Shown here: one piece after another, positions 1-54,478 of the stretch | How positions within the stretch are numbered: the stretch's first letter is position 1 | How the letters are laid out: every line of letters starts with the position of its first letter | Made by a program: the position numbers and the translations under genes | Assembly (NCBI GenBank): GCA_003762715.1 | Contig: RIBJ01000060.1 | Location: 1 to 54,478 of the forward strand | DNA length: 54,478 bases | Source of the DNA: Muribaculaceae bacterium Isolate-104 (HZI) | Lineage (GTDB): Bacteria; Bacteroidota; Bacteroidia; Bacteroidales; Muribaculaceae | Reading direction: 5' to 3' | The notes under the pieces: generated by a model | Told to the model about the DNA's origin: nothing | Database searches by the model: none | The model's input: only the letters and a program-made list of their open reading frames with translations

Positions 1-221
1 AGCCCGCCGACGTGAATGTATGGCTAATTCCCACAGGCATCGACGGCATCGGAGCTGACAGCAGCGACAGTGTACGTGTCGAAGGCGGCAGCATAATCGC
101 TCCCGAAGGCAGCGCCGTGTTCGACATAACAGGACGCCGCGTAAACGCCACCGGACTGCGTGCAGGCATATACATTGTGCGCACTGCCGACGGCAACGCC
201 GTTAAAGTGAAAGTAAATTAA
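1..221 (+). CDS. C-terminal end of a secreted protein with a type IX-like sorting tail (partial)
   Basis: Only the last ~73 codons are present; the reading frame is open to the window edge, with codons starting at base 3. The GTG at 12 is an internal Val rather than a start. The tail has the form expected of a type A C-terminal sorting domain of the type IX secretion system: a short beta-strand (AVFDITGRRV), a Gly/Leu turn, then GIYIVRTADG and a basic end. It closely matches the end of the 1581-residue protein at 28936-33681: both have an NVW-[LF]-IP segment, then an I-DGI-AD spacer, then the sorting tail. The missing N-terminal part is therefore probably also a large repeat-containing surface protein. 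What is seen is the shared tail; export by type IX secretion is inferred from the family. Confidence 0.7.
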   Translation, partial: PADVNVWLIPTGIDGIGADSSDSVRVEGGSIIAPEGSAVFDITGRRVNATGLRAGIYIVRTADGNAVKVKVN

Positions 222-239
222 TAACCTGTATAATCACCT

Positions 240-298
240 GGTGTCATGTTGTACATGACGCCACAGGAAGGGCGGGTCCGTGAGGATCCGCCCTTTTT
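240..298 (+). terminator. Double hairpin and T-run ending the secreted-protein gene
   Basis: A perfect 7-bp hairpin (243-249 with 253-259) that can extend to 240-262 is followed by a 10-bp stem (270-279 with 284-293, loop GTGA, one G-T wobble) and TTTTT at 294-298. The T-run overlaps the stop codon of the convergent helicase gene. Confidence 0.85.
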
Positions 299-1727
299 AT
301 TTGCCGCTGTCGGCTATCTTTATAAGCGAGGGGTCGGGGTTTACCAGAGTAAGAGCCGTGGTGGAACGCGTTATCGCCGTGTACAGCCACCTGTAGAAAT
401 CAATGCCGCGCGCCTCCGGGGCTATATAGCCCATATCGACAAACACATGTCCCCACTGCCCACCCTGCGCCTTGTGACAGGTCACGGCGTAGGCATACTT
501 GACCTGGAGTGCGTTGAAATAGGGGTCGCTGCGCAGAATTTTCATGCGCGCGGACATAGGAGTGTACGGAGTGAACATCTCGGCGTCGTTGAGAATGGCA
601 TCGTAAAATTCGGCTGCCAAGTCGGGAGCAAGCGCGGGGGTGTCGGAAGTGAGGGTGTCCAGCATTATCTTACAGTCTACGTCAATGTCTCTGTCAGGCA
701 GTGTCAGCCTTACATCGGCAAACGAAATGCCGTACTTGGTCTCGGTGCCGTAGACCGAGCTTACCACGGCAATGTCGCCGTTTGCAATAAAGTCGAGCCC
801 CTTGACCTTGGCGCTCCAGAGGTAGTTGTTTTTTGCCACCAGAAGCCGCTCGCCGCGACACAGTTGCTCTTCCCTGCCGAGAATGTTGGCACGAATAGCA
901 AGGTTGAATGCTGTAGCGCGCCTGTTTGAGCGCGTAATGACTATGGTGTTGTCGGTTCCGGCAGTTGAATACGCGCTCTCGATTTCATCGGGCATCTCCT
1001 CGCCTGATATTACGCGGACATCGGAAAAACCGTCAACGCGCAACACCGGCTGAGGCAAGGGGTCGCGCAACATAGCCTTGCGGAGCCATGTGGCATTGTA
1101 AAGAATGCCCGATGTGGCTCCCTGACGCACCACGGCTGTCATGACCGCTTTGCTGACTCTTAGACCGTAAGCGCGCAGAGCCGCCACATCCATCGCCGGA
1201 CTGCACGTTGTGCCTACCGGCGGCAACTGGGCTGTGTCGCCCAAAAGAATCATGCGGCACCCTATGCCGGAGTAGACATAGTGAATGAGATCTTCCAGAA
1301 GGTTTGTCTGGGTGTCAGACGACGCCGCTCCTATCATGGACGCTTCGTCGACAATAAAAACAGCGTTTGCGAGAGGATTGTCGGCAACTGTGCCGAAAGA
1401 GTAAGCCGCCGCCGGATCTGGCGCGCGGTATATGCGCCGGTGTATGGTAGATGCAGGGTGGCGCGCGAAGGCTCCGAACACTTTCGCGGCACGCCCGGTG
1501 GGAGCGAGAAGCACAACCGGCACGCGACATTCTTTCAGGGCGCGCACAAGCGCACCGGTGACAGAGGTTTTTCCTGTGCCGGCATAGCCTGTGAGGAGAA
1601 ACACAGAGTCGCTGGGACTGTCAAGCGAGCAGAAACGCGCCAGAGCCGCAATGAGCTCTATCTGCTGGGAGTTTGGCTCATACGGCAGGTTCAGATATAT
1701 TCTTTCGGCAAATTCACGGCTGTCCAT
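297..1727 (-). CDS. RecD-like / Dda-like ATP-dependent DNA helicase (superfamily 1)
   Basis: 476 residues. Superfamily 1 helicase core: Walker A GYAGTGKTS at about residues 47-55, motif Ia with LLAPTGRAAK, Walker B VFIVDEASM, motif III LLGDTAQLPPVG, and the late motifs VTCHKAQGGQW and YTAITRS. These fit the single-chain RecD2/Dda-type helicases common in Bacteroidetes, often annotated as AAA ATPase or exodeoxyribonuclease V alpha-like. It probably unwinds DNA in repair or recombination in the cytoplasm. The frame extends 13 codons further upstream, but a TATCTTTGTA promoter element lies 3-12 bases before the ATG at 1727, so that ATG is taken as the start, giving a very short leader. No RecB or RecC neighbour is present. 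Family call firm, precise role inferred. Confidence 0.9.
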   Translation of the reverse strand: MDSREFAERIYLNLPYEPNSQQIELIAALARFCSLDSPSDSVFLLTGYAGTGKTSVTGALVRALKECRVPVVLLAPTGRAAKVFGAFARHPASTIHRRIYRAPDPAAAYSFGTVADNPLANAVFIVDEASMIGAASSDTQTNLLEDLIHYVYSGIGCRMILLGDTAQLPPVGTTCSPAMDVAALRAYGLRVSKAVMTAVVRQGATSGILYNATWLRKAMLRDPLPQPVLRVDGFSDVRVISGEEMPDEIESAYSTAGTDNTIVITRSNRRATAFNLAIRANILGREEQLCRGERLLVAKNNYLWSAKVKGLDFIANGDIAVVSSVYGTETKYGISFADVRLTLPDRDIDVDCKIMLDTLTSDTPALAPDLAAEFYDAILNDAEMFTPYTPMSARMKILRSDPYFNALQVKYAYAVTCHKAQGGQWGHVFVDMGYIAPEARGIDFYRWLYTAITRSTTALTLVNPDPSLIKIADSGK

Positions 1728-1729
1728 AA

Positions 1730-1739
1730 TACAAAGATA
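1730..1739 (-). promoter_or_regulatory. Bacteroidetes -7 element for the helicase gene
   Basis: TATCTTTGTA on the minus strand, ending 3 bases before the ATG. No convincing -33 TTG at the usual spacing. Confidence 0.6.
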
Positions 1740-1773
1740 ACAAAATAGCGGCTCAATACGCCGCAAGAGTCAA

Positions 1774-1807
1774 CAAAAAAGGCCTGCGGTGCTCACGCAC
1801 AGCAGAC
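1774..1807 (-). terminator. Terminator of the rplM-rpsI-rpsB-tsf operon
   Basis: Minus-strand stem of 11 bp (1807-1797 with 1792-1782, one wobble and one mismatch), loop GTGA, followed by TTTTTT. It lies 33 bases beyond the tsf stop codon. Confidence 0.85.
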
Positions 1808-1839
1808 CCTCCTATATGAAGATTATAATGTAGTTGTTA

Positions 1840-2832
1840 TCAGTCCTGATTAAGGTTTACACGCTTGAACTCAACAACGGCGAGACCTTTTGATGCGCTC
1901 TCAAGGTATTTGCCGATAGTGAGGGTTGCGTCCTTAACAAATTCCTGCTCCATGAGCACGGATTCCTTGTAGAACTTGTTCACACGGCCGTCAGCGATTT
2001 TTTCAATCATCTGTTCGGGGAGGTTGGCGGCTTTGGCTTCAGCGGCTTCTTTCATGATAGCGCGACCTTTTTCCGCTTCCTCGGGTGTGATCCAGCCCTT
2101 GGACATGTTGCTTTCGATGTGGTCTTCAGAGTCGAAGTGGTTGGGGTTGAGACCTGCTTTCTTAAGCGCAGCCTCAACAGCCTTGCGCACCTGCTCTTCT
2201 TTGGTTTTTTCGATAGCCACGTTGCGCTCGCTTTCGATAACGGCAGCGGGCACGGTGTCGATAGACACAGCCACGGGGTTCATTGAAGCGACCTGCATAG
2301 CAACGTCGCGACCAACCTGGTAGTCAACGCCCTCCTGGTTGAAGCCCACGATTGTAGCGAGCTTGTTGCCGAGGTGGTTGTACGATGTGGTAGAGGGAGC
2401 CTCGATCCACTCGTAAGCGCTGATTTCCATTTTTTCGCCGGTCTTGCCGGATTCCTCGACAACGAGGTCCTGGATAGACTGACCGCCGAGGCTGATAGCC
2501 TTGAGCTCGTCGAGAGTCTTGGGCTTGGAGCTCATTGCAGCTTCGAGAATTTTCTTGGTGAGGTCGACGAAACCGGCGTTTTTCGCAACGAAGTCGGTCT
2601 CACAGTTGAGAGCCACAACAGCCGCGAAAGTGCTTTCGTTGCCTGAAAGCACGCATCCTTCGGAAGCCTGACGGTCCTCACGCTTGGCGGCTACAGCCTG
2701 ACCTTTTTTGCGGAGAATCTCCACAGCTGCCTCGATGTCGCCGTCGGTTTCGGCGAGGGCTTTTTTGCAGTCCATCAAGCCGGCGCTGGTAAGGTTGCGG
2801 AGCTTGGTGATTTCTGCCATTGTTACTGCCAT
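1840..2832 (-). CDS. tsf: Translation elongation factor Ts
   Basis: 330 residues. EF-Ts recharges EF-Tu by exchanging GDP for GTP in the cytoplasm. The N-terminal UBA-like module has the typical LRNLTSAGLMDCKKAL stretch, and the TDFVAKN motif that contacts EF-Tu follows at about residues 80-86. The start MAVTMAEI matches the Bacteroidetes habit of a four-residue extension before the usual MAEI. Last gene of the rplM-rpsI-rpsB-tsf operon, 48 bases after rpsB, followed by a strong terminator. Co-transcription with rpsB is the usual bacterial arrangement. Confidence 0.98.
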   Translation of the reverse strand: MAVTMAEITKLRNLTSAGLMDCKKALAETDGDIEAAVEILRKKGQAVAAKREDRQASEGCVLSGNESTFAAVVALNCETDFVAKNAGFVDLTKKILEAAMSSKPKTLDELKAISLGGQSIQDLVVEESGKTGEKMEISAYEWIEAPSTTSYNHLGNKLATIVGFNQEGVDYQVGRDVAMQVASMNPVAVSIDTVPAAVIESERNVAIEKTKEEQVRKAVEAALKKAGLNPNHFDSEDHIESNMSKGWITPEEAEKGRAIMKEAAEAKAANLPEQMIEKIADGRVNKFYKESVLMEQEFVKDATLTIGKYLESASKGLAVVEFKRVNLNQD

Positions 2833-2880
2833 ATTTCAGTAGTTTTAAGTCTTGTTAATAAAGAGTTGTGTAGCGAGTTG

Positions 2881-3714
2881 TCACTCAGCGGCCTCTGCTT
2901 CTGCTACGGGAGCTTCGGCAGTGGCGGGAGCCTCTTCGGCGCGTGCGCCACGGCTCACACGGCGGCGTTCGCGGCGGGGAGCAGCCTCACCGTTTTCGCC
3001 TGCAGCGGCAGCGTCAACCTTCTCAACCTTACGTTCTTCGAGACCTTCTGCCATAGCGCCGCAAACAGTGTCGAGGATAAGCTCGATGCTCTTTGAAGCG
3101 TCGTCGTTAGCGGGGATAACGAAGTCGATGTCGTTGGGGTTTGAGTTGGTGTCTACGATAGCGAACACGGGTATGCCGAGACGGTTTGCCTCAGCAACGG
3201 CGATGTGCTCTTTGAGGACGTCAACCACGAACAGAGCCGAGGGAAGACGGTTCAGGTCGGCGATAGAGCCGAGAGTTTTTTCGAGTTTAGCTCTCTGGCG
3301 GCTTATCTGAAGTTTTTCGCGCTTTGAGAGATTGTCGAAAGTGCCATCCTTGGTCATTTTGTCAATGGCGGTCATTTTCTTGACAGCCTTGCGGATGGTG
3401 GGGAAGTTTGTGAGCATGCCGCCGGGCCAGCGCTCGATAACGTAGGGCATGCCTACGCTCTGTGCTTTGTCGGCAACAACTTGTTTGGCCTGTTTTTTGG
3501 TAGCTACGAAGAGCACTTTCTTGCCGCTCTTGGCAATGCTCTTGAGCGCGTTTGCAGCCTCGTCCAGCTTGGCAGCTGTCTTGTAGAGGTCAATTATGTG
3601 GATACCGTTGCGCTCCATGAAGATATAGGGCGCCATTGCAGGATTCCATTTTCTTTTGAGGTGACCGAAATGGCAACCTGCTTCTAAAAGTTGGTCAAAA
3701 TTGGGTGTTGACAT
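2881..3714 (-). CDS. rpsB: 30S ribosomal protein S2
   Basis: 277 residues. S2 binds late to the 30S subunit, at the head-body junction. The N-terminal region (LLEAGCHFGHLKRKWNP, then YIFMERNGIHIIDL) and the FVVDVLKEHIAVAEA segment are diagnostic. After about residue 225 there is an Ala/Glu/Arg-rich low-complexity extension (RRERRR, then many Ala-Glu), which accounts for the extra length over a typical S2 and is common in Bacteroidetes. A 123-base spacer without a clear promoter or terminator separates it from rpsI upstream; it could hold an S2 leader structure, but I see no strong helix. Confidence 0.98.
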   Translation of the reverse strand: MSTPNFDQLLEAGCHFGHLKRKWNPAMAPYIFMERNGIHIIDLYKTAAKLDEAANALKSIAKSGKKVLFVATKKQAKQVVADKAQSVGMPYVIERWPGGMLTNFPTIRKAVKKMTAIDKMTKDGTFDNLSKREKLQISRQRAKLEKTLGSIADLNRLPSALFVVDVLKEHIAVAEANRLGIPVFAIVDTNSNPNDIDFVIPANDDASKSIELILDTVCGAMAEGLEERKVEKVDAAAAGENGEAAPRRERRRVSRGARAEEAPATAEAPVAEAEAAE

Positions 3715-3837
3715 TATTTTTTGATGTTTGTTTACGTTCTTTTGTTTTCAATCACGCAGTAGGGAGAACGAAATTCCATCTGCGGGATTTAGATTCTAAA
3801 CACTTGAAGAAGTTCCGAGCGTCAAGCTGCAGCGAGA

Positions 3838-4224
3838 TTAACGTTTCGAGAACTGGAAGCGCTTGCGGGCTTTGGGCTGACCGGGCTTTTTACGCTCAAC
3901 AGCGCGGGGGTCGCGGGTCATGAAGCCTTCCTTGCGGAGAGCGCTCTTGTCGTCAGGATTGATTTTCACCAGGGCACGCGCGATAGCGAGACGGAGAGCC
4001 TCTGCCTGACCTTTGTAGCCGCCACCGTCAAGATTGACATGGATGTCGTACTTTTCGGTGCAGTCAAGGAGTGAAAGGGGCTGCTTAACGATGTACTGGA
4101 GAATTGACGAGGGGAAATAAACCTCGAGCGGACGACGGTTGATGGTGATAGCGCCGTTGCCTTCCTTGAAGATAACGCGAGCCACTGCTGCTTTGCGGCG
4201 ACCTACTGCATTTACTGTTTCCAT
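3838..4224 (-). CDS. rpsI: 30S ribosomal protein S9
   Basis: 128 residues, normal for S9. It begins METVNAVGRRKAAVARV and ends in the basic tail KARKRFQFSKR, which reaches into the P site of the 30S subunit. It follows rplM by 9 bases, the conserved L13-S9 pair. Confidence 0.98.
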   Translation of the reverse strand: METVNAVGRRKAAVARVIFKEGNGAITINRRPLEVYFPSSILQYIVKQPLSLLDCTEKYDIHVNLDGGGYKGQAEALRLAIARALVKINPDDKSALRKEGFMTRDPRAVERKKPGQPKARKRFQFSKR

Positions 4225-4233
4225 TCTGTAGGC

Positions 4234-4713
4234 TTATTTAATTTTGTTGATATCGATTACTTTTGGGTTCTGGGCTGCATGAGGATGCTCTGCACCGTTG
4301 TAAACGTGCATGTTGCCGATAATGCGGCGACCGAGACGGTTTTTGGGGAGCATACCTTTCATAACCTTGATGAACAAGGGGTTGTAGCCGGGTTTGAGGT
4401 GCTTGTTCTGAGCCTTCTTCATAAGAACCTCGGGAGTGGTCTCACGCTGACCGCCGGGGTAGCCTGTGTAAGAGAGGTAAATACGGTCTGTCATCTTCTT
4501 GCCGGTGAGAACAACTTTGTCGGCGTTGATGATGATTACATTGTCGCCGCAATCCATGTTGGGCGAATAGCTGGGCTTGTTCTTGCCGCGGAGAATCTTG
4601 GCGACTTTAGCGCAAAGGCGTCCAAGAACCTGGTCGGTGGCGTCGATAACGACCCACTCGCGTTCAACGTTTTTAGCGCTGATGGTTTCAGTTCTGTAGC
4701 TTAAAGTATCCAC
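4234..4713 (-). CDS. rplM: 50S ribosomal protein L13
   Basis: 159 residues. L13 is an early-assembly protein of the 50S subunit. Diagnostic segments are WVVIDATDQVLGRLCAKVA, the YSPNMDCGDNVIIINADKV region and GMLPKNRLGR. First gene of the rplM-rpsI-rpsB-tsf operon. It is preceded by a well-formed promoter (4827-4857) and a leader of roughly 105 bases with several small hairpins, a plausible site for autoregulation. Confidence 0.98.
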   Translation of the reverse strand: MDTLSYRTETISAKNVEREWVVIDATDQVLGRLCAKVAKILRGKNKPSYSPNMDCGDNVIIINADKVVLTGKKMTDRIYLSYTGYPGGQRETTPEVLMKKAQNKHLKPGYNPLFIKVMKGMLPKNRLGRRIIGNMHVYNGAEHPHAAQNPKVIDINKIK

Positions 4714-4826
4714 TTTTAATTAATTAGTTAATAGTTTTTTATGTGAGGCACCACACACCGCGGACAGGCCAATGACCGCGCCGGCGAGACCCCGGAGATT
4801 ATTCTTTCGGGCATAATCGGCTGCAA
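4714..4826 (-). promoter_or_regulatory. Structured 5' leader of the rplM operon (candidate L13 autoregulatory RNA)
   Basis: Between promoter and start codon the minus strand can form a 6-bp helix (GATTAT with ATAATC, 10-base loop), a 5-bp CGCGG/CCGCG helix and a further small TGTG/CACA helix. It then becomes AT-rich up to the ATG. L13 leaders are known in other bacteria; whether this one binds L13 is inference. Confidence 0.4.
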
Positions 4827-4857
4827 AGTTAGTGATTATTTGCCGATTACGCAACAC
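4827..4857 (-). promoter_or_regulatory. Promoter of the rplM operon
   Basis: Minus-strand TTG (4857-4855), 20-base spacer, then TAACTTTG (4834-4827): a full Bacteroidetes -33/-7 pair. It begins only ~18 bases from the stop of the upstream glycosyltransferase gene, with no clear terminator between, so read-through into the operon is possible. Confidence 0.85.
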
Positions 4858-4874
4858 CGCGCAAATTTAATTTT

Positions 4875-5717
4875 TCAATCTTTTCGACAGAAAACCCGAT
4901 GGCGGCAGGCGTAGAACACGCCGCGCAGAGCATGATTCATGTAGCCCCGCCAGCCGACACCGCCGCTACGCGACGACCGCCACGCATGAACCATGAGGCG
5001 CGGCAAAAATGTTGCCGGATGCAGGCGAGCCTGAACCGCGCCGTTGGTCTTTATAAAATCAGGGGTGTTCAAATCGCGCGCCCCTGTCGTGAGGTGGTCA
5101 TGGACACAGACTGTCACCGGCACCACATACACCCCGACCGATGCCCGGCGGGCATCGTAAACAAACAGCACCTCCTCGCCACAGATAAAAAATGGCGCGC
5201 CGATGCCGAAATGTTCATTGAACCGCAGCCCTGCTCTCCTGACCCGCTCAGGACGAAAAGCGATTTCAAAGGATGTGGTATAATACCCTCTCGGGGCATG
5301 GGCTACGGTCACAGCCGATTCAGGATAGGGCTTCGGAAACAATCCGCACCGGGTGTGGCGGCAACAGATAATATCCGCATCGGGGAGACTCCGCGCCGTT
5401 TCTATAAGACAGGCAAGCCCTTGTGCCGAATAGTCGACATCATCGTCGCCAAACAAAGCGAGCGGCGCTGTAGCCGCACCTATGGCAAAATTACGGTTGC
5501 GCGACACGCCCGACGAGCTGTGGCGCAACACCCTTACATCGCCCCTGCCCGCCAGAGAGCGCGGCACCGGAGCTGACTTTGTGGGGGCTTGCCAGCACAC
5601 CACATACTCGACACCGGCAACCGCCGGCAAATGCGATGACGCAACGCGGGCTATACCCTCGTCGCCGATAGTACACACAAGCACCTGCAGGGCAATATGT
5701 TGTGACACGCTGTTCAT
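4875..5717 (-). CDS. Family 2-like glycosyltransferase
   Basis: 280 residues. Reads as a GT-A fold glycosyltransferase: beta-strand start (LQVLVCTIGD), a GVSRNRNFAI segment, then the acidic FGDDDVDY motif that would bind the metal and nucleotide-sugar, and a later GEEVLF segment typical of the catalytic acidic region. No membrane segment is obvious, so it probably acts on the cytoplasmic face. The ATG at 5717 overlaps the TGA of the upstream glycosyltransferase (ATGA), which implies translational coupling; an upstream in-frame start would lie inside the previous gene and is less likely. The acceptor and product are unknown, perhaps a surface or lipid-linked glycan. Confidence 0.8.
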   Translation of the reverse strand: MNSVSQHIALQVLVCTIGDEGIARVASSHLPAVAGVEYVVCWQAPTKSAPVPRSLAGRGDVRVLRHSSSGVSRNRNFAIGAATAPLALFGDDDVDYSAQGLACLIETARSLPDADIICCRHTRCGLFPKPYPESAVTVAHAPRGYYTTSFEIAFRPERVRRAGLRFNEHFGIGAPFFICGEEVLFVYDARRASVGVYVVPVTVCVHDHLTTGARDLNTPDFIKTNGAVQARLHPATFLPRLMVHAWRSSRSGGVGWRGYMNHALRGVFYACRHRVFCRKD

Positions 5718-6826
5718 TTGCCGCCGAGAATTTCGTTCCACGCGTTGACAAATCTGTCGGCAACCAGCCCGACTTCATTGTGCTTTTTCACAAACGCCGG
5801 GCCCATAGCACCCAAAGCGGCAACATGCTGACGGTCAGCCACAAGCCCGGAGAGAGCGCTGACAATATCGTCGTAGTGCGGTGTGACATTAACCACCGGC
5901 AGCAGACTGTCTTCTCCTATAAACCGGTAGTACTCAGGCTCACCACCGCTCACAGCCACCTTGCCCATAGCCATTGCCTGAAGGGCATTTGTGGCGGGGG
6001 TGTATGAGTAAATCTGGTCAAGAACTATATCCGACCCGGCAAGACGACGCAGATACTCATCGAGCGACATGTTTTCGGCAAGTTCCAACTCGCACTTGTC
6101 GGGATAATCCGCAACCACCTTGCGCGCCGCTTCAAGCAGCATGTCGGTTCCCTTATGCAGCATGTAGTCTGTCTTTCTCCCCAAAAACAGCTTAAGCCTG
6201 CCTCCACGCTCCGGCTCATGCACCGGGGGCAGTGTGGAGAAATCGATGGGAATGCCGGTATAAAACACTTTTGCCGTATTGCAATAACGGGCATTTACCC
6301 AGTACTCGTACAGAACCGGCATTACAGCGTCGACCTTAGAGTAAATGTATTCGCAATGGCTCATCATTTCATCCGTAGTCCATTCACCAACCAATCCGGG
6401 ACATGCTTTCTGAAGAGGCGACAGCTCCGAACCTATACGAAACTCGCTGTAACGAAACAGTCCGCCACTGTCAAGATTTTTCACCAGACCGGCATCCAGA
6501 CTCATGGATGTGAGACACACAGCCCGGTTATGGCGTATGAGCCAGTCGAATATCGCCCTTATCCTGGAGGGACGCAGTGAAAAGAAAATTGTGCTTGACA
6601 GCTGCACCACATCGTAGCCCCGCCAGCGAGGCATGTTGGCAAGAATCATGCCGACGTAGCTCACAGCCCCGAACACCCCCGAATTACGCACTAAGGCAAC
6701 ATCGCTACCGGTGCGCATATATCCGCAGCCGTCACTGACAAGCGTGACAGAGTAGCCACGCCGCCTCAGTTCGCGGTGCAGACATCCGTGCAGCCCTGAG
6801 TAATCGCCTAAGAAAAGAATCTTCAT
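5714..6826 (-). CDS. GT-B family glycosyltransferase (GT4/GT1-like)
   Basis: 370 residues. N-terminal Rossmann-like start (MKILFLGDYSGLHGCLHREL) with a glycine-containing loop. The C-terminal half resembles the GT1/GT4 donor domain: LKLFLGRKTDYMLHKGTDML, a DIVLDQIYSYTPATNALQAM segment where the nucleotide-sugar pocket lies, and AMGKVAVSGGEPE where family members carry an E-x7-E-like motif. Predicted cytoplasmic. It precedes and overlaps the GT2-like gene by 4 bases; the two probably act one after the other on the same glycan. A TAACTTTG element lies 9 bases before the ATG. Donor and acceptor sugars cannot be read from the sequence. Confidence 0.8.
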   Translation of the reverse strand: MKILFLGDYSGLHGCLHRELRRRGYSVTLVSDGCGYMRTGSDVALVRNSGVFGAVSYVGMILANMPRWRGYDVVQLSSTIFFSLRPSRIRAIFDWLIRHNRAVCLTSMSLDAGLVKNLDSGGLFRYSEFRIGSELSPLQKACPGLVGEWTTDEMMSHCEYIYSKVDAVMPVLYEYWVNARYCNTAKVFYTGIPIDFSTLPPVHEPERGGRLKLFLGRKTDYMLHKGTDMLLEAARKVVADYPDKCELELAENMSLDEYLRRLAGSDIVLDQIYSYTPATNALQAMAMGKVAVSGGEPEYYRFIGEDSLLPVVNVTPHYDDIVSALSGLVADRQHVAALGAMGPAFVKKHNEVGLVADRFVNAWNEILGGK

Positions 6827-6834
6827 TTCAGACT

Positions 6835-6842
6835 CAAAGTTA
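6835..6842 (-). promoter_or_regulatory. -7 element for the glycosyltransferase pair
   Basis: TAACTTTG on the minus strand, 8 bases before the ATG at 6826; no matching -33 TTG. Confidence 0.5.
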
Positions 6843-6863
6843 ACGCATTGCGGAGATATTATG

Positions 6864-6871
6864 TAATTTTG
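6864..6871 (+). promoter_or_regulatory. Possible -7 element for the MFS gene
   Basis: TAATTTTG, 69 bases before the ATG at 6941, in the divergent intergenic region. Confidence 0.4.
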
Positions 6872-6940
6872 CTCCGTTTTTTAACAACGGAACAAAACAC
6901 ACCTTATTATATATAGTATTCAGACAATCCGGAATTCATT

Positions 6941-8113
6941 ATGAACAAAGGGCTTTTCGCACTTGCGCTCGGCACCTTCGCGCTCGGCATCACAGAGTTC
7001 CTGATGATGGGCATTTTGTCAAACATAGCCACGTCGATGGATGTGACCATAACCCGGGCAGGACATTTTATATCGGCATACGCCGCAGGAGTGTGCATAG
7101 GAGCACCGGGACTCCTGTTCGCCCGCAAGCTGCCTCTCAAAAAATTAATGACCATACTGGCAGCACTCATAACGATTGGCAATCTGCTTACCGCACTGGC
7201 GCCAAGCTACCTGACTTTTATCGCAGCCAGATTTCTGTCGGGACTGCCTCACGGCGCCTACTTCGGCGTTGGCGCTATAGTGGCAAGGAAGCTCGTAACT
7301 CCGGGCAAAGAAGCGAGCGCGGTGTCGCTCATGATTGCTGGCATGACAGTAGCCACGCTTGCAGGAGTTCCCGCCGGCACATTCATAACCAACAATTTCC
7401 ACTGGCGCACTGCATTTTTCATCGTGGCGTTTTCGGGTCTATGCACGCTGCTTGCCATTCACTTTCTTGTTCGTGATGTCGGGAAACTCCCTGACATGGG
7501 CTTCAAAGGTCAGTTCCGGTTTCTGCGCACCTTGCCTCCGTGGCTTATTTTCGGCGGCGTAATATTAGGACAGATAGGCATATACAGCTGGTACAGCTAC
7601 ATAGACCCCGCCCTGCTGCATGTTTGCGGATTTTCGCCTTTGACAATGCCGTGGCTCATGGCTATTGCGGGATTCGGCATGTTTGCCGGCAACCTGATTG
7701 CGGGCAGACTCAGCGACAGGTTCAAACCGAGTGCAGTGGCGGCATGGGTAATGGGAGCCGCAGTACCTATACTGATTCTGTTCTATTTCTTTGCCACAGT
7801 GAAGATTGCCGCCGTGCTGCTGCTTATGCTCGGCACCGCGTCACTCTTCGGTTCCGGCAGCCCGCTGCAATCCTCCATAGTGGGCTATTCAAAAGGGGGC
7901 GAGATGCTCGGCGCAGCGTGCATACAGGTTGCCTACAACGCAGGCAACGCCATAGCCGCGTATCTTGGCGGTATTGTCATAAACGCCGGCTACAGCTATG
8001 TGGCTCCGGCTCTTACAGGAGTGCCGGCGGTCATTGCCGGAGTGGTATTTCTCGTAATACTGTATCAGCGCAACGAACGCCCCGGCGCAAAACACAGGTC
8101 TTATGGATGCTGA
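6941..8113 (+). CDS. MFS exporter, DHA1 (AraJ/YdhP-like) family
   Basis: 390 residues with about 12 hydrophobic segments, normal for a 12-helix major facilitator. The start (LALGTFALGITEFLMMGIL) and the loop 2-3 region (APGLLFARKLPLKK, a weak motif A) match the AraJ/YdhP-type drug:proton antiporters; ARFLSGLPHGAYFGVGA is typical of helix 4-5 in that group. Located in the inner membrane and probably exports a small molecule or sugar. It stands alone between divergent glycosyltransferases and a convergent SusC/D operon, so the neighbours do not indicate its substrate. Confidence 0.88.
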   Translation: MNKGLFALALGTFALGITEFLMMGILSNIATSMDVTITRAGHFISAYAAGVCIGAPGLLFARKLPLKKLMTILAALITIGNLLTALAPSYLTFIAARFLSGLPHGAYFGVGAIVARKLVTPGKEASAVSLMIAGMTVATLAGVPAGTFITNNFHWRTAFFIVAFSGLCTLLAIHFLVRDVGKLPDMGFKGQFRFLRTLPPWLIFGGVILGQIGIYSWYSYIDPALLHVCGFSPLTMPWLMAIAGFGMFAGNLIAGRLSDRFKPSAVAAWVMGAAVPILILFYFFATVKIAAVLLLMLGTASLFGSGSPLQSSIVGYSKGGEMLGAACIQVAYNAGNAIAAYLGGIVINAGYSYVAPALTGVPAVIAGVVFLVILYQRNERPGAKHRSYGC

Positions 8114-8114
8114 C

Positions 8115-8149
8115 AAAAAAAGCCCCGGGGCAGAATCGCTCCGGGGCTT
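8115..8149 (-). terminator. Terminator of the first susC/susD operon
   Basis: 8-bp GC stem (8121-8128 with 8141-8148), 12-base loop, followed on the minus strand by a T-run. It lies ~80 bases beyond the lipoprotein stop. On the plus strand it has no T-run, so it would serve the MFS gene poorly. Confidence 0.8.
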
Positions 8150-8227
8150 CACCTAATCATCAACTTGAGAGATATCTTATAATGTGTCTTATCTCATGTC
8201 AGTGATATGGTACAAACCTGTTTCAGG

Positions 8228-8701
8228 TTATTTATTGAATTCAACTACCCGTATAGTCCACACTTTGGTGTCACCATTGGCAGCCATCACTTTATAACTG
8301 TGGGGAGTTGTCCAATTGTCGGGAGTGCCGAGAGGCGCGCTGCCGTCAATGGGGGTCAGACGAGCCGCGGTAGATATGGTAGCCTGTGCCCACAGCTTTT
8401 CAAGGCTGACCTGTGAGCGCACCGCTTCGGTGAAACCGATATTGTCATTGACTGCGGGAACTGTGATTTTTGCATCCACGGTTCCAGCTTCGGAGTTGAT
8501 GGTGAATGTGCAACCGAGCTGACGCTCCTTGACCACCGGCTCGCCGGTAATCGGGTCCTTGTCAGAGCTTGCCCAGCGGTAGTAGAACTGCACTGCCGAG
8601 ATTTCAGCCTCCTCGTAGGCGGGAAGGTCTTCCCAGCCACAGGCGGTGAGCAGAGGCAGACACATCAGCATCAGCAACCATTTTATGCTTTTTATTTTCA
8701 T
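8228..8701 (-). CDS. Small lipoprotein of a SusC/D locus
   Basis: 157 residues. A signal peptide with lipobox LLTACG puts the lipidated Cys near residue 21. The rest looks like a small all-beta domain (AVQFYYRWASSDKD, then GCTFTINSEAG, ending YKVMAANGDTKVWTIRVVEF). The ending resembles the DUF5018-related proteins that sit beside SusC/D pairs, but I am not certain of that assignment. Third gene of the susC-susD-lipoprotein operon, 37 bases after susD. Expected at the outer membrane, probably as an auxiliary glycan- or peptide-binding surface protein; function inferred from position only. Confidence 0.75.
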   Translation of the reverse strand: MKIKSIKWLLMLMCLPLLTACGWEDLPAYEEAEISAVQFYYRWASSDKDPITGEPVVKERQLGCTFTINSEAGTVDAKITVPAVNDNIGFTEAVRSQVSLEKLWAQATISTAARLTPIDGSAPLGTPDNWTTPHSYKVMAANGDTKVWTIRVVEFNK

Positions 8702-8738
8702 AATGATTTTTCTGTTTAGTGTTTGTGACTGAGTTTAA

Positions 8739-10589
8739 TTATTCCCAACCCGGGTTCTGGTCAGCGTTGGTAATAGCGCTGTTTGCATTAATCAGACCCA
8801 GAGGAATAGGATAGAGGTACGAACGAGTCTCGAACACGCGCTCGTCGTTGCTGAACTGAACCACACCGACAAAAGCGGCGTCACGGTCACGGTTTATTTC
8901 AATGAAAGTAGCGGGAGTGTTAAGCTCGTCGATAGTGCTTGAGGGAGCTTTGCCGTTGTTTGCCTCGTAGCCGTATTTGCCCCAGCGGAGCAGGCTCCAG
9001 TAATAGTCTGACTCCCAGAATAGCTCTACCTGACGTTCAATCTTGTAGTCAGCCCATGCTTCGGCGAGAGTGGTGGCAGTAGAAGCGGGGAGCTGTCCGT
9101 GGATTGTACGTGTCTGGTTGAAAGTAGCCACAGCTTCTGTCACCTTGTTGAGTCTCAGCAATGCCTCTGCCTTGTTGAGCAGGGCGCGACCGTAACGAGT
9201 TATCACCATGTGATAGTCGGTAGCGGTGTTATGGAAGGGACGCGGAGTCATGTTGGTGTAGATGCTCTTACGGGTAGCATAGTTGGTGAGCGGAATATGG
9301 GCGTTTCCGTAGTTGGGGTTGCTCCAGCGTGTCATGTTGCCACGGTTGTACATAGATACAGTTTCGTTGTAGAAACGAGAACCGTCATGCAGGATAGAGG
9401 CATCGAAACGTGCGTCGCGGTTATTGTACATGAGGTCGCTTATGCTCACGCCGGGAGTGGTTACCTGGTATGCGGCAGCAACTTCGTCATCGTCTTTGTG
9501 CTCGATGAGACCAAATGCAGCAGACTGGCTTATTTGCTGAGTGTTGTTGAGCCACTGCGAGGTTTCATTCCATATCTTTGCCTTGCCGTCTGCCTCGTCT
9601 ATAACGAGATATGCGTCAACCAGATTCTGAGAGGGGGTCCAGTCAAGCCAGCATTCGAAGATGTCTGCCACATTGAACAGCGGTCCGCAGTTCATAGCCT
9701 CAAGGTTTGAATTCACAACATTGGCTATGAGTTTAATCTGATCAGTGCCGGAACAGGTTGTGTACTGCTTGTCCCAGTACTGGGCAAGAATGATTTCGGG
9801 CGAAGAGTAAGCTCCGTTTTCATTAAAGATGCTTTCGTAGTCGGGGTCGAGAGACGCTCCTGAAATAGCGTCTACAGCATCAATGGCTTCCTGATACAGG
9901 CTCTTGCCGTTCTGAAGAGAAGCGGCGTCGCCGGTGTAGGCGGCTGCGGTGAGACACACTTCCGAGAGGAACGCGTTACCGAAATTCTTGCTTAACGCGC
10001 CTGCCTTGGCGTTGGCGGGCAATCTGGGAATTGCCTCGCGGAGATCTTTCAGTATGTACGAATAGCTCTCTTCCACGCTTTTGGTGAGAGGCAGGTTGAA
10101 ATCGGGGTCATCGCTGGACAACACTTTGTCAACCCAGATGAATTTGCCGGTCTTGCGGGCGAAATCATAGTAAACCATGGCACGCATGAGCTTGCCGAGA
10201 GCCACATATTTCACCTTGTCGGTTTCATCGAGAACGGTGCTTGTTCCACAACGCTCGATAATCATGTTGCAGGCACGGATGATACCGAAGCGTCCGTTGA
10301 GCGATGCTCCGTCCCATGTGTTTTCAATCAGACCGCGGGCATTTCCGGGACATGCCGCACGACAGTTGATCATATTGGTTGTGAAATACACGTCTGAGGT
10401 GGGACAGTCGCGGTAGTAACTCATCACAGTGTTGTACTTACCGAGAACAAACGCCTCGACATTGGCGGCGCTCCCCCACACCAGATCCTCGCTATAGATA
10501 GCAGAAGGCTCTGTGTCAAGGAAATCTCCGCAGCTCTGAACCGAGAGACCCAGCGCCAGTGTTAGCGGTATGAAATATTTTGCTTTCAT
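8739..10589 (-). CDS. SusD/RagB-family outer-membrane lipoprotein
   Basis: 616 residues. Signal peptide with Cys20 in LSVQSCGDFLDTEP; the C-x3-LD-x-EP start is typical of SusD homologues. The long helical TPR-like body carries ARKTGKFIWVDKV and the C-terminal RRF-like segment ends in YPIPLGLINAN and NPGWE, again typical. SusD caps the SusC channel and binds the imported glycan or oligopeptide at the cell surface. It follows susC by 20 bases. No glycoside hydrolase, protease or dedicated regulator lies in the locus, so the ligand is unknown. Confidence 0.95.
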   Translation of the reverse strand: MKAKYFIPLTLALGLSVQSCGDFLDTEPSAIYSEDLVWGSAANVEAFVLGKYNTVMSYYRDCPTSDVYFTTNMINCRAACPGNARGLIENTWDGASLNGRFGIIRACNMIIERCGTSTVLDETDKVKYVALGKLMRAMVYYDFARKTGKFIWVDKVLSSDDPDFNLPLTKSVEESYSYILKDLREAIPRLPANAKAGALSKNFGNAFLSEVCLTAAAYTGDAASLQNGKSLYQEAIDAVDAISGASLDPDYESIFNENGAYSSPEIILAQYWDKQYTTCSGTDQIKLIANVVNSNLEAMNCGPLFNVADIFECWLDWTPSQNLVDAYLVIDEADGKAKIWNETSQWLNNTQQISQSAAFGLIEHKDDDEVAAAYQVTTPGVSISDLMYNNRDARFDASILHDGSRFYNETVSMYNRGNMTRWSNPNYGNAHIPLTNYATRKSIYTNMTPRPFHNTATDYHMVITRYGRALLNKAEALLRLNKVTEAVATFNQTRTIHGQLPASTATTLAEAWADYKIERQVELFWESDYYWSLLRWGKYGYEANNGKAPSSTIDELNTPATFIEINRDRDAAFVGVVQFSNDERVFETRSYLYPIPLGLINANSAITNADQNPGWE

Positions 10590-10609
10590 ATTTTATTCAG
10601 TAAATTGTT

Positions 10610-13600
10610 TTAGAAGCCGATATTGAGGCTCATTGTATAAACTCTTGAAACAGGATAGCTGTAGCCGTTTGCCGAGGGCGACTCAGGATCAAGACCCCAC
10701 TTCTTGGCGGGCGAGAAAGTGAGCAGGTTGTAGCCCGACAGGCTGAGGTAGCATTTTGACAGCCAGGTTGTTTTCTTAAGCAGCTTGTGCTTGAAGTCAT
10801 AGCCTATTGACAGGCTTTTCAGGCGGATGTACTTAGAGTCGACAAGCCAGAAGTTGGTGTCTACAAAGTTATTGCTGCCTGTCATGCCCGGCGAAGTGTG
10901 CTGGCGGGGATAAAGAGCATCGGTATTGTCGGGAGCCCAGATGTCTGTCTGGAATTCGTAGATAACAGGCAGATAGTTTGAATTACCGCCCATGAGAATT
11001 GCGTCAAGATACTTGTTGTAGTTGGTAGCTCCCTGCCAGAGCATGCTGAGGTTGAAGCCTCTCCAGCGCACGTCGGCGTTTATACCGTAGTTGCCTCTCG
11101 GAGCTGTGCCGGAACCCTGTCTGTACTGGTCCTCGCCGTCGATTTTACCGTCGCCGTTGAAGTCGTAGTACTTAAGGTCACCAGCCATGATGTTTGACGA
11201 GCCGTTGCGTTTCGGAGAGTTCAGTACATCCTCGTAGCCGGTATAATAGCCGAGATTCTTGTAATAGTTGCCGGTGTATGCAGCTACCTGAGTCGAACGC
11301 TTGTAGGGGTTTTTGAGGGTTGTCTCAGCCTCGTTGGGGTTGATGTTCCAGCGGTCGTCGTATATTGTGAAGTTTCCACCGAGGGTGTACTGCACTTCGC
11401 CGACATTGCCGTGGTAAAGAAGAGTGAAGTCGAAACCTCTGCGACGGCTTTCGCCATCAGACTTGACCATAGGCAGCGAAAGACCCAGAGGTGCTGTGTA
11501 GCCTACATTCGAGGGCGATGCGAGATAGCCTTTTGTGCTCTTGTAGAAGTAGTCGAACGAACCGGAGAACGCGTTGTTGAACGCCGCGAAGTCAAAGCCG
11601 ATGTTGAAGTCGCGCTGTGTGTACCACTTCAGGTCCGGGCTGGGCAGAGCGCCTTCAGAGAATGTCTGATACCACTGACCGCCGATGTACGCGCCGGTAT
11701 TGCTGAGTGAGTAAGAGGTCAGATAAGACCAGCGGTCAACATTATCGAGACCGATTTCACCGTAAGAACCGCGAATCTTGAACTGGTTGATGATGCCATA
11801 CAGACGGCTCTCTTTCCAGAACGCTTCTTCGGATACAGTCCAGCCGGCAGATCCTGAGAAGAAAGTGCCCCAGCGACCTTTGCGGGGAAGGTTGTCTGTG
11901 CCGTCGTGACGGAGCGAGAACTCAGCCATGTAGCGGGCATCGTAGTCATAGTGCGCGCGGAACACAACAGAAGCTCTGCGCCACTGCACACCGTCTTCCG
12001 CACCGTTCTGTGCGGTGCTTACGGGACCTGCACCAATCTGGTCGACATCCAGCACATACTGTGAACGGCTCAGCGAGTTGCTGTCATAACCGGAACCGGA
12101 AGCCTCGATACCGAGAGTAACCTCTACATTGTTCAGACCGAAGTCGCGGCTGTAGTTGGCAAGAAGCTGGGTGTTGTAGTAGTCGTAGAAGTTAGCAGTC
12201 TTGGAAAGAGAGGGCATGGGAGTTGACTGCGGCACGCCTTCCCAGTTGTATGCTGTAGCCTGTTTGTTCCAGGTCTTGTTTCGCTCGCTGAGGATAGCGT
12301 AGCTGGCAATACCGGAGATTGTGAGTTCCTTAACCCAGGGCACACTCCACTGCGCGTTCAATGTACCGCGCACATTGGTGTTGTTCTGCTTCACATAGCC
12401 GCCTTCGTCGGAGATGTCGATGAGGGGGTTGTCTACAGTACCGCTGTAGGGCTGACCGAACGGATTGACGGCAGCTTCCATGGGGCGTTTGTTCTGAATG
12501 TGCGACCACACATAGTAGTAGCTTGAGCTCGGGTCGCGGCGGTTTGTTATGTACGCTTCAAGACCGGTATTCACACGAAGACCGATAGACTTGAGGTTGA
12601 TGTCAATGTTTGTACGGGCGTTGTAGCGCTTGTAGGTGTTGGAGTTGGTACGGTAGATTGACTCCTGGTCATAGTAGCTGAGGGCTGTGTAGGCTTTGAC
12701 ATTCTCTGAACCGCCGGTTATTGTGAGCAGGTGACGCATTTCAGGAGCGGCATTGCGCATGGCAACCTTCTGCCAGTTTGTGTTGGGGTGGTTCTGAGGG
12801 TCGGTGCCGTCTAGGAAAAGCTGCAGGTCTGTATCTGTCCAGATGGGCTGCATGCCGTCATAGATGTAGCCACGGTTCTGATAGGTTGCAGCTGTCCACG
12901 AGTCCACTTTCTTGGGCAGGTCGGCGGGCTGTGAAAGTGTGTAGTTGAACTGATAGTCAACGTTCACCTTGCCTGCCTGACCGCGCTTTGTTGTAACGAT
13001 AATGATACCGTTTGCAGCGCGTGCACCGTAGATAGCGGTAGCGGAAGCATCCTTGAGCACAGACATTGATTCGATGTCCGAGGGGTTGAGGTTGTTGAAC
13101 TCACGCTGTTCGGAGATAATGTTGTCTATAACGAACAGAGGAGTGCCGCCGCCGCGGATTGAGATGCTTGAACCGGCGTCGAGACCTGTAGAGCTCTGCT
13201 GCACGATAAGACCGGCAGCACGTCCAGCAAGCGCCTGCGAGATGTTGGGCACAGGCACATTCTCAATTTCACTCGCTTTGATTACAGATACAGAAGATGT
13301 TGTTTTGCGTTTGGATATTGTACCATAACCTACAACAACCACTTCGTCAAGGTCAAGCACAGCGTCATCCAGACGCACCACCATGTCATCGCCTGTGATT
13401 GCCACCTCTTTGGTAATCATGCCTATGAACGAAACGACAAGTGTTTTTTCATTGTCCGGCACATTAAGGGTAAATTCACCGTCGATGTTGGTGGATGTGC
13501 CGATTGAAGGATTGCCTTTGCACTTGACGGTAGCTCCGGCAAGTGGATCATCTGTGGACGCTTCAATCACCGTTCCGTGCACGGTGCGCGCCAGAGTTAC

Positions 13601-13651
13601 TCCGGCCATGAGCGACAGACATGTCAAAAACAATAACAGTCTTTTTTTCAT
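10610..13651 (-). CDS. SusC/RagA-family TonB-dependent outer-membrane receptor
   Basis: 1013 residues. Signal peptide to about residue 21, then a carboxypeptidase-D regulatory-like beta-sandwich (GTVIEASTDDPLAGATV), a TonB box region (DEVVVVGYGTISKRK), a plug domain (ALAGRAAGLIVQQ, then SISIRGGGTPLFVID) and a 22-strand barrel ending in the aromatic strand YTMSLNIGF. It imports a substrate too large for porins, powered by TonB. First gene of the susC-susD-lipoprotein operon. The upstream 400 bases have no canonical TAnnTTTG promoter; they contain an 8-base G tract (minus strand) at 13806-13799, about 150 bases before the start. Confidence 0.95.
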   Translation of the reverse strand: MKKRLLLFLTCLSLMAGVTLARTVHGTVIEASTDDPLAGATVKCKGNPSIGTSTNIDGEFTLNVPDNEKTLVVSFIGMITKEVAITGDDMVVRLDDAVLDLDEVVVVGYGTISKRKTTSSVSVIKASEIENVPVPNISQALAGRAAGLIVQQSSTGLDAGSSISIRGGGTPLFVIDNIISEQREFNNLNPSDIESMSVLKDASATAIYGARAANGIIIVTTKRGQAGKVNVDYQFNYTLSQPADLPKKVDSWTAATYQNRGYIYDGMQPIWTDTDLQLFLDGTDPQNHPNTNWQKVAMRNAAPEMRHLLTITGGSENVKAYTALSYYDQESIYRTNSNTYKRYNARTNIDINLKSIGLRVNTGLEAYITNRRDPSSSYYYVWSHIQNKRPMEAAVNPFGQPYSGTVDNPLIDISDEGGYVKQNNTNVRGTLNAQWSVPWVKELTISGIASYAILSERNKTWNKQATAYNWEGVPQSTPMPSLSKTANFYDYYNTQLLANYSRDFGLNNVEVTLGIEASGSGYDSNSLSRSQYVLDVDQIGAGPVSTAQNGAEDGVQWRRASVVFRAHYDYDARYMAEFSLRHDGTDNLPRKGRWGTFFSGSAGWTVSEEAFWKESRLYGIINQFKIRGSYGEIGLDNVDRWSYLTSYSLSNTGAYIGGQWYQTFSEGALPSPDLKWYTQRDFNIGFDFAAFNNAFSGSFDYFYKSTKGYLASPSNVGYTAPLGLSLPMVKSDGESRRRGFDFTLLYHGNVGEVQYTLGGNFTIYDDRWNINPNEAETTLKNPYKRSTQVAAYTGNYYKNLGYYTGYEDVLNSPKRNGSSNIMAGDLKYYDFNGDGKIDGEDQYRQGSGTAPRGNYGINADVRWRGFNLSMLWQGATNYNKYLDAILMGGNSNYLPVIYEFQTDIWAPDNTDALYPRQHTSPGMTGSNNFVDTNFWLVDSKYIRLKSLSIGYDFKHKLLKKTTWLSKCYLSLSGYNLLTFSPAKKWGLDPESPSANGYSYPVSRVYTMSLNIGF

Positions 13652-13970
13652 GTTAATTTGTTTAGGGTTAAAAATTAGATTGGTTTGTGTGCATCAACAG
13701 ACCAACACGCCGACGCTCTGACATTTACACAGGGATGGGGTGAGCAAACGGACTATACTGTTCTTTTGTTGCTCGCCAAAGGTCTACAATAAAATCCACC
13801 CCCCCCTAATAATTAACTGAATTTAACTTTAAATTCCAAAATAATTAACTAATTAATCCTTCAAAACCCCCTCTTCATCCACTATTGCCAACAGTTATAT
13901 AATAATTTGTATAAATATTCGCTAAAATGTTTAACAGTTCATTCTTGCACTGTTTTTCAAGATTCCTACC
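13652..13970. other. AT-rich upstream region of the first susC, no gene
   Basis: About 320 bases. It holds an 8-base C run on the plus strand (13799-13806) in an otherwise AT-rich stretch, and on the minus strand a TTTG (13782-13779) followed after 19 bases by TATAGT, a partial -33/-7 match. No ORF or tRNA is seen. Confidence 0.6.
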
Positions 13971-14016
13971 TGCAAAAAGCAGCAGCGGCGGCAATCAATG
14001 AGATTGCCGCCGCTGC
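13971..14016 (-). terminator. Terminator of rplU-rpmA
   Basis: Perfect 15-bp stem (13982-13996 with 14002-14016), 5-base loop, followed on the minus strand by CTGCTTTTTG. It lies 30 bases after the rpmA stop. Confidence 0.92.
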
Positions 14017-14045
14017 CTGATAAGTTAGTTAACCGCAGGAGTGGA

Positions 14046-14306
14046 TTATGCCTCGGCGGGAGCCACGTTAATAAAGCGGCGTCCGTTTTTGCCTTCGCTG
14101 AACACTACCACACCGTCAACGAGTGCGTAAATGGTGTGATCCTTGCCCATGCCCACGTTTTCACCGGGGTGGTGCACTGTGCCACGCTGGCGCTTGATGA
14201 TGTTGCCGGCTTTGGCAAACTGACCACCAAAAATCTTAACTCCGAGTCGTTTGCTTTCTGACTCACGGCCGTTCTTTGAACTACCTACACCTTTTTTATG
14301 TGCCAT
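14046..14306 (-). CDS. rpmA: 50S ribosomal protein L27
   Basis: 86 residues, normal length. It begins [20 protein letters not shown] with no cleavable N-terminal extension of the Firmicutes type, followed by [21 protein letters not shown]. The N-terminus reaches towards the peptidyl transferase centre. It follows rplU by 20 bases, the conserved L21-L27 order, and ends at a strong terminator. Confidence 0.98.
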
Positions 14307-14326
14307 TTCTTTAAGATTTTAGAGGA

Positions 14327-14647
14327 TTAAGCAACAACTTCTTTAATCAACACTTTAGAGAAGCACTGGCGGTGACCGTTTTTACGTCGATAGCCTTTGC
14401 GGCGTTTTTTCTTGAACACGATTACTTTGTCGCCCTTTACAAGGGGTTCGAGCACTTCGCATACAACTTTTGCGCCTTCAACTACGGGAGCGCCTACTTT
14501 AACAGCGCCTTCTGCTTCCGAGAGAAGAACTCGGTCAAACTCTAATTTGTCACCTGCCTTGGCGCTCTCACCAAGATAATGAACATACAGGAACTTCTCG
14601 GGTTCTGCCTTGAACTGCTGTCCCTGGATTTCTACAATTGCGTACAT
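14327..14647 (-). CDS. rplU: 50S ribosomal protein L21
   Basis: 106 residues. It begins [19 protein letters not shown] and carries the basic [16 protein letters not shown] region that contacts 23S rRNA. First gene of the rplU-rpmA operon. A full promoter at 14745-14775 leaves a leader of about 95 bases, long enough for the L21-type autoregulatory leaders known in some bacteria, although I see only weak local helices here. Confidence 0.98.
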
Positions 14648-14744
14648 CCTTTTTATAAGATTTTACGGGTTGCTCCCGCAGGCGGCAATGCCATTCGGCG
14701 GCTCTGCACTTAACCAAAAGCCCGACGGGGATTATTTCAAGGCG

Positions 14745-14775
14745 CAAAGATAGTGGTTTTAATTCAAACAGGCAA
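14745..14775 (-). promoter_or_regulatory. Promoter of rplU-rpmA
   Basis: Minus-strand TTG (14775-14773), 20-base spacer, TATCTTTG (14752-14745): a full Bacteroidetes promoter. Confidence 0.88.
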
Positions 14776-14856
14776 TACCCGCAGACTTTTAGCTCTATTT
14801 TTTTCACAATGCCTATTTTTTTTTAGACTGCTGCACAAACTTATGGAAATTTAAGT

Positions 14857-14864
14857 TACTTTTG
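14857..14864 (+). promoter_or_regulatory. -7 element of the RND efflux operon
   Basis: TACTTTTG, 21 bases before the adaptor ATG at 14886; the -33 box is not obvious. Confidence 0.55.
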
Positions 14865-14885
14865 CCGCATTAACTCTCAATTATC

Positions 14886-15968
14886 ATGGAAAAAGTAAGC
14901 CTGAAGCCTATAGTTGCCGCAATCTGCGCCTTGCAATTCGCTATGTACGCGTGTTCCGGATCCGCAGGCGGGTCTGAATCCGATGCCGACAGCGTTGCCA
15001 CAGTGCTGCCGTCGCGCATACCGGAAGTAAAAACAATTACGGTTGAACCGAAAGTATTCAGCCATGAGATTGTCAGCAACGGCAAAGTCAGCGCTCACGA
15101 TTTCGCAGATCTCAGCTTCGCAGGCTCGGATGCTGTCATAGACAAAATCCATGTAAAAAACGGAGACCATGTGCGCAAGGGGCAGCCAATAGCGTCGCTT
15201 GACCGATTCAAACTTGAAAACCAGCTGTCGCAAAACAAAAACGACCTTGAAAAAGCGCGCCTCGAGCTTGCCGATGTGCTGATAGGTCAGGGCTACGACC
15301 CTGACAAGGCGGATCAGGTACCCGCCGATGTGATGAAGCTCGCCAGACTGCGCAGCGGGCTTGACCAGGCTGAAACCGTGCTCGCCAACACCACACGCGA
15401 CCTCGCCAACACCACACTTGTGGCACCGTTTGACGGCGTGGTGGCAAACCTTTTCCAGAAAGCTCACAACAAGCCGAGTGCGTCAGAACCTTTCTGCCGC
15501 ATAATAGCCTCTGGACAGATGGATGTGGAATTTCCCGTGCTCGAAAGCGAATTGCCTATAATAAAGCCGGGCGACGAGGTTAAAGTGGGAGCATTCGCCT
15601 CAACCGAAACATACCCGGGCAGGGTCACTGAAATAAATCCGCTTGTAGACAAAGACGGGCTTGTAAAAGTAAGGGCGTCTGTGAGCGGAGCCAAAAATCT
15701 CTATGACGGCATGAACGTGAAGGTAAGCCTGTTCCGGGCAATTGACAAACAGCTTGTAGTACCCAAGAGCGCTGTTGTGCTTCGCACCGGCAAGCAAGTG
15801 ATATTCACCCTCTCAGGCGACAAAGCCATATGGAACTACGTTCACACCGGTCTTGAAAACATGAACGAGTGTGTGGTGCTTGACGGTCTGGAACCCGGCA
15901 TGGAGGTGATATATGACGGCAACGTCAATCTTGCCCACGAAGCTCCTGTGAAATTAGTAAGAGACTAA
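14886..15968 (+). CDS. RND efflux periplasmic adaptor (membrane fusion protein)
   Basis: 360 residues. N-terminal signal with a possible lipid-anchored Cys23 (MYACSGS, an imperfect lipobox). Domains in order: beta-barrel/lipoyl half (VKNGDHVRKGQPIASLD), an alpha-hairpin at about residues 105-175 (KNDLEKARLELADV to LDQAETVLANTTRDL), the second lipoyl half (TTLVAPFDGVVANLF), a beta-barrel with VEFPVLESELPIIKPGDEVKV, and a membrane-proximal part. It links inner-membrane RND pumps to the TolC-like channel. First gene of an operon with two RND permeases and one outer-membrane factor; it is the only adaptor there, so it may serve both pumps. Confidence 0.92.
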   Translation: MEKVSLKPIVAAICALQFAMYACSGSAGGSESDADSVATVLPSRIPEVKTITVEPKVFSHEIVSNGKVSAHDFADLSFAGSDAVIDKIHVKNGDHVRKGQPIASLDRFKLENQLSQNKNDLEKARLELADVLIGQGYDPDKADQVPADVMKLARLRSGLDQAETVLANTTRDLANTTLVAPFDGVVANLFQKAHNKPSASEPFCRIIASGQMDVEFPVLESELPIIKPGDEVKVGAFASTETYPGRVTEINPLVDKDGLVKVRASVSGAKNLYDGMNVKVSLFRAIDKQLVVPKSAVVLRTGKQVIFTLSGDKAIWNYVHTGLENMNECVVLDGLEPGMEVIYDGNVNLAHEAPVKLVRD

Positions 15969-15984
15969 AATAATCTCCTCACAG

Positions 15985-18900
15985 ATGGTAAAATTTCTCC
16001 TTAAACGCCCCATAGCGGTGCTGATGGCTTTTCTTGCCTGCACCATTGTCGGTCTGGTGACATACTTTTCGCTGCCGGTGTCGCTGCTGCCGTCTATAGC
16101 AATACCGCACATCACAGTACAAATTACCGGAGACAACACCGCGGCTCGCGAGCTTGAAAACAATGTCACCTCGACCGTGCGGCGCCAGCTGCTGCAGGTG
16201 AGCGGACTGAACGAGATACGGAGCGAGACCCGCGACGGCATGGGCATCATACACCTTGAGTTCGAGTACGGCACCAATACCGACCTGGCATTCATTGAGG
16301 TTAACGAAAAAATCGATGCCGCGATGAACTCCATGCCAAAGGACACAAAGCGCCCCAAAGCCATAAAAGCGAGCGCCACCGACATCCCCGTGCTCTACCT
16401 CAACATGACCCTGAAGGACAACCGCCCCTACACCGAACCCGATGAGGCGAAATTCCTTGAAATGTGCGAACTCGCTGAAAATGTGGTGAGACGGCGCATA
16501 GAGCAACTGCCTGAAATAGCCATGGCAGACATCACCGGCGTGCCTGCCCGCGAGCTGAGCATTGTTCCCGACAACGACAAGCTGAAAGTTGCCGGAATAA
16601 CGATAGCCGACATTGAAAGCGCCTTGACAGCCAACAATGTCGAGCCGGGTTCAATGACCGTCAGAGACGGCTATTACGAATACAGCATCCATATATCCAA
16701 CCAGCTGCGTACCGTCGAGGATGTCCAGAACATATACATCCGCACAAAAGACAAAATGGAACGGCTCGGCGACCTGTGCCGTGTAGGCATTGTCGCCGCA
16801 AACGAAGAGGGATTCTCCTACTCCAACGGCAAGCGGGCTGTCACAATAGCCATAATAAAACAGAGCGAGGAAAACATGGATCAGATGAAGGAGGCGCTGG
16901 CTTCGGTCACCGACTACTTCTCCAATATCTATCCCGACATAGAATTTGTACAGAGCCGCAACCAGACCGAGCTCCTTGACTACACAATCAGCAATCTGGT
17001 TCAGAACCTCATACTCGGATTTATTTTGGTGTTTATTGTCACAGCCATCTTCATGGGCGAGGCAAAATCATCCATTATAATAGGTTCGAGCATCATAGTG
17101 GCTATTATAATCACATTCCTGCTGTTCTATCTCTTCCATGTGTCGCTGAACATAATTTCACTGTCGGGTCTTATACTCGCCGTCGGAATGATGATTGACA
17201 ACTCGGTCATTGTTACTGAAAACATAACTCAGTACCGGCACCGCGGGCTGTCATTAATGAAATCATGCGACCTGGGAACCTCGGAAATGATAACCCCGAT
17301 GCTCAGCTCCTCGCTCACAACAGTCGCAGTATTTCTGCCTCTGATATTCATGAGCGGCATAGCGGGCGCGATATTCACCGACCAGGCGTTTTCAATCACA
17401 GCCGGACTCGGCGTCAGCTACATCGTGGGCATCATGCTGCTTCCGGTCATATACATGCTTGTGTACCGTCTGCGCACTAACCGCAAGGGGAACAAACGTG
17501 CGGTAAAAGAACGCACATCCACCCTGACAGTGCGAATCAACAACTGGATGGACAAGGTGTACACCCGCATAATAGACTTTGTCTTTGCCCGCAAATGGTT
17601 GTTTTTGACACTTACGGCGCTGATACTGCCCGTGTGCGTCATAATGTTTTTCGTGCTGCCGGTAGAGCGAATGCCCAAGATAGACCAGAACGAGGCGATT
17701 GTGCGCGTGGAGTGGAACGAAAACATCAATGTCGAAGAAAACGCGTCGCGGGTCAACACTCTGCTCAGCGGTATGGACTCATCGGTGGTGCTGCACTCGG
17801 CATATATAGGAGTTCAAGACTATCTGCTTGATGCGGGCAGCGAGCTGTCGCCGTCAGAAGCCGAAATATACATAAAGACCGCCGCAACAGGCGACATAGA
17901 CCCGGCTCAGAAAAAAATCTCAGAAATAATCGCTCGGAAGTACCCCAAGGCTATCGCCACTTTTTCGCCTCCGGAAAACATATTTGAAAAAATATTCTCT
18001 TCCGACGAGGCAGACCTTGAGGCGAGGCTAAACAGCACCGACAAGAGCAAGACTTCAGATGTGGAAGCCATTCTTGATATAGACCGCAAAATAGAGGCTG
18101 CGACCGGTGTCCAGTCGCCCGGCATAGCGTTGCGCGACCGCATAAACATAGTAATCGACCGGGAAAAGCTGCTTGTGTACCGCGTCGACTACACTTCCGT
18201 CGCCCGCGCGCTTCGCACAGCATTCAAAAGCAACAGCGTGTCTGTTCTCCGGTCGTACCAGCAATACCTGCCTATCGGCATCAACGGAGATGGTCAGTCG
18301 GTAGAGTCCATTCTTGCCAACACCCTGATAGAGACGCGACCGGACGACAATGGAGCAATAAGCGAGATTCCGCTCAAATATCTCGTGTCTGTGGTGCGCG
18401 ACAAAGACATCAAAAACATCTCTGCCGGGCGAAACGGCGAGTTCGTGCCTCTTGACTACTATGACCTCCAGAATCCGGATGCCACGATAGCTGAAATAAC
18501 CGAGGTCGTTGACAAATCACCGGGCTGGGAAGTGGATTTTACCGGCAGCATATTTTCCAATGCCAGAATGATGAACGAAATGGTGATTATTCTCGCCATA
18601 TCCATCCTCCTGATGTACTTCATACTCTGCGCACAGTTTGAAAGTTTCATGCAGCCGCTGATAGTGCTGATAGAAATTCCGCTTGACATCGCTTTCGCTC
18701 TGCTGACGCTGTGGATATGCGGGCACACCCTCAACCTTATGAGCGCCATAGGCATAATAGTGACATGCGGCATTGTGGTCAATGACTCCATTCTTAAACT
18801 TGACGCCATCAACGAGCTGCGCAAGGCGGGCACACCGCTCCTTGAAGCCATACACACTGCGGGGCTGCGGCGACTGCGCCCAATCATAATGACTTCGCTC

Positions 18901-19065
18901 ACAACCATATTCGCCATGCTTCCGACACTGTTCACTTCCGACATGGGCTCGGAGCTGCAGCGTCCTCTCGCAATTGCCATGATAGGCTCCATGATTGTGG
19001 GCACGATAATAAGTATTTTCCTTATACCCCTTGTGTACTGGCTTATATACCGTAAGCATGCCTGA
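15985..19065 (+). CDS. RND efflux permease (first of two)
   Basis: 1026 residues, standard for an AcrB/HAE-type pump with 12 helices and two large periplasmic loops. The start KFLLKRPIAVLMAFLA and the loop motif LPSIAIPHITVQI are typical. The helix 4 relay site reads MMIDNSVIVTENI: Asp405 is present, but the second Asp of AcrB is Asn406. In helix 10 the AcrB lysine position falls at GIVVNDSIL (Asn933-Asp934). It probably exports hydrophobic drugs, bile acids or similar compounds. It follows the adaptor by 16 bases. The substrate is not readable. Confidence 0.93.
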   Translation: MVKFLLKRPIAVLMAFLACTIVGLVTYFSLPVSLLPSIAIPHITVQITGDNTAARELENNVTSTVRRQLLQVSGLNEIRSETRDGMGIIHLEFEYGTNTDLAFIEVNEKIDAAMNSMPKDTKRPKAIKASATDIPVLYLNMTLKDNRPYTEPDEAKFLEMCELAENVVRRRIEQLPEIAMADITGVPARELSIVPDNDKLKVAGITIADIESALTANNVEPGSMTVRDGYYEYSIHISNQLRTVEDVQNIYIRTKDKMERLGDLCRVGIVAANEEGFSYSNGKRAVTIAIIKQSEENMDQMKEALASVTDYFSNIYPDIEFVQSRNQTELLDYTISNLVQNLILGFILVFIVTAIFMGEAKSSIIIGSSIIVAIIITFLLFYLFHVSLNIISLSGLILAVGMMIDNSVIVTENITQYRHRGLSLMKSCDLGTSEMITPMLSSSLTTVAVFLPLIFMSGIAGAIFTDQAFSITAGLGVSYIVGIMLLPVIYMLVYRLRTNRKGNKRAVKERTSTLTVRINNWMDKVYTRIIDFVFARKWLFLTLTALILPVCVIMFFVLPVERMPKIDQNEAIVRVEWNENINVEENASRVNTLLSGMDSSVVLHSAYIGVQDYLLDAGSELSPSEAEIYIKTAATGDIDPAQKKISEIIARKYPKAIATFSPPENIFEKIFSSDEADLEARLNSTDKSKTSDVEAILDIDRKIEAATGVQSPGIALRDRINIVIDREKLLVYRVDYTSVARALRTAFKSNSVSVLRSYQQYLPIGINGDGQSVESILANTLIETRPDDNGAISEIPLKYLVSVVRDKDIKNISAGRNGEFVPLDYYDLQNPDATIAEITEVVDKSPGWEVDFTGSIFSNARMMNEMVIILAISILLMYFILCAQFESFMQPLIVLIEIPLDIAFALLTLWICGHTLNLMSAIGIIVTCGIVVNDSILKLDAINELRKAGTPLLEAIHTAGLRRLRPIIMTSLTTIFAMLPTLFTSDMGSELQRPLAIAMIGSMIVGTIISIFLIPLVYWLIYRKHA

Positions 19066-19154
19066 CCAATAACTCCTCAATATATCTCAGCGACCACGCG
19101 CTCCCCGAGCCAAAGGCTTTGCCGGACGCTTAAACACTAACCACCTACGAAACA

Positions 19155-20663
19155 ATGGCTATTAAGAACAAACAGATTCTCAAGACCACAATACTTTTTG
19201 CCTTAGCCCTCACCTCCATGACAACAACGGTGTCGGCACAGAGACGTGTGCGGCTAAACCTCGAACGGACAATAGAGATTGCAAATGACAGCTCTCTGCA
19301 GGCATTCCGCAACCAGAACCTATACCATTCCGGCTATTGGGAATTTATCTCCTACCGCGCCGGGCGCCTGCCAAGCCTTACGCTCAACCTCACTCCGGCA
19401 AGCTACAACCGCTATATAACCCAGCGATACAACTACGACGAGAATATCGACGTGTATCGCGCCCAGCAAATGTACTCTGCGAGCGGAGGGCTGAACATAA
19501 CCCAGAACTTCGACCCCCTCGGCGGCACATTTTACCTTGAGACCAGCCTTAACTACATGCGCAACTTCGGCGACATAAGGTCAACACAGTACTCGTCCAT
19601 ACCAGTGAGACTCGGCTACCGACAGTCGCTCATCGGATTCAATGAATTCAAATGGGAGCGCCGTATCGAGCCTGTCAAGTACGAAAAAGTAAAGAAACAG
19701 TTCCTCTACAACATGGAGGAGGTGAACGAAAATGCGGTAAACTACTTTTTCCAGCTCGCCCTCGCCCAGGCGGAATATCGCCTCGCCGTCGACAACCTCG
19801 CCTCGTGCGACACCCTCTATACCATAGGCGAACGCCGCTTCAAGATTGCCGCAATTTCACAATCTGACCTGCTGACCCTGAAACTGGACAAGGTCAACGC
19901 CTCCAACTCCGTGAAAAATACAAGAATGGCGCTTAAAAGAGCCATGTTCACCCTCGCCACATACCTCGGCATGGAGAAAGACACCGAAATTGAAGTGGAA
20001 CTACCCGGAATACCCCGCGCCAAAGACATTCCTGCAGAAACCGCGCTCAATTACGCCAAGCTCAACAACCCCACGCTGCTCTCTCACAAACAGAGCATTC
20101 TTGAGGCTCAGCGCGATGTCAACCGCACAAAAGTGGAACAGCGCATAAACGCCACTGTAAACGCCAGCATCGGCTACAATCAGGTTGCAGAAAAGCTCGG
20201 ACTCGCCTACTCGCACCCCCTCAGGCAAGACCTTGTATCGCTCACCGTGTCTATACCCATAATAGACTGGGGCGTGCGCAAAGGTAAGCTGAACATGGCG
20301 AAAAACAACCTTAATGTACTTGAAATCACCGCGCGTCAAGAAGAAATTTCCATTGAAGAAGATGTGCTTATGACCGTGAGCGACTTCAACATCCAGCAGG
20401 GTCTCGTAGCCACGGCGGTCGAGGCTCTTGAGCTTGCCGAAACCGCTTATAGCCAGACCAAACAGCGTTTCATAATAGGCAAAATAGACCTCAACACCCT
20501 GACACTGTCGCTCAACCGCCAGCAGGACGCCAACAAAAACTACATCTCAGCCCTGCAAAACTACTGGCTGAGCTACTACAAACTGCGCAAGCTCACTCTG
20601 TTTGACTTCGATTCAAACATAGAACTGTCATCGAAATTCGATATTGAAAACAGAGTCAGATAA
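19155..20663 (+). CDS. TolC-family outer-membrane efflux channel
   Basis: 502 residues. Cleavable signal peptide ending near VSAQ. Two repeats of the outer-membrane efflux protein fold are visible: long amphipathic helices such as EEVNENAVNYFFQLALAQAE and the C-terminal ALELAETAYSQTKQRF-x-IGKID, with GKIDLNTLTLSLNRQQDA typical of the family. No lipobox. It would form the trimeric outer-membrane exit duct for the RND pumps. It sits between the two permease genes, 89 bases after the first and 24 before the second. Confidence 0.92.
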   Translation: MAIKNKQILKTTILFALALTSMTTTVSAQRRVRLNLERTIEIANDSSLQAFRNQNLYHSGYWEFISYRAGRLPSLTLNLTPASYNRYITQRYNYDENIDVYRAQQMYSASGGLNITQNFDPLGGTFYLETSLNYMRNFGDIRSTQYSSIPVRLGYRQSLIGFNEFKWERRIEPVKYEKVKKQFLYNMEEVNENAVNYFFQLALAQAEYRLAVDNLASCDTLYTIGERRFKIAAISQSDLLTLKLDKVNASNSVKNTRMALKRAMFTLATYLGMEKDTEIEVELPGIPRAKDIPAETALNYAKLNNPTLLSHKQSILEAQRDVNRTKVEQRINATVNASIGYNQVAEKLGLAYSHPLRQDLVSLTVSIPIIDWGVRKGKLNMAKNNLNVLEITARQEEISIEEDVLMTVSDFNIQQGLVATAVEALELAETAYSQTKQRFIIGKIDLNTLTLSLNRQQDANKNYISALQNYWLSYYKLRKLTLFDFDSNIELSSKFDIENRVR

Positions 20664-20687
20664 ACACCCGACGGCTACTCTTGTGTC

Positions 20688-23600
20688 ATGAAAAAACAGA
20701 TTTCGTCATTCACTGTCATCGTAGCATTCATAGCGCTCGCGCTCGTGGGTGTGGCTCTTGTGCCAAGACTTCCGGTAAAACTGTCGCCTTCGCGCAACCT
20801 GCCCTCGCTCACCGTCTCTTTCGCTATGAAAGACGCCTCGGCGCGTGTGATTGAAAGCGAAGTAACAAGCAAGCTCGAGGCTATGCTCGCCAGAGTGCAG
20901 GGAGTGAAGGAAATCAACTCCACATCTCAGAACTCCTCCGGCAGCATCACTCTCGGGCTTGACAAACATGCCGACATCGACATGATTCGCTTCGAGGTGT
21001 CAACCATTGTGCGGCAGGCATGGTCTCAGCTGCCTGACGGAGTGACATACCCTCTGATTACCGCCAGACAGGCTGACGAAAGGTCCTCCCGACCATTCCT
21101 GTCATATACTCTCAACGCGCCTGCCACCCCTTTTGAAATACAGAATTTCGCCGAAGAAAACATAAAGCCGGTAATCGGTCAGCTAAAGGGGGTGTACAAA
21201 GTGGAGCTGAGCGGGGCAATGCCGATGGAATGGCAGCTGGAGTACGACAGCGACAAACTTCACGCCCTCGGACTCACTCCCACAGACATCCAGAACGCCA
21301 TAAGAGAAAATGCCGGAAGCCAATTTCTCGGCATAGCCGAAGTGGGAGACGAATGGCTGAGAATCAACACCATCACAACCGGGCAGGACACAACCTTCCA
21401 TGCGTCTGAAATAATGCTCTCAACATCGTCCGGCACAATGATTCCGCTTGACCGTCTGGTAAAGGTTTCCTACGCCGAAGCAGCTCCGAGAAGCTATTTC
21501 AGAATAAACGGACTGAACTCCATATACCTTTCCATTACCGCCGAAGACAACGCCAACCAGCTTGAACTTGCTTCGGAAATAAAAAATATAATGGCGCAGC
21601 TGAGACACAAAATGCCTCAGGGCTACCAGACCATACTGAGCTACGACGCCACTTCATCCATAAATGAAGAACTGTCCAAAATCTACTTCAGATCAGGGCT
21701 TACTTTTCTGATACTACTGCTTTTTGTAGCGGTGATAACCCTCAACCTGCGCTACCTGCTCATAATCACCATATCACTGCTTATAAACCTTGCCGTGGCA
21801 GTGATTCTCTACTATCTCGTCGGAATCGAAATCCAGCTTTATTCCCTCGCCGGCATTACCATATCGCTCAATCTGATTATTGACAACATCATTGTCATGA
21901 CAGACCATATAACCCACAAGGCAAATCTGAAAGCGTTCACTTCCGTACTCGCAGCCACCCTCACTACTGTCGGCGCGCTCGGCATTGTCTTCTTCCTTGA
22001 CGAAGACATAAGGCTGAACCTTCAGGACTTTGTGGCTGTCGTGATAATAAACCTCGGAGTGTCGCTGCTTGTGGCTCTGTTTCTTGTGCCTGCTCTGATA
22101 GAGCGCATAGGTCTGAGGATAAAAAAGGGCAAAAAGCTCAGAAGCGGCAGGTTCGCGCTTGCGTTCAGCCGTTTTTACCAACGCTTCATTCTGTTTTGCC
22201 GACGCTTCCGCTGGGCTATGATTCTTGCTCTGGTGCTGCTGTTCGGGCTGCCGGTGTTCATGCTCCCCGAAAAGGTTGAGGGCGAAGGCAAGTGGGCTGA
22301 ACTCTACAACAGCACCATAGGCAGCAAAACATACAATGATAAACTGCGTCCGGTAATTGACAAATGTCTTGGAGGCTCGTTGCGTCTTTTTGCCAAAGAC
22401 GTGTTCTCCGGCAGCTACTTCAACCGAAAAGAGTCGGAACCAGTGCTGAATGTAACTGCCACTTTGCCAAACGGCTCAACACTCTCGCAAATGAACGAGC
22501 TGATTTCAAAAATGGAAAGTTTCCTAACCACTTTCCACGAAATCAAACAGTTCCAGACCAGTGTGCCGAGCCCAAACATGGCAAACCTCTCCATAACATT
22601 CACCAAAGAAGCACAGCAATCATATTTTCCGTACCGTCTGAAAAGCGACATAATTTCCAAAGCGCAGACCCTCGGAGGAGGCAGCTGGACTGTCTACGGG
22701 CTTGAAGACATGGGCTTCAATAACGATGTTCGCGAAACCTCAGGAAGCTACCGCGTAAAGATGCTCGGCTACAACTACGACGAACTCGAACAGTGGGCCG
22801 ACTCTCTGAAACAGCTGTTGCTCACCCACCGGCGAATAAAAGAGGTCAACATAAACTCCCGGTTCCAATGGTACAAGGAAGACTACTCCGAAGTGTCCAT
22901 TGACATCGACAGGCAGAAACTCGCGAAGGAAAACATAACCGTAGTACAGCTGTACAGTGCGCTCGCCCCGATTTTCGGACGAGACATCTCTGCCGGAACA
23001 ATAAGCGGAAACCGTGGCTCCGAACAGATTCTGCTACACAGCTCGCAGGGGTTCGACTACGATGTGTGGGCGCTGATGAACATGCCCATTTCAATCGGCA
23101 CCCGGTCGATAAAACTCGCCGATTTCGCCACCGTGGAACGCCGCGACGCACCACCCTCAATATCAAAGGAAAACCAGCAGTACAGGCTATGCATCCAGTA
23201 CGACTACATCGGCTCCTCCACTCAAGGGGAAAAAATTCTGGAAGCCGACCTTGAGACCATAAACGGCAAACTGCCGCTCGGCTACACCGCGCAAACAGAA
23301 GATTACTACTACTTTTTCGGCAAAAAAAACGGCTCGACCTACTGGCTTCTGCTACTCGTCATAGCTATAATATTTTTCACGACAAGCATTCTCTTCAACT
23401 CGCTCGCTCAGCCGCTTGCCATTATCTTCACCATACCCATATCCTTCATAGGGGTGTTTCTGGTGTTCTATCTGTTCGGCGTAAACTTTGACCAGGGCGG
23501 CTTCGCCTCCTTCATCCTGCTGTGCGGCATCACCGTAAACGCCTCGATATATGTGCTCAACGAGTTCAACACCCTGCGCACCCGATTCCCCCGCAAATCC

Positions 23601-23855
23601 TCGCTTGACCTCTACATCAAGGCGTGGAACACCAAGATACTGCCCATTTTCCTCACCGTTGTATCCACAATCCTGGGCTTCATCCCGTTTATGATAGGCA
23701 AAGGCAAGGAGGGATTCTGGTTTCCAATGGCTCTCGGCACCATCGGCGGACTTGTCATGTCGCTCATCGGCATATTTGTCTATCTGCCCCTGTTCACTCT
23801 CCGTCTCCCGGGACGCCGCAGAAAATCACGCGCAAAAACATCTTCCGAATCATAG
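20688..23855 (+). CDS. Second RND efflux permease, divergent type
   Basis: 1055 residues, 12-helix RND layout. It differs clearly from the permease at 15985-19065: the periplasmic entry is LVPRLPVKLSPSRNLPSLTV, the helix 4 relay site is LIIDNIIVMTDHI (Asp399, Asn400), and helix 10 reads GITVNASIYVLNEF (Asn951). The C-terminal GKEGFWFPMALGTIGGLV is typical of the family. It may form a hetero-oligomer with the first pump, as MdtB and MdtC do, or use the shared adaptor and channel separately. Both ideas are inference from the operon. Confidence 0.9.
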   Translation: MKKQISSFTVIVAFIALALVGVALVPRLPVKLSPSRNLPSLTVSFAMKDASARVIESEVTSKLEAMLARVQGVKEINSTSQNSSGSITLGLDKHADIDMIRFEVSTIVRQAWSQLPDGVTYPLITARQADERSSRPFLSYTLNAPATPFEIQNFAEENIKPVIGQLKGVYKVELSGAMPMEWQLEYDSDKLHALGLTPTDIQNAIRENAGSQFLGIAEVGDEWLRINTITTGQDTTFHASEIMLSTSSGTMIPLDRLVKVSYAEAAPRSYFRINGLNSIYLSITAEDNANQLELASEIKNIMAQLRHKMPQGYQTILSYDATSSINEELSKIYFRSGLTFLILLLFVAVITLNLRYLLIITISLLINLAVAVILYYLVGIEIQLYSLAGITISLNLIIDNIIVMTDHITHKANLKAFTSVLAATLTTVGALGIVFFLDEDIRLNLQDFVAVVIINLGVSLLVALFLVPALIERIGLRIKKGKKLRSGRFALAFSRFYQRFILFCRRFRWAMILALVLLFGLPVFMLPEKVEGEGKWAELYNSTIGSKTYNDKLRPVIDKCLGGSLRLFAKDVFSGSYFNRKESEPVLNVTATLPNGSTLSQMNELISKMESFLTTFHEIKQFQTSVPSPNMANLSITFTKEAQQSYFPYRLKSDIISKAQTLGGGSWTVYGLEDMGFNNDVRETSGSYRVKMLGYNYDELEQWADSLKQLLLTHRRIKEVNINSRFQWYKEDYSEVSIDIDRQKLAKENITVVQLYSALAPIFGRDISAGTISGNRGSEQILLHSSQGFDYDVWALMNMPISIGTRSIKLADFATVERRDAPPSISKENQQYRLCIQYDYIGSSTQGEKILEADLETINGKLPLGYTAQTEDYYYFFGKKNGSTYWLLLLVIAIIFFTTSILFNSLAQPLAIIFTIPISFIGVFLVFYLFGVNFDQGGFASFILLCGITVNASIYVLNEFNTLRTRFPRKSSLDLYIKAWNTKILPIFLTVVSTILGFIPFMIGKGKEGFWFPMALGTIGGLVMSLIGIFVYLPLFTLRLPGRRRKSRAKTSSES

Positions 23856-23905
23856 AAACCGACGCGTTCCATACACCGGCGTCAACCTCTCTTAGGAAAT
23901 TTTAT

Positions 23906-23937
23906 TTGGCATTGCTGTCAACTTATTATTATCTTTG
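23906..23937 (+). promoter_or_regulatory. Promoter of the DHH-to-PAP2 operon
   Basis: TTG (23906-23908), 21-base spacer, TATCTTTG (23930-23937), 28 bases before the ATG at 23966. It shows that the long frame open upstream is not part of the gene. Confidence 0.85.
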
Positions 23938-23965
23938 CACTTTCTATGACAACCCTTCGGGCACA

Positions 23966-25015
23966 ATGACTATTTCTAAAATAATAAGTGACGACAAAGT
24001 TTCTGCTGCAAAAAAATTGATTGAGGCAAGCAGACGCATTGTCATCACCTGCCACAAGACCCCCGACGGCGACGCGCTCGGCTCAAGCCTCGGGCTTGCC
24101 GCAGTTCTTGCTGCCGACAGCAACAAGTCGGTCTGCGTCATAACTCCTGACACCCCGCCAAAAAATCTCGGCTTTCTGCCCGGCGCCGACCACATTGTAA
24201 TCGCTTCGCGCTTCACCGACAAAGCCAAAAGCCTGCTTGCGGCGGCAGACCTCGTTTTCTGCCTCGACTACAACTCGCTCAAGCGCATTGACCGCCTTGA
24301 ACCGCTTGTTGCCCAAGCCACAGCGCCGCGCATTATGATTGACCACCACCTTGACCCGGAGCCGATTGCCAACGTAACAATATCCTACCCCGCCGAATCA
24401 TCCACCTGCGTGCTCCTGTACCGGCTTCTGCACCAGATGGGCTGGGACTCGCGGATAAACGCCGACGCTGCCACATGCATATACACCGGCATGCTCACCG
24501 ACACCGGCAACTTCTCATATAACTCAAACAACCCCGACCTATACCTTATCATAGCCGAACTCCTCAAAACCGGCATTAACAAAGACACTATATATAATAA
24601 GGTGTGGAACACCAACTCCTCAAACCGTCTGCGCATATGCGGCTATGCCATATACCGCAAAATGCAGCTCATTCCTGACCACTGCATGGCGCTGATTACC
24701 CTCAGCCGGGAGGAGCTCAACGAGTTCGAATACATCAAAGGCGACACAGAAAGCCTTGTCAATCAGCCGCTGAGCATACCCGGCATTGTTTGGAGCGTAT
24801 TCATGCGCGAGGATGAGCCGGGATTTGTCAAAGTATCTACCCGCAGCACAGGCACATTCCCTGTAAACACCATTTGCGAGCGCCTTTTTGGAGGCGGAGG
24901 ACACTGCAACGCCGCCGGTGGCGAATTTCACGGCTCACTTGCCGATGCTGTTGACACAATCGTCAAGGCAGCGCCCGACTACGACATATATCTGACCGAA
25001 AACTTAGACAGATAA
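23966..25015 (+). CDS. DHH-family phosphoesterase (NrnA-like oligoribonuclease/pAp phosphatase)
   Basis: 349 residues. DHH-DHHA1 protein: motif I CHKTPDGDALGSSLGL, a LDYNSLKRID acidic motif, the DHH triad in MIDHHLDPE, a TDTGNFSYNS motif and the substrate-binding GGGGHCNAAGGEF near the C-terminus. NrnA-type enzymes degrade nano-RNAs and dephosphorylate pAp using Mn2+; the exact substrate here is inferred. The frame continues 114 codons upstream into the RND gene and non-coding DNA, but the promoter at 23906-23937 and the sequence MTISKII favour this start. First gene of a likely five-gene operon (spacers of 21 and 13 bases, then two overlaps). Confidence 0.92.
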   Translation: MTISKIISDDKVSAAKKLIEASRRIVITCHKTPDGDALGSSLGLAAVLAADSNKSVCVITPDTPPKNLGFLPGADHIVIASRFTDKAKSLLAAADLVFCLDYNSLKRIDRLEPLVAQATAPRIMIDHHLDPEPIANVTISYPAESSTCVLLYRLLHQMGWDSRINADAATCIYTGMLTDTGNFSYNSNNPDLYLIIAELLKTGINKDTIYNKVWNTNSSNRLRICGYAIYRKMQLIPDHCMALITLSREELNEFEYIKGDTESLVNQPLSIPGIVWSVFMREDEPGFVKVSTRSTGTFPVNTICERLFGGGGHCNAAGGEFHGSLADAVDTIVKAAPDYDIYLTENLDR

Positions 25016-25036
25016 AACATCGATTTACAACAATAT

Positions 25037-25612
25037 ATGAAACTAAAACTATCAAATATCATCATTGGGGCTTTAGCGATATGCACCGCCACAGTCTCCC
25101 TCTCTTGCAGCGACAACAAAAGCTACGCAGAGCTGCTTGAAGTTGAGAACAAGGCTGTAAACCGCTTTCTCGCCGACCAGCGCGTAATAGGCTATCAGGA
25201 AGATTTCACCGACTTCGAGGTCGGCGCTGACGCACCTTTCTACCAGATTGACAAAGAGGGCAACCTTTACATGCAGGTGATAAAACTCGGAGAATACGAA
25301 AAACCTGAAGACAACCAGCTCGTTTACTTCCGTTTCACCCGCTACAACCTGTCCTACTACACCACCGGCGGCGAAATGGAAGGAGAAGGCAACAGCGAGT
25401 CCATAGAGAACGGCGACCAGTCATTCAGAATGAACAACACCACTCTCGAATCGACAACTCAGTGGGGCTCAGGCATCCAGCATCCCCTCACCCTTATACC
25501 CCTCGGCAGCGAAATAAAACTCGTAGTGAAATCACAGTACGGGTGGACTGCCGAAATCGCTTATGTGCAGCCGTTCCTATACCACCTGCGCTACTATCCA
25601 GGCAAAATCTAA
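25037..25612 (+). CDS. DUF4827-like lipoprotein (FKBP-like)
   Basis: 191 residues. Signal peptide with lipobox VSLSCSD; the KSYAELLEVENKAVNRFLADQ start after it is characteristic of the Bacteroidetes DUF4827 family, which has an FKBP-like fold. Other segments are YFRFTRYNLSYY and the LTLIPLGSEIKLVV stretch. No clear peptidyl-prolyl isomerase active site can be confirmed by eye. Predicted to be an envelope lipoprotein. It sits between the DHH gene and glmM, a frequent Bacteroidales neighbourhood as far as I recall. Function unknown. Confidence 0.82.
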   Translation: MKLKLSNIIIGALAICTATVSLSCSDNKSYAELLEVENKAVNRFLADQRVIGYQEDFTDFEVGADAPFYQIDKEGNLYMQVIKLGEYEKPEDNQLVYFRFTRYNLSYYTTGGEMEGEGNSESIENGDQSFRMNNTTLESTTQWGSGIQHPLTLIPLGSEIKLVVKSQYGWTAEIAYVQPFLYHLRYYPGKI

Positions 25613-25625
25613 ACCATAACCCATC

Positions 25626-27014
25626 ATGTCACTCATAAAATCTATTTCCGGAATCAGAGGCACCATAGGCGGTGCTCCCGGCGAAGGGCTGTCACCCCTG
25701 GACATTGTAAAATTCACTGCGGCATACGCCACCTTCATCAGAAAGACAACAACCCGCACAAGCAACGTAATCGTAGTTGGACGCGATGCCCGGCTCAGCG
25801 GCGAAATGGTTAGCGGCATCGTTGTGTCAACCCTGTGCGGCATGGGCTTCGATGTGGTAAACATCGGGCTTGCCTCGACTCCCACCACCGAAATAGCCGT
25901 GACCGCTGAAAACGCTTGCGGCGGCATCATCATCACAGCCAGCCACAACCCTGCGCAGTGGAACGCCCTCAAACTCCTTAACGAAAACGGTGAGTTTCTA
26001 AACGACATCCAGGGCAAGGAAGTGCTGCGCATAGCTGCCGACGACGCCTACACATTCGCACCCGTCACCGAACTCGGTCACGAACAGACAAACACCACCT
26101 ACAACCGACGCCACATAGACTCTGTGCTGAGCCTCGACCTCGTCGACACCGAAGCCATTGCCAAAGCAAACTTCACTGTGGCTGTCGATGCGGTAAACTC
26201 CGTGGGCGGCGTGGTTATACCCCAGCTCCTCCGCGCTCTCGGTGTGAAAAACATCATAGAGCTCAACTGCGAGGCTACCGGTAAATTCGCCCACACCCCC
26301 GAGCCAATACCCGAAAACCTCACCCAGATTTCAGACCTCATGAAACAAGGTCGCGCCGATGTGGGCTTCGTTGTAGACCCCGACGTTGACCGCCTCGCCA
26401 TTGTGATGGAAAACGGCGAGATGTTTGTTGAGGAATACACCCTCGTGGCTATTGCCGACTATGTGCTCGGCAAAACTCCCGGCGCCACTGTCAGCAACCT
26501 CAGCTCTTCGCGGGCGCTCCGCGACATAACTCTGCGCCACGGCTGCTCCTACAGCGCAAGCGCAGTCGGCGAGGTTAACGTCACAACAAAGATGAAAGAA
26601 ACCGGAGCCGTTATTGGCGGCGAAGGCAACGGAGGTGTAATATACCCCGCAAGCCATTACGGCAGAGACGCCCTCGTAGGCGTGGCGCTGTTCCTCACAC
26701 TGCTTGCAAAGAGCGGCAAAAAAGTGAGCGAGCTCAAAAAAACATACCCTGCCTACGCTATCGCGAAAAACAAAATCGAACTGACACCCGACATTGATGT
26801 CGACGCCATACTCGCCGAAGTCAAAAAACGCTACGCCTCAGAGACCATCACCGACATCGACGGCGTGAAAATCGACTTCGCCGACTCATGGGTACACCTC
26901 CGCAAGAGCAACACCGAGCCCATTATACGCATCTATTCCGAAGCTGCCACAATGGAAGCCGCAGATGCCCTTGCCGACCGTATTAAAGAAGTAATCGCCT
27001 CAATGACAGAGTGA
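25626..27014 (+). CDS. glmM: Phosphoglucosamine mutase (phosphohexomutase family)
   Basis: 462 residues. It converts glucosamine-6-phosphate to glucosamine-1-phosphate for UDP-GlcNAc, hence peptidoglycan and lipid A. Catalytic Ser106 lies in TASHNPAQWNALK; the metal loop is DPDVDR (Asp251, Asp253, Asp255), a Bacteroidetes variant of the usual DGDGDR; the sugar loop is GEGNGGVIYP; the phosphate-binding C-terminal loop is RKSNTEPIIRIY. A phosphomannomutase role cannot be excluded from sequence alone. Its stop overlaps the GTG start of the next gene. Confidence 0.9.
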   Translation: MSLIKSISGIRGTIGGAPGEGLSPLDIVKFTAAYATFIRKTTTRTSNVIVVGRDARLSGEMVSGIVVSTLCGMGFDVVNIGLASTPTTEIAVTAENACGGIIITASHNPAQWNALKLLNENGEFLNDIQGKEVLRIAADDAYTFAPVTELGHEQTNTTYNRRHIDSVLSLDLVDTEAIAKANFTVAVDAVNSVGGVVIPQLLRALGVKNIIELNCEATGKFAHTPEPIPENLTQISDLMKQGRADVGFVVDPDVDRLAIVMENGEMFVEEYTLVAIADYVLGKTPGATVSNLSSSRALRDITLRHGCSYSASAVGEVNVTTKMKETGAVIGGEGNGGVIYPASHYGRDALVGVALFLTLLAKSGKKVSELKKTYPAYAIAKNKIELTPDIDVDAILAEVKKRYASETITDIDGVKIDFADSWVHLRKSNTEPIIRIYSEAATMEAADALADRIKEVIASMTE

Positions 27015-27976
27015 AAACCGCAATCATAAAACTATTGGCATTACTGCTGCTCCTGCCGGCGCTCCCGGTCCGGGCAGCAGTTGCCGTCGATAGCGCCCGC
27101 TGCGCCATAGCCCTCGTAAACATTCCCGTAGCCCACCTCAGGGCTGCGCCTGCCAACTCGTCCGAAATGGTAACGCAGGCAATGCTCGGCTCTCCGGTCG
27201 AACTGCTTGACTCCGCCGGAGAATGGCTCCGAGTCAGGCTGCCAGACACATACACCGGCTTCATCCACTCATCATCCGTCACCCCTCTCACCCCGTCGCA
27301 GTTCCGCGACTGGCAGTCCTCGCCGAGGCTTGTAGCTCTGTGCCCCGCCACTGCCGACATCACAGCCGACACCCTCTCCGCCGGAAAAATCTCCTACCTT
27401 CTCCACGGAGCAATAGTTGCCGGCACAATCACCCCGGGCGGCGCGTATGCAGCGATAACACTGCCCGACGGCACCTCCGGCTACGCGCCGGCTGCCGCGC
27501 TAACTCCCCTTGACTCCCTCGCAGCCCGCTCCACAGACACCCGCACCGTCATTGCCACCGCAGCTGCCGCGCTCGGCGCTCCATACCTATGGGGAGGCAC
27601 CACCCTGCTCGCCCCCGACTGCTCCGGGCTTGTAAAGCGCGCATACTTCGCCACGGGCATCATCCTGCCGCGCGACGCTTCACAGCAGGCTCTTGTCGGC
27701 ATTCCCATGCCGCACCGCGACCCCTCGCAGTGGCAGCGCGGCGACCTGCTGTTCTTCTCAGGCTCCGACCCTCGGAAAATAACGCATGTAGCCATCTACG
27801 ACACCGACACCCGCTTCATCCACGCATCCGGCAAGGTGTTCGTTTCGTCAGTCAACCCCGCCGACCCTCTCTGGATTCCCCGACCCGTTGTCAAGGTAAT
27901 GCGCATAGCCGGTGCCGAAAACACACCCGGCATCACACGCATCGCCTCTCACCCCCTTTACTTCTCCCGCCAATGA
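27011..27976 (+). CDS. NlpC/P60 cell-wall peptidase with SH3-like domains
   Basis: 321 residues. Signal peptide to about residue 24, then two bacterial SH3-like segments (VAHLRAAPANSSEMV to YTGFIHSS, and GYAPAAAL), then a C-terminal NlpC/P60 domain. The catalytic triad is visible: Cys204 in APDCSGLVKRA, His259 in THVAIYD and His271 in FIHAS. Such enzymes cut murein stem peptides, often between D-Glu and the diamino acid, in the periplasm. The GTG start overlaps the glmM stop (GTGA). This pairs amino-sugar synthesis with wall turnover in one operon. Confidence 0.92.
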   Translation: MKTAIIKLLALLLLLPALPVRAAVAVDSARCAIALVNIPVAHLRAAPANSSEMVTQAMLGSPVELLDSAGEWLRVRLPDTYTGFIHSSSVTPLTPSQFRDWQSSPRLVALCPATADITADTLSAGKISYLLHGAIVAGTITPGGAYAAITLPDGTSGYAPAAALTPLDSLAARSTDTRTVIATAAAALGAPYLWGGTTLLAPDCSGLVKRAYFATGIILPRDASQQALVGIPMPHRDPSQWQRGDLLFFSGSDPRKITHVAIYDTDTRFIHASGKVFVSSVNPADPLWIPRPVVKVMRIAGAENTPGITRIASHPLYFSRQ

Positions 27977-28578
27977 AACGCATCCTCGCCTCGCTTGCGG
28001 CAATTATTCTGTCTGCTTCCGCTCTCATCAGCGCTCAGCAACCCACCGATGCGCCAAAACCTAAGCACTACTACCTTGACGATGTGGCTCAGTTCGTGCC
28101 CTCTCTTGCAAACGCCACTCTGACACTCTGCGGTCAAGGCGTGTCCATGCACTGGCGCGAGCGCATTGCCCTCACACTCACCTCGGCGGTTATTTGCGAA
28201 GGCACCACCCTGGCGCTCAAGCATATAGTCCATTCGCGGCGACCCGACGGCTCTGACTACAACTCCTTCCCTTCAGGACACACATCCCGCGCCTTCAGAG
28301 GTGCAGAGATGCTGCGCGCGCAACACGGCTGGACATGGGGTGCCGGCGGCTACGCCGTGGCTATAGGTGTCGGGGCGCTGCGCATCCACCACCACCGCCA
28401 CCGCTTCGGCGATGTTGCCGCCGGGGCGGCTATCGGATTCCTGAGCGCCCGCGCCGCCTACCTGCTGCTGCCGCTCGAACGCCGCATTTTCGGCTGGAAC
28501 AGATCACAGGTCACAGCCGTAGCAGCTCCGTCAATCACCCCCGGCTCATTTTCCGTTACCGCATCCGTAATCTTCTGA
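27973..28578 (+). CDS. PAP2-superfamily phosphatase
   Basis: 201 residues. All three PAP2 motifs are present: K-x6-RP in KHIVHSRRP, PSGH in NSFPSGHTSRAF, and R-x5-H-x3-D in RIHHHRHRFGD. Signal peptide or first membrane segment at the N-terminus, weak hydrophobic helices elsewhere. The family dephosphorylates undecaprenyl pyrophosphate, lipid A or phosphatidates at the periplasmic face; the operon with glmM and a murein hydrolase favours an envelope lipid carrier, by inference. The ATG at 27973 overlaps the previous stop (ATGA), which fixes the start although the frame is open further upstream. Confidence 0.9.
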   Translation: MKRILASLAAIILSASALISAQQPTDAPKPKHYYLDDVAQFVPSLANATLTLCGQGVSMHWRERIALTLTSAVICEGTTLALKHIVHSRRPDGSDYNSFPSGHTSRAFRGAEMLRAQHGWTWGAGGYAVAIGVGALRIHHHRHRFGDVAAGAAIGFLSARAAYLLLPLERRIFGWNRSQVTAVAAPSITPGSFSVTASVIF

Positions 28579-28602
28579 GCCACTGTCACCACTTGGGGCG
28601 GC

Positions 28603-28629
28603 ACACACCGCTACGCCCGGTGTGTTTGT
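28603..28629 (+). terminator. Probable terminator after the PAP2 gene
   Basis: 8-bp stem ACACACCG (28603-28610) with CGGTGTGT (28618-28625), followed by TTGT; the T-run is short. Confidence 0.5.
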
Positions 28630-28658
28630 AAAAATACGTTAATAAATGGGAGTGGGTA

Positions 28659-28843
28659 AGAAACTGTTTAAATTTAATTGTGAGGTTCATTGAGAGGATT
28701 TTATGAGGGGTTTTTACGAGTCTAAGAGGGAGCATAGCGGGCTATGTGACCGATGAGACTCGGTGAAAACATCCATAAAAGACCTCAAAGAAGCCACAAG
28801 ATTCACAATATAAAAAATTTCGAATTAAATTTAAACAGTTTCT
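28659..28843. repeat. MITE-like element: 185-bp palindrome with 21-bp perfect terminal inverted repeats
   Basis: Ends 28659-28679 and 28823-28843 are exact inverted repeats. Inside, further inverted pairs nest towards a centre: a GAGGnTTTTATG-like arm pair, CGAGTCT (28718-28724) with AGACTCG, and CATAG (28733-28737) with CTATG (28742-28746) around a CGGG loop. Almost the whole element can fold into one long imperfect hairpin. It has no coding capacity and no evident target-site duplication. With the flanks this makes up the 357-base gap between the PAP2 gene and the next ORF. It could be a non-autonomous transposable element or a dispersed palindromic repeat. Confidence 0.75.
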
Positions 28844-28856
28844 CAGGATTCTTTAC

Positions 28857-28864
28857 TAATTTTG
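28857..28864 (+). promoter_or_regulatory. Possible -7 element for the large secreted protein
   Basis: TAATTTTG, 13 bases outside the right end of the palindromic repeat; the -33 position would fall within the repeat end. Leader of about 70 bases to the ATG at 28936. Confidence 0.45.
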
Positions 28865-28935
28865 CGTTAGGGTTAGGCTGCTATATGCCGCTGACCCTCT
28901 TTGGTTTGATTATTTAAATACATACTTTTACAGGA

Positions 28936-31900
28936 ATGAGAATACCAAAATTTTACTTGGCATTACTGGCATTTTTTGCCCTTTGCCACCTCAACAGCCA
29001 TGCGGCTCTGCAAACAGTCGCGTTTGACTTAACAGCCGCATTTTCATCTGGCGACATGTCCGGCTACTATGCAAACGGTCAACCTTTATCCATTGATGCA
29101 AACGGATTAATAACGGGTGGACCATTCTCTAGTGCGGGCATATTCAAGACTCTGTCCAAAAAAGTAGTTATAGACGGTAGAACCTACAATGTAGTCATTG
29201 AGTTAAACTACACTAATACCTCAAAAAATATTTTTTCTATCAATCGAAACTTATATGGGGGGATAGCAAATATCTGTATGAAATTCGGCACAAATGTCGA
29301 ATTTGACATATATGTAGAGAATGACCAGAAAAACAAAGCCGGAAAAATCACCCAAATACGTTTTTATCACAGTGGACACGACAGCTCATACCCTGATGGA
29401 CAATATGACCGGCTACTTAAGGCAGAAAACCAGACCGGAACTTTCGTTAATGTTGGTTCAAACCCTCCACAATACAAGCATTGGTATTTGAATTCGGGTA
29501 CAGATATCGTGAAATTCGTTACCGGGCCAACCTATGTTACATATACTGATTACACAACTAAGTTAAGAGAGATAGACGTAGTATTCGAACCCATTGTCAC
29601 AAACCCATATCCTCCTGTAGTAGAATTCCTTGACGGTCTCAGTCCCGACGAGGACAACAACGTCTATTTCATAAACACTACTGACATACGAATGGGTCTC
29701 GACCCCGGCGACACTGGTCTGAGCATGGATCTCTATTGCTACGAGCCGGAAAAAGGCGCTTCGTCTGCTAATCCTCCGGTCGATGCAGCGTATAAGGTTG
29801 ACCACAACTCTGAAAAAACTGTTTCCGATTCCAAAGCCCTGTGGATTTACGCGGTCAACTCCACAAACCCTGATTTTGTAAGCGAAGTCAAGGAATACAA
29901 CTTCAACAAGCTGACAGCCCTTGAGTTCGAAAGCGTCAGCGCCCTCACCGGCATTGAGCGAGGCAAGGATGTGCCGGTGAGCAACGATGCCGCCGAGCGA
30001 CAGATTGTAACCTTTACAAAACCAATTCTCGTAGAGGCTGTGTACCCCACAAACCAAAACACTACGTTCATTTACCTCAAGGACACCAATGGCGACATGA
30101 TACGCGCGGTGTGCTCCGGACAGATTCCCGACTACACCCCGGGTCAGACAATACAGCCGAGGGGCATGGCAGGACGCTACCTCCACAACGCCGGCACCCC
30201 CGAAATCGACATCACCGAGTATGTGAGGTACTGCGTACCCTCGCGCGAAGCCGACCCCGCTGTTGAATTTCCTGCTACCGACGAGCGCGACAACGACTTC
30301 CTCGCTGCCGGCTCGCCGATTGTGTCGAAAGCCGATTTCAACCGCCACATTATCCTCAAACATGTCACAGCAGCTTCGGCAAACCATGTTGTGGACGCAA
30401 ACGGCAACTCTTATCAGCTATATCCCCGCTTCAAGGATTTTGACGTGCCTGCCACAACCGAGGGCAGCCTGCTCTATGTCGACTGCTATGTGGGCAAGGA
30501 TGCCGACGGCATTATACTCATACCCACCGAGATATACACCTGCGCCGACCGCCCGTATGTGAAATTCACAAAAGGCAACCGCATCAGCGGCGACGTTCAT
30601 TTGGTGAAAGTCGACGCCACCCACCCCATTGAGTGGGAATGGCTCACCGATGCATCCCGTTTCAAAATCTACGCTACCGTCAACGGAGGCGACCCAATTG
30701 ACACCCCGCAGCCAATCACCCCGGACATGTTCAAAGGCACCGTGCCTCTCGGACCGGATGCCGGCAAGCCTTACTGCGACCTTGTGGTAACAGCCTATAT
30801 CGACGACGCCGCCCGCGAGATAAAGACATCCACTTCCGAACGCATACGCTTCATAAAGGAAGAAGGCACAGAAGTGATGCAGATCAGCGACATCAAGGGA
30901 AGCCTTCTGGACAAGGACGGAAACATCGACCCGGACAAAGTGTCTGACACCTACTATATTGTGAGCGGTCAAGTGGTCATTGAGGCTAAGACCGATTACT
31001 ACCTCTATGTGCGCGACAACAAAGAAAACGCCTCTTCCAAAAGCCACCTCCTCATCTACAACCCCAACAAGTGGGACAGCCCGCAGATTCTTGCCGAAGA
31101 CGAAAACGGCACTCTTACATCTCGCTCTCTTGAGGCTGGCGATGTTATTACCGGATTTGTCATAAAGCCTGACGTTACCCCGCAGGGCAATCTGCGAGGC
31201 AACGCACAGGGATTTGCCCGCACATTCTCCCTCGCCGGTAATGTTACCGAGGTGCAGCCCTCCACGCTCAACACCGTTCTTGTCCAGTACGAGGATGAGG
31301 AAAACGAATCCTACTACACAAAGCTGCTCTACGGTCCTTCTCACCGCATGATGCACTACCGCTTTGAAAATGTCACCGTCAACAACCGCCCAAACCCCGC
31401 TTACGACACAGCCACAGAACTTGAAGACGGCACAAGGGTTGACAAAAACGGCGATATTGTCGACAAGCTGATCTACACCCTTGAGCTTGGCACTAAACTC
31501 GACATGCGCTTCAACGTGTTCACAAGCAGCCGCGGCGGATGGGTGACATCGTATGCCCCAGGCACCCAGTACACAATCGAAGGTGTCATTGTCCACGACA
31601 GCCGTTCCGAAAGCGGCTATTCTATCGCCATGATGGACTTCACCACCGCCAACCACGCCCTCGCTCCCGCAAAAATATTCATAGAGGGGCTTGAGGATGC
31701 CGAGCCGAACTCCAACGGCGAGGTTGAGTACATCCACAACGGCAAGATTATAATAACCAAAGCCGAAGGAGCCAGCGAAGACGCTGTGATATACTACACT
31801 CTCGACGGCACAGACCCCAAGACCAACCGTCACCGTGGTGCCTACAACGAGGCTACAGGCATAGTCATTCCCGACGACTACCCCCTCGCCACAGTCAGAG

Positions 31901-33681
31901 CCTATGCCGCATGGCCGGGCGCCGCGCCGAGCGAGGAGGTTACAGCCAAGTTCCGCCGCACTTCTGTAGATGTCAACTACATACTCAACTTCATCAGCCA
32001 GGCACAGGAGGGTGTGCCATACCGCTTTGCAGGAAACGCCCGCATAGTGGCTGTCGGGGGCAACTACATGTTCCTCAGAGGCTCCCAGGGTCACTATCTG
32101 TCTGTACTCCGCGACTACACCGACGGCATCGCTTCCCACTCGGATGCATGGGCGGGATATGAGCCGGGACAATATCTGTCAGACTTCATCCTCACAGTCG
32201 ACAAGGTAGGCGAGCATAAGATTGTGCGCGGCGGTCGCATAGACAACTCGCTGATGCAGTTCATGCCGCAAGGCTCCGACAATCGCCCCGAATCGCTTCA
32301 GGACGACATAGAGATAACCCACACCCTCATCTCCGACAAGGTCAGCGAAGTCACCGTAGCAAACGCACGCCGCCTCGTGACAGTGCAGAATGTGGCTCTT
32401 GAAGGCGTAGAGTTCGAAGAAGAAGCTGAAAACCACGCCACCGAATGGACTCTGATACCCAACCAGGGTCACGACACCGGCAAGGCTGTCCGGGTGAACC
32501 ACACAGTGCTCGAATACTCCATGCCTGAAAAAGGCACACAGGGCAACTACTACAACGTCACCGGATTCGTGATGCTTGACGAAAACGGCGACCCCGAGCT
32601 GTGGCCCACTGCCGTTGAACGCATTGAAAACGCTCCCGCGCCTACCGTAGCCTGCGATGACGCAAACGCCACCCTGTCGCTGGTGTCGGTAAACACATAC
32701 ACCCTCGAATTCTATCCTGCCACCACGGTGTCGCTCGCCTATACCGGCAAAAACGCCAACCACGCCACAATATACTACATCTTCACCCCAGATGAAAACG
32801 CTCCCGCAGCAGACGCAAGGTGGAATGTCTACGGACAGCCCTTTGCCGTAACAGCCACCGGCTACCTGCACGTCTACGCCGAAGTACCGGGCATGGAACC
32901 CAGCGGACACACCCACATAGAGCTTGTACGCATGGCTCCCAGCGGCGATGTGGACTTCAAGGTAAAGGCAGTGCCCTCCGGCTCGGAAGTTACCCTCAGC
33001 CCGGTGGCTGACCTCGACAAGAACACCTACCGAATATTCTACTCGCTCGACGGCACTGAACCCTCGGTAGAATTTACCGAGCCCTTCCTCATCAAAGAGA
33101 CAACCACGGTGCTCGCCCGCCTCGAAGAAACCGGCAAGAGCCCAGGCGCTGTAAACCGCGCCGTGATAACCGCCGGCTCAGGCTATGTCGACCCCGCCGA
33201 TGTGAGCGGCAAGGTTACATATCGCTCGGTGAAAAACGACCTCGGCGAGACACTTGTCGAACTGATGCCGCTTGACGACCTCGCCGAAGGCTCCTACGAG
33301 ATATACTACACCACCGACGCCGGAGTGGTGCCCGTGGTATCGGACAACATGCTCTACACAGCGCCCTTCCCTGTGCCGCAGAGCGGCATTGTGCTCGCTA
33401 TCCTTGTTGAGAACAACAAGCTGTCAGGCGATGTGTGCGCGCTAAACGTATGGTTCATACCCAGTGCCATAGACGGCATTGACGCCGACGGCTCCGACGC
33501 CTGCTCGGTAACAGCCGAACAGGGCGACATCATTGTCAGCGCCCCTGCGGCAGCGGTAGCCGAAGTATACTCTGTCAACGGAGCTCTTGTGCGCTCGACC
33601 GCAGACCGCCGTATCGGCGGACTCGCCCACGGCGTGTACATTGTGCGCGTGGCAGGCAAGACATTCAAAATAAAACTGTAA
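28936..33681 (+). CDS. Large secreted protein with chitobiase-like C-terminal repeats and a type IX-like sorting domain
   Basis: 1581 residues. Signal peptide of about 23 residues (LALLAFFALCHLNSHAA). Three clear chitobiase/beta-hexosaminidase C-terminal-type modules: near residue 950 (VIYYTLDGTDPKTN), near 1280 (ATIYYIFTPDENAP) and near 1370 (RIFYSLDGTEPS), with a fourth degenerate one near 1455 (YEIYYTTDAG). The region around 350-430 looks OB-fold-like (FIYLKDTNGDMIRAVCSGQ). The last ~65 residues form a sorting tail (VAEVYSVNGALV, then GVYIVRVAGKTFKIKL). No catalytic domain is recognised, so it is more likely an adhesin or carbohydrate-binding surface protein than an enzyme. Its tail matches that of the partial gene at the window start. 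A strong terminator follows. Confidence 0.85.
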   Translation: MRIPKFYLALLAFFALCHLNSHAALQTVAFDLTAAFSSGDMSGYYANGQPLSIDANGLITGGPFSSAGIFKTLSKKVVIDGRTYNVVIELNYTNTSKNIFSINRNLYGGIANICMKFGTNVEFDIYVENDQKNKAGKITQIRFYHSGHDSSYPDGQYDRLLKAENQTGTFVNVGSNPPQYKHWYLNSGTDIVKFVTGPTYVTYTDYTTKLREIDVVFEPIVTNPYPPVVEFLDGLSPDEDNNVYFINTTDIRMGLDPGDTGLSMDLYCYEPEKGASSANPPVDAAYKVDHNSEKTVSDSKALWIYAVNSTNPDFVSEVKEYNFNKLTALEFESVSALTGIERGKDVPVSNDAAERQIVTFTKPILVEAVYPTNQNTTFIYLKDTNGDMIRAVCSGQIPDYTPGQTIQPRGMAGRYLHNAGTPEIDITEYVRYCVPSREADPAVEFPATDERDNDFLAAGSPIVSKADFNRHIILKHVTAASANHVVDANGNSYQLYPRFKDFDVPATTEGSLLYVDCYVGKDADGIILIPTEIYTCADRPYVKFTKGNRISGDVHLVKVDATHPIEWEWLTDASRFKIYATVNGGDPIDTPQPITPDMFKGTVPLGPDAGKPYCDLVVTAYIDDAAREIKTSTSERIRFIKEEGTEVMQISDIKGSLLDKDGNIDPDKVSDTYYIVSGQVVIEAKTDYYLYVRDNKENASSKSHLLIYNPNKWDSPQILAEDENGTLTSRSLEAGDVITGFVIKPDVTPQGNLRGNAQGFARTFSLAGNVTEVQPSTLNTVLVQYEDEENESYYTKLLYGPSHRMMHYRFENVTVNNRPNPAYDTATELEDGTRVDKNGDIVDKLIYTLELGTKLDMRFNVFTSSRGGWVTSYAPGTQYTIEGVIVHDSRSESGYSIAMMDFTTANHALAPAKIFIEGLEDAEPNSNGEVEYIHNGKIIITKAEGASEDAVIYYTLDGTDPKTNRHRGAYNEATGIVIPDDYPLATVRAYAAWPGAAPSEEVTAKFRRTSVDVNYILNFISQAQEGVPYRFAGNARIVAVGGNYMFLRGSQGHYLSVLRDYTDGIASHSDAWAGYEPGQYLSDFILTVDKVGEHKIVRGGRIDNSLMQFMPQGSDNRPESLQDDIEITHTLISDKVSEVTVANARRLVTVQNVALEGVEFEEEAENHATEWTLIPNQGHDTGKAVRVNHTVLEYSMPEKGTQGNYYNVTGFVMLDENGDPELWPTAVERIENAPAPTVACDDANATLSLVSVNTYTLEFYPATTVSLAYTGKNANHATIYYIFTPDENAPAADARWNVYGQPFAVTATGYLHVYAEVPGMEPSGHTHIELVRMAPSGDVDFKVKAVPSGSEVTLSPVADLDKNTYRIFYSLDGTEPSVEFTEPFLIKETTTVLARLEETGKSPGAVNRAVITAGSGYVDPADVSGKVTYRSVKNDLGETLVELMPLDDLAEGSYEIYYTTDAGVVPVVSDNMLYTAPFPVPQSGIVLAILVENNKLSGDVCALNVWFIPSAIDGIDADGSDACSVTAEQGDIIVSAPAAAVAEVYSVNGALVRSTADRRIGGLAHGVYIVRVAGKTFKIKL

Positions 33682-33703
33682 CCACACCCCCATAAGCACC
33701 ACC

Positions 33704-33743
33704 AAGGCGCGGCTCCACTCCACGGAGCCGCGCCTTCCGTTTT
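33704..33743 (+). terminator. Terminator of the large secreted protein gene
   Basis: Perfect 13-bp stem (33704-33716 with 33724-33736), 7-base loop, then CCGTTTT. Confidence 0.9.
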
Positions 33744-33769
33744 GCATATCAGCATAATCCATTGCCCGG

Positions 33770-33802
33770 TTGATGCTTTTTCAACAAAAAGCGCTATCTT
33801 TG
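33770..33802 (+). promoter_or_regulatory. Promoter of the ileS operon
   Basis: TTG (33770-33772), 22-base spacer, TATCTTTG (33795-33802), 31 bases before the ileS ATG. Confidence 0.8.
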
Positions 33803-33833
33803 CACCCTGAAAAGGCTTATATGCCGCAAAGCT

Positions 33834-36800
33834 ATGGCAATGAAAAACAAATTCACTGAATACAACCGTTTTAACCTCTCCGACATCAACAAGGAAGTGC
33901 TTGCGCAATGGAATGCTGAAAGGCTTTTCGAACGCAGTGTGAAAGAACGCGAGGGTTGCCCCTCGTTTGTGTTTTACGAAGGTCCCCCCTCCGCAAACGG
34001 CATGCCGGGCATACACCACGTCATGGCACGCACTATCAAAGACATTTTCTGCCGCTACAAAACCATGAAAGGTTTTCATGTGAAGCGCAAGGCGGGATGG
34101 GACACTCACGGACTCCCTGTGGAGCTCGGTGTTGAGAAAAACCTCGGCATCACCAAAGAGGACATCGGTCACAAAATTTCAGTGGACGAATACAACGCCG
34201 CATGCCGCAGCGAGGTCATGAAATATACCCGCGAATGGGAAACACTGACAAACTCCATGGGCTACTGGGTAGACATGACCGACCCTTACATTACATACGA
34301 CAACCGCTACATAGAAAGCGTATGGTGGCTTCTGCGTCAGCTTTACGACAAAGGCTACCTGTACAAAGGCTACACCATTCAGCCCTACTCGCCGGCGGCA
34401 GGCACCGGACTCAGCTCGCACGAGCTGAACCAGCCGGGGTGCTACCGCGATGTAAAAGACACCACCTGCATAGCACAGTTTGCGGTAACTTCACCAACCG
34501 ATGTGATGAAAGGCTGGGGCGAACCCTACTTTCTCGCGTGGACAACCACACCGTGGACTCTGCCCAGCAACACAGCCCTCGCCGTAGGTCCCTCAATAAA
34601 GTATGTCATAGCCCGCACTTACAACCCCTATTCCGGCAACAAAATCACTGTTGTGCTTGCCGAGGCTCTCGTGGCGTCGGTACTCGGAAGCAAAGGCGCC
34701 GAACTGCCCCTTGACAGCTACAGCAAGGGCGACAAATCCATACCCTATCAGATAGTTGGCACCGCTACCGGCTCCGAGCTTGTAGGACTCACCTACAGCC
34801 AGCTCATTCCCTGGGTAAATCCCGGCGAGGATGCTTTCCGCGTAATTCCCGGCGACTATGTGACTACCGCCGACGGTACAGGTATTGTACACATAGCCGG
34901 CACATTCGGTGCCGACGACCTCAGGGTGTCGCGACAGAACGGTGTGCCTCCGCTGCACATGACCGACCGCGACGGAAACACCCGTCCGATGGTAGACCTC
35001 ACAGGCAGATTCTACCGCATAGAGGATCTTGACCCCGCTTTTGTGGCGGAAAAAGTCAACGTGGAGGCTTACACCCCCTGGCAGGGCAAATTTGTCAAAA
35101 ACGCGTACAATCCCGACGCTACGGAATCTACCGAAACTCTTGACGTGGAAATCTGCATGATGCTAAAGCAGCAGGGACTCGCGTTCAAAATAGAGAAGCA
35201 TACCCACAGCTATCCCCACTGCTGGCGCACTGACAAACCGGTGCTGTACTATCCGCTTGACAGCTGGTTTATACGCACCACCGCCGCTAGAGAAAAGCTC
35301 ATGGAGCTGAACACCGAAATAAAATGGAAACCGCAGAGTACCGGTTCAGGACGATTCGGCAAATGGCTCGAAAACCTTCAGGACTGGAACCTGTCGAGAA
35401 GCCGCTATTGGGGCACTCCTCTGCCTATATGGCGCACCGAGGACGCATCTGAGGAAATCTGCATAGACAGTGTGGAAACCCTCTTTGCCGAAATCGACAA
35501 GGCTGTCGCCGCCGGCGTAATGAAGAGCAACCCCTACCGCGACCGCGGATTTGTGCCCGGCGACTACTCCAAAGCCAACTACGAGAAAATTGACCTGCAC
35601 CGTCCCTATGTCGACGACATAATACTTGTATCGCCCTCCGGCAAACCCATGAAGCGCGAAACAGACCTTATAGACGTGTGGTTTGACAGCGGCTCCATGC
35701 CCTACGCGCAGATTCACTACCCGTTTGAGAACAAAGAGGCGTTTGACAACGGCTCGCTGTTTCCCGCCGACTTCATAGCAGAGGGTGTCGACCAGACACG
35801 CGGCTGGTTCTTTACACTGCACGCCATTGCAGGAATGGTGTTTGGCGACAAGGCTTACAAGGCTGTTGTCAGCAACGGTCTTGTGCTTGACAAAGACGGC
35901 AACAAGATGTCAAAACGCCTCGGCAACGCGGTAAACCCCTTCGAGGCTATAGAGAAATTCGGTTCCGACCCGCTACGCTGGTACATGATTGCCAATTCAT
36001 CGCCGTGGGACAACCTGAAATTCGATGAAGCCGGCGTACAGGAGGTTGCCCGCAAACTGTTCGCCACTCTCTACAACACATACTCATTCTTCGCTCTGTA
36101 CGCGAACGTTGACGGTTTCGACCCCTGTGCGGAGCAGATACCCGTTTGCGAACGCCCCGAAATAGACCGCTGGATTCTGTCGCTGCTCAACACCCTTGTC
36201 AAGGAGGTTGACGAGTCGCTTGACGACTACGAACCCACCAAAGCAGCCCGCGCCATAAACGAATTTGTGTGCGACAACCTCAGCAACTGGTATGTGCGCC
36301 TGAACCGCAAACGCTTCTGGGGCGGAGAGATGGACGCTGACAAAATCAGCGCCTATCAGACCCTCTACACATGCCTGCGCACTGTGACGCTGCTCATAGC
36401 CCCTGTGGCTCCATTCTTCGCCGACAGGCTGTTTGCCGACCTCAACAGCGCATGCCCCGAATGTGGCTCTGTACACCTCGCGCACTTCCCCGAAGCCGAT
36501 ACCTCGCTGATAGACAAGGAGCTTGAAGAACGCATGCACCTTGCTCAGACAATCACCTCCATGGTGCTTGCCCTGCGCCGCAAAGCCTCGATAAAAGTGC
36601 GTCAGCCGCTGCAAGGCATAATGGTGCCCGCACTCAGCTGCTCCATGAAACTCGCGCTCGAAAGCATCAGACCGCTGCTGCTCAGCGAAGTGAACATCAA
36701 GGAGCTCAACATAGTGGACGGCACCGGCGCCGGAGTGCTTGTCAAGAAGGTGAAACCCGACTTCAAAAAACTCGGTCCGAAATTCGGCAAGGCAATGAAA

Positions 36801-37268
36801 CAGGTGGCAGCCGCCGTACAGGCAATGAGCCAGGAAGACATCGCCGAGCTTGAAAGCAAAGGCAAAGTAACCCTTGACGCGACAGGCACACCCGCCGTAA
36901 TAGAGGCTTCCGATGTGGAAATCATATCCGAGGACATCCCCGGCTGGCTCGTGGCTAACGAAGGCAATGTGACTGTGGCTCTTGATGTGACAGTCACCGA
37001 AGAGCTGAAGCGCGAAGGCATAGCCAGAGATATCGTCAACCGAATACAGAACATCCGCAAAAACCGTGGTTTTGACATCACCGACCGCATAACGCTCTTA
37101 TTCGAGCCGAATGAAGCCACCGATGCAGCAATAGCCGAATACGCCTCCTATATCGGCAAGCAGGTACTTGCCGACTCCGTGATCACAGCCGCAACCGGCA
37201 CCCTCTCAGGAGTGGAGCCGCTTGACCTTGACGGCATTGACCTGAAAGTGGCTGTAAACAAAGTGTGA
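33834..37268 (+). CDS. ileS: Isoleucyl-tRNA synthetase
   Basis: 1144 residues, the long class I type usual in Bacteroidetes. It charges tRNA-Ile with isoleucine. The HIGH-equivalent motif is GIHH (His61-His62) and the KMSKS loop reads KMSKR (691-695). The editing (CP1) domain includes AWTTTPWTLPSNTALAVG. The C-terminal anticodon-binding part contains RKKASIKVRQPLQ-like and NIRKNRGFDITDRI segments, diagnostic for IleRS. A second ATG lies two codons in; either start is possible. First gene of a run ileS, dksA-like, lspA and DUF4296, a conserved Bacteroidales order. Confidence 0.97.
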   Translation: MAMKNKFTEYNRFNLSDINKEVLAQWNAERLFERSVKEREGCPSFVFYEGPPSANGMPGIHHVMARTIKDIFCRYKTMKGFHVKRKAGWDTHGLPVELGVEKNLGITKEDIGHKISVDEYNAACRSEVMKYTREWETLTNSMGYWVDMTDPYITYDNRYIESVWWLLRQLYDKGYLYKGYTIQPYSPAAGTGLSSHELNQPGCYRDVKDTTCIAQFAVTSPTDVMKGWGEPYFLAWTTTPWTLPSNTALAVGPSIKYVIARTYNPYSGNKITVVLAEALVASVLGSKGAELPLDSYSKGDKSIPYQIVGTATGSELVGLTYSQLIPWVNPGEDAFRVIPGDYVTTADGTGIVHIAGTFGADDLRVSRQNGVPPLHMTDRDGNTRPMVDLTGRFYRIEDLDPAFVAEKVNVEAYTPWQGKFVKNAYNPDATESTETLDVEICMMLKQQGLAFKIEKHTHSYPHCWRTDKPVLYYPLDSWFIRTTAAREKLMELNTEIKWKPQSTGSGRFGKWLENLQDWNLSRSRYWGTPLPIWRTEDASEEICIDSVETLFAEIDKAVAAGVMKSNPYRDRGFVPGDYSKANYEKIDLHRPYVDDIILVSPSGKPMKRETDLIDVWFDSGSMPYAQIHYPFENKEAFDNGSLFPADFIAEGVDQTRGWFFTLHAIAGMVFGDKAYKAVVSNGLVLDKDGNKMSKRLGNAVNPFEAIEKFGSDPLRWYMIANSSPWDNLKFDEAGVQEVARKLFATLYNTYSFFALYANVDGFDPCAEQIPVCERPEIDRWILSLLNTLVKEVDESLDDYEPTKAARAINEFVCDNLSNWYVRLNRKRFWGGEMDADKISAYQTLYTCLRTVTLLIAPVAPFFADRLFADLNSACPECGSVHLAHFPEADTSLIDKELEERMHLAQTITSMVLALRRKASIKVRQPLQGIMVPALSCSMKLALESIRPLLLSEVNIKELNIVDGTGAGVLVKKVKPDFKKLGPKFGKAMKQVAAAVQAMSQEDIAELESKGKVTLDATGTPAVIEASDVEIISEDIPGWLVANEGNVTVALDVTVTEELKREGIARDIVNRIQNIRKNRGFDITDRITLLFEPNEATDAAIAEYASYIGKQVLADSVITAATGTLSGVEPLDLDGIDLKVAVNKV

Positions 37269-37294
37269 GCAAACCTATAAAACATACTGTTACT

Positions 37295-37681
37295 ATGAAC
37301 GAAAAGAAAAACAGATACTCAGACGAAGAGCTTCAGGAGTTCAAGGAAATAATACTTGAAAAGCTGGAGAAAGCCCGCCGCGACTACGAGCTGCTCAAAG
37401 CCGATGTGACCAACACCGACGGCAACGACACCGCCGACACCTCTCCCACATTCAAGATACTTGAAGAGGGCGCCACAACCCTCAGCAAGGAAGAGAGCGG
37501 CAGACTGGCACAGCGACAGATGAAGTTCATACAGCATCTGCAGGCTGCCCTTGTGAGAATAGAAAACAAAACATACGGCATTTGCCGCGCTACCGGCGAG
37601 CTTATTCCCAAGGAACGCCTCCGCGCGGTGCCTCACGCCACTCTCGGCATTGACCAGAAGACCTCGAACAACAAACATTGA
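37295..37681 (+). CDS. TraR/DksA-family protein with degenerate zinc finger
   Basis: 128 residues from the ATG at 37295 (MNEKKNRYSDEELQEFK, typical of Bacteroidetes homologues); an in-frame GTG overlapping the ileS stop is less likely. N-terminal coiled-coil region (EIILEKLEKARRDYELL), then the C-terminal DksA/TraR segment YGICRATGELIPKERLRAVP. Only one of the four zinc-binding cysteines is present, so it probably does not bind zinc in the usual way. Family members bind RNA polymerase through the secondary channel and modulate transcription; that role is inferred here. Its stop overlaps the lspA start (TGATG). Confidence 0.88.
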   Translation: MNEKKNRYSDEELQEFKEIILEKLEKARRDYELLKADVTNTDGNDTADTSPTFKILEEGATTLSKEESGRLAQRQMKFIQHLQAALVRIENKTYGICRATGELIPKERLRAVPHATLGIDQKTSNNKH

Positions 37682-38307
37682 TGAAATCGCATAAAGGACT
37701 GCTTGCCACAGGAGTGATACTGCTCGTGGTTATCCTCGACCAGATTCTGAAAATATGGGTCAAGACCGGTTTTTATCTCGGTGAAGACTACCGTATATTC
37801 GACTGGTTTCAGCTTGTGTTTGTGCAGAACAACGGCATGGCATTCGGCATGGAGATGGGCAGCAAACTGTTTCTGACCCTGTTTCGCATAGTGGCTGTCG
37901 GGGTTCTTATATGGATAATAGCACGCCTGCGCAACCGCCCCTGGGTGAGCTGTGGATTTATGGTGTGCATTGCCCTCATAACCGCCGGAGCTGCCGGAAA
38001 CATAATCGATTGCGTGTTCTACGGGCTTATTTTCAACAATCCGATGCCCCCCGAAGTGGCAGTTATGTTTCCTGAGGGCGGAGGGTATGCCCCTGTGTTT
38101 CACGGCATGGTGGTGGATATGTTCTACTTTCCTCTGTTCAGCTTCAACTGGCCTGAGTGGGTGCCCTGGGTCGGCGGTGAAAACTTTCTTTTCTTCCAGC
38201 CGGTGTTTAACCTCGCAGACGCTGCAATATCAGTCGGCATGATAGTGCTGATTCTATTCTACGGCAAACAGCTCTCGGCAGACCACCAGGCTCAAGAAAC
38301 GGAATGA
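37681..38307 (+). CDS. lspA: Lipoprotein signal peptidase (signal peptidase II)
   Basis: 208 residues, the long Bacteroidetes form. Four membrane helices are expected. Catalytic aspartates: Asp110 in AGNIIDCVFYG and Asp180 in FNLADAAIS. It cleaves prolipoproteins before the lipidated Cys and would process the SusD and other lipoproteins of this window. The insertion between the two aspartate motifs (PEGGGYAPVFHG and after) is longer than in E. coli LspA. The ATG overlaps the previous stop; an in-frame TTG one codon earlier is ignored. Its TGA overlaps the next ATG. Confidence 0.96.
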   Translation: MKSHKGLLATGVILLVVILDQILKIWVKTGFYLGEDYRIFDWFQLVFVQNNGMAFGMEMGSKLFLTLFRIVAVGVLIWIIARLRNRPWVSCGFMVCIALITAGAAGNIIDCVFYGLIFNNPMPPEVAVMFPEGGGYAPVFHGMVVDMFYFPLFSFNWPEWVPWVGGENFLFFQPVFNLADAAISVGMIVLILFYGKQLSADHQAQETE

Positions 38308-39116
38308 GAAGCTTACCGTCAATAATAACGGCGTTTATAGCCGCAGCAGCTATCTGCGCATGCTCGTCATCTCCCCGAGGCATAATCGGCAAGGAGAAAA
38401 TGGCTCGCATACTGGCGGATCTGAGTATCGCCGAGGGCATAGTGGAAGCGGACAGGCACACCTACTCCACAGACTCGGCACGGATACTGCTGAGACAGTC
38501 CATATATGCCAGAAACGGGGTCACTACCGAAATGGTTGATTCCTCTATGAAATGGTACGGCTACCACATGGACAAGTATGTCGAGGTTTACGACCTCGCG
38601 ATAGAGCTTGTCGAGAAAGACATCCAGACAACCACCGCAAGCGCCGGTGCCACACGCCAGAGCAGCGGCACAACTTCAATATATGCCACCGAAGGCGACT
38701 CGGTGGATGTGTGGCAGGGTCAGAAACTCAGAGTATTCGCGGCAAACATGCCGTCTGATTTCACCACTTTCTATCTGGTCAATGACAGAAACTGGGAGAA
38801 CGGAGATGTGTACACCCTCTCAGCCAGAATCTCCGGCATGGGTGACAGTCCGCTGCGCATGAGCATTGCCGCCGAATATCCTGACGGCTCCCGCGATTAC
38901 GTTACATCCGACACAAAGGGCAACGGCTGGCAGCATCTTGACCTGCCGCTCAAACCTGACAAAAAGGCATCTCTTGTGTTTGGCTACATTCACTCCGCGC
39001 CCTCCGGCAAGGATGTTGTCATAGCCGACTCCATATCTCTGATAAGGAGGCGCGCCGCCAATGTTTCAGTGTCACGCGGTTCAATAAAGGAAACATCTCC
39101 GCTTTATGGCAGATAG
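38304..39116 (+). CDS. DUF4296-type lipoprotein
   Basis: 270 residues. Signal peptide with lipobox AICACSSS (Cys near residue 20). The region at about 30-100 (KEKMARILADLSIAEGIVEA to KWYGYHMDKYVEVYD) is characteristic of the Bacteroidetes DUF4296 family, which is usually encoded directly after lspA. The C-terminal half (RVFAANMPSDFTTFY to the LVFGYIHSAPSGKDVV stretch) looks beta-rich and may be a separate jellyroll-like domain. It overlaps lspA by ATGA. Function unknown; envelope location inferred. Confidence 0.85.
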   Translation: MRSLPSIITAFIAAAAICACSSSPRGIIGKEKMARILADLSIAEGIVEADRHTYSTDSARILLRQSIYARNGVTTEMVDSSMKWYGYHMDKYVEVYDLAIELVEKDIQTTTASAGATRQSSGTTSIYATEGDSVDVWQGQKLRVFAANMPSDFTTFYLVNDRNWENGDVYTLSARISGMGDSPLRMSIAAEYPDGSRDYVTSDTKGNGWQHLDLPLKPDKKASLVFGYIHSAPSGKDVVIADSISLIRRRAANVSVSRGSIKETSPLYGR

Positions 39117-39318
39117 CATCACACTGCCGGCATCGCAAAGGGTGATGGCACACCTCATTATATATAAAGGTGCGGAGTACAGACTGTCTGTGGCAGGCAT
39201 TATAGGGGAAGAAGTGGTGATAACACCGTATGCAGAGGAGGTACACTCAACCGTATTTGTAAACGGCACCATAGAGGTTGAGCATTCGCCTGAAGGACTC
39301 AAAGTGCGGCGAAAATAG
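39106..39318 (+). CDS. Small uncharacterised protein overlapping the DUF4296 gene
   Basis: 70 residues (MADSITLPASQRVMAHL to EGLKVRRK). The ATG lies 11 bases inside the end of the DUF4296 gene, which suggests coupling. Composition is ordinary for a small beta-rich soluble protein (LIIYKGAEYRLSVAGIIGEE). It fills the space up to the convergent lptF/G gene, ten bases away. No family recognised; a competing minus-strand ORF exists but has no matching context. Confidence 0.55.
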   Translation: MADSITLPASQRVMAHLIIYKGAEYRLSVAGIIGEEVVITPYAEEVHSTVFVNGTIEVEHSPEGLKVRRK

Positions 39319-39327
39319 CCGAGACCA

Positions 39328-40404
39328 TTATCCTGAAGCCGCCTTGCGGTAGAGCAGCACCGCTATTATAGCATAAATCACATTGGGTATCCACATTGCG
39401 ACCATAGGCGAGGTATAGCCGCTTACAGCAAAAGCAGAAGTAACGGTCATGAAAAGAATGTAGCTGAAGCTGAGCACAAGCCCTATGCCGATATTTATAC
39501 CCATGCCGCCCTTTACCTTTTTGCTGCTCAGAGCCATGCCTATGACAGTGAGGATAAACGCGGCTGCGGTAATTGCATAGCGTCTGTGATACTCTATTTC
39601 AAATGACTTTATGTTTGCCACTCCCCTTTCTTTCTGGTGGCGGATGTATTCCGTCAGAGCGGGAGAGGTGAGCATCTCCTGGTCGTTCTTGGCTATAAGA
39701 AAGTCTTTCGGCTCAATAGGAATCACGGTGTCGAGTCTTGTGCCTCGGGTTATCACCTCGCGCGTACCTTTGAGGTCGCGAATCATATAGTCGCGCACCA
39801 CCCAGTTGTACAGAGTGTCGTAATGTATGGTCTGCGCCGTCAGGCGGCTCACCAGTTTTTTGTCCTTGAATGTCTCCAAAGAGAAACGGTAGCCTGTTTT
39901 TGCCGTGTTGTCATAGCGGTTCATGTAAGCTACCACACCCGGCGACACCATGAGCTGTATGTTTGAGCCATAGTTGGCGGCTTTGTTCTTGACATACGTG
40001 TTCTGGTAGGCTATTCGCTTGACATTGGCGGGGGGTATAATGTATGCCGACAATACGAATGTGGCGGAAGCTATCACCGCCGCACTGAGCATATACGGCA
40101 CGAGCAGACGCTTGTAGCTCATGCCGGCAGACAGCATTGCTATAATCTCGCTGTTGTCGGCAAGTTTTGACGTGAAAAAGATGACCGCAATGAAGGTGAA
40201 GAGGGGGCTGAACTGATTTGCGAAGTATGGCAGGAAGTTCAGAAAGTAGTCAAACACCGTTTCTTTCAGCGGAGCTTTGAGAAAGGAGTCGAGTTTTTCA
40301 TTTATGTCAAGCATTATTGTAATGGCAAGAATCAGCACAATAGCAAAGATGTATGTGCCGAGAAACTTGCCTATTATATATCTGTCAAGCAGCTTGAGCT
40401 TCAT
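39328..40404 (-). CDS. LptF/LptG-family permease (YjgP/YjgQ)
   Basis: 358 residues. Start KLLDRYIIGKFLGTYIFAIVLILAI is typical of helix 1, followed by a periplasmic beta-jellyroll region (about 120-260) and three C-terminal helices (ITAAAFILTVIGMALSSKK, then IGIGLVLSFSYILFM). In the LPS exporter LptB2FG this subunit extracts lipopolysaccharide from the inner membrane. LptF and LptG cannot be told apart with confidence here. Last of three minus-strand genes birA-tgt-lptF/G, 14 bases after tgt, tail-to-tail with the small ORF. Confidence 0.9.
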   Translation of the reverse strand: MKLKLLDRYIIGKFLGTYIFAIVLILAITIMLDINEKLDSFLKAPLKETVFDYFLNFLPYFANQFSPLFTFIAVIFFTSKLADNSEIIAMLSAGMSYKRLLVPYMLSAAVIASATFVLSAYIIPPANVKRIAYQNTYVKNKAANYGSNIQLMVSPGVVAYMNRYDNTAKTGYRFSLETFKDKKLVSRLTAQTIHYDTLYNWVVRDYMIRDLKGTREVITRGTRLDTVIPIEPKDFLIAKNDQEMLTSPALTEYIRHQKERGVANIKSFEIEYHRRYAITAAAFILTVIGMALSSKKVKGGMGINIGIGLVLSFSYILFMTVTSAFAVSGYTSPMVAMWIPNVIYAIIAVLLYRKAASG

Positions 40405-40418
40405 TGCGTAGGGTCTGA

Positions 40419-41549
40419 TTACAGGCGTGTGGTGACTCTTTCAATCATTTCGCGTTTCCACACAGCCCAGTCACCTGCGAGGATGTGCTTGCGCGCCTCG
40501 CGAGTCAGCCATAGATAGAAGGCGAGGTTGTGTATGCTTGCAATCTGCATAGCGAGTATTTCCTGACTTATAAAGAGGTGGCGGAGATACGCGCGCGAGT
40601 ATGCCGTGTCGACATAGCTTGTGCCTTCGGGGTCAATGGGAGAGAAGTCGTCCGCCCATTTCTTGTTGCGCATGTTCATGATGCCTCTGCTTGTGAAAAG
40701 CATTCCGTTGCGTGCGTTTCTTGTGGGCATGACACAATCCATCATATCCACTCCCCTGTCTATAGCCTCAAGGATATTGGCAGGAGTGCCCACACCCATC
40801 AAGTAGCGGGGTTTGTCTGCCGGAAGTATTTCATTTACAAGCTCTATCATGTCGTACATAACCTCGGTAGGCTCGCCGACGGCAAGTCCGCCTATAGCGT
40901 TTCCGTCGGCACCAAGATCAGCGACGAACTTAGCGCTCTCTCTCCTCAGCTCGGGATATGTGCACCCCTGTACTATTGGGAAATAAGCCTGACTGTAGCC
41001 ATAAAGCCCTTCGGTATTCCGGTAGCGCTCCCAACCTCTTTTCAGCCAACGGTGAGTAAGGTCGAGGCTTTTACGGGCGTAGCTGAAATCAGAATCGCCG
41101 GGAGGGCATTCATCCAGCGCCATCATTATGTCCGCACCTATGATTCGTTCTATGTCAACAACATTTTCAGGAGTAAAAAGGTGTTTGGAGCCGTCTATAT
41201 GGGAACGGAACCATGCTCCTTCCTCTTTCAGCTTGCGGTTTGCGCTCAACGAAAACACCTGAAAGCCTCCGCTGTCGGTGAGTATGGGTCTTTTCCACCC
41301 CATGAACCCGTGCAGACCGCCTGCCTTGCGCAACAGTTCGGTGCCGGGGCGCAGATAGAGATGATATGTGTTTCCGAGAATTATCTGTGCGTCAATATCA
41401 TCGGTCAGTTCGTGACGATGAACAGCCTTCACAGACCCGACAGTGCCAACGGGCATGAAAACCGGTGTCTGTATAGTGCCGTGGGCGGTGGTAATCTCTC
41501 CTGCGCGGGCTGCCGAGCCCTGCGCGGTGGCTAATAGTTGGAAATCCAT
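40419..41549 (-). CDS. tgt: Queuine tRNA-ribosyltransferase lacking the zinc-site cysteines
   Basis: 376 residues. It exchanges guanine-34 for a queuosine precursor in GUN-anticodon tRNAs. Active-site signatures: LTDSGGFQVFSL, ALDECPPGD, GGLAVGEP in the base pocket, and MDCVMPTRNARNG with the nucleophilic Asp. The usual C-x-C-x2-C zinc ligands before YSRAYLRHLF are replaced: the stretch reads GTSYVDTAYSRAYL. The overall fold sequence is otherwise well kept. The frame extends 21 codons upstream, but a TACTTTTG element lies just before the ATG at 41549, which is taken as the start. As far as I recall, loss of the Cys set is a Bacteroidetes trait. Confidence 0.95.
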   Translation of the reverse strand: MDFQLLATAQGSAARAGEITTAHGTIQTPVFMPVGTVGSVKAVHRHELTDDIDAQIILGNTYHLYLRPGTELLRKAGGLHGFMGWKRPILTDSGGFQVFSLSANRKLKEEGAWFRSHIDGSKHLFTPENVVDIERIIGADIMMALDECPPGDSDFSYARKSLDLTHRWLKRGWERYRNTEGLYGYSQAYFPIVQGCTYPELRRESAKFVADLGADGNAIGGLAVGEPTEVMYDMIELVNEILPADKPRYLMGVGTPANILEAIDRGVDMMDCVMPTRNARNGMLFTSRGIMNMRNKKWADDFSPIDPEGTSYVDTAYSRAYLRHLFISQEILAMQIASIHNLAFYLWLTREARKHILAGDWAVWKREMIERVTTRL

Positions 41550-41553
41550 GCTG

Positions 41554-41561
41554 CAAAAGTA
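41554..41561 (-). promoter_or_regulatory. -7 element for tgt
   Basis: TACTTTTG on the minus strand, 4 bases before the tgt ATG and 12 bases after the birA stop. Confidence 0.6.
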
Positions 41562-41572
41562 CAAAAAAACTC

Positions 41573-42310
41573 TCAGAGGAGCGCGACAACCTCTTTGAAA
41601 GCGAATCGGCACTCTGTTCCGTTGTCCTTTTCGAGCACTATATGCCCGGAGGGTTCTACAGCAGCTATGCGCGCATTAAAGCAAGAGCCGTCGGCGGCAT
41701 CAGCATAGGGGTGAAAGCCGTTTCCGCGCCATAGCATAGCCATGTAACGCTCATGAAGCCGGGGTGAGTCAAGATTTCGGAAGTTTTCCTCGACAGCCTC
41801 TACAAATCTCTGGAGCAGAGGTTCCAACGGGGTGTCTGAGCCAAGCAGCTGACGCATTGACACGGGATTTGGAGCATCACTTAAAAACAGCTGTTGGTTG
41901 ACGTTGACCCCTATTCCTGCCACCGTGCGGGCTATACGCCTATCCGACAGAGAGTTTTCAATCAGTATTCCGGCAATTTTTTTATTCCCGGCATATATGT
42001 CATTGGGCCATTTGACAGTGATGTCATGCCCCGGCATACTGTCGCGCAGCACTTCCGCTATAGCTACCGCAACCGCCTCGCTGACAACAAACTGACGGCT
42101 GACATCCATTTGCCCAGGATACATAAGCATGGAAAATGTGAGGTTCTTGCCCGGCGAGCTTTCCCAGCTGTTGCCCCGCTGCCCCCTGCCGGCGCTCTGC
42201 GAGCGAACCCACAGAGTTGTGGCATTAGGCAAGTCGTCTCCTGCCGCTATCATTTTTTGCAGACAGGTGTTTGTAGAATCGGTCTCTTCCAGAAAAATTA
42301 TTTTGCTCAT
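41573..42310 (-). CDS. birA: Biotin--[acetyl-CoA carboxylase] ligase
   Basis: 245 residues. It forms biotinyl-AMP and attaches biotin to carrier proteins. The biotinyl-AMP loop is GRGQRGNSWES; KWPNDIYAGNKKIAGILIE is the diagnostic core; the C-terminal SH3-like domain ends EVVALL. There is no N-terminal helix-turn-helix, so it is a ligase only, not a repressor. The frame is open 21 codons upstream, but TATCTTTG lies 5-12 bases before the ATG at 42310 (MSKIIFLEETDSTNT, the usual family start), so this start is chosen. Confidence 0.95.
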   Translation of the reverse strand: MSKIIFLEETDSTNTCLQKMIAAGDDLPNATTLWVRSQSAGRGQRGNSWESSPGKNLTFSMLMYPGQMDVSRQFVVSEAVAVAIAEVLRDSMPGHDITVKWPNDIYAGNKKIAGILIENSLSDRRIARTVAGIGVNVNQQLFLSDAPNPVSMRQLLGSDTPLEPLLQRFVEAVEENFRNLDSPRLHERYMAMLWRGNGFHPYADAADGSCFNARIAAVEPSGHIVLEKDNGTECRFAFKEVVALL

Positions 42311-42314
42311 GGCG

Positions 42315-42322
42315 CAAAGATA
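42315..42322 (-). promoter_or_regulatory. -7 element for birA
   Basis: TATCTTTG on the minus strand, directly downstream of the T-run of the susD terminator; ATG 5 bases on. Confidence 0.6.
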
Positions 42323-42358
42323 CAAAAAAACAGGGACAGCATTTTTCGATGCTGCCCC
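42323..42358 (-). terminator. Terminator of the second susC/susD operon
   Basis: 10-bp stem (42358-42349 with 42342-42333, one wobble), 6-base loop, then a run of seven T on the minus strand, 23 bases beyond the susD stop. Its T-run abuts the birA promoter. Confidence 0.85.
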
Positions 42359-42380
42359 CGTTTCTAAAATCACAATATGT

Positions 42381-44186
42381 TTACCATCCGGGGTTCTGTT
42401 CCCACAGACCTCCGGTGAGAGATATCATGCGATCCTGAAGCGGAAGCAGATAGTCGCGCTGCGGGTTGAACTGCCAGCCGCCTTCATAGCCGGCGGGATT
42501 CACCGGGTTGATGTAACGCATGGCATCGCCGGGGGTGCCGGTCAGATAAATGGTGTTTCTTTCAGGCTGGTCAAACACGAGAGTCGGGAAAGCGTCTTTG
42601 AGATTGCTGCCGACAAAAAGAGCTCCTTTGTGCCATTTGCCGATAATCAGCTCGTCTGCCGCAGCCCAACGGAGAATATCCTCAAGGCGTCTGCCCTCGC
42701 ACGCTTTTTCAACGCGGCGTTCGCGGCGCACTGCCTGAACATATTTGTCAAGCCCAGCGAAAGGATATTCAGGGTCTGTGTTGTACTCGCGGTCGAAATC
42801 TACATCGGGCATGCCTACACGGTCGCGGAGCGGATGCAGAGCCGAGATGATTTCGTTTGCATTGGCTGCGCCGTTAAGTTCGGCAAGAGCCTCGGCATAA
42901 TTCAGAAGCACGTCGGCATAACGGAACTGTATAGCCGGTGTAGCGCCTTTGAACTCTGCGTCAAGGCTGCCGGTATAGCTTATCTGCACATGTTTGAGCA
43001 GCGAGAAACCGGTAATGTTGTTGTTATAGGCAGATGTACCGATCAGCGGGGGGAAAGTGTAGTTAGGACCTTCGTCTGGACGCAGCTGCTGTCCGGGAGT
43101 GGCTACTGTCTGGGCAAGACGGGGGTCGCGCAAGGTAGGCAACAGTTCATTGCCCCAAACTTTCTGCGCAGCCTCGCGCTGTGCGCCCACAAAGGGTTTG
43201 CCGTCAGCTGTCAGATAGTCATCGACAAGAGATGCGGAAACTCCGAGGCTGCCGCCGCCCTGGTTGAGGTAGCGGTTGACATTGTTGCCGATTTCATCGC
43301 CGTCGTACTTTTTGTACCACAGCACTTCGGAGTTGTTTCCAAGATCGGTTGTCTCGAATATGACGCGATAGTCATTGTTCGGGTTGCCGGTGTTGTATAT
43401 TCTCCACACGCCGCGGTCCATCACTTCCTTGGCGGCAGCCGCTGCCTGAGTCAGGTAGTCGTTGATTTTTGCGTCGGTGACAGTCGGGTCAAAGAAGGGG
43501 TCATTTTTCGCTTTGTGATATTTTTCCCAGGTACCCTCAAAGAGAGCCACTTCGCTTTTAAGCGCCCGCGCCACATCGCGATGCACACGCATTGACGAGC
43601 TGTTTGAACGTTCGCCGAGATAATGTATTGCCTGGTCAAGGTCGGCAAGAATCTTGTCGGCAATTACTGTGCGGTTTTCGCGCGGCAGATTCATTAGCGC
43701 CAGGTCTGGGTCAAGAGGGGTCTCCACCCATGCGAGGCGTCCGTAGTCGATAAACATCTGGTAATAGTACCATGCGCGGAAATAATAGCCTTCGCCCACA
43801 CACTGGTTGTAAGCGGGGCTGCCTGCCTGATTGCAGTTGTCAAGGTTGTTAAGGAAGAAGTTAACGCGGCGGATGTATGTATAGTTGCCGAGCGACGCAG
43901 CGCTGCTCTTTGACAAGCGTCCGGCGAGACGCTGGTTTACAGACGGGCCTGTCATGTTGTCGGAATTGACATCGATGCCCGCAATGCCGACACCGCCTCC
44001 TGCCTGAACACCCTGCGCTCTTACGGCAGACTCATAGAACTGGTCGAGATAGCTGCTCATTTCGCCGGTAGTGGTAAAGGGCGTGGATGACGACAGCACC
44101 CCTTCGGGCTCGCGGTTAAGGTCGTAGCACGAAGTCAGTGCGAGACCCGCCACAAGACTGAATATATATTTTTTCTTCATTTTCAT
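42381..44186 (-). CDS. SusD/RagB-family outer-membrane lipoprotein (second locus)
   Basis: 601 residues. Signal peptide with lipobox LALTSCYDLNREP. Typical SusD features: helical body with GEGYYFRAWYYYQMF, RRERRVEKACEGRRLEDILRW (a family signature), a RMISLTGGLWEQNPGW end. It binds ligand over the SusC channel. It lies 7 bases after susC, so it depends on the same transcript; if the upstream receptor is out of frame (see 44194-47444), its partner would be missing at the membrane. No enzyme or regulator is adjacent, so the substrate is unknown. Confidence 0.95.
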   Translation of the reverse strand: MKMKKKYIFSLVAGLALTSCYDLNREPEGVLSSSTPFTTTGEMSSYLDQFYESAVRAQGVQAGGGVGIAGIDVNSDNMTGPSVNQRLAGRLSKSSAASLGNYTYIRRVNFFLNNLDNCNQAGSPAYNQCVGEGYYFRAWYYYQMFIDYGRLAWVETPLDPDLALMNLPRENRTVIADKILADLDQAIHYLGERSNSSSMRVHRDVARALKSEVALFEGTWEKYHKAKNDPFFDPTVTDAKINDYLTQAAAAAKEVMDRGVWRIYNTGNPNNDYRVIFETTDLGNNSEVLWYKKYDGDEIGNNVNRYLNQGGGSLGVSASLVDDYLTADGKPFVGAQREAAQKVWGNELLPTLRDPRLAQTVATPGQQLRPDEGPNYTFPPLIGTSAYNNNITGFSLLKHVQISYTGSLDAEFKGATPAIQFRYADVLLNYAEALAELNGAANANEIISALHPLRDRVGMPDVDFDREYNTDPEYPFAGLDKYVQAVRRERRVEKACEGRRLEDILRWAAADELIIGKWHKGALFVGSNLKDAFPTLVFDQPERNTIYLTGTPGDAMRYINPVNPAGYEGGWQFNPQRDYLLPLQDRMISLTGGLWEQNPGW

Positions 44187-44193
44187 TGCTTGA

Positions 44194-47100
44194 TTAGAGG
44201 TTGATGTTTAATCCTACAGAAAGAACCTTGTTGAGGGGGTAGTTTTTACCTGCGCCGCCGTAAGACGATGATGTGAAAATCGCTTCGGGGTCAAACATCT
44301 TGGCAAGGTTTGTGGATGTCCAGAGGTTTTCGCCGGTAAAGAACACCATCACTTTGTCAAGACCGATGTGGGAGGTGACAGACTTTGGCAGCTCGTAGCT
44401 GAGCGTGATGTTTTTCAGTCGGATATAAGCCGCGCTCTGGAGATAGCGGTCGGAGGTCTGCATGTTGCGGTTCTGATAGATGCCTATGCCGCCTGCGGTG
44501 TGCAGATAGGGTTTGGGGTAGTATGCCCCGGGGTTGTCCTCTGTCCAGTAGTCGGTGTGCTGTTTGAAGAATGTAGCCTGGGCGTATGAGCTCCATCCCC
44601 AGAAATAGGGTTCTGTGCCGGGGCTCCAGTCGCGTTTTCCAACACCCTGGAACATAAGGCTGAGGTGCAGACCCTTCCAGCCTATGTTGCCGTTGATTGT
44701 GTACTGGTAGCGCGGGGTTGTGTTGCCTATCACGGTGTAGTCGCCCATATCGCCGAGCACATTGGAGCCTCTGTCGATTTTGCCGTCGTTGTTCAGGTCG
44801 ATGTACTTCACGTCGCCGGGAGTCCACACACCGCCGTTGAGGTATGAGAGGTTGAGTGATGAATTGTAGGCTTCAGCCTCTTCTGGAGTCTGGATAAGTC
44901 CGCTTGAGCGGAGACCCCATATCTCGCCGACCTTTCTGCCTTCATACCAGTTTGAGGCGGGAGCGGTGAATGTGGGGTTCTTGTACTTGGTCACCTCAGC
45001 GGTAGCGTCAGAGATAGAGCCGCCGACGCTGTAGGTGATGTCTTTGCCTATGCGGCCGTTCCAGTTGACCTGAAGTTCCCAGCCACGGTTGCGCATATTC
45101 GCATTGTTAGCCTGCGGGGCTGTGGCGCCGAAGAAATCGGGATAGTCTTCGCCCGGACCGAGCATATCCTTGGTGTCGCGCTGGAATATTTCAAATGTAC
45201 CTGTGAGGGCGTTGCTGAACAGTCCGAAATCAACACCGATATTCTTGCTCTCTACTTTTTCCCATGTAACTGTGGGGTCGATTACGCCGGGAGCGTTGAT
45301 GTATCCGTGGCGTCCGTCGGCGAATATAAAGTTACCCTTGGAGGTGATGCCCATTGTTGATGCGAATGTATAGAGCGCCGCGCCTGCCTGGTTGCCCATC
45401 TTACCGTATGAGAGACGAAGTTTGAGCAGGTTCAGTGTGGGTCTCAGCGATTCCATAAAGCGTTCGCGGGCGATGTTCCAGCCGACAGACACAGAGGGGA
45501 AATAGCCCCAGCGGTTTTTGCTTGAGAATCGTGAGGAGCCGTCATAGCGCATGTTCACTTCAAGAAGGTATTTGCCGTCGTAGTCGTAGTTGAATCTGCC
45601 GAACCAGCCTCTGGTAGCCCAGCTTGTGCGGCTGTCTGTGGCTGTGACCGTGCTTGACCCCACTGTAATGCCGGGGTTGGTGGTGGAGTACAGACCGTTC
45701 ACATAGTTGTAGATGCTTGAATAGCGGTTTTCCTCAGACTGGAAACCTGCCATTATCGAGAAGTTGTTGTAGTCGGCAACCGTGAGGTTGTACGATGTGT
45801 AGGCGCTGAAATTCTGATAGCGGGTCACAGTGTTCTGCTTGGTGTATCTTCCGTCTGACTGTATGCCCAGCTCCGAACGCACGCCCTTGGTGGTTGTAAC
45901 GCCGTCGGCGCCATAGATGTCGGGAGCAACATTGACAGCCTCGTATTCGAGACCCACATATCTATAAGTGTAGTCGGCGGTGATTTTCCAGTTCTTGACC
46001 GGCTCCACGTCAACACCGAATGTAATATTCATGCGGTCGCGCTTGGAATTGGTCTTGGTGCCGCTCTGCAGATAGGGTATCATGGTCAGCTCGGTAAAGT
46101 TGCCGTTCGGGTCGAGATAGTGAACCGTCGGGCGGAAACGAGCGAGCGAGTGGTAGAAACCTTCACTGAGACCGCCGGTGCCGAAGGGGGTGTTTGTGTC
46201 AGAGTGCATGAACTTGGTGTTTGCGCGCACCGACAGCCATTTGGTGACTTCCGAGCGGATGTTTGCCGCGAAGTTGTAGCGCTTGTAGTCGATGTCGGCA
46301 TAGCGGAGAATGCCATCCTCGCCGTAATAGCCGAGCGACACATAGTACTGCGCGCGTTTGCCGCCGCCGCTCGCGCTTATGTTGTGGTTCTGCTTGAATG
46401 CCCAGTTTTTGTAGTGGAGGTCGAAATAATCGGTATTGCCCACACCTGACTCCGAGTTTTCAAACGCCGGGTTCATGTTGGCGTTTGCCGACAGTTCAAA
46501 CCAGGGGTCAACACTCGAAGGATTGTCGCGGAACTGGCGCAGAAGCTCCAGCTTCTCATCAGAATAGAAACGGCTCACACCGGCATTGGCACAGCCGACA
46601 TTCCACATTTTCGCAAATTCATAGCCGTCAAGCATTTCGGGCAGTTTGGTCGGTTTGTTCCAGCCCACTGTTCCCTGATAGCTCACACGCATTTTGCCCT
46701 CTTCGCCGCGCTTGGTTGTTACAAGAACAACACCGTAGGCGGCGCGGGCGCCGTATATCGCGCTTGCTCCGGCATCTTTCAGCACAGAGATGCTTTCAAT
46801 GTCGTTGGGATTGACGTCAGACAAATCCATTTCCACACCGTCGACAAGCACATAGGGAGAGCCGGTACCGGACAGATTGCCCTGACCGCGCAGCTGTAGC
46901 GAAGCGCTGCCGCCGGGACGGCCTGAGTTGCCGTTGGTAACAAGCAGACCCGGCACCATGCCCTGAAGCATCTGCGCCGCATCGGCTACCGGACGGTGAG
47001 CTATCTCATCGCCCTTGATCTGAGACACAGCTCCGGTAAGATTAACTTTTTTCTGAACGCCGTAACCCACAACAACAACCTCTTCAAGAGAATTGTCGTC

Positions 47101-47444
47101 AGACAGCAGCTGCACCTCTATGGGCTGACCTGTCCACTTTACTGTAACAGGCTTGCAGCCCACGAATGTGACGGTGATACTTGCGCCGGACTTTACATTG
47201 CTTAGGCTGAACACGCCGTCTATGTTTGTAGACGTGGCGTTGGTAGTGCCCTCCACTCTCACAGTGGCGCCCGGCAAAGGCTCGCCGTCGTCGTCCGTAA
47301 CTGTGCCGGTGCACTTGGTGCTGCTCTGCTGAGCGGCAGCTAAAGGCTCGTAACTGCCCCCCCCTCAATGGGTTGCGCCTGCATTGCCGAGGCGGCGGAG
47401 AGGAGAGTCGCTGCTAACGCTGCGGATAGATACTTTTTCCTCAT
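44194..47444 (-). CDS. SusC/RagA-family TonB-dependent receptor, reading frame broken after the signal peptide (possibly phase-variable)
   Basis: The start MRKKYLSAALAATLLSAASA (47444) gives a clean signal peptide with cleavage near MQA-Q, in step with a full promoter. This frame stops at codon 35, at 47342-47340. The mature receptor is intact in another frame: CTGTVTDDDGEPLPGATV sandwich, EEVVVVGYGVQKKVNLTG TonB-box region, plug, and barrel to the end LSVGLNINL (44194). The two parts meet at an 8-base G tract (47364-47357). Nine or six G would join them into about 1083 residues; restoring 13 bases missing from a nearby imperfect repeat would also do so. The length 3251 is not a multiple of three. 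The rest of the gene shows no decay. It may be off-phase, recently broken, or a base-count error. Confidence 0.85.
47357..47364. repeat. 8-base G:C homopolymer at the susC frame break
   Basis: C8 on the plus strand, G8 in the gene. It lies just after the signal-peptide cleavage region. A gain of one base or loss of two would open the reading frame. Confidence 0.8.
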
Positions 47445-47517
47445 GGTTAATTGATTTATGTGAAAATCCCTTAAAAGATAATTCTCACTTGCGATTAATG
47501 AATGGTTCGTTCGGCTA

Positions 47518-47548
47518 CAAAGATAGAACACTTTTTTGCAGAAAGCAA
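47518..47548 (-). promoter_or_regulatory. Promoter of the second susC/susD operon
   Basis: Minus-strand TTG (47548-47546), 20-base spacer, TATCTTTG (47525-47518); leader of about 70 bases to the ATG at 47444. Confidence 0.88.
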
Positions 47549-47979
47549 GTCTTTTTAAACAAAACTCATCGCATCACCCAAAATATCCGCAAACATCCGC
47601 TATTCAAACCCAAACATAAACTACTCATTTTATTCCCTGCTTTTATCACTTACAAAACCGGCTGTGGATGATTTTTTTTGAGCATTGCCTATAATTATTT
47701 AAGGTGTATATAAATCTCTATGCCGAGATTCTCCAACAGTCCCGAAAAATTAACACTATTTTAAGTTAAAATCCACTCACACCAACATCCTGATTTCCTG
47801 ACCAATATATCAACACGCAATTTATACACCCTTGACAGTCGAAGTAAAATTAACCTTTCAGTGTCGAAATTTTAACAACTAAACCACCCTGACTCTCCCA
47901 AACCTCTCAATTCATGACACTTACAACTTTAACATTTACGAGTGTGAAAATTAAGTCAAGATTCGGTCTGCCGCCGCCG
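47549..47979. other. AT-rich intergenic region between susC and the phage-like module
   Basis: About 430 bases without a credible ORF or RNA gene. One imperfect direct repeat is visible: 47836-47854 and 47859-47876 share CAG-(x)-TCGAA followed by an A/T stretch and TTAAC, a possible operator for the module downstream. Confidence 0.45.
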
Positions 47980-47987
47980 TAACTTTG
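47980..47987 (+). promoter_or_regulatory. -7 element of the phage-like module
   Basis: TAACTTTG, 49 bases before the first ATG of the module at 48037; -33 box unclear. Confidence 0.55.
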
Positions 47988-48036
47988 CATTGTCAACACG
48001 ACACAACACTATCAAATAACAACCAAACCAATTTAC

Positions 48037-48384
48037 ATGACTATGGAAACAGACAACAAACCCACTCCCGACACCGGCGAAAAAGCTCCCGCTCCCGCCA
48101 ATGACGCGCCCGAACCGACAGAAACCGACACTGCCGCCACCGAACCGCAACCGGCAGACGCGCCGCCGGCAGAGACTTCGCAGATTGCCGCCACAGACCT
48201 TCTCGATCTCATCCGCGCCGCAGAGGAACGCGGCTACCGCAAAGGCATTGACGAAGCCGCGCGAAAAAACATCAGCGCCACAAACGGGCTTTGGAGCGCG
48301 CCGGAAACCCGCCGTCATGAGGACGACTACGACACCGGCACCGAAATACTGAAAACCATACGCCCCGGCGTATGGGACATGTAG
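48037..48384 (+). CDS. Acidic Pro/Ala-rich protein at the head of the phage-like module
   Basis: 115 residues. First ~50 residues are a low-complexity Pro/Ala/Glu/Thr segment, then a helix-forming part (TDLLDLIRAAEERGYRKGIDEA), and a C-terminal EILKTIRPGVWDM. Its place just before the capsid gene and its acidic, helical nature recall small scaffold-like or capsid-associated proteins of phages. That is position-based inference; I do not recognise the family. An in-frame ATG two codons in is equally possible as start. The 116 bases after it are strongly pyrimidine-rich, with no gene. Confidence 0.65.
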   Translation: MTMETDNKPTPDTGEKAPAPANDAPEPTETDTAATEPQPADAPPAETSQIAATDLLDLIRAAEERGYRKGIDEAARKNISATNGLWSAPETRRHEDDYDTGTEILKTIRPGVWDM

Positions 48385-48499
48385 CCCCCCACCCCTTTCC
48401 TGCCACCCTTATCTTATACCCTGCCATAAAACACACCCACCCCTCTCCTCCTCTCTCCTCTACTATTTTTTTTAACCCTATTTTATTACAACCAAGATT

Positions 48500-49789
48500 A
48501 TGGAAAACAACGCAACAATCACAACCGGCTTCGCCGAAGGACAACACATTGTAAACGGAGTGCTCACAACACCGCTCGCCAACGAAGCGGCACCCGGACT
48601 GATACGGTCGGATGTCGACACCAGAGTGGCAAAACTCAAGCCGATGTCAACCCCCGTCGACTCAATCAGCCGCCTCATCGGAGCACGAAAAGCGAAAAGC
48701 ATGATTGTAGAGTACTACAGCGTAGACTCAAAGCAACCCTCGACAACGCTGAAATCAGCGGCATCTGTCTCTGACGAACAGCATTCGAGCGGCAAGGCAA
48801 TCTACATACTCAACACCCGCAACAACGCACTCTTTGCCGAAAGCGACACTATCCTGGTACCTGCCGACACCAAAGCGAAGTCTGACACCCCCGAACACGA
48901 ACCGATAATGCTCTATGTACTTGAGGCAAACCCCGGCTCGCCAATAAAAGCAGTGGCAATAAACAGCAATGACTCAGGCGAGATAAGACAGCTCAACGCA
49001 GGCACCACGCTCGTCCGGATGGGACGCGCAGCCGGAGAGCTTGACGTTCAGACACCCCAGTTCGAGGCACTCCCGCGCAAAAGCAGCAACTACTGCCAGA
49101 TATTCAAGGCTCAGGTAGAACAGAGCAACATTGTCAGACAAAGCTCTAAAGATGTAGGCTGGTCATTCCAGGACCAGGAAGAAGTGGCGATAGCCGACAT
49201 GAGAATGTGCATGGAAAAGAGCTTTGTGTTCGGATGCAAGGGCCGCCTGCCGCTTGCCGAACGAGGCGACGAGGTGATGTTTACCGAAGGTATATGGAAT
49301 CAGGCTGGCGACGAATACAAATATACCCCCGGCGACATAAACAAAATCGACCTCTCCGAACTGATGAAACAGGCATTCACCGGCAAAGCCGCCGGCAGCG
49401 CCAAAAAGATTCTCATCGGAGGCTCCACCCTTATAGCCACGCTCAGCAAACTTGACGCCCAAAGAGTGCTCTTTGCCAACGACAAAGTGACCCACTGGGG
49501 CATCGACTTCAAGGAGATTCACAGCAAGTTCGGCACACTGCTGGTTGTGTTCAGCGAAGTGTTCGACCAGTGCGGACACCCCGAGCAGGGAATGGTGCTC
49601 GACCCCGCATTCATGACAAAATATGTGTACCAGCCACTCAGAGCCGAACGCCTCGACCTCAAAAAATCCGGCACAAGAAACACCCAGGCGGTAGTGATAA
49701 CCGAAGCAAGCTGCCTTGTGCTCAGAAACCCCGGCGCCCACCTGCGCATTATCGAGTACACCGCAGAGGATGCCAACAAAACCTCCTGA
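48500..49789 (+). CDS. Phage major-capsid-like protein (HK97-fold, SU10/DUF5309-like)
   Basis: 429 residues. Resembles the SU10-type major capsid proteins: N-terminal GLIRSDVDTRVAKLKPMSTP and DSISRLIGARKA, the N-x2-QIFKAQVEQS segment near 195 with VRQSSKDVGWSFQDQE after it (long-helix region of the fold), a central KSFVFGCKGR, and a C-terminal YVYQPLRAERLDLKKSGT followed by INLR-like strands (LRNPGAHLRIIEY). No maturation protease gene or protease domain is adjacent. The gene is intact and its codon use resembles its neighbours. Second gene of the module; the next gene follows after 14 bases. A capsid protein is the best reading, by resemblance only. Confidence 0.78.
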   Translation: MENNATITTGFAEGQHIVNGVLTTPLANEAAPGLIRSDVDTRVAKLKPMSTPVDSISRLIGARKAKSMIVEYYSVDSKQPSTTLKSAASVSDEQHSSGKAIYILNTRNNALFAESDTILVPADTKAKSDTPEHEPIMLYVLEANPGSPIKAVAINSNDSGEIRQLNAGTTLVRMGRAAGELDVQTPQFEALPRKSSNYCQIFKAQVEQSNIVRQSSKDVGWSFQDQEEVAIADMRMCMEKSFVFGCKGRLPLAERGDEVMFTEGIWNQAGDEYKYTPGDINKIDLSELMKQAFTGKAAGSAKKILIGGSTLIATLSKLDAQRVLFANDKVTHWGIDFKEIHSKFGTLLVVFSEVFDQCGHPEQGMVLDPAFMTKYVYQPLRAERLDLKKSGTRNTQAVVITEASCLVLRNPGAHLRIIEYTAEDANKTS

Positions 49790-49803
49790 ACCGACAACAA
49801 GCA

Positions 49804-50376
49804 ATGAACACAACTCACGTCATAATGACTCCGGAGGAGATTCTCACCCGCTGGCGACTGCTACGCGGGTGGGAGCCCCTCTGCTCCGGACACATTTCAG
49901 TCACCGCCCACAATAGCGCTCTGGACTCACTGCTGATTGAACACATCAGAGCATGGTACACAAAAGCGCTCGCTACATACCCCCTCGAACAGCTGCCGCT
50001 GATGGAATTTGCCGCTCAGACCTCGCTCGACAGCTTCCGCACAGACCAATCGGCAACACTCACCCTGCCGCCGGGGTGTCTGCGCCCGGCAAGCGTGGCG
50101 CTCTCCACATGGCATCGCCCCGCCAACATACAGGCTGCCGATTCAGAGGCAGCGCAGCTTCAGCTAAACCCCTACACAGCCGCGTCCGACAGCCACCCCG
50201 TGGCAATACGCCTGTCACAATCCGCACTGTCGCTCCACCCCGCCGCGCCCGGCTCTGCCGTGGTATCGCTACTCGGAGTGCCGGCTCCTGAAAACAACCG
50301 CTTTGTCCTGTCGCCGTTTCTCATCGCCGACATGGCGCACAACGAATTTATTGAATCACTGAACAACACAATATGA
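49804..50376 (+). CDS. Putative head-completion/connector protein of the phage-like module
   Basis: 190 residues from the ATG at 49804, right after the capsid stop; a start at the Met seven codons later (MTPEEILTRW) is also possible. The N-terminal half is helical (LIEHIRAWYTKALATY), the C-terminal half beta-rich (QSALSLHPAAPGSAVVSLLG, then NRFVLSPFLIADMAHNEF). That layout, and its position between capsid and portal genes with an ATGA overlap to the portal, suits a connector or adaptor. No family recognised with confidence. Confidence 0.65.
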   Translation: MNTTHVIMTPEEILTRWRLLRGWEPLCSGHISVTAHNSALDSLLIEHIRAWYTKALATYPLEQLPLMEFAAQTSLDSFRTDQSATLTLPPGCLRPASVALSTWHRPANIQAADSEAAQLQLNPYTAASDSHPVAIRLSQSALSLHPAAPGSAVVSLLGVPAPENNRFVLSPFLIADMAHNEFIESLNNTI

Positions 50377-51746
50377 TACCTCGCGAACTAAACAACGCAT
50401 ACACCGCATGGTGCGCCGGAGCATCTTTGCGCCAACGCCGCAAAAGATTCAAAGACTACACCTATGGCAGACAATGGGGCGACATCATCGACCTGGCAAA
50501 CGGACGCCGGATAAAAGAAATGGACTTCGCAATAGAAAGCGGATTCAGACCCCTCACCAACAACCTCATACGTCAGATGGTCAAGACCGTTGTAGGGCTA
50601 TACCGCCGCGACTACGCCGCCCCATTCCCCGAAGCGCTCGCACACACAGCCGCCCGAAACAGTCTCGCCGAACTCGACGCACGCGCCCTTGAGGAATTTC
50701 TGATTTCAGGCTGCGCCATACAACGCATTGTGAGCGAACGGCGCACCGGCGGCAACGGAGTGTGGGTAGACAACGTGTCTCCCGAAAACTTCTTCGTCAA
50801 CCGCTTCTCCGACCCCCGCGGATGCGACATCGAACTTGTGGGTATGCTCCACAACATGAGCTGCGACGAAGTCGCTGCCCGCTTCGGCGGCAACGACCCC
50901 GACAGAAGGCAGCGGCTCAAACAGATGTGCCTCCGCGCCGCCGACAACTCCATTGTCAACACCGACAGCGCCGGCTTCTTCGCCGCGCCCAGCGGCAGAT
51001 GCCGGCTCATTGAAGTGTGGACACTCAGATCGCTGCAGGCAATAAAATGCTACGACCCGCGCACAGCATCCATATTTTTCGTTCCCGCAACACAGGCGCG
51101 TAAAATATCGCGCACAAACTCTCGCCGCCCGAAAGAACAGGCAATCGTGTTCAAGGCAATCGACACCGCCCGCTGGCACTGCACCTGGTTCGCACCCTCC
51201 GGCGAAACAGTGGCGGCGTACCTGTCGCCGTTCGCCCACGGCTCACACCCCTTCGCCATAAAATTCTACCCCCTCACCGACGGAGAGGTACACCCGTTTG
51301 TCGAAGACGTTATCGACCAGCAGAAATATGTCAACCGCATGATAACCATGATTGACAACATAATGCAGACAAGCGCAAAAGGCGTCCTCCTGTTTCCAGA
51401 AGACCGCAAGCCCGACGGATTTACCTGGAACGACATCGCCGACATCTGGAGCGACTGCCGGGGCATAATACCCTACAAAAGCTCAACCCGAACAAACGCT
51501 ATGCCCACACAGATAACAACCTCCGGAGCAACCGCCGACGCCCACAGACTCCTGTCCACTCAGCTCGAACTCATGGAACAAATATCCGGAGTGTCCGGCG
51601 GACTCATGGGCAGAAACATGCCCGGCAACGCATCCGCCTCGCTCTACCAGGCACTCGCCCACCACTCCACAACCGCCCTTTCCGACCTGCTCGGCACATT
51701 TGCCGACTTCATTGACAAACGCAACAACATAATAGCCACCACCTGA
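50373..51746 (+). CDS. Phage portal-like protein
   Basis: 457 residues. Portal-like features: an N-terminal helical segment with RKRFKDYTYGRQWGDIIDL, IESGFRPLTNNLIRQMVKTV, a central stretch FVEDVIDQQKYVNRMITMID typical of the portal stem region, and a C-terminal QLELMEQISGVSGGLMGRNM with a helix after it. In phages the portal is the dodecameric DNA gate at one capsid vertex and needs a terminase; none is encoded here. Overlaps the upstream gene by ATGA. The order capsid then portal is the reverse of most tailed phages. Confidence 0.75.
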   Translation: MIPRELNNAYTAWCAGASLRQRRKRFKDYTYGRQWGDIIDLANGRRIKEMDFAIESGFRPLTNNLIRQMVKTVVGLYRRDYAAPFPEALAHTAARNSLAELDARALEEFLISGCAIQRIVSERRTGGNGVWVDNVSPENFFVNRFSDPRGCDIELVGMLHNMSCDEVAARFGGNDPDRRQRLKQMCLRAADNSIVNTDSAGFFAAPSGRCRLIEVWTLRSLQAIKCYDPRTASIFFVPATQARKISRTNSRRPKEQAIVFKAIDTARWHCTWFAPSGETVAAYLSPFAHGSHPFAIKFYPLTDGEVHPFVEDVIDQQKYVNRMITMIDNIMQTSAKGVLLFPEDRKPDGFTWNDIADIWSDCRGIIPYKSSTRTNAMPTQITTSGATADAHRLLSTQLELMEQISGVSGGLMGRNMPGNASASLYQALAHHSTTALSDLLGTFADFIDKRNNIIATT

Positions 51747-51796
51747 ATTTACACCATTTAACACAAACGAGCCGTCAAACCGCACACCTATAGTTG

Positions 51797-51804
51797 TAAT
51801 TTTG
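51797..51804 (+). promoter_or_regulatory. -7 element before the small repeat protein
   Basis: TAATTTTG, 34 bases before the ATG at 51838, suggesting a separate transcript for the last two genes of the module. Confidence 0.5.
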
Positions 51805-51837
51805 CCAACATATTGTAAAAATTACCGTTTTTCAACT

Positions 51838-52236
51838 ATGAACACCAGACTACCGAAACTCACAAACCAGCGCGACCACGACTTCATGGCAGCATGTCGC
51901 AAAATCCAGCTCTCGCCGAAAGCCCGCACACTGACCTGCGCACAAATAGCAGCCTTGGCGGCAGCATCGCCGGCACCAAGCTACTACATCACATTCAGCT
52001 ACGCCCTCCGCCTCCTGAGAAAAGGCGACGCCTCCCTGTCATCCACCGCAGCAGCAAGAATGGCAGACATCCGCAACAAAGTACACCGGCTCATGCTCAC
52101 ACGACAACTCACCGACACCGACGCACTATCGCTCGTTCTCGCCGGACCGTCAAAAGCCGGATTCTACCTCACCCCGCAGACAGCCCTCAGACTTTTCTAC
52201 CGACTGCGCAACAAAAAACGCACACTACACGCATAA
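51838..52236 (+). CDS. Small basic protein with an internal duplication
   Basis: 132 residues, basic, helical. Two copies of one motif are visible: ASPAPSYYITFSYALRLLRK and AGPSKAGFYLTPQTALRLFYR, sharing P-x(2-3)-[YF]Y-[IL]-T-x3-ALRL, about 50 residues apart. It may bind nucleic acid or act as a small regulator of the module, but there is no recognisable helix-turn-helix signature. The start is the ATG at 51838; the frame is open a little upstream but lacks support. The next gene begins 27 bases on. Confidence 0.7.
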   Translation: MNTRLPKLTNQRDHDFMAACRKIQLSPKARTLTCAQIAALAAASPAPSYYITFSYALRLLRKGDASLSSTAAARMADIRNKVHRLMLTRQLTDTDALSLVLAGPSKAGFYLTPQTALRLFYRLRNKKRTLHA

Positions 52237-52263
52237 CCCATACACATTACAACCATTACAACC

Positions 52264-52695
52264 ATGAACACACCCGCAACAATAGCCATCAGCATAAAAT
52301 CAATCTGCGCCTCAATCTACGCACGCACAGCAATACGCCACACCCTCGACCCCAACCGACCGCCCATGCTCACACAACCCATGCAGCCCGCCCTTGAACA
52401 ACTCATCTGCTCCACATTCACCACACTGTGTCTTGAAACCGGAGCATCCCCCGCCGCACGCGACGAAGACATCCTCTCCACTACAATCCACCTCGTACCG
52501 CAGGTAAACACAGCCGCAATACGCGCCGCCTTCGAACGAATAATATCACTCCGCCTCCTCGCCGAAGCATACGCCTCTGTCGACCGCGCCTACTCCACAC
52601 AGATGAACACATTCGCCGACACCTCACTCGCCGCAGTCAAATCATTCACAACAACAGCCGCGCCACACCCCCGCAAAACACCTCACATCTTCTGA
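52264..52695 (+). CDS. Uncharacterised helical protein at the end of the phage-like module
   Basis: 143 residues, predicted mostly helical: IAISIKSICASIYARTAIRH, LEQLICSTFTTLCLETG, AAFERIISLRLLAEAYASV. Cys-containing but without a metal motif. Composition is Thr/Ala-rich, like the preceding gene. No family recognised. It ends 40 bases before the promoter of the U32 gene, so it closes the module. Confidence 0.65.
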   Translation: MNTPATIAISIKSICASIYARTAIRHTLDPNRPPMLTQPMQPALEQLICSTFTTLCLETGASPAARDEDILSTTIHLVPQVNTAAIRAAFERIISLRLLAEAYASVDRAYSTQMNTFADTSLAAVKSFTTTAAPHPRKTPHIF

Positions 52696-52735
52696 AAACC
52701 ACCCGCACAACACACACCCTCTCAGAAACATTTAA

Positions 52736-52743
52736 TAACTTTG
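52736..52743 (+). promoter_or_regulatory. -7 element for the U32-family gene
   Basis: TAACTTTG, 33 bases before the ATG at 52777; -33 box not evident. Confidence 0.6.
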
Positions 52744-52776
52744 CACACGCAACACAAAAACCACACCCCACCACAC

Positions 52777-54081
52777 ATGACACGCTCAGACTTTGAAATA
52801 ATGGCACCCGTAGGCAGCTTCGAATCCCTACACGCCGCAATCAGCGCAGGCGCCGACGCAATATACTTCGGCGTACAAGGACTAAACATGCGCTCACGCT
52901 CAAGCGCCAACTTCTCAATCGACGACCTCCGGACAATAATCGCCACCTGCAACCAGGCAGGAGTAAAAACATACCTCACGGTAAACACCATAATATACGA
53001 CTCCGACATGCAGCCCCTCCTCGACACACTCGACGCAGCCGCACAAGCAGGAGTAAGCGCCGTAATCGCATCCGACATCGCAGCCATAACCGAAGCACGA
53101 AAAAGAAACATAGAAGTACACATCTCGACACAATGCAACATATCCAACACCGCCGCAGTACGCTACTACGCCCAATGGGCAGACACAGTTGTGCTCGCAC
53201 GCGAACTCAACCTTGACCAGGTAGCCGCAATACACAACGCCATAACCACCGAACCAATACTCGGACCCTCCGGACAACCGGTCAAAATAGAAATGTTCTG
53301 CCACGGAGCACTCTGCATGGCAGTATCCGGAAAATGCTACCTCAGCCTGCACTCACTCAACTCAAGCGCAAACCGAGGCGCATGCGCCCAGATATGCCGC
53401 CGCTCATACACCGTTACCGACCGCGAGACCGGCGAATCACTCGACATCGAAAACAAATACATCATGTCGCCCAAAGACCTCAAGACAATACACTTCCTCA
53501 ACAAAATGGCAGACGCAGGAGTAAGAGTATTCAAAATCGAAGGACGCGCACGCGGAGCAGAATACGTCTACACAGCAGTCAAAGCCTACAACACAGCACT
53601 CAACGCAATCTGCGACGGCACATACACCCCTACCCTCATAGACAACATCGAAACCGACCTCGCAAAAATATTCAACAGAGGCTACTGGGACGGCTACTAC
53701 CTCGGACAACGCCTAGGAGAATGGAGCTCAAAATACGGCTCCAGCGCAACCCGCGTGAAACACTACGCCGCAAAAGGAGTGCGCTACTTCCCGAAAATAG
53801 GAGTCGGAGAATTCCTCATGGAAGACGGCACCCTCTCCGTAGGCGATGAAATAGTCATAACCGGACCCGCCACCGGAGCCATAATAACCACCGTCAGCGA
53901 AATCCGCGTAGACCTCAAACCGGTCGCCACAGCCCACAAAGGACAAAGCATATCCATACCGGTGCCCCAGAAAATACGCCCCTCCGACAGACTATACCGC
54001 TGGGAGCACACCGCAACAGCCACAGACACAGCCACAAACGCGCTACAGACACCACAGCCACAAACACCACCGAAAAAATAA
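52777..54081 (+). CDS. U32 peptidase-family protein (TrhP/YegQ-like)
   Basis: 434 residues. N-terminal TIM-barrel: MAPVGSFESLHAAISAGADA, then YFGVQGLNMRSRSSANFS. The family signature spans His176 to about residue 215: EMFCHGALCMAVSGKCYLS and SANRGACAQICRRSY, with four conserved cysteines able to bind iron-sulfur or metal. The C-terminal barrel-like domain ends in a Thr/Pro-rich tail. U32 members of the TrhP/RlhA type act in prephenate-dependent RNA hydroxylation (wobble uridine or 23S rRNA); peptidase activity is doubtful. The ATG at 52777 is preferred to an upstream in-frame ATG/TTG because of the promoter and family start (MTRSDFEIMAPVG). Third positions are very rich in A and C. Confidence 0.9.
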   Translation: MTRSDFEIMAPVGSFESLHAAISAGADAIYFGVQGLNMRSRSSANFSIDDLRTIIATCNQAGVKTYLTVNTIIYDSDMQPLLDTLDAAAQAGVSAVIASDIAAITEARKRNIEVHISTQCNISNTAAVRYYAQWADTVVLARELNLDQVAAIHNAITTEPILGPSGQPVKIEMFCHGALCMAVSGKCYLSLHSLNSSANRGACAQICRRSYTVTDRETGESLDIENKYIMSPKDLKTIHFLNKMADAGVRVFKIEGRARGAEYVYTAVKAYNTALNAICDGTYTPTLIDNIETDLAKIFNRGYWDGYYLGQRLGEWSSKYGSSATRVKHYAAKGVRYFPKIGVGEFLMEDGTLSVGDEIVITGPATGAIITTVSEIRVDLKPVATAHKGQSISIPVPQKIRPSDRLYRWEHTATATDTATNALQTPQPQTPPKK

Positions 54082-54105
54082 AAACAAAAAATATCGTCAA
54101 AAATT

Positions 54106-54135
54106 TTGCCGGAATAAAAAAAAGCTCTACCTTTG
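54106..54135 (+). promoter_or_regulatory. Promoter of tRNA-Phe
   Basis: TTG (54106-54108), 19-base spacer, TACCTTTG (54128-54135), 16 bases before the tRNA. Confidence 0.85.
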
Positions 54136-54151
54136 CAACGCAAAACAGCAA

Positions 54152-54224
54152 GGTGCCATAGCTCAGTTGGTAGAGCAAAGGACTGAAAATCCTTGTGTCC
54201 CCGGTTCGATTCCTGGTGGCACCA
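54152..54224 (+). tRNA. tRNA-Phe (anticodon GAA)
   Basis: Cloverleaf: acceptor GGTGCCA/TGGCACC, D arm, anticodon stem AAGGA/TCCTT with loop CTGAAAA (GAA), T loop TTCGATT. The T stem CCCGG/CCTGG has one C-T mismatch. CCA is not encoded; discriminator A at 54224. Confidence 0.97.
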
Positions 54225-54234
54225 CGAGATTGAT

Positions 54235-54281
54235 GAAACTCAGTTTACACTGTACACTAAGTGTTTACTGAGTTTCTCTTT
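54235..54281 (+). terminator. Terminator after tRNA-Phe
   Basis: GAAACTCAGT (54235-54244) pairs with ACTGAGTTTC (54267-54276), with an extra ACAC/GTGT inner helix; followed by TCTTTTT. Confidence 0.85.
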
Positions 54282-54295
54282 TTATAGCTGATTAT

Positions 54296-54349
54296 CTTAG
54301 AGTTAGCCCACTCTAAGTTCTGTCAATACCCTGTACACTTTGGGGTATT
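54296..54349. repeat. Two further hairpins between the tRNA and the transposase-like gene
   Basis: CTTAGAGT (54296-54303) with ACTCTAAG (54310-54317), and AATACCC (54325-54331) with GGGTATT (54343-54349). The 198-base gap 54225-54422 is otherwise featureless apart from a promoter-like element. Confidence 0.55.
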
Positions 54350-54400
54350 TTGGCGCATGGTAAAAAACCTGTGTTTAGTCAGTGTTTAGATATAACTTCT

Positions 54401-54408
54401 TACATTTG
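54401..54408 (+). promoter_or_regulatory. -7 element for the terminal gene
   Basis: TACATTTG, 15 bases before the ATG at 54423. Confidence 0.45.
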
Positions 54409-54422
54409 CAAAAAAGAGTGCG

Positions 54423-54478
54423 ATGGAGAAGAATCCTTACATAGAGTTGGCGGAATGTCTACTTCCGGAAGAAATGAT
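54423..54478 (+). CDS. Start of a probable ISAon1-like transposase N-terminal protein (partial)
   Basis: Eighteen codons before the window ends: MEKNPYIELAECLLPEEM. The M-x2-NPY-x-ELA-x-x-LLPEE start resembles the N-terminal proteins of ISAon1-type insertion sequences in Bacteroidetes, which begin with a similar LLP motif. Too short for certainty. If correct, an IS lies just downstream of the tRNA-Phe gene. Confidence 0.4.
   Translation, partial: MEKNPYIELAECLLPEEM

Follow-up and report, generated by a model that had tools for sequence, protein, structure and literature searches.

Is a susC gene dead, misread or switchable when its signal peptide and its receptor body lie in different reading frames, on either side of a run of eight G? 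The gene in question is read from the reverse strand of the window, that is, the whole stretch of 54,478 nucleotides analyzed here (contig RIBJ01000060.1 of Muribaculaceae bacterium Isolate-104 (HZI), from a draft genome of 2.84 Mb in 80 contigs). The start codon, the tract, the two stops and the end of the body fall exactly where a preliminary description of this DNA had put them (Table 1), and its statement that signal peptide and body occupy different frames holds over the whole length of the open body. The body frame is closed by a TGA (47367-47365) directly before the tract. As read from the frames, a tract change of one unit moves the gene between a full product and an early stop.

Table 1. 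Positions of the features of the window discussed in the text
Feature	Position	Strand	Remarks
Signal-peptide reading frame, MRKKYLSAALAATLLSAASAMQAQPIEGG...	47340..47444	-	ATG at 47444, stop TAG at 47342-47340
G8 tract, proposed slippage switch	47357..47364	-	the two frames do not meet at G8
Mature SusC (TonB-dependent receptor) body, P0001	44194..47355	-	1053 aa, without internal stop
SusD partner	42381..44186	-	601 aa, 7 nt behind susC
Promoter-like TTG-N20-TATCTTTG	47518..47548	-	upstream of the window susC; -7 box found by scan
Second G8 of the window	13799..13806	-	147 nt upstream of the SusC gene 10610-13651

The preliminary description also held that everything else at the locus is intact. 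This stands for the receptor body, with its CarbopepD_reg_2, Plug and TonB-receptor barrel domains in Pfam, and for the adjacent SusD, likewise confirmed by Pfam; the relatives of the receptor in the PDB carry the names SusC homolog and RagA, and the pair has the features of a SusC/RagA TonB-dependent receptor with its SusD. The promoter is promoter-like only, resembling the -33/-7 type of Bacteroidota. On the 3' side of susD follow genes with biotin/lipoate ligase, queuine tRNA-ribosyltransferase (TGT) and LptF/LptG domains; with no hydrolase directly downstream, the locus is a lone SusC-SusD pair. An invertible promoter was considered and rejected, since a search around the promoter, between 47340 and 47960, for pairs of inverted repeats of at least 12 gave none. 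Right beside the putative switch (window 48500-54081), genes of phage type occur, among them an SU10-type major capsid protein (PF17236, phrog_26635), a portal protein (phrog_156) and a member of phrog_2895; they are a prophage or a phage remnant.

The 5' ends of related SusC genes were collected from two protein searches, one over 61 genomes (31 with a match) and one over 297 genomes (88 with a match listed), with relatives picked by score as the best matches (at most 13 candidates a genome in the first search and at most nine in the second). After merging of 17 duplicate rows, and with one gene (L148) removed beforehand for want of an N-terminal match, 152 distinct genes remain; 24 genomes of the window's genus supply 94 of them, and 48 genomes of other genera supply 58. 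Runs of at least eight G that lie no more than 135 nt from the start of the alignment are present in 24 of the 94 sampled genus genes, 23 of them coding (13 genomes) and one in the 5'UTR. In the other genera, two of the 58 sampled genes have such a run, one in the 5'UTR and one coding (in L308, an in-frame G8 that follows the signal peptide at a distance of a few codons). For coding tracts the difference between 23/94 and 1/58 gives p = 6.6e-5 (Fisher). Most sampled genus genes (71/94) have no coding tract, and of the 24 genus genomes sampled, just 13 contain one. The coding tract occurs at two sites, either directly after the signal peptide (among others in EGGGSY and QMGGG) or within it (the MPKRILAGLFAACLFLNGGGYLANAQ type). 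On a weakly resolved tree of 89 genes (102 columns; L141, L143, L144, L149 and L154 left out), the tract label needs 12 changes, against 20.7 in shuffles, and at least seven of the 12 are forced by supported branches. The coding tract is thus clustered on the tree, yet repeatedly gained or lost.

The preliminary description had asked how long the tract is in related strains. At the place of the window tract, homologues have G8, G9 or G10, a comparison that is between species. The 23 coding tracts are G9 in 16 genes, G8 in five and G10 in two. In four orthologues (G021, G001, G018 and G020, the last beginning at a contig edge), the lengths are G9, G9, G10 and G8, and the tract holds the sole indel of the aligned 5' stretch. 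Among the 23 genes, 14 are in frame and seven are out of frame; the remaining two are truncated by the end of a contig, L198 being in frame up to that point and L152 being out of frame when set against its orthologues. In-frame genes thus amount to 15/23, whereas one third is expected at random length (p = 0.0017, with orthologues included, so that the genes are not independent).

If a one-base indel had simply killed the window gene and decay had only begun, the closed frame of the window would be accounted for, and a relative of the window gene does look like a real pseudogene: in L061 (from 119; also L154), the tract is interrupted, the three glycines are kept without a tract (GGCGGAGGC), the signal peptide is in frame and a stop follows after 91 codons. 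However, eight of the 23 tract genes are out of frame and all eight bodies are open behind the tract, over 1041-1065 aa; the single stop counted in six of them is taken to be the one at the tract, where the body frame is closed. The dN/dS of the window SusC against eight relatives is low as well, 0.048-0.114 in six pairs (two are not computable), the ratios being rough because dS is near saturation. The preliminary description had named further inactivating changes in relatives with the same frame break as the mark of a plain pseudogene; open bodies and a low dN/dS were found, and we consider a plain pseudogene highly improbable. L244, a near-twin of L250, has its tract interrupted by one synonymous base, with the three glycines (EGGGSY) kept and the gene in frame. 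Further copies were looked for in viral contigs, where two stretches matched a pattern, neither being a relative.

Misreading of a true G9 deserves equally little credence. Homopolymers are error-prone, the assembly is a draft in 80 pieces, and elsewhere (G014:C27) a very long run of G at the end of a contig resembles an artefact. However, out-of-frame lengths occur in seven other genes from six other genomes (one of them, L152, near a contig edge), the sequences on either side of the tracts are unique and homologous, and the genome's own paralogue, L140, was read as G9. A lone pseudogene and a lone assembly error were both set aside on the recurrence of the tract in relatives at 8, 9 and 10 G. 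The paralogue L140, a second SusC in frame through its G9, has a signal peptide nearly identical to that of the window gene, and the two receptors are 39% identical. As a look at exchange of 5' ends between these two paralogues, nucleotide identities were compared: 81% in the signal peptide, 66% in the next 300 nt and 57% in the 150 nt of 5' flank.

How far such a tract departs from chance depends on where one looks. Runs of G or C of length 3 to 7 decay in the window as 767, 210, 41, 6 and 0. The whole genome has 29 G runs of at least eight (eight G8, 12 G9, six G10 and one each of 11, 12 and 13) and, as implied by the counts, 20 of exactly seven; the second rise at nine is not what the decay in the window would give. 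With dinucleotide shuffles, on the other hand, four G7 windows are observed in the window against 5.0 expected; there is no excess, and the genome-wide excess of G runs therefore depends on the null model. The evidence from the position of the tract, unlike that excess, is independent of the null model. In the bodies of the 94 genus genes (115,845 nt, for many genes about 300 nt only), there are no homopolymers of at least eight and the longest G run does not exceed five; the codon GGG makes up 53 of 4071 glycine codons (1.3%). The 5' windows (16,661 nt) hold 21 runs of at least eight G and one of at least eight T. One G8 in a window of 54 kb is not beyond chance, but where it lies and how it recurs among relatives go far beyond chance, and a mononucleotide tract in excess of chance is what these 5' coding regions contain. 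Together with the tract at the 5' end, the switching of frame by one unit, the length variation between homologues and the intact body, the sequence features of a contingency locus are present. As an explanation, a chance tract, like a plain pseudogene, is very unlikely. In the same genome, 16 of the 21 runs of at least nine G lie outside called ORFs, so that frameshifting is not the sole role of such runs. Another run, a G8 at L043 4001-4008, lies within an N6/N4 DNA methylase gene, which, if the run varies in length, could be a phasevarion.

The G tract of the window is most probably a simple-sequence contingency switch in a coding region, acting by slipped-strand mispairing. Slippage as an on/off switch is a likely explanation because relatives keep the run at 8, 9 or 10 G before an intact receptor, in and out of frame, and the phase variation put forward in the preliminary description gains from these comparisons of sequence. 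During replication, the tract would gain or lose a G. At the in-frame length (nine G in most genes), signal peptide and receptor would form one protein, and the SusC-SusD pair would be produced and exported; at other lengths, ribosomes would meet a stop between a few and some tens of codons past the tract, no receptor would be exported, and the product would be a short exported peptide at most. The window gene would have been caught out of frame. The glycines encoded by its tract fall between the signal peptide and the first recognized domain, where they are likely tolerated. We infer that slippage is the source of the length changes, that these are reversible, that receptor and export are lost when the gene is out of frame, and that there is a benefit, which might be evasion of phage or antibodies, or bet-hedging with respect to nutrients.

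Alternatively, the G8 allele may not be silent. With -1 ribosomal frameshifting on G-GGG-GGG, or with transcriptional slippage, it would yield some full-length SusC and the tract would tune the level, and a -1 slip on G8 would, judging from the frames, enter the body frame. A frameshift-stimulating RNA structure was sought behind the window tract and not found, the RNA there being not unusually stable (z = 0.51); moreover, a -1 slip is of no use to the G10 alleles, and 15 of the 23 genes need no recoding at all. Such tuning is thus improbable, though a little less so than a dead gene or a misread one.

The tracts of the genus are not restricted to coding regions. In genus material, 81 distinct tracts of at least eight G were collected, from loci partly picked for their tracts and with some tracts mutually orthologous. 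TA follows directly in 57 of them, and in 50 of the 65 with at least nine G; after shorter runs, TA is found in 8% of 853 G4, 10% of 155 G5 and 23% of 22 G6. Within 54 nt downstream, 26 of the 81 tracts have a TAnnTTTG box, at 18-22 nt (16 tracts), 28-30 (3), 38-39 (6) or 47 (1). Shuffled flanks give a mean of 0.31 boxes (largest 3) at 18-23 nt and of 2.9 (largest 7) at any place. The spacing between tract and box steps by about ten nucleotides, one helical turn, and from this spacing the promoter tract of several SusC genes sits about where the -33 element is expected.

The run of nine G with TA could then be mainly a protein-binding or promoter element, with the coding copies being regulatory sites and their frame changes accidental. 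The frequency of TA (50 of 65 tracts with at least nine G) and the spacing (18-22, 28-30 or 38-39 nt upstream of the box in 25 of the 26 tracts with a box in reach) speak for this. But eight of the 23 coding tracts are out of frame, several coding tracts are without the TA (the window tract is followed by CA), and a fixed site would stay at one length. We regard this explanation as unlikely, if less so than recoding, and retain the coding switch for the window gene.

Tracts of G8-G10, mostly followed by TA, are found upstream of susC in L137, L156, L162, L164, L179, L181, L186, L189, L193, L203 and others; their 3' end lies 18-22 nt (in others 28-30, 38-39 or 47 nt) upstream of a TAnnTTTG box. 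These promoter-side tracts are a possible transcriptional counterpart of the coding switch. L156, the match nearest to the window gene within G008 (74% identity), carries its tract at the promoter instead of in the coding region, and L197 has both a coding and an upstream tract, the latter without an exact -7 box. In the window, the second G8 precedes another SusC-SusD pair (10610-13651 and 8739-10589); no exact TAnnTTTG box was found behind it, and it is a possible candidate for a promoter-side tract of this wider class. Tracts of C9-C10, with the G on the other strand, are present upstream of large ORFs in L041, L049, L050, L052, L053 and L054, with start codons uncertain for some; the ORFs of L041, L049 and L050 have chitobiase C-terminal/Fn3_assoc domains.

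Counts of G9TA, from genomes that vary in size and completeness, are 226 in 34 genomes of the genus (median 5; the pattern read backwards gives 111), 78 in 15 genomes of other genera of the family and 44 in 32 genomes of other families of the order (median 1). Poly-G runs like that at the contig end of G014 (G014:C27:63-117), perhaps a sequencing artefact, inflate the raw counts of G9 windows in some genomes. We propose, tentatively and with some doubt, that Muribaculaceae may possess a poly-G phasome that extends across the family and is based on a single element (at least nine G, then TA). Placed in or behind the signal peptide, this element would serve as a translational switch; placed upstream of the -7 box, with helical phasing of the distance, it would serve as a transcriptional one, possibly via a factor dedicated to binding poly-G. 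The same SusC lineage would be able to use either.

Muribaculaceae are abundant and poorly understood bacteria of the mouse gut. Among the titles listed in searches of open-licence literature, which includes no preprints and few subscription papers and gives weak evidence of absence, none is on a poly-G switch of SusC in Bacteroidales. In this order, SusC is known to vary in phase through DNA inversion. If true, a coding poly-G switch over many SusC genes would give the cells another way, independent of inversion, to make their surfaces heterogeneous, one that programs searching for inversions would miss; SusC genes that seem frameshifted would in some cases be live.

In promoter-tract phase variation, for example of Neisseria porA or fetA, the tract lies between -35 and -10. 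A number of SusC genes of the genus likewise have homopolymer tracts close to promoter elements before them; unlike in the porA/fetA type, the tract ends upstream of the putative -7 box, at a distance of about 18-22 nt or of 10 or 20 nt beyond that.

For coding tracts, the nearest parallel is in the haemoglobin receptor systems hmbR and hpuA of Neisseria meningitidis, where a poly-G in the reading frame switches expression when its length changes (PMC3786947). In both cases, the poly-G lies inside a gene of an outer-membrane uptake system. Neisseria belongs to another phylum and its receptors to another class than SusC/SusD, and in Muribaculaceae the tract is in or just behind the signal peptide, in several SusC clades, with a switch predicted from genomes. 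In Bacteroides fragilis, the SusC/SusD receptors, also of a gut member of the Bacteroidales, are reported to be turned on and off by site-specific inversion (Nakayama-Imaohji 2009, cited in the review PMC11868660). There a DNA invertase acts, whereas at the window locus, with its promoter free of surrounding inverted repeats, it is the length of the tract that would change.
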